Below are positions 1-64,000 of a stretch of DNA of 64,000 nucleotides, one piece after another. The stretch is from Tubulanus polymorphus (lineage: Eukaryota > Nemertea > Palaeonemertea > Tubulaniformes > Tubulanidae), in the NCBI RefSeq assembly GCF_964204645.1, contig NC_134034.1:10225414-10289413 (forward strand), written 5' to 3'. Made by a program: the position numbers and the translations under genes. The notes beneath the pieces are model-generated. The model worked only from the letters and a program-made list of their open reading frames with translations. It was not told where the DNA came from and did not search any database. Within the stretch, counting starts at the first letter, position 1. Each line of letters opens with the position of its first letter.

Positions 1-1719
1 TGGCCGAAGCTGGAGACAATCAACACATATGATTAGCATATAGAATTTAGAATATAGTCTTTAAGGATCATTGTAGGAAATATTTTGCACCTACTTTTTG
101 ACCTTCTGTCCAACTTGCCAGTGCTGAACGGTCGAGATATAAGCGAAATAGCTAATATGAGCAAATATCGGAACGGAAGCTACCAGCACGCCAAAAGCTT
201 CTTTCCTGTCGTGTAAAAAATGAAACTCGTGGTCCAAGGACACGATGCCCACTTGGAAAGTGGTTTCAAACGCTCGAAAATCTAAAAAATTTCAATATTC
301 AACGCCTCCTGGTGACCATATCAAAGAACCAATGACCTTGAAACTCACTACAATTATAGAACATGTCAGCAGCTACAATTTTGCAATTGATTGTGGTAAC
401 AAAATATGCCTCGGTACCAATATAATATAGAAACACTAAGTTATTGTATTATTCAACGCCTCCTGGTGGCCATATACAAAGACTGATGACCCTGAAACTC
501 ACCCCAATCATAAAAACATCATGAGCTACAACTTACCAATTGATTGTGGTAACAAAATATGCTTAGGTATCAATATAATGTGGAAAGACTGTTTTCTACC
601 TACGAATGAGTATTGATGACACTAAGATGGCCACCAATTGCGTGATAACTGGCTGATCAAAAATACCAGTCTCATTTATTACAGATCCCTTTCCAAAGAA
701 TACCCATCACAAATTGCAATAAGAAATGGCAAACCAGTAGGAAGCTACAGGACTCAAAATTCACATTTTTGGGCACTAAAAAGGTCATAGGACGGCCATC
801 TTGAGTCCGATCGACCCAGTTTTTCTTATGCTGATGGGCCCTTGTGGGATTCAAATATGTCCGAAGATCAAGGTAATTGATCAAAGCGTCTTCAGAATTG
901 TCCTAAAAAATTTCAAAAATGTGTCAAAAGTGCTGATTTTGGCGAACAACAACGGCTGCCATTCGGCAATCTTGATTCTGACTGGGCCAGTTTTTTGGCT
1001 GAAGATGTGTCCAGGGTAGATACATGTGTAACCCAAATATCAAGATATTACATTGCAGCGCCGTTGAAACTTCCTTTAAAAAACTGGTGACCGTCTTCGG
1101 ACGAAAAGTGAACGCAATAGCCCGCTGGGACTTAAGTCCCAAGTAAGCTAATTACGACAAAAGCGATCGATGATTCGTACGCAATCGATTATGATCATCT
1201 TCAAAATCGTTAAAAAACGATTTCATATATAGAAATACGATCAATTTCTGAATTGTATTTGGAATTAAGATTCTATCAAAAATTTCACTCGCATTTGCAT
1301 TACTTACCAACAAAAGGCGACGAGAACTATAGGAGATACCCAATAAAATTGCATGTTTGCTGCCAAGAACCACGTCCACCCGCAACACTGGAATCACAGA
1401 ACACAAGCTAACGCCAAATACATATTCATATTCAAAATCGTATTCTGTTTCTTGGTTTGTTATTTGTCTAGCTGGCATTTGTCTGAATGAGGCATTAATA
1501 TTTTTATCTAGTCGCGATTTTTTTTTCTTCAAACGATAACTGAATTGAACCATAGAACTACAATGAGTGTTCGGGAACACCAAGTCCAATTCATCACGAT
1601 CCTTTCGGTGTTAATTTTACTACCCTAAACATATGTGTTTGCCCGATCAAGATTACATGATTACAAGCGGATTTTGGATGTTTCCGTTCGATTTGAGAGC
1701 TCTACGATCTACCATATAC
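1..1719. other. Stretch with no recognised gene
   Basis: This lies downstream (on the minus strand) of the last NRF-6-like exon I can recognise. The rest of that gene's acyltransferase domain should lie here or beyond the window edge, but I could not find its expected C-terminal membrane segments. A minus-strand open frame at 1152-1589 has no family resemblance I can see. The only clear structure is the tandem duplication at 300-595. Confidence 0.5.
300..595. repeat. Tandem duplication, two diverged copies of about 150 bp
   Basis: Both copies begin with AACGCCTCCTGGTG and share the block ATTGATTGTGGTAACAAAAT. They run about 300-452 and 453-595 and differ by scattered substitutions and small indels. 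No coding sense is evident. Confidence 0.75.
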
Positions 1720-6716
<4,997 letters not shown>

Positions 6717-7138
6717 GATATAAGTGACCTACTTCTGTGTCAACATAGCCTGCTGACTGCAATCCGTGTATAAGATATGTATATTGATTAAACACACGTA
6801 TTCATCAAATAACAATGTACGTAAAAAACAGGTTGTCCCCGTGTTGTATGGGTCATCTGTCAGCTGCTGTCAGCACGCCGCACTTCTGTTGAGCCTACCA
6901 TCTATCTAAGTCTTCCAATCTTTTCCGTCTGATGTCCTGTCCTTGTTCAAAAGAACACATATTATCTCCCATCACCAGCAGTGCCGCCTAGTTGGCTAGA
7001 TTCAGTTCAAATTCAAGTTCTGATGGACTTTGTTCGGTATTTAGACTTGCAGTGTTACTTATTTGGTGGTGCTGACACCTACTATATCGTTCTTGTACTA
7101 GCAGGTTAGTTGTAGTCGACGCTCAAGATTCAGGTTTT

Positions 7139-7220
7139 ATGGCAAAGATCATTATCGCCGACCCAATGTTCGTTTGTTTTATCCGTACTTTATCTCACCG
7201 GAACACTGAAAAAGTAATCG
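7139..7220 (-). pseudogene. Decayed copy of NRF-6-like exon 2
   Basis: The plus-strand text TGGCAAAGATCATTATCGCC...CCAATGTTCGT closely matches the reverse complement of the real exon at 6152-6276, including the polypyrimidine-AG acceptor on the minus strand (TTTTTCAGTGTT). The copy has small deletions and the family frame hits a stop (CGG TGA) right after the acceptor, so it cannot code. It indicates a local duplication of the upstream part of the gene. Confidence 0.7.
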
Positions 7221-7325
7221 TAGCTTGGGATAACCAGAGTTATGATAAAACGAGTTTTCTGATGGGTGAAGCCACTAAATCCATTTTTGCGAAGGCAAAT
7301 GGCCCAAAGATTTTGCGGTTCTATG

Positions 7326-7331
7326 AACGCT
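7326..7331. repeat. Target-site duplication AACGCT (left copy)
   Basis: The six bases AACGCT immediately precede the element terminus AGTAATCGGGG and are repeated exactly after the other terminus at 9743-9748. This marks the insertion boundary. Confidence 0.88.
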
Positions 7332-7673
7332 AGTAATCGGGGTAATGGGCTTTCAAGCCAAAGGTCGAACGGTCGAGCTCATAAAAAATGAAAAACATGA
7401 AAATAATAACAATTTCTACTTGAATTAGTCGGGAAACTCATAAAAAATGAAAAATAATTCTCACACACTCGAATTTATTTTTCATTTTTACTCGCTAGAA
7501 AAAAGTGTGAGTAAAGTGTGAGTGAAATAAATTCGAGCGCGCAAGAATTATTTTTCATTTTTTATGAGTTTCACTCCTAATTCAAGTAGAAATTGTTATT
7601 ATTTTCATGCTTTTCATTTTTAATGAACTCGACCATTCAACCTTTAACCTGAAAGCCCATTACCCCTATTACT
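7332..7673. repeat. Inner inverted-repeat unit at the left end of the element
   Basis: 342 bp that begins AGTAATCGGGGTAATGGGC and ends GCCCATTACCCCTATTACT, so the unit is itself palindromic around about 7503. The arms contain TCATAAAAAATGAAAAATAA and a GTGTGAGT repeat near the centre. It recurs as a mirror copy at 9401-9742. Confidence 0.8.
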
Positions 7674-7793
7674 CTTAAAATATTCATATACATGAATAAA
7701 ATATATATGAATAACATATAAATTGATAGATTATTCAATATAAAAGTGTGAGTGAAATAATTCATATTTAAAACAGTGAATATTTATATTTGA

Positions 7794-8443
7794 ATGAGTT
7801 TTAATAAAAGTTTTGTTATAAAAATGAAGAAAGAAGAGAAGAACCCAACTTTAAAATCGAAATCAATGAAACCAATAAATCATTTTCACAGTTTTACATT
7901 AAAAATTATATTTCAGCAACAAATTTAGTGCCCGCAAGACATTATAAAATCGATAACATAACTATGATTAATCAAATATTATCAAATGAAACATATTTAA
8001 TTACTGAACTAGTAGATACTTTTGATAATGGTGTTAAAAATCCTAAAGTATTCAATACAGTTTTAAATTTTAAAGGAACTTTAGATGAAAACATAATTAA
8101 TATTCTTAAAACTCCTTTCAATGAAAGAAATAATGATATAATACTTTCAAAAGATTACAATGATTTGATTAACTTAAGAATTGAAAAAAGACAATTATAT
8201 TATTTCAATTTTGATAATAAACAAATTATCTATAACGAAAATTCATCAAATATTGGCATTCAATGTGAATTAGATAATGAAAAATCATTTAAAGATATTG
8301 CAGTTCAATGTAAATTAGATGATGAATTTAGAAAATTCAATCCTAATGTGAAAGTGCATTGTTATTGCGGAGGTAAATATTTAAAATCACATAAATCAAA
8401 GCAATATGAAGCAATTAAACATAAAAACTGGCGTAAAGAGTAA
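7794..8443 (+). pseudogene. Left-arm copy of the element ORF, frameshifted near its start
   Basis: Same gene as the intact right-arm copy (8630-9280, minus). A one-base deletion in the GAAGAA-rich run near 7833 shifts the frame after about 14 codons; downstream the frame is open to the stop. One further substitution (TTTTCACAG for TTTTTACAG) is seen nearby. The near identity of the arms points to a recent origin or to copying between the arms. The C-terminal motif CYCGG is retained. Confidence 0.75.
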
Positions 8444-8504
8444 CAATTCTACATTATAATTATTGAATTGAGTTAAATGATTTAAATATCTAATAGACTG
8501 TTAC

Positions 8505-8558
8505 AATGATAAATTGTTTGACAGTTGAAATGATAAATTGTTTGACAGTTGAAATGAT
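8505..8558. repeat. Palindrome centre with a short direct repeat
   Basis: ATGATAAATTGTTTGACAGT occurs twice in tandem (about 8507 and 8530). This is the only part of the element that is not palindromic, and may be the scar of a deletion joining two terminal repeats. Confidence 0.6.
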
Positions 8559-8629
8559 ATTTATCATTTTAACAGTCTATTAGATATTTAAATCATTTAA
8601 CTCAATTCAATAATTATAATGTAGAATTG

Positions 8630-9280
8630 TTACTCTTTACGCCAGTTTTTATGTTTAATTGCTTCATATTGCTTTGATTTATGTGATTTTAAATATTTAC
8701 CTCCGCAATAACAATGCACTTTCACATTAGGATTGAATTTTCTAAATTCATCATCTAATTTACATTGAACTGCAATATCTTTAAATGATTTTTCATTATC
8801 TAATTCACATTGAATGCCAATATTTGATGAATTTTCGTTATAGATAATTTGTTTATTATCAAAATTGAAATAATATAATTGTCTTTTTTCAATTCTTAAG
8901 TTAATCAAATCATTGTAATCTTTTGAAAGTATTATATCATTATTTCTTTCATTGAAAGGAGTTTTAAGAATATTAATTATGTTTTCATCTAAAGTTCCTT
9001 TAAAATTTAAAACTGTATTGAATACTTTAGGATTTTTAACACCATTATCAAAAGTATCTACTAGTTCAGTAATTAAATATGTTTCATTTGATAATATTTG
9101 ATTAATCATAGTTATGTTATCGATTTTATAATGTCTTGCGGGCACTAAATTTGTTGCTGAAATATAATTTTTAATGTAAAACTGTAAAAATGATTTATTG
9201 GTTTCATTGATTTCGATTTTAAAGTTGGGTTCTTCTTCTTCTTTCTTCATTTTTATAACAAAACTTTTATTAAAACTCAT
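8630..9280 (-). CDS. Element-encoded 216-residue protein, C-terminal C-x-C-G-G motif
   Basis: Intact ORF of 216 codons on the right arm, reading towards the palindrome centre. Start chosen at the ATG followed by SFNKSFVIKMKKEEEE. It is rich in Asn, Lys and Ile, in keeping with the AT-rich arm and unlike the host genes. Residues near the end read VHCYCGGKYLK...HKSKQ...IKHKNW, a short Cys/His arrangement that could bind zinc; from memory, similar C-x-C-G-G tails occur in proteins of Polinton-like and large DNA viruses. Two internal peptides, IGIQCELDNEKSFKDI and IAVQCKLDDEF, look like a short repeat. Function unknown. The mirror copy in the left arm is frameshifted. Confidence 0.7.
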   Translation of the reverse strand: MSFNKSFVIKMKKEEEEPNFKIEINETNKSFLQFYIKNYISATNLVPARHYKIDNITMINQILSNETYLITELVDTFDNGVKNPKVFNTVLNFKGTLDENIINILKTPFNERNNDIILSKDYNDLINLRIEKRQLYYFNFDNKQIIYNENSSNIGIQCELDNEKSFKDIAVQCKLDDEFRKFNPNVKVHCYCGGKYLKSHKSKQYEAIKHKNWRKE

Positions 9281-9400
9281 TCAAATATAAATATTCACTG
9301 TTTTAAATATGAATTATTTCACTCACACTTTTATATTGAATAATCTATCAATTTATATGTTATTCATATATATTTTATTCATGTATATGAATATTTTAAG

Positions 9401-9742
9401 AGTAATAGGGGTAATGGGCTTTCAGGTTAAAGGTTGAATGGTCGAGTTCATTAAAAATGAAAAGCATGAAAATAATAACAATTTCTACTTGAATTAGGAG
9501 TGAAACTCATAAAAAATGAAAAATAATTCTTGCGCGCTCGAATTTATTTCACTCACACTTTACTCACACTTTTTTCTAGCGAGTAAAAATGAAAAATAAA
9601 TTCGAGTGTGTGAGAATTATTTTTCATTTTTTATGAGTTTCCCGACTAATTCAAGTAGAAATTGTTATTATTTTCATGTTTTTCATTTTTTATGAGCTCG
9701 ACCGTTCGACCTTTGGCTTGAAAGCCCATTACCCCTATTACT
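9401..9742. repeat. Inner inverted-repeat unit at the right end of the element
   Basis: Mirror copy of 7332-7673, beginning AGTAATAGGGGTAATGGGCT and ending ATTACT. The element therefore holds four copies of the terminal sequence. Confidence 0.8.
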
Positions 9743-9748
9743 AACGCT
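9743..9748. repeat. Target-site duplication AACGCT (right copy)
   Basis: Exact match to 7326-7331, directly after the right terminus CCCCTATTACT. Confidence 0.88.
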
Positions 9749-9978
9749 TTTGCTGATGTTTGTGATACCACATTTATAAAGAACAGAATTTAATGATCAC
9801 TATAATATTGTATTTCATTCAGAGGAAATATTTGTTCGATTGAAAAAGGGAGCGCGAACTCGTGATGGAAATGAATTAGGCATTATATCAAAAATATAAA
9901 ATATGAAATTCACTCTATAAAAATAAAACACTTTAAAAAAACCTTATGCGCTTAGATGGTCCTTGTCAATCAACGTGA

Positions 9979-10179
9979 TTACGAGATTGGAATCATAGGA
10001 GTGATTAATAGGACTCGCAAAGCAAGTAAGATAGCGAGGATAGATGTTGCGCAGACGCCGGTTGTCATTGAGCCATTATCAGTTTCCGAGTTTCCATCCG
10101 ATGTCGAATTTACATTATCAATAGCCCCAGGACCCGAACCCATCCGGCGAGTGCCGGTGATAGATCGCTTTCTGATCAC
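9979..10179 (-). CDS. Possible last exon of a GPI-anchored or membrane protein
   Basis: The minus-strand frame has a polar Ser/Asn/Gly-rich stretch (NSTSDGNSETDNGS) followed by a hydrophobic tail (CATSILAILLALRVLLI) and a stop, the pattern of a GPI-attachment signal. A possible acceptor lies just upstream (GATCAG). No upstream exon of the same gene was found, so this may be chance or a remnant. Confidence 0.2.
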   Translation of the reverse strand: MIRKRSITGTRRMGSGPGAIDNVNSTSDGNSETDNGSMTTGVCATSILAILLALRVLLITPMIPIS

Positions 10180-10261
10180 CGATCAATTCAAATCAATCAA
10201 ATTACATTTCAATCGGTTCTGGAATACATCCAAGAGTGATATCCGTCGCTTTCTTATCTTG

Positions 10262-10490
10262 AAATAGGGATTGACCGGGATTGACCCTCTTAAATTTATT
10301 TGATCGGTAAATTCCGTTTGATTTTTTGCCGTTAGCGTCCCTAACAAACCCACCACACCTGCCGGGAGCGAAACTGGGGGTTTAATTTTGAAATCGGAAA
10401 TCGAAGTACAGATCGTGTATAGTGTGGATCAGCAGTCGAGTTACAGAATCTTTTCTTTTTGTTTAAATCGAAAAGTCGGCTTTTAACGAT
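10262..10490. repeat. Dispersed repeat family A, copy 1
   Basis: Contains GATTGACC, TTTGATTTTTTG, CACCACACCTGCCGGG and TTTGAAATCGGAAATCGAAG. The same ordered blocks occur at 27365-27560 (opposite orientation) and 56184-56350. No coding capacity; a short interspersed element of unknown class. Confidence 0.7.
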
Positions 10491-12029
10491 CCCACTGAGG
10501 CCAACATTAGACAAGATCCTTGGTACGTTATGGACACATTTCCCCCAAACCATCTCTTTCTTTACCCCCAGAGACTACTGCAGTCATTGAAGACGATGCT
10601 GAACAAGATGCTTGAAAATATAGCTCATCGTCAATGATTTCAAGAATTTTCTGGGTTTTTTTTCATCGACGTTTGATGGGTTTACTATGTCAATTTGCAA
10701 GTATTATGAGATTCAGATTACATAAAATTTTGTCGTTTTAAAACATTTGAACACAATACGCAGGGCCGACGATTACAAGTTGACATTGACCCAGCTCTCA
10801 ACCACACAAAAATATCGTACCATTTTTCTTTTCTTCCCGGGAGAATTCTTTTCGAAATTGTTGCATTTAGAAGGCTCCGGGGCTATTTGAGACCGATCAT
10901 AATGTTTGAGACGCAGCTGCATCACAAGCCTAAATACCTTTTCAGGTATGGGAGCTGGCCTATAGCTACGGTTTAACGTTAGCCCCTCCGCCGGCGCTAT
11001 GGGCGTCATGTGTCATGCGAAATTCAACGCGAAATTGCGTAATCTTACTTTCATCCAATTTTTTTCGCCAAAAAATCTTTGTTTGTTTTGGCCACCGCGG
11101 TATCTAAATCATTTCATCCCCATTCGATTCGTCCGAATGCGTGCGTGAAGATGGTTGAAAATGAGTTAGCAGTGTATGAGTCAGCGCGATCGATGCGCGG
11201 TTGCATCCCGGAAAAGGGCTGCAGCATCTTTCCATCACAAGCAGAGAGGAGGAGGGAGAGAGGGGAGAGATGAGGCAGTACTGTGCGTACGGTATGTCAG
11301 CAACGTAGGCCTACGGTATTTGATCAACTGCGTGTGCTCAGTGATAAACATGTACGGTTTTTATCTTTTTAGAACGCAGTACTAAACTTTCCGGTATCGA
11401 TCCGGCTGATATTTCTAGGTGAATGTATGGGGCTGTACTGAAAATAGTGCCTTAGATTACAGGTTATATATTGAAGATTTATTCCAAAGAGACCACGTAC
11501 AGACTGGTACAAGGAACTATAATGATACTCACAAGGTAGGATACAGCTTGTACATGTCGACCGAGATTCGCTAATTAGAGACACCAACAATGTTTTTATC
11601 GACTTTTTTCATTCGATTGAACACGTGCGTTGTATATGTAGGTATATACGTAGGCTACAACACTCCTCAACAATCGCCGTGCATTTAGTATTGACTCAAA
11701 CAATAGATAGAGGATGTACGCCTAGGCAAACGAGGTAAAGCTCCCCTCCCCCTCCCCTGGAAATCCCAAGAAATATAGGGGATAACAATTTGTGTTTCGT
11801 GCACAAAGTACATAGTAATTAGTATGTAACGCTTTGAGCTTACCCATCCCCTACCCCTGTACCGGACCCCTTATCATATACTTACTAATTTGGGTTGGGG
11901 TTGAGCTTTATATGTCATATCTATCCGCGTATTTCAATGCTTATCTTTATGTTCATGTAGTGAGGTCGATCGTATTGTGACTTTTTGTGTGTTCACAAGA
12001 TTAATACGTGCTTTAACCGTTCGTAGGAG

Positions 12030-14287
12030 ATGAAGTGCAAAACCCGCACTGTAGCCGTCATACCGCCGCTGCTGCTAGTTGCGGGTTTGCTGTGGATGAC
12101 GTTTAGGCACCCCCGACGCCCGCGGCCGGCGCTCAGATGGTGCTCCGACGAAGAGGACCTAAGGGACGCGGCGCTGTTCAAATGGGATCGAAATGGCTGG
12201 AATAGAACTGATACCGATTTGGTAACTGCCGCAGACGTGTCGATCCCCGATATACGCGAGAAGATCGTCTACAAGAACTGCGCGGCGTTTTACGTCGAAG
12301 GAGCTAGTGAAAATATCCTGCCGCTGCTGAGGGAGGCAGAAACGGCCGCGCGGAGACCGCAGCGCTCGACTGAGGAATATTTGAAAATGACTTGCGACTG
12401 TAATGCGTTTAGACGCGATAGGAAGTATATTTTACACCCGCTGACAGAAACTGAACGCCAGTTCCCGATCGCGTTCAGTATACTTATCTACGCAGACCTG
12501 GAACGTTTTGAACGCCTGCTCAGAATGATCTACCGACCTCAGAATTACTATTGCGTGCACGTCGACGCGAAATCGTCTGCCGAGTTCATGGCAGCCGTCA
12601 GAGGTATCAGCGACTGTTTCCCGAACGTGTTTCTATCGCCGGAACGTTACGACGTTGTGTGGGGTAAACTGAGCGTACTGCAGCCGGAAATAAGCTGTAT
12701 GAAACAATTGCTTATAATGGGTAAATCGTGGAAATACTTTATCAATCTCACCGGCCAGGAGGCTCCGCTGAAAACGAATTTTGAACTGGTCAATATTCTG
12801 AAAACGTACAACGGAGCCAACGACGTTGAGAAACTGATATCTAGGTAAACACTTATTCATGAATTGTACGTATCAGAGGCGAATCTTAAATAGAGCGTCT
12901 GATTCGGGGAGGGGTGCACCTTAAAATAGGGCGTATCATAATCATATTAATAGGTTTTATAGTTTTTATATAGTTTTTCAGCTATTTTAAGTTTAATATT
13001 TTCCCTTTCCCCGCGAGATTTCAGGGCAAGTTGACATTACTGGGGGCAAGGTTCGGTACCCCTGCACCCTCCTCATAATTTGAGTTAATGTTCGGAAGGG
13101 CTGACTTAAAGGTATTCCTGTTATCTATAGTTTCTAAGTTTTCTTTTCACAGAAATGCCCCGGAACGTTATGCCGAGCGCATGAAGGAACTACCACTACC
13201 GGAGGGCGTTAGGGTTGTGAAAGGCGCAGTGCACGTGGTCTTGTCGAGGGGATTCGTCGAGTTCACCACGCATGCGCCGGTCGCCAAGTACTTATATAAC
13301 TGGTTCAGCGAGACGGCGATACCGGACGAGTATTTCTTCGCTACATTGAATCATAACCCACAGCTTGGAGCGCCCGGCGCTTACACTGGTGAGTATATCC
13401 ATATTAATTCCGTCTACAGGGGTATTTACAGTTTTGGACCCTGTGTGTTCAAGGTTGGTCTGCGAGCTTGCATGGCTATGACCAACCTTTCAAGATCACC
13501 CTTCTTCGACTATTGCCCTATAGATACATACAGTCATTTTGGAATATGGCGTTGGTAGTTGATTTTCGATTCGAAAGGTGAAGTGCTGAAAACATGTGAA
13601 GTGTGGACGGTCAGTTTTTGAATGTGTGCTGAAAAAATGCCTTATATTTGGTGTTTGTAGTAATTTCGATAAAAAATGTCTCCGTTCGAATCCTGAATAC
13701 GTGTGAAGTGTGAACGATCCAAAATTGGTCAAAATGGTGCTTAAGTCGCCCGGGTCAATCACCAAGTTAAAATCTCTCGTATCGATTCATTTCCTTGTGA
13801 ATTTAGTTGAAATCGGATCGAGAAGGTACCGGTACTCGATTACCAGGCTATAATTTCAATCAAAAAATCCCCGGGGGGACAATCCGAACGATGATAAACT
13901 GTTGAACGTCCGAAGGCGATTGCAGATAGAATAACTATGTCCGGCAAATAAATGTCTCTTAATTTTCCTTCAGGTAAAGTTCACGAGACCGACCCGGTGA
14001 AGTTACCATTTATGGCGAGATTCAAAAACTGGGGAGAATACCCATGCTCTGCGAATTTCTGGTTGAGATGGATATGCATTCTTACAGCCGGTGATCTTCC
14101 GACGCTTTCTCACCGTCCGGAACTGTTCGCCAATAAATTCTTGTGGCATTTTTCGCCGGTCGGATTCGACTGTCTGGAAGAGTTGTATTTCAATCGGACA
14201 CGCGATCAGTGGGCGAAGGGTCTATCGGCTAGCGCGATAGATTTGTCCTACTATAAGTCGTTAGATAACGTGTCCAATCACGTTTAA
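12030..14287 (+). CDS. GCNT-type beta-1,6-N-acetylglucosaminyltransferase (GT14), paralogue A
   Basis: Golgi type II membrane enzyme expected to add beta-1,6-GlcNAc branches to O-glycans from UDP-GlcNAc. Three exons, 12030-12844, 13153-13388 and 13974-14287, joined by GT-AG introns, give 454 residues in one frame. Residues about 10-25 form a single N-terminal signal anchor. The GT14 core follows in order: QFPIAFSILIYAD, MIYRPQNYYCVHVDAKS, CFPNVFLSPERYDVVW, WKYFINLTGQEAPLKTN, then PDEYFFATL (the family's conserved P-D-E segment), then ICILTAGDLP and LFANKF. Length and motif order match GCNT1/GCNT3-like proteins; the exact acceptor specificity cannot be read from sequence. A near-identical paralogue lies 5 kb downstream. 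Intron 2 (585 bp) carries a dispersed repeat related to that at 40690-41020. Confidence 0.93.
13570..13725. repeat. Dispersed repeat in GCNT-A intron 2
   Basis: Contains GAAGTGTGGACGGTCAGTTT, TGTGCTGAAAAAATG and GGTGTTTGTAGT, the same ordered words as the tandem units at 38990-39200 and 40690-41020. The paralogous GCNT-B intron 2 lacks it, so it was gained after the duplication or lost from B. Confidence 0.65.
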
Positions 14288-14778
14288 GGCGGTTTCATCG
14301 ATGGTCCGCTAGGTGGTGTTGCTAGTCGGAATAACTTCCCACCAAACGATGACCAGTGTCATCGGCTATCCCACCAAAGGGGCGTGTTGCAACTAATCAA
14401 AATCTATGTTAATTTGTTATGACGCGTGACTAGGAATTTGGCGAATCAGAGGCGCGTTTGTTTGAAATCGGTTTGTAGAAACTGGTGTATATCGGTTTAT
14501 TGCGTCATAAACCCATTTGCTGTAGTGTGAACAAATGCGACGTTACGAAAAGTCATTTTGAGTCAGCCGACCGCGGAAATCTCCTTATTCGGCCATGTTG
14601 GAAAAGACGGTTAGATGTTACAAACCGCTCGCAAACCGGTTTAGTCGGTTTACGCAAACCGTTTAGGTTGACGCCTAAACGAAGTTTGAGACGCCGGGTT
14701 TATGTAAACCGGTATGGACAAAGTCGATTTTCCTACAAACCTAAACGGTTTGCGCGAACCGATTTCAAACAAATACGC
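14288..14778. other. Downstream flank of GCNT-A
   Basis: Presumed 3' UTR and spacer. From about 14610 it has clustered AAACCGGTTT / AAACCGTTTAGG words and their complements. No gene recognised. Confidence 0.4.
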
Positions 14779-16359
14779 AACATTGTCCACGATTGCTATC
14801 AGTCGACTGCGGAGGAATCCTTAAATGCTACAGCTTGTTTTTGGCAATGACTGTTACGCAGTAAAGAACTTCGTTACAACGTTCTTTGATACAACGATTG
14901 ATCAGTTTTTGCGGACTAAGAAGTATTACATTCCGATTTATTGCGTTAATTATAACGATTTAATTCCATTTAAAATGGAGCTAATAATACAATTTCTACC
15001 ATTGTCTTAACATATTATATTTTGCCAATTAATTTAATTTACATTAATGTAATTGATTTAATAAATTTTATGTTGTACGAATATTTAATGTACTGTCTCA
15101 TTCTCTTGGACACTATGTTTCCAGGCCAGTCTTATCGGTCTCTTAAAAACCGCAATGCACACGGAAAGGATAAACCTTTTGAATTTGTTTGTTTTGCCGT
15201 ATGCATTGGGCGGATACGAGTGTGATGTCTAAGAAATCGCCAAACCCAGGACATGAGCGCCTAAAGTGTGGGTCGAACAGGTTTGGGAAATATCTACACC
15301 TACTTTCATGGTATTTGGAGCGATCTTAAGAGGATAAAAACGTTAATTTCGCTCACTTATGAGTCAGAAAAAATGACAAATTAGGGGTTTTGAAAAAGGA
15401 GTTCGTTTTTACAACCTTACCCCATCGACCTCCCCTCTCTGACACCTACTTCTCTGCCCTCTAGAAAGTCTCTCTTGAGCGCTCTGTTCTCGTCTGAGAG
15501 TAGATGTGACTTGGATCCATTCCCCCACAACCACGGCACCCGTATTTAAATATTGGGGGTGAATAGTAGCTTAGATCATCCAGTATCGCACGTATTATTG
15601 GATACGGTACGTTCCAAGCTACTAATCACCCAAACGTAGTCCCTGTGACCCCCGAAAGACGAGATCACGGCTAGAATCTCGTGCCGGGATTGATGATCGT
15701 CGGTGATGTATGCGGAACATTGCGGACTGCAACTCGGACGCGTTTGTCGCGTATTTTTTATGATCGTTTCTAATTTCCGGTGATCAGACAGGCAGTGAGA
15801 CCGCAGGTGAGTACGCTTATTACGCACGGCAGTAATATATCGATTGACGCCCCTTTCAAATTAGGGTCGCAGATGTATTTTACCTTGTATGACAAATTAA
15901 ATGGTGAAGCTCGTTTTGAAATATCTCCAGCAGATTGAGAATAGTTTTGATATTTACCTACCCGTATTTTGCTGTTTTTATGGGTTTGACTAAAATCCGG
16001 TTATTGGCCTCGGATTTGGAATCGATTTTTTGCGTGAAATTATCGATAATCAGTAGACCCCACGGGATATGTATGATGCCACATTTTCAACCTAATTCCA
16101 GGTCTATTCAAACATAAAATGTCTATATGGCCTTTTAACATTGATTCCCAGTCAAACGGGTGGATTCGTTATTCAGATATATATTATATATTTATAATAA
16201 ATCGGAATGTAATACTTCTTAGTCCGCAAAAACTGATCAATCGTTGTATCAAAGAACGTTGTAACGAAGTTCTTTACTGCGTAACAGTCATTGCCAAAAA
16301 CAAGCTGTAGCATTTAAGGATTCCTCCGCAGTCGACTGATAGCAATCGTGGACAATGTT
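14779..16359. mobile_element. 1.58 kb element with 164 bp terminal inverted repeats
   Basis: 14779-14942 (starting AACATTGTCCACGATTGC) is the exact or near-exact reverse complement of 16196-16359. The 1.25 kb interior has no transposase-like ORF, only short chance frames. No clear target duplication next to the termini (left flank AATACGC, right flank TAATCTT). Probably a non-autonomous DNA transposon or an inverted duplication. Confidence 0.75.
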
Positions 16360-17396
16360 TAATCTTAATTAGTTATAGCGAGTCGACTGAACGTAAGTAG
16401 GCCTAGGTGAAATATATTGATTGATCGATTTTTTTTTAAATATATGAATTTTCATAAAGAAAAGGGGGCCTATATCAATCGGATCAGGCTCTTGTAATCT
16501 GGGATACCATATTTAGCCTACCCCGAATTGGGATACTTTCATCATGCTAGTTTCATCAGCCTGATTCTAAGAGCTCAATGATGCCCTGTCGCCGTATAGA
16601 TTCACTCAGTGGGTGGTCATAATGACCATAAAAAAGAAAAATGAATTGAAAGAAATAGGCTGTTTATCATGTCTGCAGTTATAACAGGCTTGATTTACAC
16701 AGTGATCTCATCAGAGTACCGGGTAGAAGGAAATATGTTGGACTATGTTTTGGTTCGGCGCTGCATATGGACAGGTCGTGTTGACTGAATTGGGTCGAGC
16801 GGGGATCATAGAACTCAAAACATAGAACTCAAATATCAAATTTTTGATTTGAGTTCTGTCTGGATTGACTTTTTGAATCTATACGTGTTTATGCTCTACC
16901 GTTCGCAGGTGGCATCAGACCACAATTAGGTTAGTAGTTCGAAATATGCGTAGGGCCGGACCCCAAAAATAGTACCTAGAGTGAAGAAGAGGTCCCCCAT
17001 AAATGTTGCTATAATTTCTGCAAATGGGATAGGTAACGAATTTCGGTTATATGTATGAAAGCCATTGATCCTGAGAGACAGATCGATGATGAAATAAGGG
17101 ATTCCCTGGACTTTTTTTGCTTGGATTAAGGGTACCACACACGTTGGGGGATTCCCTTAGATATTGTGCTCGGATGTACTGGCATGTCTGTAATGGATAC
17201 CCCTCATTTCTAAAGGTTTGATTATTTCAAAAGTAAGGTTGGGTATGCATGGGGCGAAAACCACTTCAATGCGTAGCTAAGATGCTGGCCGATGAGCCAT
17301 AAGCAGGATTTCGCTTATATATGAACTAAACTCTCGAATTTCTTGTTTTTACTATAGGATATAGACGATTTTGGAATAGTGGTCTGAGCTCAGGTG
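16360..17396. other. Upstream region of GCNT-B
   Basis: No gene recognised. An AG just before the ATG at 17397 (GAGCTCAG) could be the acceptor of a 5' UTR intron, as in paralogue A. Confidence 0.4.
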
Positions 17397-19183
17397 ATGA
17401 AGTACAAAACCCGCTCGGTGGCCGTTGTTCCACTGATGTTGCTAGTTACGGGTTTATGTGTGATATTCATGCGACGCCTGCGGCCGGTGTTCAGACGGTG
17501 CTCCGACGAAGAGTTCCTAAGGGACGCGGCGCTGTTACTCTCGTATTGGGATCGAAACGGCTGGAATAGAACTGGTGGCGAGCTAGTTACTGCCGCAGAC
17601 GTGTCGATCCCTGATATACGCGAGGAGATCGTCTACAAGAACTGCGCGGCGTTTTACGTCGAAGGAGCTAGTGAAAATATCCTGCCGCTGCTGAGGGAGG
17701 CAGAAACGGCCGCGCGGAGACCGCAGCGCTCGGCTGAGAAATATTTGAAAATGACTTGTGATTGCGATGCGTTTAGACGCAAAAGGAAGTATATTTTACA
17801 CCCGCTGACAGAAACTGAACACCAGTTCCCGATCGCGTTCAGTATACTTATCTATGCAGACCTGGAACGTTTTGAACGCCTGCTCAGAATGATCTACCGA
17901 CCTCAGAATTACTATTGCGTGCACGTCGACGCGAAATCGTCTGCCGAGTTCATGGCAGCCGTCACGGGTATTAGCAACTGTTTCCCGAACGTGTTTCTAT
18001 CGCCGGAACGTTACGACGTTGTGTGGGGTGTGAGCGTACTGCAGCCGGAAATAAGCTGTATGAAACAATTGCTTATAATGGGTAAATCGTGGAAATACTT
18101 TATCAATCTCACCGGCCAGGAGGCTCCGCTGAAAACGAATTTTGAACTGGTCAATATTCTGAAAACGTACAACGGAGCCAACGACGTTGAGAAACTGATA
18201 TCTAGGTAAACACTTATTCATGAATTGTACGTATCAGAGGCGAATCTTAAATAGAGCGTCTGATTCGGGGAGGGGTGCACCTTAAAATAGGGCGTATCAT
18301 AATCATATTAATAGGTTTTATAGTTTATATAGTTTTTATATAGTTTTTCAGCTATTTTAAGTTTAATATTTTTCCTTTCCCCGCGAGATTTCAGGGCAAG
18401 TTGACATTACTGGGGGCAAGGTTCGGTACCCCTGCACCCTCCTCATAATTTGAGTTAATGTTCGGAAGGGCTGACTTAAAAGTATTCCTGTTATCTATAG
18501 TTTCAAAGTTTTCTTTTCACAGAAATGCCCCGGAACGTTATGCCGAGCGCATGAAGGAACTCCCACTACCGGAGGGCGTTAGGGTTGTGAAAGGCGCAGT
18601 GCACGTGGTCTTGTCGAGGGGATTCGTCGAGTTCACCACGCATGCGCCGGTCGCCAAGTACTTATATAACTGGTTCAGCGAGAAGGCGTTACCGGACGAG
18701 TATTTTTTCGCTACATTGAGTCATAATCCACAGCTTGGAGCGCCCGGGGCTTACACTGGCAAGTATACAAAAAATACCCTGGCTGGGCTCTCGTCTGGTC
18801 ATAGCTTACATGGTGACCTACGACTTACCGGTTTGCTAACTAACTGCATAATTTTCTCTTCCTCAGGTAAAGTCAACGAGACCGACCCGGTGAAGTTACC
18901 ATTTCTGGCGAGATTGAAATACTGGAAAAATGAAAACCCATGCTCTGCGGGTTTCTGGCGGAAAGAAATATGCATTCTTACGGCCGGAGAGCTGCCGACA
19001 CTTTCTCGCCGTCCGGAACTGTTCGCCAATAAATTCTTCTGGAATTTTTCGCCGGTTGGATTCGACTGTCTGGAAGAGTTGTATTTCAATCGGACACGCG
19101 AACAGTTCGCGAAGGGTCTATCGGCTAGTTCGATCGATTTGTCCTACTATAAGTCGTTAGATTACGTGTCCAATCACGTTTAA
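17397..19183 (+). CDS. GCNT-type beta-1,6-N-acetylglucosaminyltransferase (GT14), paralogue B
   Basis: Same family and architecture as paralogue A. Exons 17397-18205, 18523-18758 and 18867-19183 give 453 residues in frame. I start at the ATG at 17397. Signal anchor at about residues 8-24 (SVAVVPLMLLVTGL). Motifs retained: HVDAKS, NLTGQEAPLK, PDEYFFATL, LFANKF. It lacks one codon after the VVWG segment relative to A. Exon 1 (after the N-terminus), intron 1 and exon 2 are almost identical to A, while the N-terminus, intron 2 and exon 3 differ more, a pattern suggesting gene conversion. The second intron begins GCAAGT instead of GT, and its 108 bp are open in frame, so retention would add 36 residues without a stop. 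Confidence 0.92.
18759..18866 (+). other. Non-canonical GC-AG intron with open reading frame
   Basis: Paralogue A has ACTG|GTGAGTATA at this junction; B has ACTG|GCAAGTATA, a typical GC-AG donor. The acceptor is TTCCTCAG. Splicing restores the family sequence YTGKVNETDPVK. The intron length is a multiple of three and contains no in-frame stop. Confidence 0.8.
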
Positions 19184-19632
19184 GGCGGTTTCATCGATGA
19201 TCCGCTAGGTAGTGTACGGTCGAAAATACATTCCGCAGTCGCCTGTCCCAAACGATAGGCATCGTACTTCACTCGTTGCTGCAATTGCCGAGTGTTTCAG
19301 GATTTAATTGGATCCGTCCGCGTATAGAATCTACTCGTGGCGATATATGTGAATTACCATCTTCCAAATGAATACAAGCGAAAAGATGCAGCGGGACTTT
19401 TTTGACGACTTCTGATATTTCCAATACGAGAATCCGTCCACAATTTCAATGATTTCATAATGGATATAGCGAATTAATCATGAACAGATTTTCCGGTGCC
19501 CTGAAGTTCGTTATAACGAGGTTCCGCTGTATATAGAACTATCGTTTGTAAGGAACTTAATTTTCCGGTTCGTTGTGGCGAGGTTCCACTGCTAAAAGAT
19601 TCAATCGCTATATTAGTGCAAGGTGACGAGCG

Positions 19633-19643
19633 GGTTCGAGTCC
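19633..19643 (+). repeat. B-box of a truncated tRNA-like SINE
   Basis: GGTTCGAGTCC followed by a tail (CTTTCTGCTTACA) like that after the fuller copy at 45830-45922 (CTGCTTACA). The A-box part is missing. Confidence 0.4.
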
Positions 19644-20270
19644 AGCTTTCTGCTTACACTTAATCACCGTCCCGTCCTTTCCCATCCGATATGGCTAGTC
19701 TCAATATGAAATCAAGATCCGAGAAACGTAAACCTTTCGACACAGATAAGCTATAACGAAACAACAAAAATGAACTAGCTGATAACTTTTAATATCCCTC
19801 ATCGAAAACTGACTGCTGATAAGACATGATTTCATACTTTCGGACGCAACAATTCATGCAAAATTCTAGAAAAATAATGGAACATCTATAACTGATACTC
19901 CGTGACCAGTTTGAACGAGACAGTTTTCAAAACCAATCGTAAACGACAAAAATACCCCCGGTACCCCGTTCCCCCGGACGAAATCCCACGAGGTATAAAT
20001 CCCCGCTGATAACAGTCACCCCAAATTTGATTTCGCAACAAAATTCAACAGGATATTTCAATATTCTCATGTTGAAAAACGGATTTCAAAAAATACTCCG
20101 TGATGTATGCATCATTATTTTCATTATCATTTAATAATAATCAAATAAACAATGATTATATGATTATTATTATCATTATCATCATTATTATCATTAATAT
20201 TATTAGAAAACTGAACCTGGGGGATTTTTAAATGATTTTAGATCAAACGTGGTGAGCGGATAATAAGATA

Positions 20271-20418
20271 AAAACCCACTATCTACAGATTAAAAGAATT
20301 TTGATCTCACAAACGTCGAAAAACGTCTAAGTTCGAAACGTCGTGTAATTTATATATTTTAGATTGAATGAATAAATTCTTGTTTTTGAATTCTTTTAAT
20401 CTGTAGATAGTGGGTTTT
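20271..20418. repeat. Hairpin element with about 30 bp inverted ends
   Basis: AACCCACTATCTACAGATTA...AATTC at the left is matched by its complement ending ATCTGTAGATAGTGGGTT at the right, around an AT-rich core with CGTCGAAAAACGT and GTTCGAAACGTCG. Confidence 0.75.
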
Positions 20419-20989
20419 TTTAAAAATGTTTTTAAGCACTATATTAACCAGATAGATGGTGACTAGTTTATTTCAATGTAGAATTCTTGGGTCTCAACTT
20501 TTACTTGCAAACAACGATAGATCATGACCTACTTGCGAATGCTTGCGGGGAAGAGTGAACTGCACCTCATTCTTTTTGATGTTATAGAATTTCGTGAAAA
20601 GATTTTTAAATTTGAATTCAAACTTTTATAAACTGTTTTATATATGCGAACTACCTGCCGAATCTATTTTGACATATTATGTCTCACTTCAAAATAGAAT
20701 TCGGCGGATAGAATTCGCCATAGCCAAGCTGATGATAAATATATTATATATGAATCTCTCGTCTCAAAACATATACTTTGCATAAATCTACTATACTTTT
20801 TCGTATTTTTGTTTTTGTTGTTTTTTATACCATTGGAGAGAAAAACTTATTTTTTGCCTCTATACGTTTAATGGAAATGGTCGCTGTGGTAATGAACTTG
20901 AATGTAGAATTTAAACTTGTCTTAAACTTGTCTGATCTTATCTTATCTTATCTATGAGTATCCCCGTGTCGTCAATTCCACTTGCGCAA

Positions 20990-21260
20990 AAGCGTAACGA
21001 CTCATTTAAATTAAGTTCCACTGTTTTGTCGGATTTAATTATAGTTCGACAGTTGTGTGGGTTTAATTTGATCCCTAAGGCCGGTTCCAAGATTGTGTGG
21101 GTTTAATTTGACCGAACCCAGTTCCACAGTTGATTGCGTTTAATTTGACTCTGAACCCAGTTCCACTTTGGCTGTAGATCCAGATTAATTTGACTCTGGA
21201 TCCAGATCCACAGTTGTGTGGAATTAATTTGACTGTGGATCCATTTCAAAAGTTGCGTCT
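20990..21260 (+). repeat. 39 bp minisatellite, locus 1 (degenerate)
   Basis: Several diverged copies of the unit CCAGTTCCACAGTTGTGTGG + GTTTAATTTGACTCTGGAT, here with forms such as GGCCGGTTCCAAGATTGTGT. Lies just downstream of UNG. Confidence 0.7.
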
Positions 21261-21328
21261 AATCTAGAAATGATAATATGTGAAAGTGTCTTGGTTTTCG
21301 ACAAAGCCGAGTTCGTTTTTTTTTATTC

Positions 21329-23733
21329 TTAAAGTTTCCAGTTAATTGGAGTTTTCCCGTGTTTTTTCAGTTCAGAGTTCACCGAACTGAAACATTTACA
21401 ATTTTGAAACTTATTGAACGACAACGGCGACGGATGAGCCGTTTTAATGACCGAATGTTTCGTCAGGTCGATGAACGAAGCTTTTTTGTGCGCGAACCCG
21501 CCCCACAGTAGAAACACAATCGCCGAACAATGATCGTTGATCTTCTTCAAAACGTCTGTAGTGAATTTCTGCCAGCCGTATTTAGCGTGAGAGTTCGGGG
21601 AGTGGGCCCTGAAACAAAAGCGAATCAGTGTCCGGTTAATAAAGTGTAGTATCGATTTTAGACTTTCTATTTAGCAAGTGTAGCTTAAGACTGGATCCAG
21701 TTCCACAGTTGTGACGGTTTAGTTTGACTCTGAATCCAGATCCACAGTCGTGTAGGTTTAATTTGACTCCGAATCTAGTTCCACATCTGTGTTTTTTATT
21801 TGACTGTGGACCTTGTTGTACTTACTCGACTGTTAAAGTAGCGTTCAGTAGTAAGACCCCTTGGTCGCACCATTTCTCCAAGTTGCCACAATCCGGAGCC
21901 TTGAAACCGGGAATGTCGTTGCTCAGTTCTTTGTAGATGTTTTTCAGCGAAGGCGGCAACGGAGTGAAGGAGTGCGGAACGGAAAATGCTAAACCATGCG
22001 CCTGAAAGATGTTCCCACAGGTTTTAATATATAGATTCGACAATCCCGTGGGTCCGACTCTCCGAGATACACGGAATCTCGGAGCAGGGATGTCGGGTCG
22101 TTATCGCAATAATCTGGGGAGGTGGTTCGTACTGATTCATGCGTATAAGTCTAATGTATACAACTTCTGAAACATCTAACTGCATATTTCTTTAAAATTG
22201 AAGAGTTTTGGGCATTTTGTTCAAATTGACCTCTGGGGAATTAAATCGCATGTTACCCGCAGAATGCTTGAGTTTCAAGCACCTTCAGAAGCTGTTTAGA
22301 GGGAGTTTTTAAGGAATCGAGGAATCGTTAGAAACCCTTTCTATAATCTAGGTTTTCATCCCGTAAGTCTGTTGTAAGTTTTTCATTCCAATTGTGAGTT
22401 TTTTCTTCATCAATCGTCAGACAAGACGCGATGCCATATTAGATTCAAATCTACGATTACATGGTCGTAGACGAAAGTGGAATAATGCGTGGATGACGAA
22501 TCTCGGATTAGAAAAAAAATCGTGTCCCATTCGGAAAAGAAAACCGGTTTGTATATGGCTTTTACCTGGCCGTCGTCGTGGTATGGGTCCTGTCCTAGAA
22601 TAACAACTTTCAACTGGAATATAGAATTACAATACCCTATTGTTAAAAAAATGCAAAGAAAATTCGTTTTAGAATCTATAGGCTCTATAGGCGTACACTG
22701 TTCTTATGTTCAAGGCAGTTTAATGGTAACAGGCTATATACTAATAGCAATGGTCCCCAAGAAAAATATACAAATACAATACAATATTGTTGAAAAGGTC
22801 AAAGGAAAAAAATCGTTTTAGAATCTATGTACACGTGTAGGGATTCACTACTATTCTTATGTTCAAAGCAATTCAATGGTAACAGGCTACACTATAGTAA
22901 TGGTCCTCAAGAGATGAAATACAAAGGCCATAGAATACCGGTAGTTGGCATTATTCTATACGCTGTACTCTGGCGTTAGGACTGGCAATATATAGAATGT
23001 TTTTTTTTCAAATGGTTTTGCGTAAAAAGTCCACCGATCAAGCTGTGTATTAACTTCAGGGATTACGGATAACTAGGCTAAAAACGATACCTCCTTTCTC
23101 CTAATGGGCCGGGTCATATTGTAAACTGCGATAGCATTTGTAATAATTTCATTTCTATAACTGCCGGGTCTGTTATTGTCAGCTTGATCATGATTTTTTT
23201 AAAAGTGATGTACAGGGTAGATAGGCGGCCGGCCGGGCCAACTTTTAAGCTCAGTAGAAATGAGAAACAAGGTATCAATTTGTCATCAAATTATAGCTGG
23301 TCATTTTCTTAGTAGAATCGTTCGGAAAATGATCCACTTATATCGGGGAAAATACGGTTGAAGTCTTAAAGAGGGTAGTACGGTATCGTGACTTCGCCCT
23401 ACTGGGCTCGCTACACCTATAGGCCTCGAAGGCTAGTCACTCGCACCTGTTTCAACGGTGTCTTCTGAAAAGCGTTGAATATCATGTCTCGCGGGGGGAA
23501 AATCGTTTTCCCCGCTTTGTAATCGCTTTCCAGGTGATTTTCAATTTCTGACCAATAGTTTTCGCGGAAACAGTCAGCTAGCAGGTTGACCCATCCGTCC
23601 TCGGTTAGGTACGACTTCAGATCCATGGATGAAGTTGATTCGGTCGCGACTGTCGGTGTTTTCGCTGCTTTTTTCAGCCCGGGTTTTCTCGCCGCCGTTG
23701 TTGTTTTTCGCTTTTTGTTTTTGGATACGCCGC
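21329..23733 (-). CDS. Uracil-DNA glycosylase (family 1), 5' end not found
   Basis: Removes uracil from DNA in base excision repair. Minus-strand exons 23733-23447, 22613-22566, 22001-21826 and 21608-21329 join in frame (263 residues plus a split first codon). The first exon seen opens with a basic stretch (SKNKKRK, likely nuclear localisation), then the family N-terminus ([21 protein letters not shown]). The second, 48 bp exon encodes the water-activating motif GQDPYH (Asp about residue 105). Then [46 protein letters not shown] and the minor-groove loop HPSPLS (His about 229), ending GKTPINWKL. All catalytic motifs are present, so it should be active. Upstream exon(s) with the start codon remain unidentified. 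Introns carry a MITE and the 39 bp minisatellite. An AATAAA follows the stop codon within a few bases (21327-21322). Confidence 0.95.
21690..21822 (+). repeat. 39 bp minisatellite, locus 2 (UNG intron)
   Basis: About three degenerate units (GATCCAGTTCCACAGTTGTG, then TTTGACTCTGAATCCAGATC) inside the last UNG intron, ending next to the splice donor at 21825. Confidence 0.7.
23087..23276. repeat. MITE family B, copy 1
   Basis: Starts GATACCTCCTTTCTCC and ends GAGAAACAAGGTATC, imperfect inverted ends; interior GGCCGGGTC, GTGATGTACAGGGTAGATAG, GCGGCCGGCCGGG. Second, better preserved copy at 55837-56028. Located in the first visible UNG intron. Confidence 0.7.
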
Positions 23734-26700
23734 CTGAAGAGAGAGTATAAACAAGAAAGTAAATCTCTTGCGTAAGTCGGATGCGGTTGAAGATTAATCA
23801 CCTCGGACGCCAATAGGTCCTAAGTTTTCCTTCCCTTTTTCAAAGAAATCTATATTCCAAAGTTGGCCGATTTCTCGAGTCGGGAACTCGCCTATTTCGT
23901 GGTACTTTTCTTATTGCCAAAATAAAAACTAAATCAGTTAGAATCACTCGCCGTGAATCGTATGTCTATAAGTCATCCCGTCGCAGTTTGATGTTTCCCC
24001 TGCTCCTGGCTTAAATCGACGATACAAACGTTCGTTTAGATTTCTATCTGGAGAGCCCCCCCCAAAATCTCGCCTGCCCTGGACGGGGTGGATTTACTAT
24101 CACGCGTACTAGGCTTGCCGCGATTGGCACGTACATACATACCATCAGTTTTCCTTTTAGCACAGTCTCGGCTCGGTGCGCCGGTGTGACGACCCATGTT
24201 TCGGAATGTAAATTTCGAGCCTGGTTGCCAACAACGCCGTAATCCCTAAATTGGAAGCTTTATCGAAAAAAAACTCCACTCCAGCCCACATGCAACAGAT
24301 GCCCTGGATATGAGAAGTCGACCCGTGAAGACACAACACTACCGATCCTTTTGGTAAGGTGCCAACGTCACACCAAATGCTTTATTCGGCCTGTATAGTA
24401 ATCTAATATAATATTTTCTATGCGAATAAAGTTTATTGTATTGTATTGTTGTATTATTTATTCTATTCCCGTGGTTATTTTGCACCCGTGGAGGAGTGTG
24501 GCAGCACCACTCTGCGTCTGCCGAGTGATTGAATTCGGCGCGGCCAGGTCGTGCCATGATAAATTACCCCGAGCTACACGATCGCACGGAGACGATTTGG
24601 CACGACGGATCAGGCTCGGCCAAATTTGGCCCGTGCCTACAACAGAGAGCGCGTTCACACACAAACCACTCACTCGATACTAATCAATGCTTAAACAAAG
24701 CGAAGGTCATTTCCGGTGTCGCAAAGTTGCAAATGCTTCTTGCGCTAAAATTTCGTTGTCCGCCGATTTTGTCTGGCCAAACAGGCTCGGGCCCTGCACA
24801 CCCGTGTGAATAGTTGTTCCAGCCTGGTCAAATTTGACACGGGACAACAATGTTCGTGTGATCGCGGCTAAAGGTTCGATTCTCTCTGGACAGGGTACCA
24901 ATGCCGGGGCGGGCTCCATAAACCACGGGCCCGCGCCAGAGCGTGTATCGAACGGTCAGATTCTAAAATAACATTAACATTTAAGCCCTCCCAGCGCTAT
25001 TCAATGAAAAATCTATCTTTGATCAAGCGCTGCTGACGGCTCATGCTGAGGGCTAAAGCGAAGTACACGCCGGTGTCCAAGCGTTACGTGCGCGCATCGA
25101 TAGACGCCGGCAGTCCAATCGTTCGTGCCTAATTCGCCATCTAGCGGAATAGAGTGGCAAGTTGATACGGTAGCCCAACGACGTAAATTCAAGAAAATAT
25201 AAATTGACATAGAAAGTATGCTAAAAATGACTTAGAAATATTTCGGGTTGTTATTACCACCTTTCTTCAGTCCAAAATGATACGCCATATGAATTCAGAG
25301 TAAATATAGAGGTTAAACATTTATGTTGAATTTGAATTTGGTGGAGCCAGCTGCGTAATTGCCGTTCAGATTAGCGCCGTTTCGCGCAGGTTAACGCCGG
25401 AAGTTCCCAGCCCTCAGCTTCTCCAGCGTCCGATACAGCGAGCTTCCTTCGAGAATTGCAGCCCGAAAACATTCGAGTCGACCAGCGAATCGCCAGCAGT
25501 AAGTCTCGGTAGCGCGCACCGCTTATTTTGCACCGTTTTGCGCAGGAATTCGACTCCGAATTTCGGCAGAAAAATCGCTCATTAAATCTGTCGGTTTCTA
25601 ATCCAAGCAGTTGATTAATTAATCAATGCTACTACTCTACTGTACTCTCTATCAATATCATCGTCGTGCTGATTAACCGAGACTGACTGAGATAGCCGAT
25701 AAACTAAGCGTTGATGCAGGCCACCAAAAATGTTGTATAGGCCTACAAACCTGAACTCACATGGACCAGCACAAATGCCGGTCAGTTACTAGTTGAGTTA
25801 AGCTTAGTCAGTAACCTGTCTGTGGTTTAGTTTCACGATCGGATATTTTCACAAACCACAGTCAGGAATGGGAAGGTCATTTTTGTATGAAATCTTCGTC
25901 AGCCAATTTGACTGACGAGTAATTTGCCTGGCATTTCATTGTCTCTTAAGATATCTGTCTAATTTTTGTTGTAATCGACGCACAACAGATTCGTAGTTTG
26001 TCTGATACCTATAACACCTCACCTGACGATCTTAATCCATGTGCAAATCGGCCGTAAAGTGAGAGTAAATTTCCGTCCAGTCAGCAGCTGCCATTTTGAA
26101 AATTACTGGAGATGCTGGCACCTGTGGACTGAGGCCAGGACAACAGCACAAACTAACGAAGCGAAACGACGAAATTTAAAAAAATTAAGAAATCAACACT
26201 TATACACGTTTTTCTTTTACCAGAAATTTATTGTTTCATTATTCGTTATGGAAAACACGAAGATTTGAAATACAAGTTGGAAAACCATCAAAAATAAAAA
26301 TTGTCGTTTCGTCTTGGAAGTTTTATATAAATCCTTGTAGGTCCCCTTGTCTTATCATGCCACATGTGCAATACAGAGAAATGGCGGCCAATGGCGAAAT
26401 TTGTGGAGAAATTAATTAATTTCTCAAAATAATGTTGATTAATCACTCGAAACATACATAAAATTGGATTATTTCGAAAGGTACCTGTGTTAGTTTGTGA
26501 ATTAAGCCATTAATTGTAGACTGAAGTGAATAGAAAGTATATTTTTGAAGTGTTACTTTTTTCAACCGTGTTTTGGTCCTTGTCATCCTGGCTAACGTTG
26601 GTATAAGCCCATCCGATTATAAAAAGCTTACCACCAACGATTAGGTAACTAACTAGTCCTTGTTAGGTCAGGCATGTACTACAAAAGCTAGTCCTCTCTA

Positions 26701-27189
26701 GCAAACTTGAAATAGACATGGATAGAGCTAATGATAATTCATTGTAGCTTAGCTTTGTCAATTGCTCCCATGGCATCTCTGTGTACAGGGCCCTTATGAC
26801 TCAACTTGGTTCCGTGAAAACTACTCAACGATAAATGTTTTTAAATGTGCTTGAAACTCCTTTGATAAGAGTGAAATGTCAGACAAATTCCTTTAAAAGT
26901 TCCTACATTTTTTAAGGCAAATAGATACACTTTAGAAGCTGTACATTAAAACTAAGCCTGAATCGGAAGTGTTGGAACCGGGATCGTTTTGCTACCCTAT
27001 TAGGCGGTTACCAAATTAGGACCCAAGTTTATTTAGTGTCAAGGAGGCCCGTACCAAACACGGGGCAGGGGGATTTCTGAAAATTGTCATTATTGCAAAT
27101 GTTAATTTCATATATAAGAAACTGCCCTTTTTCAAGTTTCTCTGTTTGGCCTCAAGTAATGTGATGTAATTTATTTCATCGTCAATTAT

Positions 27190-27290
27190 AATTACAAATG
27201 AAATTTATAACAAATAAGTAGATCGATGACGAGGGACCTGAACAGAGCCTTAAAGGCTGTACAATCGCTAGGACGTTCAGGCCCCCTAGA
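27190..27290. repeat. Short interspersed repeat, copy 1
   Basis: The string CAGAGCC..TAAA..TGTACAATC.CTAGGACG is shared with 55700-55775, both preceded by an ATTTCATC-like block. No tRNA promoter visible. Confidence 0.5.
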
Positions 27291-27364
27291 GAAAAAAAAA
27301 AGATTAATGGTAATGATGATTGTTTGAATGAACCGGAACCGAATTTCCAATAATGTACTTCAAT

Positions 27365-27560
27365 TTAAAAAAAAAAAATTCTGTTAACTCGACCGCCGAT
27401 CACACAACTATATTTGTACTTTTTCGATTTCAAAATCAAACCCCCTGTTTCGCTCCCGGCAGGTGTGGTGGGTCTGTAAGGGACACTCAATCAAAAAATC
27501 AAACGAAATTTACCTGCGAAATAAATAACAGGGACAATCCCTATTTTAAGATCAACAATT
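27365..27560. repeat. Dispersed repeat family A, copy 2 (inverted)
   Basis: Reverse orientation relative to 10262-10490: CCCGGCAGGTGTGGTGGGT, GGGACACTCAATCAAAAAAT, GACAATCCCTATTTTAAGAT. Most similar to the copy at 56184-56350. Confidence 0.75.
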
Positions 27561-27723
27561 AGTAATGCTAATAATAATAATAATAATAATGATAATAATA
27601 ATTACTGAGTGTCAGGTATGGACGGCCCTGTATTTCCCGCAACTAACAAATGTCATCGTATTTTTCGCGATAGGTTCAAATAAACCGCGTTAGAAGAAAA
27701 CATCAAATCGATCGATCAACAAC

Positions 27724-30700
27724 ATGTCTGGACGCGTTATAATCGTAACCGGGGCGAGCAGCGGCATCGGTCAAAAAGCGGCCGAATACCTGTGCGAGCG
27801 CGGCGACAACGTCATCCTGGCGTGTCGCAACGCGGAACGCGGCCAGGCCACCGTCGATCGTATCAAGAAGAAGAATCCGGAAGCCCTCGCTCATTTTATG
27901 GAGGTCAGTAGTATTCGCATTGTTAGCCTAACTCAGAGGAAAAGTGATAATAATTCTTGAGTTTTTGGGGGTGTTCCCCGCTAGGGTCCCCCACATCCCA
28001 TTCAATTGGCGATTCGCGACTTTACAATTGAAGGCTTAAAACACCCACCCAGCCCTATATATAGCTAATAGTTACTGCTGTTATTATCGTAATTAGCAAT
28101 TAACGACCTATTATTAACGAGAAAATTATTAATCCTTGTACGTAATTAGGAGATTAATTATTCTCGATTTGGTTCAGTTTCGACTGGGGATGTTATTGGC
28201 CTATTTTAAAAGTGGAACGTGTAACACCAGCTGTGTCACCAGGTGGCGTTGCTATTAGTTCAATCTTTTGTTCAACGTCGAAGTATCAGTGTTTAAAGTA
28301 TCTGGAATGAATCAAATTAGCTTAAAAAAAGATTCACCACTAAATTGAGGGAATTTTGATGAAATGCACATCTATGTTGGATCATTAATCGTGGAATCCA
28401 CTCATGTGGCAAGCGAGGGTCCACCAGGTGTCGCTTACGATGCGTGAAGCAACCAGCGATGTCAGATTTATTCTCAGATTCGATTATTAAAATCCAACCA
28501 CAATTTCTCAAAAATTGATGAAGAAAAATAGCACCGTCTGCGAAAAATCATTTGAAAGTTAATCAGGGGTAGATTTAGCACTTTGAAAAGGGGAGAACAA
28601 GCGCAAAATGAAGGCGATCGGATGGCGAAGCTGCTCCAGCGCGTTCCATCGGCCCTAGACCCCATCATTTAAGTTGATTGGGAAATCTTTCCGACGTCCA
28701 GAAAATTTAGGAAAAATAAACGCAATGTGACGAATTGGTGAGCGTATTTTAGCAATATAATTGAAAGAGAATATTGCGGCGATGATGATTCCGTCCTCCG
28801 TAACGTAATTCAAATTTTCAGCTTCCATCCTCCAGCAAACTAGTTTGTTATATACATTGGCTTGAAAAAGTTTGTTACTCGGCCAGACAGGAGGCTTACG
28901 AAAAATTTTCGAAAACAGATTTTCTTAAGGGGTCATTCATTTATAACGTACGCATTAGGGGAGGGGGAGGGGTCAGTGCAATTGCGTACTGTAATGCTTA
29001 ATGTATACGAAAAAATGGCCGATTTTGCGTACAGAGGGGGAGGGGGGGGTTGAAAAATTCAAATTTTATGCGTACGTAATTAATGAATGATCCCTAAGAC
29101 TTTGCATTGCGATAAAACCGTTTAAATTTGAATCGTATTTTCGATAGTTGGATCTGGCGAGCGTGGAGTCGATTCGTAAGTTCGTCGAAGCGTTCCACGC
29201 GACCGGTAAAAAGTTACACGTTCTCGTCAACAACGCCGGAATGTCGCTCGGGTTCAAGTCGACGAAACGCGAGACGACGACAGACGGATTCGAAATCACG
29301 TTCGGAACTAATCATTTAGGTGAGTGTGAATCGTCGGTCAAACAAGGTGCGACCACTTTCCAAGAGATGTTATATTTTAATCGGGGAAATTTTGTTGAAG
29401 GGTCAGGGAAATATTAGGGGTATTTTGGTCAAATTATTGCGCAACTGCGAGATATATATTGTTACAATGTAATTTATTTTGTATTTCAAGGTCCGTTCTT
29501 GTTGACTAATTTATTGTTGGATGATCTGAAGCAGACGGCTGAGGAGACCGGCGACGCGCGCGTTATCATGGTCGCCAGCAGCGCTCACGATAAAGCCACA
29601 ATGGGTCGTCGATTCCGTAAGTTTGTACTGCGTCGTCCGACTGCGGAGGATTTTTTTCACCCATTTAGGCGCTTACTGAATTATTAGAAACCAAGTCTAG
29701 ACCATAGTATGTGCTGAGGATAAAAATCTGATAACAAAACCACCAAATTAATGATTTACCGAGATCAGCAGGACTGATTTAGGAGAAGTCTACTGTCATT
29801 GGGATGAATGAAAGTGATGCAGACGCTACCACGAAATTTGAAATTTTCTCCTTAAAAACTCCTTTTTCCAGGAATGACTGATCTATAGGGACCCTGTATA
29901 TCCAGGAATGACTGATCTGTAGGGACCCTGTATATCCAGGAATGACTGATCTGTAGGGACCCTGTATATCCAGGAATGACTGATCTGTAGGGACCCTGTA
30001 TATCCAGGAATGACTGATCTGTAGGGACCCTGTATATCCAGGAATGGCTGATCTGTAGGGACCCTGTATATCCAGGAATGGCTGATCTGTAGGGACCCTG
30101 TATATCCAGTAATGACTGATCTGTAGGGCCCCTGTATATCCAGTAATGACTGATCTGTAGGGACCCTGTATATCCAGGAATGACTGATCTGTAGGGACCC
30201 TGTATATCCAGGAATGACTGATCTGTAGGGACCCTGTATATCCAGGAATGACTGATCTGTAGGGACCCTGTATATCCAGGAATGACTGATCTGTAGGGAC
30301 CCTGTATATCCAGGAATGACTGATCTGTAGGGACCCTGTATATCCAGGAATGGCTGATCTGTAGGGTCCCTGTATATCCAGGAATGGCTGATCTGTAGGG
30401 ACCCTGTATATCCAGGAATGACTGATCTGTAGGGACCCTGTATATCCAGGAATGTCTGATCTGTAGGGACCCTGTATATCCAGGAATGACTGATCTGTAG
30501 GGACCCTGTATATCCAGGAATGGCTGATCTGTAGGGACCCTGTATATCCAGTAATGACTGATCTGTAGGGACCCTGTATATCCAGGAATGACTGATCTGT
30601 AGGGACCCTGTATATCCAGGAATGTCTGATCTGTAGGGATCCCGTGTTTTGTTGTTTGCAGGTGTGGTGGATATGGACATGGAAGACTTGCACCTCGTTA

Positions 30701-33505
30701 AACCGGGAGCGTTCACCGGCGTTCAGGCGTACAAAGACTCCAAGGCGTCGAATATAATGTTCATGAGAAAACTGGCGAAAGACCTCGACGGAACGAACGT
30801 GTCGATTAACGCCATGTGCCCAGGTAAAGCAATATTCTAACACCCTGGCCTTAAAAAAGAATGGGTTTTTTACTTGGGCTCTAAATCCAGTTCCACATGA
30901 TTTTAATTTGACTGTGAACCCAGTTCCACAGTTGTGTACTGTTGAATGGGACAGCCCAGTTCCACAGTTGTATGGTTCTAATTTGACTGTGAACCCAGTT
31001 CTACAGTTGTGTACCGTTGTATGTGACAGCCCAGTTCCACAGATGTATGGTTCTAATTTGACTGTGAACCCAGTTCTACAGTTGTGTAGCGTCAAATGTG
31101 ACTGAGCCCAGTTCCACACTTGTGTGGTTCTAATTTGACTGTGAACACAGTTGTGTCTGTGTTTAATTTGACTCTAGATCCAGTTCTACAGTTGTGTGGG
31201 TTTGAGTTGACTCTGGGCTCTGTTCTGCAGTCATGCGCTTTAGACTCTGGACCCGGTTCTGCAGTCATGCACTCTAAACTCAGTGCCTCAGTTGTGTGCA
31301 TTTGATTTCACTTCGGAACAAATTTCTGTTTGCAGGATTTATCCCGTCGACCGGTTTGGGCAGGAACAATCCGGCCGGAATTAAAGTGTTGATGAAGTTG
31401 TTTTCCGTTCTGAGACCAGTGATGAAAACCATTAAAACAGTAGAGCACGGAGCCAATATGATCTACGAGTTAGCTGATGAAGAAAAATTCAAAGGTAATT
31501 AGAAAAAAAAAATATTAAATTCATTAAGAAGTCGAAGTTCATGCGGATCATCGGAGGCTTGATGGAAAGGTATGTTTTAAGAGCGAAAACTAAGATCGCG
31601 TTTGTAAGTGGTCGTTCATGAGACGGCTGCTCGACGGTTTGAACTTCTGTCGCAAGAAAAACTTCCTGCATCGCGACATCAAGTGTTCGAACATCCTCAT
31701 GAATAACGAGTAAGTTTCGGGCGCTAACGTTTCGATGCGAATATTCTTCCGACCGAGTTCTGATCGTCAGAGGCATCTGTTAATGATTCGTAGCCACGTT
31801 TTAAGAATGACACTGAGGTCGTTTGAAAGTCGTTGGTGTTCGGTCACAGTTTGTATCGGTTTGAACATTCTTCAGACCGAGTTCTGATCGTCATAGGCAT
31901 CTGTTAATGATTCGTAGCCACGTTTTAAGAATGACACTGAGGTCGTTTGAAAGTCGTTGGTGTTCGGTCACAGTTTGTATCGGTTTGAACAATCTTCAGA
32001 CCGAGTTCTGATCGTTTATCATTCTAACAGCACTATCACAGGAAAATCAGACAGCTTCACGAAAAAATAATTTCAATAATTTCAGACCTTGTCGTTAAAA
32101 TTCAGATCTGCGAAAAAAAATATAATAAATCGTCAGAAAATCAAGTGGTTTAGAAATAACCATAACTAAATCCGGGTCAAAGTATTAGCCCGGGTCTTAT
32201 CTAGAAACTTAATACATACCGACAAAATCCCGCAGATTGGTCTGAAAATTACGACTTGGAAACATAAACCTGTTATGATTCGTAGCCACGTTTTAAGTGT
32301 TGAACTACGATTGTGTTTCTAAGTCGTCACTCTTCGGTCGCGGTTTGTATCGATGTGAATATTCTTCAGATTCAGAGTTCATCGTAGATGATTAAAATCA
32401 GTCGCGTTTAAAACACGAGAAAGTTTGAAAGTCGAAAGAATTAAACTAAATAAGCTCTCTAACTCAATGAACTCCCACATTTCAGGTGTAACCGGAAAAT
32501 ATTTGGTCGACCTCGAAGAAGGCGAGAGCAGCGAAGAGACTCGCGACGAGGAGAAAATCGAAAAACTCTGGCAGATGAGCGGCGGGTATCTGAAAATGGA
32601 CGGATTCGAGCCGTTGGATGTACCCGAGCCGCCCCCGGAGCCCGAACCCGAAACCGCCAAAGAGGAAACAGTTAAAGAAGAGAAGACCGAAGATAAAAAA
32701 GTAGAGGAGGCGAAAACCGATGATGCCAAAGAGGTAAAAGAAGGAAATTCTTATAGGGTTTTTAGGATCAACTGTGTTGATCTCTATAGAATGGTTCTGA
32801 GAGTAACTTTCTGTTAGCTCTTGGTGGCACAAATTGTAACCACTGAATATACACTGCTGATATTTTTTTATTAGGTGGGAGATAGGTGTTGGAATTAATA
32901 TGGCGAGTTTCATCCATCAGCTCTAAGCTATTTGGAAGTACTGGGAGAAAATGTGCAAAATTTCAATGGATCTTTCCCCCATTCTACTAATCGATGCTTG
33001 ACCTTGTATCTTGATGATAACATCACAGGGAAAGCCCTTCAGGAGGGTATCACATGGAAAGCTCTTTAGAAGGGCTTTTCCAGTGACATCATTATCAAGC
33101 TGTAATAGGGAAACCCAGTACCATGTATATCATCAGTTGAACATGCTTCCACTACACAGTGCACCATGTTTCATCTTTATTAGCTGTTTATACGTTATTT
33201 CAAATCGAGAACAAATCCATTTTTGTGCTCAAAGGTAAAATGTACACAGTTGATCCTACTGGAACCCATGGTCCTTTATTAATATACAGATTAGAACTTT
33301 AGCCTGAGGGGATTTGTAAATCGGCGAAAAGTGGCGCCACCTTTTTTTTCCGGTTTTTCGAGTTAGTCTCAATTTGCAAACGATTCGGTATTTCATTCGT
33401 GTTTCATCGCAGGACGAAGCGAAAGACGAAAAAGATGAAACCACTAAAGGCGAAATGGAACCGGAAGACAAAGATAACGACGCCAAAGAAATCAAAGACG
33501 AATAA
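27724..33505 (+). CDS. Short-chain dehydrogenase/reductase with acidic C-terminal tail
   Basis: NAD(P)-dependent SDR of the retinol dehydrogenase / protochlorophyllide reductase-like type; substrate not deducible. Seven exons, 27724-27903, 29148-29319, 29491-29616, 30662-30823, 31336-31494, 32486-32733 and 33413-33505, all with GT-AG introns, sum to 1,140 nt (379 residues). Cofactor motif TGASSGIG at residues 9-16, NNAG at 88-91, catalytic Ser near 147 (VASSAHD), and Y183-x3-K187 (YKDSK). The core ends around residue 305 (KLWQMSGG). It is followed by about 75 residues dominated by Glu, Lys, Asp and Pro ([19 protein letters not shown]), unusual for the family. Introns hold a MITE (intron 1), a 34 bp array (intron 3), the 39 bp minisatellite (intron 4) and a kinase exon fragment (intron 5). 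Confidence 0.93.
28927..29096. repeat. MITE in SDR intron 1
   Basis: Ends AAGGGGTCATTCATTTATAA and TTAATGAATGATCCCT are inverted repeats, with GTACGCA / TGCGTAC just inside. The interior has G-rich runs (GGGGAGGGGGAGGGG). Typical of a non-autonomous DNA transposon. Confidence 0.8.
29869..30643. repeat. 34 bp minisatellite, about 23 copies (SDR intron 3)
   Basis: Unit AGGAATGACTGATCTGTAGG + GACCCTGTATATCC, with few variants (GGCTG, GTCTG, CAGTAATG). It ends 18 bp before the acceptor of SDR exon 4. The unit also occurs once outside arrays, at the end of a dispersed repeat near 48482-48515. Long open frames on the minus strand are a by-product, since the unit has no stop in any minus frame. Confidence 0.97.
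30880..31310 (+). repeat. 39 bp minisatellite, locus 3 (SDR intron 4)
   Basis: About ten degenerate units with the core CCAGTTCCACAGTTGTG and TAATTTGACTGTGAACC. It fills most of the intron between exons 4 and 5. Confidence 0.85.
31609..31709 (+). pseudogene. CDK12/CDK13-type kinase exon fragment in SDR intron 5
   Basis: Frame reads [16 protein letters not shown] then [16 protein letters not shown], the HRD catalytic loop in the form characteristic of CDK12/13 ([13 protein letters not shown]). It is followed by a good donor (GA|GTAAGT) and preceded by a TTTGTAAG boundary. No neighbouring kinase exon is visible, and it sits in the same orientation as the SDR gene but is not part of it. A genomic rather than retroposed fragment, since splice signals and intron flank are kept. 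Confidence 0.75.
31741..32030. repeat. 124 bp tandem repeat after the kinase fragment
   Basis: ACCGAGTTCTGATCGT recurs at 124 bp spacing (31752, 31876, 32000) with shared GATTCGTAGCCACGTTTTAA; a more diverged piece is near 32277-32375. May derive from the intron that followed the kinase exon. Confidence 0.8.
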
Positions 33506-33751
33506 ACCGCGCCATCGACCGTCACCGTGGCAACCGCGCCGAGTACGTTCCCGTGGGCCATTGTTGTCGATGTAATTTTTCCGCCAGCGCGGCGCGCGGT
33601 ATAGTAGTTTCAGCACGTACGACGAAAGCGCGACCGATCGAAAAAGAGAGACACCTAGTGGAGATCAAATGTACTACTATCATAATATAACTATTATTTG
33701 TATGGATGTATTTTAACAATGAAAACGAAGAACTGCTTATATATATATGTA

Positions 33752-33782
<31 letters not shown>

Positions 33783-34120
33783 GTATAAATGTATTAATTA
33801 TTATGATTATTATTATTGGCATTACAGCGGTCATAAATGTATGTACATAGACTATTATCAATATTATTATTATTACTATGATTAATTATAGTTAACCGAG
33901 ATTGGGACCAGTGTTATAATGTAGTATAGGTTCGGTGTTGTAATTCGAAATGTCGTTTGACTGAAAGAAGAGAAGAATTGTTCAGAACTAAACCATGTAA
34001 GCTGCCAACTGTTCCTTAACTGTAGGTCTTAGGCCCCTTACATACTGGTATTAACCGATTCGCATTAACTCTAGCCCCCCCCCCCCTGAGATATTCTGGT
34101 ATTATGCGTACTGATTAACG

Positions 34121-34320
34121 AAAAGTGTTACTGAGGGTCTTACCCCCTTGATTGTTGATAATTTGAACAGAAATATGAAAGATGTTACTGAGGGTCTAAC
34201 CTCCCTTGCTTGCTGATTAATTTGAACCGAAATATGAAAGGTGTTACTGAGGGTCTAACCTCCCTTGATTACTGATTAATTTGAACAGAAATATGAAAGG
34301 TGTTACTGAGGGTCTTACCT
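34121..34320. repeat. 57-59 bp tandem repeat, about 4 copies
   Basis: TGTTACTGAGGGTCT recurs at about 34126, 34184, 34243 and 34302 with ATTTGAACAGAAATATGAAA between. Confidence 0.85.
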
Positions 34321-36825
34321 ACCTTGGGTACTGATAAATTAGAGGACAGTTTGGATGACAATTTTATCGAAAAGAGAACATTTCAACTAATTATAGGACT
34401 AATTAGATACCGTTTAGAACTTAGCGCGTGGAAGTTGGCAGCGTTGGATGACTCGCTAAGATGAACGACGACATATATAGATATATATATATATATATAT
34501 TGAAACCTGCTAGTGCTGCTACTGCTGACACCTATCTGTCATTGTTGTAACTATGATCACGTCTGTTGTCGTCATTCTTGCCACAAAATGTCGTCTGCTG
34601 CAAGCATCGATTGTCGTTCCTCTTTTTGGTTGGTGTTTCGTCCATTGTTCATCGTCATCATCACGATCATCATCATTGACAGGTTTAATCGTCGCAACTA
34701 CACGAGCATCACGCGGTTTTTACGCGCAATAGTTATCGTTTACGGTGTGATATTTTTTTCGTTTTAGGGCGTAGGGAGTTATTTAATCGATCGAGAACAA
34801 TGTTTTGTTTTTTTTTTTTTCACGATCTTGAAAATACTCTCTTAGTTCGATGTAGCTTAGTTATAGAAACTATATTCGAGAGATGAATATATCGATGGAC
34901 ATTCTTTGCAGGGAACTGAGGCGGCTTCGGCGGGCCATTGAAATTGCCAATATTTATTTGCTGAAGGTTATTCCAAAACTTGGACTTGGCCGGCTCTCAT
35001 CCCTCTGAACTGTTGTGCAATACAGCTATGATTACAAATAGCCCCAGTATAGATAGACTTCGATACGAGCCGGGTCAAGGACTTACTTCCACCAGCCTGG
35101 CTTTGTAATCAAATTGTAGAGGCATCTGTTTTGTTACAACCTTGTTTAACGAGTGAAAACTAAGATCGTTAGAAAGTCTTGCGCATTTAAACGAGAAAGT
35201 TATGCAGTTATTGGTCCAATATCAGTTCAAACTCGAAGAAGCCACGTTCTGGTTTGAATGATCGTGGGTGGCTCCGAAAATATCCAAATCACAGAATTCG
35301 GATTCATCTGTTTCTCTCAAGCGGCTGGCTCTGGGTGGACGAGGTTTTGAAATCGACCAGTGAAAGAATGTCCATCATGAAGGATCGTCGTTTCTGGTTA
35401 TTATTATGAAACTTGATTTTGGCGTCTGTACGGGTTTGAAAGTGAATTTATGTGGCTTTAACGGTAGTAGGATCTATTAGCTTAGAAACAGTAGCTAGAT
35501 AGCGATCAAGAATAGTAAAATTTTGATCCAGAAAAAAATCGATCATGCGAAATGTTTATATTTTTCGAAGAAAAAATCCACCATTCCATTTCGGGCTTCG
35601 ACTGGCCAATTATAGAATAGAGCTATTCTAGCTAGGTGAAAGAAAGTCTTGATGTATTTGATGTATTATTTAGAGGCATTTCTTGCGAGGGCATTTTTTT
35701 CATCGTCTAAATATGTGTCTTAGGTCATTCTGTAGTCGGAAAAGATGGCTGCCAATACGGGTACTTCTGCCTGCGAACATAACCCGTATAATTGTTAATG
35801 TACATGAGGGACGGGGGCTTGCAATTCAGCGAAGTATCGGAAGTTGAATTCATAAATTATCGGCGGTCGGATTGATGTCAAGTATGGATTTCGGTTTAAA
35901 AAATTGAAATAAATCCGCGATTGAATCATGAAAAATTTACGAAGAGCATCGAAGTATTTTGGTCCTTTTGATTTGTCGTATACCATGGAGCCCATAGTTG
36001 TGGCACGAGCTGTGCTTGAAGTGTTAAGAAATTTTACCTCAATCCGTCAGTGACCGACCGCTTTTTAGTTTTTTGTACCACTGCAAAGTTTTCTGAAGTC
36101 CAATATTGCTTGTTAGCTTAGCTATTGTAAGCATATGATGCGCCATAGCGTAGGTGGATTGTTTTGTGCGGATACAGGCCGCCATCTTTTCCGTAGAGGT
36201 TGATAATGGAATAATTATTTTTTAACGTTAGGGTTAGTAGTAGTTTAGTGTAGTTTCATTCTACGTGGATACCTCTTGTCTAAAACGCAAAAAAAAAATT
36301 ATGAACCATTCCCGAGTCACACGGGTTATATGAGAATAAACGATATTAGGGTTTTACGCTTGCGGACTAATTACTTGATTACTTAATGGCAAATTTATAT
36401 AAACACATTCATATTTTACGCCAAAACGAAAATGATTTGAAGGTCTATATTTTCGCGATTTCTTTTTAATTTTGTACGATTTGCAAGCGTTATCATACAT
36501 TAAAAAAAAGATATTTCCGAATTTAAATTTTGTAATTTTCATTACACACAAATATATATATACATATATGCGTGCGCCATCACTTGTCCTTCCTCCTAAA
36601 ATCGTAAAGTTTATTTTTAGCTATTTTTTTACGCGTGAACTGAGAATGATATGCATTAAATTTAGATGCTACATTGTTATATTTCTACGAACTGACGTCA
36701 GTCGTAGCTGACGATTTCTTACTTGAAGAAATTTTCAGCGGTCGCTTATCAAATAGCCTACCGAGCTGGTAATGCAGACTCAGCGTTTCTCCTTACTTTG
36801 TTTAGTTGATCTGTGAAATGTCTCT

Positions 36826-37110
36826 TACCGCAGTAAAGGTGGAAACTGGTAAAATTCTGCCCCAAGTTTGTATCAAATACTGAGTAAGAGTTTGAGAAAT
36901 ACAGTAGAATCGGTCCTTTACTGCGGTCAAGTTGAGACTGGTAAAATTCTACCCCGAGTTGGTGTCAAATACTGAGTAAGAGTTTGTGAAATACAGTAGA
37001 CTCTGTCTCTAACTGCGGTAATGTTGAGACTGGTAAAATTCTACCCAGAGTTGGTGTCAAATACTGAGTAAGAGTTTGTGAAATACAGTCAACTCCGTCT
37101 CTTACTGTGG
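36826..37110. repeat. 92 bp tandem repeat, 3 copies
   Basis: TACTGAGTAAGAGTTTG recurs at 92 bp spacing (36879, 36971, 37063), with GACTGGTAAAATTCTACCC between. Confidence 0.85.
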
Positions 37111-38989
37111 TGAAAGGTTAAGCCATTTATTTTGATAGTCTCATAACGAAAATAGAACAACCATCATTTACAGAAACCAAATGTGATATTTTGTCTAAAA
37201 CTAATTATTATAGATACAAATAGCTGCTTTTCAATGAGATTCATTTTTACTTGTTCGAAAAAAAGATTGCCTACATATACAGCATACACATGTTTACTAT
37301 AAGTGTATCATCACCACTCAAGGCTACGGATTGACAAAAGTCATTGCCCGTGGTTTCATGAACAAAAAGTTAAAACTTAAAATGGTTAAGTCGGAATTGT
37401 CATACTTATCGATGCTGCGAAGTTTTCAGTTCATTTTGTATTGACTACTTCGTGTGAAGAATAAGTACAGCCATTCAAGCTTAACCGTTTCAAGCCTAAC
37501 TTTTTCTTTGTGAAGCCCACGCTCATGCCTTTAAAAATGCTTCTTTTGTAAGAATTTTTTCTTTGCTCGCTTTATACTCTATAAGATAATTTAAAACGAT
37601 GGTGCTGCGTACGTACATGCTTTGTAGGGGTGTTCATAAAATTCTCTAGGATTTGTGCTCTTGCATAATCTTTTTTTCCGCGTTATAAAATCGTATCCCG
37701 CAATAACACAACCAGTCGGTGCATTTGTCTTCGCGCGTCTTGGTCGTGAAATTTCGAAAGAAACAAAAAAATTCGTCCCAATTATTTTCTACCGTTTTTT
37801 TTTTTTTCAGTCTAATTTTTTGTTCAAAACAAAGTAAAAAATGAATTTTTTAAATTTTTAGGAAACTCGTTTTTCCGTATTTTCGAGTTGTTTCAAGAAT
37901 GAATGTATGTTTCGCTCTGCAATCGAATTAGACGTTTACGAAATGGATTGTTAACACAATTACCTGGTAATATTATCGGTTAAGATATTCTCGGTGTTAA
38001 GTCGTTCGCACCTGTTTGCTTTATCATCACTTATGATCCTCACTTGCCAGGGTTCGACCGAGACCACCGTGGCCAGTTCGATACGACGAATGCGTGAGGC
38101 GTTTTTATTTAAAAGCAACTCGGTTTAAATCGGTTCGCTCGATTGGTTGGCTATCACGTGATAAATGACCCTACCCTCTAGACCGTAAACGCCAATATTC
38201 TGCGGTTGAAAAGCCGCCATTTTGTTTCTCACGATCTATATCTGCACCATCTTGGAAATCGAATCAAAGTGCAGCGAGAAGGGATATGACCGCGTTGGGT
38301 AGACGAGTTGGTACTTCAGCCGCGAGCGCACGCGCATTTTTGGCCCGGAACAACTGTTCACGCGGGTGCCAAATGGGCCTGTTTGTTTAAGAAATGAACG
38401 ATGCGTTCAGTTTTGACACGAATTGCTTGAATGAAAAAACGCCCATACTCAAGTTGTAGTGTACATGTCGACTGTGGCAAGTGAGGGCCCATTATCATAA
38501 TTTATGATGTTATTTATCATTGTGCATGCCATTTATCTGCCAGGCTCGGGTATCTTCGGGTCCTAGTAACGTCGTAATCGTGTATCTCCATCGTTTTCGT
38601 CGTCTTCAAACTGAACTATAAGATATTAATTAATCGATGAATATAAAATTTTACGAAAAATAAAAAGATTAAGATCTTGGAAATCTTATTTCATTACGAA
38701 CTGTTTCAAAATTATATGTATCGAATAAATGAATTATAATAATAAAAATCTGTGTGAATTTCCATTAAAATCCTGTTGTTGTTTTTTTTTTTTTTTTGTA
38801 CAGATTTTCTCAGCGCCAGATTTTGGTTGCCAATAATGTCAGATGTTTCACTTTTTAGTTGCTATATTTGATTATGAAATTGTCACTCGGGTGAAGTCCT
38901 GGCCATTTGTGAAGTATGGCCCAGTTTTAGAAAATATGTCTGGCATTAGTAGTATGGTAAATTCTCAAACATTTCTCTGGTTAAAGGTC

Positions 38990-39200
38990 TGAACACATCT
39001 GAATTGAGGATGATCAGTTTTTGAAAGAGTGCTGATAAAATGTCTAATGTCTGGCGTTTGTAGTTCATCTTTAATTTGAAAGATATGTGGACAATCAGTT
39101 TTTGAAAGTGTGCTGATAAAATGTCTGGTGTTTGTAGATCATTTTCAATAAGAAATGTTTCCTGAACACATATGACGTGTGGACGATCAAAAGTTGGAAA
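38990..39200. repeat. Dispersed repeat units (GTGCTGATAAAATGTCT type)
   Basis: Two to three units with GAACACAT, GATCAGTTTTTGAAAG, GTGCTGATAAAATGTCT and GGTGTTTGTAG. Same family as 40690-41020 and 13570-13725. Confidence 0.75.
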
Positions 39201-40426
39201 AATTGTGATAAAGCATCGAAGATTATTAGTCTTGGATTCTTGTTCTCCCTAAACTAATCTGCGTTCAACAATAGTATCATGACATTTTAGCCAGACTCAA
39301 TTTCCCTGATGAAACTTTCCTAGGCTATGCAAGACAAGCCTTAGAAGCCTTAGAAAGTAGGTTTTTTAATCCTATTTTCGACTATTGGCTGTTTTTTCTT
39401 CATTGGGGAATAAGAATTTATTCTAAATGGAGTTCGAATTTGTTTTCACTGAAATCTAATTTCTGCTGCATGCGCGACAGAAGCCTTAGAGCTAAAGACC
39501 TCTGCGTCACTGACTCAAAAAAATAAGGCGCATCTTTATTGTCATCTTGATTTTTTCAGGAAAATTCTTTGCCTGGTTTTTTTTCAACGGAAGTTTCTTA
39601 GTGCAGGGTCCAATCTAAGCACTTGTCCAATTGTCCGGGACAAGTATATTATCATCAGGGCAAGTAGGTTATCATTATCACTTGTCCTCCGGGCTAGTGC
39701 AATTTTATATCTCAAGCTTTTTCCCAAATGATACAACAGTTGGACTGCTTGTGTAGGGCAGGTAGATTTTTGAGGGGTATGTAAAATTTGAGATATGCTT
39801 GCCCTCGGGCAAGTGGTTTTTATTCCTTAGATAGGACCCTGTAATGTCAATTCATTTTTGTCTTCCATCGATTTTTCAGGGATATTTCTCTTAATCTTTT
39901 GAACACGTACCTCAAATTGGTCTTAAAATACGACCAGTGAAACTGAGCAGTCTAAATAAAACCATCGTTTTTATATCCATTTACTATTGAAGGATTGCTA
40001 AAAAGTATTCTTTAGCTCACATTGAAAACAGAAAAGATCAGCCATTTTCGTTAGTTTTAAGCTGTTTCCTGTGTTTCCATGCCTATGCACAATAATATTT
40101 GATGATTTTGAAGTAATTCTAAATGGTATGGATGGAAACATTGTTGAAGTTGATTCAGTTCATAAAGTGGAGTCTCTTTCCTCTTGAGTCAAATGAGTCA
40201 AAGAAGAATTTTTCCTTCGATACAGCATATAATGGATATAAAAACGATTGTTTAAGACTTCACAGTTAAACTGGTCATGACCGATTAGAGGAATGCTACA
40301 AAAGATGAATTGAAATAAATATCTCCAAAATTAATGTTGATGACAATAATAAATAAACCTAAGAAAATTTTGACGAATAAAACTCTCACAATAGAAATTA
40401 CACGGTAAATACAAATTAAATTCGGT

Positions 40427-40432
40427 TTTATT
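40427..40432 (-). promoter_or_regulatory. Polyadenylation signal AATAAA for IDI1
   Basis: Minus-strand AATAAA about ten bases after the IDI1 stop codon; would give a very short 3' UTR unless a later site is used. Confidence 0.4.
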
Positions 40433-40442
40433 TTCACGATAC

Positions 40443-45512
<5,070 letters not shown>

Positions 45513-48500
45513 ATGACAGCACCCGACGCGGCTCACGGTACGATCACCGTGCGTCTGATTCGATCGTTCGAACACCGAAACATAAAACACGTCATTTATA
45601 AACACATCGATTTCAGTATGACCGCCAAACAGCTGATGAACCACGTCAACCAAGGTGACCAATTGATTTGAAGTTTTTTTTCTTACCTTTACAATCCGTA
45701 CTTCGTTCTACCTCGATTTCCCAAACCTCACTGACTGGCCCAAAGTAAAAGGCCCTAGCCTAAGGCCATGAGAATGGATGTTATTTATTAGATTTGCGTC
45801 CATCGTTTGGGGTTTGCATGAATGAGCGGGCCTCGATAGCTCAGTGAGATAAAGGGTGATGCTGTTACATCCACTGACAGTGCTGAGTGACAAGTGGGTT
45901 CGAGTCCTGCTTGCTGCTTACAATGGACACTTCAAAGGTCGTGATCTCATTGTGAGATTAAATGAACAATCCAATAAGGTTAATGTCTATTTATTAATTG
46001 ATGAGACCTGTTTTTCTGGGATATTTTGCTTACTTTTTGGGGTACATACCTCATTTATGTCTTAACAGAATGCCAAAAATCGCGGACAACAACTGAATAT
46101 CCGATATATTTCCAGTTCTGTACCAATTAGATGGATTGGCAAAAAGACTCCTTAAGTCCAATTGAATGAGAGAGAAAATCCTCCATTTTGTCAAATTTCT
46201 CGAATTTTTACATTGTCACCATGCCTACGAAATGAAGTTATTTTTCTTGTGGGGTCTCAACAACTAAATCAGGGTGGCGTAGGCATGGTAACAATGTTCA
46301 AATCCAAGAAATTTGACAAAATGGAGGATTTTGTCTCTCATTCAACTGGACTTAAGGAGTCTTTTTGCCAATCCATCTAATTGGTACAGAACTGGAAATA
46401 TATCGGATATTCAGTTGTTGTCCGCGATTTTTGGCATTCTGTTAAGACATAAATGAGGTATGTACCCCAAAAAGTAAGCAAAATATCCCAGAAAAACAGG
46501 TCTCATCAATTAATAGATAGACATTAGACAGACCCGTCTGTCGTTTCTAAAGGACCCCCTGTTTTTCAAACTAGCTTTCGTTTCAGGGACTGTGACATAT
46601 TATGGGACCCTCCTGTTTTTCAAAGGGACCTGGCTTGTTAATTTCTTATTGAAAACACTGGTTAGTCTTGGGAAACCAAGTTCCAAGCGATGTAAAGCCA
46701 AACAAACCCACTAAAAAATTTGATTTTATGTCGAAATTTTCATTATGACGTTTTGTATATTTTTCAGATATACAGCATCGTCCTGGCCTGCCGCCGCCTA
46801 TCCGAAAATTTCAGTACGGTAAGCCTTGACTCTCCTATCCTTATCTCTTACGAAGACTTTCTCTTATTATCCTGAAGTCGAAATTAGAATGAAATCTCTT
46901 CAAATAATCAAATTGTAACTGACCGCGGGGAACTGTGGTGCTCTGGATCCAGTCTCACAGGTACAGATTAATTTAATCCGTGCTGTTTGAATAAAACTCT
47001 GTGAAATACCAGTTCAATTCCTTCGAGATTTTCATTTAAAAAGAGTCGACTTTTCGTATCAATTTTTTAGGAAATCTATACCTTTTACTTAGTGAGAGAG
47101 CTAATCTTTTATCAATATGATGACTCATTTGATCATTTTCGGATTTGAAAGCCTAAAAAAATCAAGCTCAAATTTCATCGAAAATGAACCAATTTTCAAT
47201 ACGAATGACCTGGGATGGGTTTCAGAGATGTGGAAGAAAAATATTCCCTGGGAACATTTTGAAATTTGTTATAACCATGGTTTCTCATTGGTGGTTGTCA
47301 TCCAGATTGAGGATTTACCTCTAGGGATAACGTTGATACTCAGGCTATGAAACCGGGCCCAGGTGTTTTCTGGCGCCATCTGGTGATTATCGTCGGTACC
47401 CCGTGAAATAAGGATTTAGGAATTAAAAACTTTTTCGTAGACTCTTGGTTCAGAAATTCAGTTGAATCTGGTTTTTTTTTCAGATACGATGAAGATTCAA
47501 CATAAAGCTCATGGCGCGAAGGTAAAATAAACTTCGCGAAATTTGTGAAAAATACCCCAAAAAAAAAACCGGTCATTGGTGTGATTGGAGTGAGAATCTA
47601 GTTAGAATACTGGGCCCGGTTTTATAGACCAGTATAACCTTTAGCCTGGGGGCTAACTGAATTGAAAATTAATTAAGTTAGCCGCCGGGTTAAAGGTAGT
47701 ACCAGTCTATAAACCTGCCCCAGGGTTCTTACAGATGAGGGGCCGTTGCAGTTGGTCAAAAGTTGGTTACAGTTAATCGGCCGATAAATTCCATAGAATG
47801 AACTATTAATTTCCACTATGTCGACTATCTGCTGGTTAACCGTGACCAACTTTTCAGCAATAACTGGCTCCAGGGATTTCGAAAAATTCCCGAGTAGTTG
47901 TCATAGTTAGGATGATCAGACTTGAAACTTACCCAAATTACAACTTACGCTTAGTAAATTCAATTAGAAACACGGGACTCAAAATAGTGTCGACTTACGA
48001 AAAATCATTTTCTTTTATTACAGTCAAACGACCCGGTCATCAACACGGAAAATGACGAATGTTTGATGTTGAAACCGGGCAAAACCTTGTCTGAAAATGG
48101 TGTCGGTAAGTTCTTAAAGTCGTTTCCTTGGGAGATTGTCCGTCATCTTTCATGAGAGATAATAACTATTTACAGGGTCCCTACGGCTCCTTGATTCCTT
48201 TAAAACTCCTAAACCAAAAATATTTTTCAAGGCCATTGAATATCCTTGAATTTTAGCAAAATGCCCAAACGACCTTGAAAACTCCTTGAACTTTGAGAAA
48301 TTGGCTATTAGGAAATTATTAGGTTTTAGGTCTTGTTATTATACCCACAGATTCCACCTAAATCAAATGGTTTACTAAGATAAACAGTACTGATTTAGGA
48401 GATGTCTACAGTTAGTATATGAAAGTGATGCCGACACTCTCCTCGAAATTTGAAATTTTCTCCTTGAAAACTCCTTGAATTCTGGAATGACTGATCTGTA

Positions 48501-48888
48501 GGGACCCTGAATTACTAATACAGTCAAATCTGCTCAATCCGGATTTTGGTCTTATCCGGTCATATGCGGGCCATTTCTTCATTGAAATACGAGACAATGA
48601 CTTTTGATCCATAATTCTTCAGTTTTCCCATAATACGGATTAATCTTTTTGGTCCAAAATGATCCGCAATAAGTGGATTCTAACATAGCAAAGAGCGTCG
48701 GCCGATTTATACACCGCACTGCGGTGTAAATAGATGCATAGGTTATAGTTAATCAATATTTTTGTGGCTAAGTTTTAATTCTCTGGAGTTTTTTTTTTTC
48801 TCATGCTTCAGAAAATGAAACGGAGATTTCGTATTTCATGTTGGCCGATTATTTGAAGTATAAAGACGACCCGCATTTGGTTTGGTGA
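45513..48888 (+). CDS. UPF0538 family protein, C2orf76 homologue
   Basis: Small conserved eukaryotic protein of unknown function with a ubiquitin-like look. Five exons, 45513-45654, 46768-46818, 47484-47521, 48024-48105 and 48812-48888, sum to 390 nt (129 residues; the human protein is about the same size). Diagnostic segments: TVRLIRSFEHRN at the N-terminus, LPPPIRKFQY, DTMKIQHKAHGAKSND, ENETEISYF and the terminal W. I chose the ATG at 45513 because the family starts a few residues before TVRLIRSF; an ATG at 45494 and in-frame ATGs near 45291-45315 are alternatives. Intron 1 holds a tRNA-like SINE and a foldback element, intron 3 a palindromic MITE. Confidence 0.93.
45830..45922 (+). repeat. 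tRNA-like SINE head
   Basis: A-box-like TAGCTCAGTGAG at 45837-45848 and B-box GGTTCGAGTCC at 45897-45907 at tRNA-like spacing, beginning GCCTCGATAGCTC. The stem pairing of a functional tRNA is not evident. A truncated relative lies at 19633. Confidence 0.6.
45981..46526. mobile_element. Foldback element, arms about 240 bp
   Basis: The left arm starts TTAATGTCTATTTATTAATT and is mirrored to the right end AATTAATAGATAGACATTA with very few mismatches. The arms meet around a loop of about 60 bp (46218-46281). It contains no gene; strong hairpin potential in the C2orf76 pre-mRNA. Confidence 0.88.
47611..47722. repeat. MITE family C, copy 1
   Basis: TGGGCCCGGTTTTATAGAC at the left and AGTCTATAAACCTGCCCC at the right are imperfect inverted ends; the interior has GGCTAACTGAATTGAAAATT. 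Copy 2 at 51371-51482. Confidence 0.8.
48360..48515. repeat. Dispersed repeat containing a single 34 bp unit
   Basis: CTGATTTAGGAGATGTCTAC ... GAAATTTGAAATTTTCTCCTT, then GGAATGACTGATCTGTAGGG. The same order occurs at 29770-29900, where the last piece has expanded into the 34 bp array. Confidence 0.75.
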
Positions 48889-49398
48889 TGGTGCGGCTGA
48901 ATGGCTGAAATCGTTTACGTTGTTAAAGTTGAAATGTGCACTGCTGATGCGATAACGATTCGCGATCGCGTCTCACGAGGGAGCCACTGTTGTTTACGCA
49001 TGTACATCATTCCTCCAGCGCCCCACTCCGGTTGGAGCGTGAATGATAGTACGCGTGTTTCATTTGTATCGGCAAGAAAAGAACTAAAACCAGCTGTCAT
49101 TAAATGCGGGTAAAATGTTTTATCGAATGAATGCGTTTTGAGGAATTTTGTCTCCGTAAATTTTTCCGTCGAAAAAAAGAAGTACATTGTATCGACCGAA
49201 AGAAGCAGCCCCGGACCCTGCATTCCATCGCCTCAACTGTTCACCCCCGTCAAACAGTTGATACTTACTAACCACCCCAATTTTTGATCGTTCACATATG
49301 TTCAGGACTTCTAAATCAGAGTTGTAAGAAATAAGATATCGTATCGGCGCACATTCAAAAACTGATCATCGACACTTCATTCTGAAAAGATGAATGTA

Positions 49399-49694
49399 TT
49401 AACCCTTTCAGTGCGTCTACACCGCAGTGCGGTGTACGAATCGGTGATGGATTTTGCTAGTACACTGCACTGCCGTGTATTGATTTAATTAGTAATTACT
49501 AATTATCTCTCTTGAAAGATGGCAGCACCTGTCAAACATAGTAAAATATTAGTGAATAACGATATACCGCGCCAGGTATAGACGCACTATAGTGGTATTC
49601 CCGTTATTCAACACACTAGGGTGGAATTTTAAAGAATTTTTCAAATTATCTCCAGCACTTTAGGGTATTAATAAGTCAGCACTGAAAGGGTTAA
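49399..49694. mobile_element. TTAA-flanked MITE (piggyBac-like)
   Basis: 288 bp element, 49403-49690, with termini CCCTTTCAGTGC and GCACTGAAAGGG, flanked on both sides by TTAA. TTAA duplication and CCC...GGG ends are characteristic of the piggyBac superfamily. The interior includes ACACCGCAGTGCGGTGTA. A degenerate inverted copy lies at 44503-44770, and shorter pieces with the same palindrome at 48705. Confidence 0.82.
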
Positions 49695-49914
49695 GTGATG
49701 CACGTTCCCGGGGCTGCAGATTTTGATACCAGCATTTATCTGAATTGGATTAATAATATTTTCTATTGTGGGCGTATACATATAAACATTGATCAGCTCG
49801 AAAAACAACGAATACATTAGACTGGTCAGTAACCAGTGATATAACGATTAATCAGTTATAACCAGTCCTGAATGTTTTACTATTTTGATAGTTTCATACT
49901 GGATATAACAGTGA

Positions 49915-50131
49915 ACTATCAGATATAACGAACATATTTTCTGGTGCCCTGAAGTTCGTTGTAACGAGGTTCCGCTGTATATAGAACTATCCGTTATAAC
50001 GAACAGATTTTCTGGTCTCCTGAAGTTCTTTGTATCGAGTTTCCGCTGTATATAGAACTATCGGTTATAACGAACAGATTTTCTGGTCTCCTGAAGTTCT
50101 TTGTAACGAGGTTCCGCGGTATATAGAACTG
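49915..50131. repeat. 71 bp tandem repeat, 3 copies
   Basis: GAACTATC..TTATAACGAAC + AGATTTTCTGGTCTCCTGAA + GTTC...GTTCCGCTGTATATA at 71 bp spacing (49984, 50055, 50126). Related to the 69 bp array at 61547-63015. Confidence 0.9.
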
Positions 50132-50329
50132 TTATGTAAGGTACTATGTACGTTATGGTTATCGATTTTATCAATCGTTCTTTCAAGGAAAAATTACTGA
50201 AATCCTCGATATATTTTGTACTAAACTGAATGAATACGTTTGCAAGAAAAATAAATATAAACATGCCAGAAGCTTATTTTTGTTGTTAGTGGTTATTTTG
50301 CTTCTGACGTCATTCGGATGTTGGTTTCC

Positions 50330-50650
50330 TTTTGGATTATCTATTTGATTGTCGATTGGATTATATATTTGATGGTTGATTGGATTATACATTTGATGGT
50401 TGATTGGATTGTCTTTTTGCTTGTCGATTGGATTATCCATTCGATTGTCGATTCGATTATCTATTTGATTGTCGATTCGATTATCCATTGGATTGTCGAT
50501 TGGATTGTCTTTTTGATTGTCGATTGGATAATATATTTGATTGTCGATTGGATTGTTTATTTGATTGTCGATAGGATTATTTATTTGATTGTCGATTGAT
50601 TGTTTATTTGATTGTCGATTGATTGTCGATTGGATTGTCGATAGGATTGT
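50330..50650. repeat. 24 bp tandem repeat
   Basis: TTGATTGTCGATTGGATTAT + CTAT with variants, about 13 units. It yields runs of Asp-Asn-Arg-Ile type codons in the complement, which are not a gene. Confidence 0.92.
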
Positions 50651-51370
50651 TACCGTACCTACGTTCGCTCCCCCGTAGCGCCGTGATTATTGACAAGTTG
50701 GTTTAGTCGGCTGCTTGTTTAGTATAGAACGCGCGTTTGATGTCGTTAAATGGGGTGAACAGGCCACGTTTAGATGAGCAGCCATTGAAATGAGGACGAG
50801 AGAGAGAGAAAGCGAGCGAGCGAGAAGAATTCTCGCATCGTGCGCGTTTAAGCTGCCTCGGGCGCAACAGTAAACCGGCGACTTTTTAAATGTTGGTGCC
50901 AGCCCAATCGAGCGCGCGATTTACCGTCCGTCGTAGGACTTCCCTCACTTACCAGAGCGACTATAGCTCTTCCTTGAATGAGTTGAGTTTGCGGTTCAAT
51001 GTCAATAAATGAAAGCATCTTTTTTCTTATCCTTATATACAAATTATTTCTTATAGATACCAATCTAATTTACATTCATTGTAACAGTTGACTTAATATT
51101 ATGCAAATATATGTCATCTGTGGGATTGACCAATAGCAATAGTTGAAGGGCAAAGTCAAAGTCACGAAGACAAACAATTATTTATACATTCATATTCACG
51201 ACGTACTGTAATCGGATTTTAGTGCGAGATAAACCGACATCATGGATGCTGAGGATCCGCCGAGATTTTCAAGTCTAACTTCCATGTATTCTTAGGTACA
51301 TATAGTCAAGACACTAAGTGGCCAAAATTGGAATTTCGCTCGCCTGGATCATCTCAAAGCCCAAAGATTC

Positions 51371-51482
51371 TGGGCCCGGTTTTATAGACTGGTATTACCT
51401 TTTACTCGAAGGCTAACCCGTATTGAAAATGAATTGAGTTAACGCCCGGGTTAAAGTTAAAACCAGTCTATAAAACTGGATC
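51371..51482. repeat. MITE family C, copy 2
   Basis: TGGGCCCGGTTTTATAGACT to CCAGTCTATAAAACTGGATC; same layout as 47611-47722. Confidence 0.8.
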
Positions 51483-52924
51483 CTGAAATTTATTTTGGTA
51501 AATTTTTAACCCCTGATACAGTAGCTATTTTAAACATGTACCCATTGTTGCTCCGTCGAAGGGATCAGCTCTATAATCTAAAGCATGCGCTGGATCCACG
51601 CCTGCTTCCGTCGATCGAGGGTTTCATTTCGGGTGCCGCGTATCAGTAACAACGGCGTGGCCACTCCTGGAGTTCAGGGAAATTTGATTTGCACCTAAAA
51701 ATTCATGGAATAGTCAAAAGGTCAAAATCATGACGTTTTTATGCACGTCAAAAATGCATGCCTTTTTCGTTGCTGTCTTAAAATTCGAAATGAAATATAT
51801 CGTAGTCGAGACAACTTTTGGTCATGAAATTTTGGTAAATGTTCAGGAAAAAACTAAATCAGATATAAGTGGCCACCCTGAACAAGTGTTCTGGTTTTGA
51901 CCAGTTTTCACTCGAGTTTCACGATTGGTTTTCTTTCAATCCGCATTAAGTTGCGCCGTAGTTTTTCGCTGACAGCATGGGCGATACGAGTCTGACTTAT
52001 CGAGTGTGTTTAAGTCAAAACTTTCTTTAAAAAAAAGGATATAAAATCTTTCCGTGCACATATGTATATAGCACTTTGCCGTGGGCGAAAGAGAAGACAG
52101 CGCGAAACTGTGCGGGTCTTAGCTAGGCATAAACACGAGACTATATCGCTCTACGGGCTTCTCTCCGCGACGAGGAGTCAACCCTGCACGCGCTGGTGAA
52201 ACCAGATAACTGCGTGCGCGCATTTTCTCTCTCTCTCCCTCCCTCTCTCTCTTCTCGAGATTGACGACGTGTATTTCTTGCGAATCCATATATACCGACA
52301 GTTCGTCGTATACACGCGGGAGTTCTGAAACAAACACGAAATGAAATGTCAGAATGTTCGTTTGTAAGGCTGCATTCGCCCTACTATACGTCAATGGGTG
52401 GAGCCGACTCGCTAAGCGTCGCGAGGTCAACCAGGCGCGTGTCAACATATCATCGAAATAAACATTTAGAGCTAATTCCACGTGTGTTTTTCATTTTCAC
52501 TCTGAATCCACTTCCACAGTTGTCAGGAGTGGATTTAGAGGGCCCAAACCCCCCCATCCCCCCCCCCAAAAAAACCAGAAAACTTGAAGGTCCATACAAA
52601 AATGTCTACCCCAAGAAATCTTAAGTGACCTTTTTTCAATTAAGGTGAATATGAGACAAACAAACAAACAGTATTTTCTCATGCTGATGATACAATTGTA
52701 TTGTGACTGATTGTGGTTGATTAATTTCATGGATTTCATTTTCAACTTCGTGGAAATCCCATCAAATTCTTCTCAACATTTCAAAACATTTCTATTGTCG
52801 AGTACCCGCTCACGGTCGTTGGGCATTAAGGCTGTGCCGTTTTTACAATAACATTTAATATGGTCCCTTTTTACTTTCCTGGACCCCACCACTATACAAA
52901 AGATCTAGATCCACACCTGGTTGC

Positions 52925-54015
52925 TTGTGGCTCTGATCCCAGTTCCACAGTTGTGTGGGTTTAATTTGACTCTGGATCCAGTTCCACAGTTGTGTGGGTT
53001 TTATTTGACTCTGGATCCAGTTCCACAGTTGTGTGGGTTTAATTTCACTCTGGATCCAGTTCCACAGTTGTGTGGGTTTTATTTGACTCTGGATCCAGTT
53101 CCACAGTTGTGTGGGTTTGATTTGACTCTGGATCCAGTTCCACAGTTGTGTGGGTTTTATTTGACTCTGGATCCAGTTCCACAGTTGTGTGGGTTTTATT
53201 TGACTCCGGATCCAGTTCCACAGTTGTGTGGGTTTAATTTGACTCTGGATCCAGTTCCACAGTTTTGTGGGTTTTATTTGACTCTGGATCCAGTTCCACA
53301 GTTGTGTGGGTTTAATTTGACTCTGGATCCAGTTCCACAGTTGCGTGGTTTTAACTATAGACTCTGAACCCAGTTCCACAGTTGAGTTGGTTTAATTTGA
53401 CTATGGATCCAGTTCCACAGTTGCGTGGTTTAACTATAGACTCTGAATCCAGTTCCACAGTTGTGTGGGTTTAATTTGACTTTGAATCCAGTTCCACAGT
53501 TGCGTGGTTTAACTATAGACTCTGAATCCAGTTCCACAGTTGTGTGGGTTTAATTTGTCCCTGGATCCAATTCCACTATTGTGTGTGTTCAAATGTTTGA
53601 CTCTGGATCCAGTTCCACAGTTGCGTGGTTTAACTATAGACTCTGAATCCAGTTCCACAGTTGTGTGGGTTTAATTTGACTTTGGATCCAGTTCCACAGT
53701 TGCGTGGTTTAACTATAGACTCTGAATCCAGTTCCACAGTTGTGTGGGTTTAATTTGTCCTTGGATTCAATTCCACTATTGTGTGTGTTCAAATTTTTGG
53801 CTCTGGAGGACCCAGTTCCACAGTTCTGTGGGTTTAATTTGTCCTTGGATCCAATTCCGCTTTTGTGTGTGTTCAAATGTTTGGCTCTGGATCCAGTTCT
53901 ACAGGTGTGTGGGTTTGATTTGTCCTTGGATCCAGTTCCACAGTTGTGTGGGTTTAATTTGTCCTTGGATCCAATTCCACTATGTTGTGTGTTCAAACGT
54001 TTGGCTCTGGAGGAC
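52925..54015 (+). repeat. 39 bp minisatellite, locus 5 (largest)
   Basis: About 28 units. The first half (to about 53350) is regular CTGGATCCAGTTCCACAGTT + GTGTGGGTTTTATTTGACT. The second half alternates diverged units (TGGTTTAACTATAGACTCTG; GTTCAAATGTTTGGCTCTGG) in a longer period. Orientation as at the other four loci. Confidence 0.97.
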
Positions 54016-54709
54016 CCTTTCCTCGTCACTGTCGAGATTTCTTAAATGCCATGTTCAATTATACAATGGATCGTAAGAGAAGTCGACGACGAATTATGAC
54101 GTATGTACAACAACTTCTGATGCCTCCTCCTCGAAGATGGTCGATCGGGAGGCACCGAAGCCCTTCGACTGCCACTGCCTGCTGTCGTCTTCTAATCGCC
54201 GTGTAAATTAGATTAAACCGTGTCTTTCGTGATACGCGGCGATCAAGGATTGGCGTAATCAAAACAAACCCATAGAAATACTCTTTCTCTCTCCCCTCTC
54301 TCTCCGCACACTCTCTCTCCCCTCTCTCTCTCTCTCATTCTCTTTAGGTAGTAGTAGCAATTCCTTAGTTTTGTCGTGAATTTCGTTCTACCCTCACAAG
54401 CAGACGGTTATTGAGGCGCAATTCTCGCGCTTTCTCGCTCTCTCTCGCGCGAGTGGTGGTTCGACTAAGTCAATTAGTTAGCTAAATGAATATCAAGTGA
54501 TATTGACACAGTTATTGGACGTAAGTCTCGTAAGATCGTGTCGTTGTCTTTATTCAATTTAGAATCGATCGCGCTTTTCGCTTTTTCTTCGTCGCGTCCT
54601 AAAAAAAGATTCTTTCGAATTCACAATCTTCGAATAAAATAGTAGCCTAATTGCGATCGGCATTTTTAGTTTGGTGGTATTTTCCGCGTGTTTTCCCGGC
54701 TAGTAGAGT
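54016..54709 (+). promoter_or_regulatory. Upstream region of the homeobox gene
   Basis: Presumed promoter and 5' UTR. Contains CT-rich tracts at about 54275-54345 and GC-richer sequence after 54410. No TATA box I would stand by. Confidence 0.4.
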
Positions 54710-57700
54710 ATGGATAAGTTGTCGATGGGTACGCTTCTAAACTTGACCAAAAAGCCGACTAGCCAGACATCGCCTCGCCTCGCCGAACGCGCTATGCTAA
54801 CCACCGCGCAAGGGTCGCCCGTAGGACTAACGGGATCGTCATCCGCCTGCGGCGGCTACCCGACATACCGAGCGACGGCATTTCCTCCGCAGTCGACCGC
54901 CGCCGGGTCGGGTTATTCGATCAACGGTCTTCTGGGGCCGAATTTCAGCGCCACGACCGCGGAATTTTACGAACACTATCACCACCATCTCGCCTGTTCG
55001 ACGGTGTCTCCCGCGACTGTTCAAAAATACAGCCCTGCCGCCGGTAAGTGAATTGATATCGTAAATCGTATGTTTTTACGTCGAATGACGCGTGACTGCT
55101 GTTAAATGCGTGTATCGCATTGCCTGGGTTAATTCGGTTTGGGTAATCAATTTATATGAAGCAGTACTAGGCGCTATAATCTGCCGCGAGTTTACTGCGG
55201 TTATCGAGTAACGATACCTCGACGACAGTGTTGTTGTAAAAACTGTTTGTAACCGCCAGAATAAAATTTATAGTATATAAAAGGTTTTTCGTAGATGCAA
55301 GCTAAAACTGTCAACAACCGCATTGAAATTAGTAACAAAATTAGTACTTTTTGAAGTATAATGATAATGAAATTCAATTCAAAGTAATCGATTATCTTAG
55401 AATCAAGTTATAGAACCGTTTGTTTTGTAGTTACCTGGCACTTCAGTGTTGTGTAACTGCTTCTTGTTATAGTTAGGACAGTTTGCCCGTTTTTCGTAAA
55501 TGTATCTAAAGTTTTTCGTAAATGTATCTAAACAGTAATTGCTGCTGGATTATAAATTTTCTTATTCAGTCCGTAACTTGGATTAGAAATAAACATATAT
55601 ATACAAACATATATATCAACAAGTTGTTGTTGAAGTTGTTGATAATGATAATGATATATATTTCATCATCAAATTGAAAAGGAATACATGGAGCACGGAG
55701 TGAATTGGTGATACAGGAGCACGAAACAGAGCCATAAACTGTGTACAATCACTAGGACGCCCAGTTCCCTTGAAAAATGATAAATGATAGCGAATTTTCA
55801 TATTTGTTTGTTTCGTAACTAAGGCTAAACAAAAATGATACCTTGTTTCTCCGCAGCGGCCGGGTCATTTTTGTAAAATATGATAAAATTTATAAACAGT
55901 TCATTTGTATAGCGGCCGGGTCTGTTATGGTAAAATTGATCACGATTTTAAAAAAAGTAATGTATAGGGTAGATAGGCGGCCGACCGGATCAACATTTAA
56001 GCTCAGCGGAGCGGAGAAACAAGGTATCAATTTTTTTTGGCCTAAAATTCACTGAAATATTTTCTTTGTTTGTCCACTAGAATTTTGAATTAAAATCAAG
56101 TTTCGTTTTCTAAATTGTTACGCATATAAGTATGACAAGCTGTATATAACCCTGGCCAACTGCTATATTAGTCTACTGGTTGATCTTAAAAGTAGGGATT
56201 GACCCTGTATTTGTTTGGTAAAATTCGCTTGATTTTTTGATTGAGTGTCCCTTACAAAGTCACCACACCTGCCGGGTGCAAAACATTTTGAAATCGGAAA
56301 TCGAAGTGCAGAAATTTGAGTGATCGGCGGTCGAGTTAACAGAATTAAATAATTGGAAATTCGGTGATGATCTTGAAATAAGGAATTGTTCCCTCTCACT
56401 CGTTTGATTGACGCGGATTTGGTTTGTCGCAACTCATCAGTCACGCACCTGCCGAAACGAAACAGGGGGTTTGATATTGAAATCGAAAATCGGCGGTACG
56501 GTTAAAGTTTTCTTTCCACGTATACGAGAGCCGGGTTCGATACTCGGTTAGTGCGTGTGATAAATTTCACTGTCGCTTCGTAATCGTTACATCTACACTT
56601 ATCAAAAAAACTTATCAAACTTAACCTATTTATGCATTGGCGGATAGATTAAGATATCGGCAAAGTGAGTGCACAAAAAGCGACTAAACCAAAAATTCAA
56701 ATTTAACTCTTTCGTCAACTCATACCGTATTCTAGAGCAACTCGCCTACGTTTCACAAAACATTTTAAGCTTAAAATGGTTTTGTTTGCCTGTTTACCCG
56801 TTTGCCAAACCGGGTGCTGATAAATAAGTTAAACGTCTATAAAAAAGAACGTTGCACATTTTAAATGTAATCGACGAGCGAAATTTGTGTTTGAAACAAA
56901 AATGTTTTAAGCTGTCTTTTACGGTTTAAATCTTATCTATAATCTTAACCAGATATTATGATATTTCGAATTGCGAAAAACCGTATTATATCGAAAGTGC
57001 AACGAGTGCTCGTCACGGGTCGTTAGAAATTGTTTAACTTATATTTTTTTCATTTACTCTCAAAACTTTCTCTCGCTTCAGTCGCCTACGGTACCGGTAT
57101 GAGTCGACCCGAAAACCAAACACTCGTCAGTAAACAAAATCCAGTGACGTCACCGACAACATTGGCAGCAGCCGAAACGAACCGAACGAGTAACCATGGC
57201 AACTCTTATCACAGTCCGTCGTGTAAGTTCGACTTGGCGAAAATAGTTTTTTTTCCTGTTGAAAACTGTTAATTTTGAATGTCTTCATCGTAGTAACCGT
57301 TGAAGATCGAAACAAAATAATTAAAATCTTTTTTTCGGGTCGGACTTTTTTGGTCGGGCCCAAAACTAACGTGTAATCAAAGTAAACAGCCAGTGCGCGG
57401 TTCCATTTGGCACCAGTGTAAACTGTTGGCCCCGGTCAAAAGTGTTCGTCATATCCAGCTATCGAAATTGTCTCGTTTTGGGACTAATTGAGATAATGGG
57501 ATGCTGGCACCCACCAGATGGCGCAACAATGCACTCAGTCTGTTGAAAGTGAAAATTAGTAAATTTTCAATGAACTCAGAACTGGACTTTTAGGCTCCCA
57601 AATATTGTCAAACAAGTCATCAAATAGATATAAGATTGAGTCGTTCCCAATGATTTAATGATATACACAATGTAAGTTTTACTGAAACATGATTTGCCGA

Positions 57701-59161
57701 TGAGAAAGTTGATTCGAATTTAAAATTGAGATCATGGACGTTTAAACTAGTTTATACGTCCATGTTGAGATATAGAAGAAATTGAAGCGCGGTTTACCGC
57801 AGTAACCACTAGCGAACCTGGCGGATCCTCGCCTGCCATAAAGTGAAATCCTCGATTGCCACAGCAGCGGTGCCGGTACCCAATTGTCCTAATTTATAGG
57901 TGCCACTGTATATGCGTTTCATATACAGATATCTTTTGTTTTTATAATTCTGAACAGACCATCATCAACTGAGACGCAAACAACGGCGCTACAGAACAAC
58001 GTTTACTAGTTACCAGCTGGAGGAGTTGGAGAAATCGTTCCAGAAAACTCACTATCCGGATGTGTTTTGTCGCGAGGACCTGGCGCTACGTATCGACCTT
58101 ACCGAGGCTCGCGTGCAGGTCTGGTTTCAGAACCGCCGCGCCAAGTGGCGCAAGTTACAGAAACAGTCGCCCGCGGCTGCAGGCGTCGTTCCGATCGCGG
58201 TGAAGAACGAGAGCGACGGTGGAAGCGCTCACTCGAGCACCACTACCGTGTCTGACGGTGAGTTCTGTTAACTGAAATTCTTAGAAAGGCCGACTGCTTC
58301 TATCAAATTTACAGATTACAAAATCTCTACCGGCCGCTCTTATCAGGTTAACAGATTACAAACTCTCTACCGGCCGCTTCTATCAAATATACAGATTACA
58401 AAATCTCTACCGGCCGCTCTTATCAGGTTAACAGATTACAAACTCTCTACCGGCCGCTTCTATCAGGTTTACAGATTACAAACTCTCTACCGGCCGCTTC
58501 TATCAGGTTTACAGATTACAAACTCTCTACCGGCCGCTTCTATCAGGTTTACAGATTACAAACTCTCTACCGGCCGCTTCTATCAGGTTTACAGATTACA
58601 AACTCTCTACCGGCCGCTTCTATCGGGTTTACAGATTACAAACTCTCTATCGGCCGCTTCTATCAGGTTTGCAGATTACAAACTCTCTATCGGCCGCTTC
58701 TATCAGGTTTACAGATTACGCTATTCCGGAATAGGTAGAGTGCATTCTGGTCGAATCTTACGCATCTCAGTAGGTAGTAACACGGAGTAATCATTCGACA
58801 CAGACAGACAGAAGATAGTTTAGTATCTATGAAACCCAGCCTAGCAATTAATTCCGGGCATTTTTTTCTGGATGTAATTTCAGGTCAGTCTCAGCAACCG
58901 CAGACTTCATCGTGTCCATCGTCCTGCGTACCGGAACCGCCAGAAACAGTAACATCCGGTTTACCGAGCGTGGCGACCATTTCGTCGATGGCTTCATTAC
59001 CAAGTATGTATCTACATAACATGAGCGTGGAGTGGAGTCCGTCCCTCGCCGCACCACCTCCGCATGCTGCAGTACACAGCCAGGCATCGTCGCCGTTTCA
59101 TCATTTGTCCCTCGATAAATGTGCGGCAGACAAGAAATTCTCCTTCCATTCCGATGACTAG
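54710..59161 (+). CDS. PRD-class (aristaless/Alx/Arx-like) homeobox transcription factor
   Basis: Nuclear DNA-binding regulator. Exons 54710-55043, 57082-57222, 57958-58257 and 58884-59161 join to 1,053 nt (350 residues). The homeodomain spans about residues 167-226: [20 protein letters not shown], then [26 protein letters not shown]; position 50 is Gln. The [10 protein letters not shown]...[25 protein letters not shown] pattern is nearest, from memory, to Alx/Arx/aristaless proteins, but the match is not exact. Residues 69-76, YSINGLLG, form an octapeptide/eh1-like motif expected to bind Groucho. No paired domain is seen, and no clear C-terminal OAR motif, only SSMASL. The N-terminal region is Ser/Thr/Ala/Gly-rich. 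The homeodomain is encoded in one exon with no internal intron. Intron 1 holds MITE family B and family A copies; intron 3 begins with a 40 bp array. Confidence 0.93.
55640..55775. repeat. Short interspersed repeat, copy 2
   Basis: ATATATTTCATCATCAAATT then AACAGAGCCATAAACTGTGT and ACAATCACTAGGACGCCCAG, matching 27190-27290. Confidence 0.5.
55837..56028. mobile_element. MITE family B, copy 2 (homeobox intron 1)
   Basis: 192 bp with inverted ends GATACCTTGTTTCTCCGC and GCGGAGAAACAAGGTATC. The interior has AGCGGCCGGGTC repeated and GTAATGTATAGGGTAGATAG. The diverged copy at 23087-23276 shows the same order. Confidence 0.85.
56184..56350. repeat. Dispersed repeat family A, copy 3
   Basis: GATCTTAAAAGTAGGGATTG, GATTTTTTGATTGAGTGTCC, CACCACACCTGCCGGG, TTTGAAATCGGAAATCGAAG and CGGTCGAGTTAACAGAATTA. 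Almost the reverse complement of 27365-27560. Confidence 0.8.
58283..58720. repeat. 40 bp minisatellite, about 11 copies (homeobox intron 3)
   Basis: Unit AACTCTCTACCGGCCGCTTC + TATCAGGTTTACAGATTACA. Starts about 25 bp after the splice donor of the homeodomain exon. Confidence 0.96.
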
Positions 59162-59264
59162 GGCGTTTTTGAAGTTTTAGGGGCAGCCCGCAAGGGCTAT
59201 ACGTATTTTGGATGATGTCGTTAGGGATTTATAGAGGCGACCGTATTTTCTTGTACTAGGCATA

Positions 59265-59270
59265 AATAAA
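59265..59270 (+). promoter_or_regulatory. Polyadenylation signal AATAAA (homeobox gene)
   Basis: Consensus hexamer about 105 bp downstream of the stop codon at 59161. Confidence 0.45.
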
Positions 59271-59814
59271 CTGAGATGTATTTTCGATTTGATACAGATG
59301 CTCAGAAAATGAACAGTTTTTTTTCAAATTTTTCTTGGTCCCGAAACCCCTTAAGGACTTCTGTTTCTACAGAGCTCGTGTTCATGCACCAATTACGTGT
59401 AGCTCTTGGATTTTTGGTATTTCATAGGTTAACTAGTTTATATTTGACTCCCTACTCATGCATAGCTTCATCTCTCACGCGCCTGGATGAAGCTACGATA
59501 CATTAGCAGCGAACGCTCGTACTTCAATGAACTATATTATTAACTAATAAATTACTATCCGATCTGGTTGTGCTGCTATTTTCATGTAAGCAATGGATAA
59601 TAAAAGAAAATAAAAATAAGACAAAAATCTCGTTTGTACATGCAGTAAAGTTGTATTCATTTCTGAGGTAGGTCTATTATATACCTGGTACAGAGATCTC
59701 TGACAATTTTGAGAAAAACCATTTTCATAAATGTAAAACAATAAATTTATGTAAATCTTGTAAAAACTTGAATAGAGTAAAATGTCTTATTCGTCTCTTC
59801 AATCTTTGATCTCA

Positions 59815-60045
59815 CTTATGGTCGCTCTGCGCGGTGACGAACGATTGTATGGTGGCTGATTCGGGCCATTCGGACCACTTCACAGCACACGACCGAATTG
59901 AGGGTTCCCGGGGACGTGCATCTCAGTGATGGTCGCTCTGCGCGATGAGGAACGCTCTACTATCGCTATATTCATCCGATCGAATTGAGGGTTCCCGGGG
60001 ACGTGGATCTCAGTGATGGCCGATCGCAGTGAGGAACACTCATCG
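59815..60045. repeat. Direct repeat of about 110 bp, 2 copies plus a partial third
   Basis: GATGGTCGCTCTGCGCG(A/G)TGA and CGAATTGAGGGTTCCCGGGG recur in the same order, then a partial third start (GTGATGGCCGATCGCAGTGA). Confidence 0.75.
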
Positions 60046-60066
60046 CAATCTCCGGGGTTGGAAATT

Positions 60067-61517
60067 CTAGAAGTCCCGCTTCATCGATTCTAGTGAAGGG
60101 CATATCCTGACAGGGGGCGCCTTGGATTCCATGCGCATATACTTCGAATCTAACTCGAGTTTTTGCGGATCGATATTTTCAGCCCCGCGCTCGCGTATAC
60201 CGACCGTTTCGACGGCCATCAATCGTCTCATATCCGTCGCCGAACGAGTCATTGATTCGTTCTTATTTGCGATATCGCTGAAATATTCGAAGTTACGTTC
60301 GAACTCGGCGATCGGTAAAATGGCGAACGACTGGGCCACGTAGTCGATTTCGCGTTTTTGAATGAACATCAACTCGTAGTAGGCCGTTTTAATCGATACT
60401 TTGCCGTCTGCGCGCTTTTCCAAAACCAGATTCAAAATGGCCGATCCCCTGAGGGCTAGAATTTTGAAATATTTCATATCGGCTAAGAAATTACCCAATG
60501 AATACACGACCAAGGAGTCGTCCTTTTTATCCCAAACCATCGGTTGTAGCACGTGAGGGTGAGACCCGATCACTATATTCACGCCGAGTTCTTTGAAGAA
60601 TTTAAACCACAATTTTTGCCGATAGTAATCGGGGTGTTCTTGGAATTCTTTACCCCAATGCACGAAGGCGATGATCTGGTCGACGTTCATGTTTTTAGCG
60701 CGTTCCACCTCGCGACGAATAGTCGTTTCTTCGAGATAGTTCATTTCGGTCGGCGGTTCCATATCGCGTTCTGACGGCGTGTGTCTGGTGAACGCCAGCA
60801 GCGCGATACGGAACCCGTCCTTCTCGAGTATTAACGGTGAGAGTCTCCGACGCGCGTCACCGTCGACGAACGCTCCCGTGTGTCTGATGCCGAATTCGTC
60901 TAGAGTTTCGCTCGTTTTGACGATACCCGCTTTTCCGATATCGTTTGCGTGATTGTTGGCCGTAACCAGAACGTCAAATCCGGCGTTACGTAAAGCTTCG
61001 ACGAACGCAGGTGGTACGACTATCGTAAAATGGCCGTTCGCCCAGTCCGCATCCGGAGAAGAACCGACTGAACATTCAAGATTGCCGATCGCAAAATCCA
61101 CGCCTGATAATCTTGACTTTATAAACCTTTAGATAAAGATAAACAAGATTAGTAAATCTTTGGATCTTCTGAAGTTCAATTCTAACAGAAGAAAGGCGAA
61201 TTTAAATTTGAATTTGAATCTAACTGATGTAACCGAAACTTTCAGTTACGTCCGTTTGATTTGAATTCGAAAGGCTACCTGAATATTGGGTTGTAATCGT
61301 AAGTTTGAGTTTCTTCGTCGTAGGCCGTGCGCGTTATGTCCCTGTGCGCCATGATGTCACCGGCAAAAAGCAACGAAATCGTCTTCGGCGGTGTTCGGGT
61401 GTCATCGGAAACGTTCGTCGGAAATCTGACGCGATGAACGAAGTAACAGCAGGTTAATACGAACACCGTAGTCACCACGAACCATTCCTGATAGGGAAAT
61501 GTCCTGAAATTATCCAT
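60067..61517 (-). CDS. CapA-like (PGA_cap / metallophosphatase fold) membrane-anchored protein
   Basis: Homologue of bacterial CapA, which takes part in poly-gamma-glutamate capsule formation; role in animals unknown. Two minus-strand exons, 61517-61279 and 61126-60067, join to 1,299 nt (432 residues). I place the second acceptor at TATCTAAAG (61127) because that keeps frame and supplies FIKSRLSG before VDFAIGNLE; the nearer AG at 61104 breaks the frame. One N-terminal membrane anchor at about residues 12-27 (WFVVTTVFVLTCCYFV). Metallophosphatase-type motifs in order: LLFAGDIMAHRD (Asp54), GNLE (94-97), TANNHANDIG (His about 139), VHWGKE (His about 235), GSHPHVLQP (266-270). The active-site set looks complete. 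The gene has an intron and host-like composition, so it is resident, not contamination. A 69 bp minisatellite begins about 30 bp upstream of the ATG. Confidence 0.9.
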
Positions 61518-61546
61518 TTTAAATCAACGGTTAAACGCAGGGCACG

Positions 61547-63015
61547 TATATAGAACTATCAGTTGTAACGAACAGATTTTGCGATGCCCTGAAGTTCGCT
61601 GAAACAAGGTTTAACTGTATATAGAACTATTTGTTAACAGACAGATTTTCCGATGCCCTGAAATTCGCAGAAACAAGGTTTAACTGTATATAGAACTATT
61701 TGTTAACAGACAGATTTTCCGATGCCCTGAAGTTCGCTGAAACAAGGTTTAACTGTATATAGAACTATTTGTTAACAGACAGATTTTCCGATGCCCTGAA
61801 ATTCGCAGAAACAAGGTTTAACTGTATATAGAACTATTTGTTAACAGACAGACTTTCCGATGCCCTGAAATTCGCAGAAACAAGGTTTAACTGTATATAG
61901 AACTATTTGTTAACAGACAGATTTTCCGATGCCCTGAAGTTCGCAGAAACAAGGTTTAACTGTATATAGAACTATTTGTTAACAGACAGACTTTCCGATG
62001 CCCTGAAGTTCGCAGAAACAAGGTTTAACTGTATATAGAACTATTTGTTAACAGACAGATTTTCCGATGCCCTGAAGTTCGCAGAAACAAGGTTTAACTG
62101 TATATAGAACTATTTGTTAACAGACAGATTTTCCGATGCCCTGAAATTCGCAGAAACAAGGTTTAACTGTATATAGAACTATTTGTTAACAGACAGATTT
62201 TCCGATGCCCTGAAGTTCGCAGAAACAAGGTTTAACTGTATATAGAACTATTTGTTAACAGACAGATTTTCCGATGCCCTGAAATTCGCAGAAACAAGGT
62301 TTAACTGTATATAGAACTATTTGTTAACAGACAGACTTTCCGATGCCCTGAAGTTCGCAGAAACAAGGTTTAACTGTATATAGAACTATTTGTTAACAGA
62401 CAGACTTTCCGATGCCCTGAAGTTCGCAGAAACAAGGTTTAACTGTATATAGAACTATTTGTTAACAGACAGATTTTCCGATGCCCTGAAATTCGCAGAA
62501 ACAAGGTTTAACTGTATATAGAACTATTTGTTAACAGACAGACTTTCCGATGCCCTGAAGTTCGCAGAAACAAGGTTTAACTGTATATAGAACTATTTGT
62601 TAACAGACAGATTTTCCGATGCCCTGAAGTTCGCAGAAACAAGGTTTAACTGTATATAGAACTATTTGTTAACAGACAGATTTTCCGATGCCCTGAAATT
62701 CGCAGAAACAAGGTTTAACTGTATATAGAACTATTTGTTAACAGACAGACTTTCCGATGCCCTGAAGTTCGCAGAAACAAGGTTTAACTGTATATAGAAC
62801 TATTTGTTAACAGACAGATTTTCCGATGCCCTGAAGTTCGCAGAAACAAGGTTTAACTGTATATAGAACTATTTGTTAACAGACAGATTTTCCGATGCCC
62901 TGAAGTTCGCAGAAACAAGGTTTAACTGTATATAGAATTATTTGTTAACAGATTTTCTGATGCCCTGAAGTTCGCTGGAAACATGGTTAAACTGTATATA
63001 TAACTATTTGTTATA
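61547..63015. repeat. 69 bp minisatellite, about 21 copies
   Basis: Unit GAACTATTTGTTAACAGACA + GATTTTCCGATGCCCTGAAG + TTCGCAGAAACAAGGTTTAA + CTGTATATA, with AAGTTC/AAATTC and GATTTT/GACTTT alternations. The outer copies are more diverged and resemble the 71 bp units at 49915-50131 (GAACAGATTTTCTGG). Confidence 0.97.
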
Positions 63016-64000
63016 TTTATATTCAGGGTACCAGAACTCTGCGGGATATAACAGGAACTGCTGGTTTTCTGGTGCCCTGACCTTTTTTTGACAACTTATA
63101 CGTACATGCCGCGTTGACACTTGGAAACTAACGAATAATAGGGCCGTTTATAATGACGATTCCTTGGACTGATAAGGGGACTTAAAGTGCTATTTAAGTC
63201 TATTATCTTGCGAAGCGTATACCTAAACAAAGTTCGATCCAAGGTCACGTCAACGGATTATGGAACCCCTCAAATCCAGTATATATATATACATCAGCTG
63301 CGTTTACGCAGGGAAGTGTGATGAGGTCATCACACTTCCCTGGTTTACGTGGGCATTTTGGAGCCGGGCCAAATTTAGCCCGTGCCAGATTAGGCCGAAA
63401 CAGAATAATCTAATCCGATATAGGGTTTAGGAAGCGAACCTCGCTTGCCACGGTATCGTTATAAAGGCATATTGACGAAAATGAGTGATTTATATAGGCG
63501 TTGAACGTTAGATTTGGTCTGGTCCGGGAAGAATCATCAGCGACTCAAAAGGCATCGACCTTTGACGTCAATCATTGGGGAATGGATTCAAAAAAGCGAT
63601 CCCATCTTTTCTGAGTAGCAGTGCTGGGTGTGGGCCGGCAACGCGTTCGGAACATATTATATCGCATTAGACGAGCTCCCAAAATACCGATTTACATAAG
63701 CTTTAAACTACTGAGTAGATACGTACCAATCTAAAGATACCGACGATAAAGATTCTCGCTCCATCTCTCGCACGAATGGGCGTTAAGCTTCGAACATCAC
63801 CGCGCGTTGTTTTTTTTACACGTATATATCTACGTACATAGCGAAGAGCATTAGTGAGTGTCTATCTATTCAGAGTGAGTATACATCGTGGTGTCAGCCT
63901 GGCTATAGCGCGCATAATATGCGCGCTCGGTTTTTAGTACATTAATACTATACATTGAAACAAGGCCGACTCGAGCTTTACCGCGCGACCTTTTTGTGAC
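63016..64000. other. Right end of the window, no gene recognised
   Basis: Contains a short perfect palindrome at 63309-63342 and GGGCCAAATTTAGCCCGTGCC-like text at about 63366, also seen near 24620. The CapA-like gene promoter may lie here, beyond the minisatellite. Confidence 0.4.
63309..63342. repeat. Perfect 16 bp inverted repeat
   Basis: CAGGGAAGTGTGATGA, two bases, then TCATCACACTTCCCTG. Could be a small foldback or a protein-binding palindrome; no following T-run. Confidence 0.7.

Follow-up and report, generated by a model that had tools for sequence, protein, structure and literature searches.

What kind of element leaves behind a chromosomal insertion of 2.4 kb that is almost entirely its own reverse complement? 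The locus lies within a stretch of 64,000 nucleotides (hereafter the window), which corresponds to C10:10225414-10289413 of a 268-Mb genome of 77 contigs. An earlier note, made from the letters alone, had read it as two Polinton-like terminal repeats joined head to head after the unique interior was lost. Our analysis instead favors, with a probability of about 0.7, a centre-deleted copy of a non-autonomous palindromic family that lives off Polintons of the same genome. The features of this copy are collected in Table 1.

Table 1 Architecture of the palindromic insertion, given in window positions.
Feature	Position	Strand	Remark
Left target-site duplication AACGCT	7326-7331		
Left arm	7332-8514	+	
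Foldback at the outer end of the left arm (AGTAAT...ATTACT)	7332-7673		
ORF1, left copy, N-terminus out of frame	7832-8443	+	one A missing at ~7836
Remnant of the 24-bp tandem array, 2.3 units, palindrome centre	8505-8559		spans the 44-nt spacer 8515-8558
Right arm	8559-9742	-	
ORF1, right copy, intact, 216 aa	8630-9280	-	
Foldback at the outer end of the right arm	9401-9742		
Right target-site duplication AACGCT	9743-9748		

The near-perfect palindrome with AG...CT ends and the same hexamer on both sides, as described earlier, was borne out by our alignment. The arms are inverted copies of each other on either side of the short spacer and differ at four places, i.e., three substitutions and one indel over 1183 positions of the gapped alignment. 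The termini of the element read AGTAATCGGGG...CCCCTATTACT. A chance origin of the palindrome is excluded, since the longest exact inverted match in ten mononucleotide shuffles of the surrounding 7 kb was 14 nt. Each arm ends on its outer side in a foldback of ~342 bp that is ~84% self-complementary. The earlier note had also placed a gene within the terminal repeat, and ORF1 indeed sits in the arm; of the two inward-pointing frames that it had listed, the right one is intact, whereas the left one is frameshifted at its N-terminus. ORF1 is the only ORF that reaches 100 aa within 7326-9748, and no polymerase or integrase match was found in this interval. Genes for a packaging ATPase, a protease or a capsid protein were likewise absent from it, as judged by ORFs of at least 100 aa and by the DNA of a complete Polinton from the same genome (L041/L042, see below). 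No empty site for the insertion was present inside the window, where the flank matches amounted to one neighboring repeat piece covering 82 nt of the left flank, and Rfam and tRNA scans of the window gave no match.

Searching the genome with one arm, as the earlier note had advised, uncovered a multi-copy family with at least 96 matches (40 of 1952 candidates scored). A 39-mer inside ORF1 was found at up to three mismatches 95 times in forward and 79 times in reverse orientation (174 in all; reversed-pattern control 0). The terminal 24-mer AGTAATMGGGGTAATGGGCTTTCA occurs 885 + 878 times genome-wide at the same tolerance (reversed-pattern control 0 + 0), a count in which foldback ends score twice. 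At arm loci, 20 longer stretches were read. Among the 13 two-ended copies with flanks read, the window copy included, 12 are bordered by 6-bp duplications that match perfectly; in the remaining copy, L026, the left end is eroded. The mobility suspected earlier is thereby supported, and so is the duplication length of 6 bp given in the earlier note. One copy (L036) is inserted in a Polinton gene, and its flanks align to adjacent positions of L041, an uninterrupted copy of that gene, with 6 bp between them; these 6 bp agree with the duplication in length, but the six bases themselves are not identical in L041.

The proposed link to Polintons is supported by a full-length Polinton-type element of the same genome (C1:14237008-14255995, ~19.0 kb), which we read as two pieces, L041 and L042, and which carries the termini of the family and a 6-bp duplication, TACAGT. 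Vertebrate Mavericks are characterized in two reports by inverted repeats, 6-bp duplications, AG-type ends and a length of ~17 kb (PMC8097293, PMC6431247). The termini and duplications of the window copy therefore fit Polintons, in agreement with the earlier note. The ~19-kb element encodes an integrase (PF00665, E 8e-9, above cut-off) that also has a sub-threshold chromodomain match, an A32-type packaging ATPase (Pox_A32, PF04665, 3.6e-11, above cut-off), a frame of 1356 aa and further, unassigned ORFs. The 1356-aa frame, located in L042, has an endonuclease VII match that narrowly misses the cut-off (23.4 versus 23.6 bits) and contains the motifs K...N..YG and YFDTDS, which we take to be family-B polymerase motifs. 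Pfam DNA_pol_B_2 was not found in this polymerase-like ORF, and searches of PDB and PHROGs returned no polymerase. A second Polinton lineage of the same genome has a locus with a PF03175 match, and the N-terminus of its ORF resembles the start of the L042 ORF at 72% over 344 DNA columns; the putative link of the L042 ORF to family B comes from this partial DNA similarity. The earlier note had called for full-length elements with the same termini around a protein-primed polymerase and an integrase: the integrase is there, but the polymerase is represented by a polymerase-like ORF lacking the Pfam match.

All 113 scored integrase copies of the L041/L042 type are at least 95% identical, and for 31 of 35 copies of the polymerase-like ORF an integrase gene in facing orientation lies no more than 13 kb away (among the matches listed), which makes this Polinton family a large and recent one. 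The palindromic element shares the cis ends of a complete Polinton and lacks its enzymes. Similarity between the window arms and L041/L042 is confined to a terminal stretch of ~76 nt and a more internal one of 107 nt (83-87% identity); another copy, the two ends of which are L043 and L044, agrees with the L041 tip in all of its 46 outermost nucleotides at either end. Foldbacks also form the ends of the full-length Polinton (L041 109-514 and L042 9191-9596, ~406 bp, 76% self-complementary), as in the palindromic family.

To which plan, then, is the family built? Fuller copies are arranged as TIR-ORF1-24-bp array-ORF2-ORF3-centre, followed by the mirror image. The array comprises 2 to 109 near-matching units (blocks counted), ORF2 encodes ~77 aa and ORF3 ~100 aa, for which a C2H2 match stayed under the cut-off, and the arrays of one copy stand in opposite orientation. 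A self-palindrome of 3.68 kb (98.6%) is present in L034, the left arm of which differs past ORF2, and another of 3.1 kb (94.2%) in L040. For the pairing of genes we used the best 150 of 162 ORF1 matches and the 150 ORF3 matches listed. Where neighboring ORF1 copies lie no more than 9 kb apart, they are in facing orientation in all 29 cases, with none on the same strand and none back to back (best 150 of 162), and the same holds for 15 of 15 neighboring ORF3 pairs with a distance of up to 3.5 kb (among the 150 matches listed). Beyond the 9-kb limit, one in-line ORF1 pair was noted (C5:8645840 and 8659154, both plus, 12.7 kb apart). Two ORF3 copies that face each other are enclosed by eight of the 29 facing ORF1 pairs; 11 further pairs contain one ORF3, and the other 10 show none among the matches listed. 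As fuller members carry ORF1, array, ORF2 and ORF3 in mirrored form, the palindrome is the family's own body plan. Across the facing pairs, ORF1 identity to the window protein ranges from 79 to 100% (among the matches listed), so the plan is either older than the subfamily of the window copy or arose more than once. At the centre of the window palindrome, array units are joined in opposite orientation, and the 193 bp that separate its two ORF1 copies are the smallest gap of the 29 facing pairs (among the matches listed). The meeting of oppositely oriented array units suggests that the window copy lost its centre secondarily and that the deletion lay inside the arrays.

Two loci show further arrangements. 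In L034, a 758-aa ORF (1463-3736) without a Pfam or confident PDB match has on one side a Polinton-type end, 97% identical to L042, and on the other ORF2-ORF3 of a palindromic element; it is possibly cargo or an alternative end gene. L038 contains a related degenerate unit (3356-4846) with diverged ORF1, ORF2 and ORF3, and a short ORF that resembles the N-terminus of the Polinton polymerase-like ORF precedes the diverged ORF1.

The likeness of the arms may bear on how the palindrome is kept up. At each of the four places where the window arms differ, the changed arm stands alone, and its mate matches every base present among 29 other arms. With all four differences private to one arm, the arms were identical at insertion by this reckoning; the loss of the A in the left ORF1, private to the left arm, likewise postdates insertion. 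The nearest other sampled arm differs from the window arms by 2.4%. In seven of ten two-armed copies the mates are closest to each other among the sampled arms, a comparison that in four of the ten covers only part of one arm. In L025, L026 and L031, at least one arm is nearer to an arm of another element than to its mate, and since three of ten copies break the pattern, the homogenization of arms is imperfect. Identical ORF1 bit scores within a pair were obtained for 6 of the 29 facing pairs (among the matches listed). Judged from these alignments, the likeness would fit a mode of replication in which one arm is copied from its mate, without perfect regularity.

ORF1 is under purifying selection, with a pN/pS of 0.316 (codon bootstrap 0.209-0.482) over 19 elements and 198 aligned codons; one full-length ORF1 was taken per element, and the 171 resulting pairs are non-independent. 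An unfiltered set, in which frames that are broken or chimaeric were retained, yielded a value of 0.487. The ORF1 product is of use to the element or to its source. Its C-terminus carries a CxCGG...H tail that looks zinc-finger-like by eye. The only Pfam match was Carbam_trans_C (E 0.092, below cut-off), none being to a transposase, and PHROGs returned a carbamoyltransferase family (E 0.0025, 18.6 bits). Both weak hits agree on the enzyme family and cover residues ~15-93, but we regard a kinship as unproven. No relatives were found in PDB; among viral contigs, the single sequence found none and an alignment-derived pattern gave 600 hits, of which 0 were confirmed. A structure model from the single sequence was unusable (mean pLDDT 37).

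How might an element without enzymes of its own for these steps multiply? Most likely, replication and integration are carried out by Polinton enzymes acting at the Polinton-type ends. The protein-primed polymerase of the Polinton would start at the AGTAAT terminus. Owing to the complementarity of its two halves, the displaced strand would fold into a hairpin of half the genome. Copying from the terminus round the loop would then restore the full palindrome and render the arms identical in each cycle, and the Polinton integrase would insert the product with a 6-bp duplication. The length of array and centre varies between copies; the centre, presumably unstable with its 24-bp arrays in opposite orientation, may shrink in individual copies. 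Taken further, the family might constitute a long-lived lineage of palindromic transposons with ORF1-3 of its own and the selected ORF1 in both arms, replicated by helper Polintons as a half-genome hairpin that is copied round its loop. This wider proposal is tentative, and we would not yet give it even odds. If true, it would describe a chromosomal, integrating satellite of a virus-like transposon, the read-through transcripts of which would be long perfect hairpins able to feed small-RNA silencing of the host.

The ORF1-ORF2-ORF3 block could, alternatively, be the end of an autonomous Polinton lineage with very long TIRs, the palindromes being recurrent interior-deletion derivatives rather than a separate lineage. 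We consider this rather unlikely, although its odds and those of the preferred reading are not exclusive, as both have the element depend on Polintons. Two chimaeric loci speak for it. On C6, 614 unread bases separate an ORF1 that is 93% identical to the window protein (15639514-15640131, minus) from a 24-bp array, which runs into Polinton genes for an HNH protein, a 200-aa and a 124-aa protein and an integrase; the DNA of these genes is 89-96% identical to L041, the outer and far ends of the element being unread. At L021, an ORF1-array-ORF2-ORF3 block adjoins Polinton genes that are 96% identical to L042. Either arms and Polinton ends were exchanged at these loci, or a Polinton lineage owns the ORF1-3 block. 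However, no second ORF1 appears at the expected far end on C6 (best 150 of 162), the palindromic plan holds over the whole span of ORF1 identity in the 29 facing pairs (79-100%, among the matches listed), and two candidates for a long element bounded by ORF1 on either side did not hold up. One of these, C1:14063817-14085649, was considered as an autonomous Polinton whose repeats contain ORF1, but its junctions show a Polinton nested in a palindrome. The nested Polinton measures 16.6 kb (~C1:14065097-14081682) and has its own ends and the duplication AAAGCG; it sits in ORF1 of a host palindrome of ~5.2 kb with the outer duplication TGCGGA. The other, C5:11848118/11867808, was rejected as a single 20-kb element, the pieces near the presumed ends and inside not matching.

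A single deletion that removed the unique Polinton interior, so that two TIRs came to lie head to head, as first proposed, describes the window copy alone quite well, with its two 1183-nt arms and 44-nt spacer. It becomes improbable once the family is considered: the window arms and the Polinton ends have only short stretches in common, ORF2 and ORF3 lie in both arms elsewhere (8 of 29 facing pairs as judged by ORF3, among the matches listed), and the arrays of other members lie in opposite orientation. What looks like a joined pair of terminal repeats in the window is, in fuller copies, a mirrored ORF1-array-ORF2-ORF3; loss of the interior probably was the last step for the window copy, but is largely refuted as the origin of the family. 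An independent transposon family with ORF1 as its own transposase, and with Polinton-like ends acquired by convergence or capture, could account for a conserved and selected gene without a confident relative in Pfam, PHROGs, PDB or viral contigs. Yet the 46 terminal nucleotides that both ends of one copy (L043, L044) have in common with the L041 tip, a duplication as long as that of the Polinton and the lack of a transposase match of ORF1 in Pfam render this very improbable. Near-perfect palindromes are a known assembly hazard, and the structure is known here from the assembly alone, so one arm might have been duplicated in inverted orientation by mistake. Such an artefact is scarcely credible given that each arm has private differences, that a matching duplication flanks the pair, and that many loci follow the same plan with differing lengths, centres and duplications.

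The preferred reading, a centre-deleted member of a Polinton-dependent palindromic family, can be compared to known systems. With Polintons/Mavericks, self-synthesizing elements of the adintovirus type, the window element has AG...CT termini, inverted repeats and 6-bp duplications in common, as described for the former in one report (PMC8097293). It differs from them by the absence of polymerase, integrase and ATPase genes, by its size of 2.4 kb compared to ~17-19 kb and by being almost wholly palindromic. MITEs and other non-autonomous TIR elements are short, numerous and moved in trans. The same would apply to the palindromic family, but MITEs are non-coding, whereas this family bears a selected gene and is palindromic over its whole body rather than at its ends alone. 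Foldback-type elements have long inverted repeats, internal tandem arrays and variable middles, all of which are also seen in the palindromic family; its ends, duplication length and neighbors are, however, of the Polinton type. Palindromic defective adenovirus genomes consist of two complementary halves and depend on a helper. Complementary halves are found here as well, as they are in self-complementary or hairpin-replicating AAV, and dependence on a helper would be a further likeness to both, but the palindromic family is integrated and has its own genes. Virophages and transpovirons are small partners of a larger virus-like element. The palindromic family would be such a partner too, with the difference that no capsid gene was found, that the partner is a chromosomal Polinton and that the dependence is deduced.

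Non-autonomous relatives of transposons are ordinary, and Polintons are regarded as virus-like; dependents of Polintons are, as far as we have seen, little described. A palindromic non-autonomous Polinton family with a selected gene was not among the open-access titles and abstract openings listed, which lie outside repeat databases and subscription journals. Short-read assemblies probably collapse such elements. With its conserved gene, its mirror-image genome and more than 100 near-identical integrase copies alongside, such a family would offer a system for studying how protein-primed elements acquire satellites. It would likewise be a natural system for the homogenization of terminal repeats and for the tolerance of hosts towards kilobase palindromes.

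The window holds several other features. A second foldback (45981-46526) lacks AGTAAT tips and consists of 249-nt arms, 97% complementary, around a 48-nt spacer, its tips reading TAATGTCT...AGACATTA. A Core-2/I-branching-enzyme gene is present as a tandem duplicate (12030-14319 and 17394-19215) at a spacing of mostly ~5.36 kb, with stretches that are 90-100% identical; genes of this type point to a probable animal host. Between the duplicates, perfectly complementary inverted repeats of 164 nt lie 1253 nt apart (14779-16359), possibly a small TIR transposon. Furthermore, the window contains an unbroken (AT)147 run (3650-3944) and, on the minus strand, a gene for a PGA_cap protein of the bacterial capsule synthesis type (60067-61101, E 1.4e-51), although the genome is eukaryote-like.
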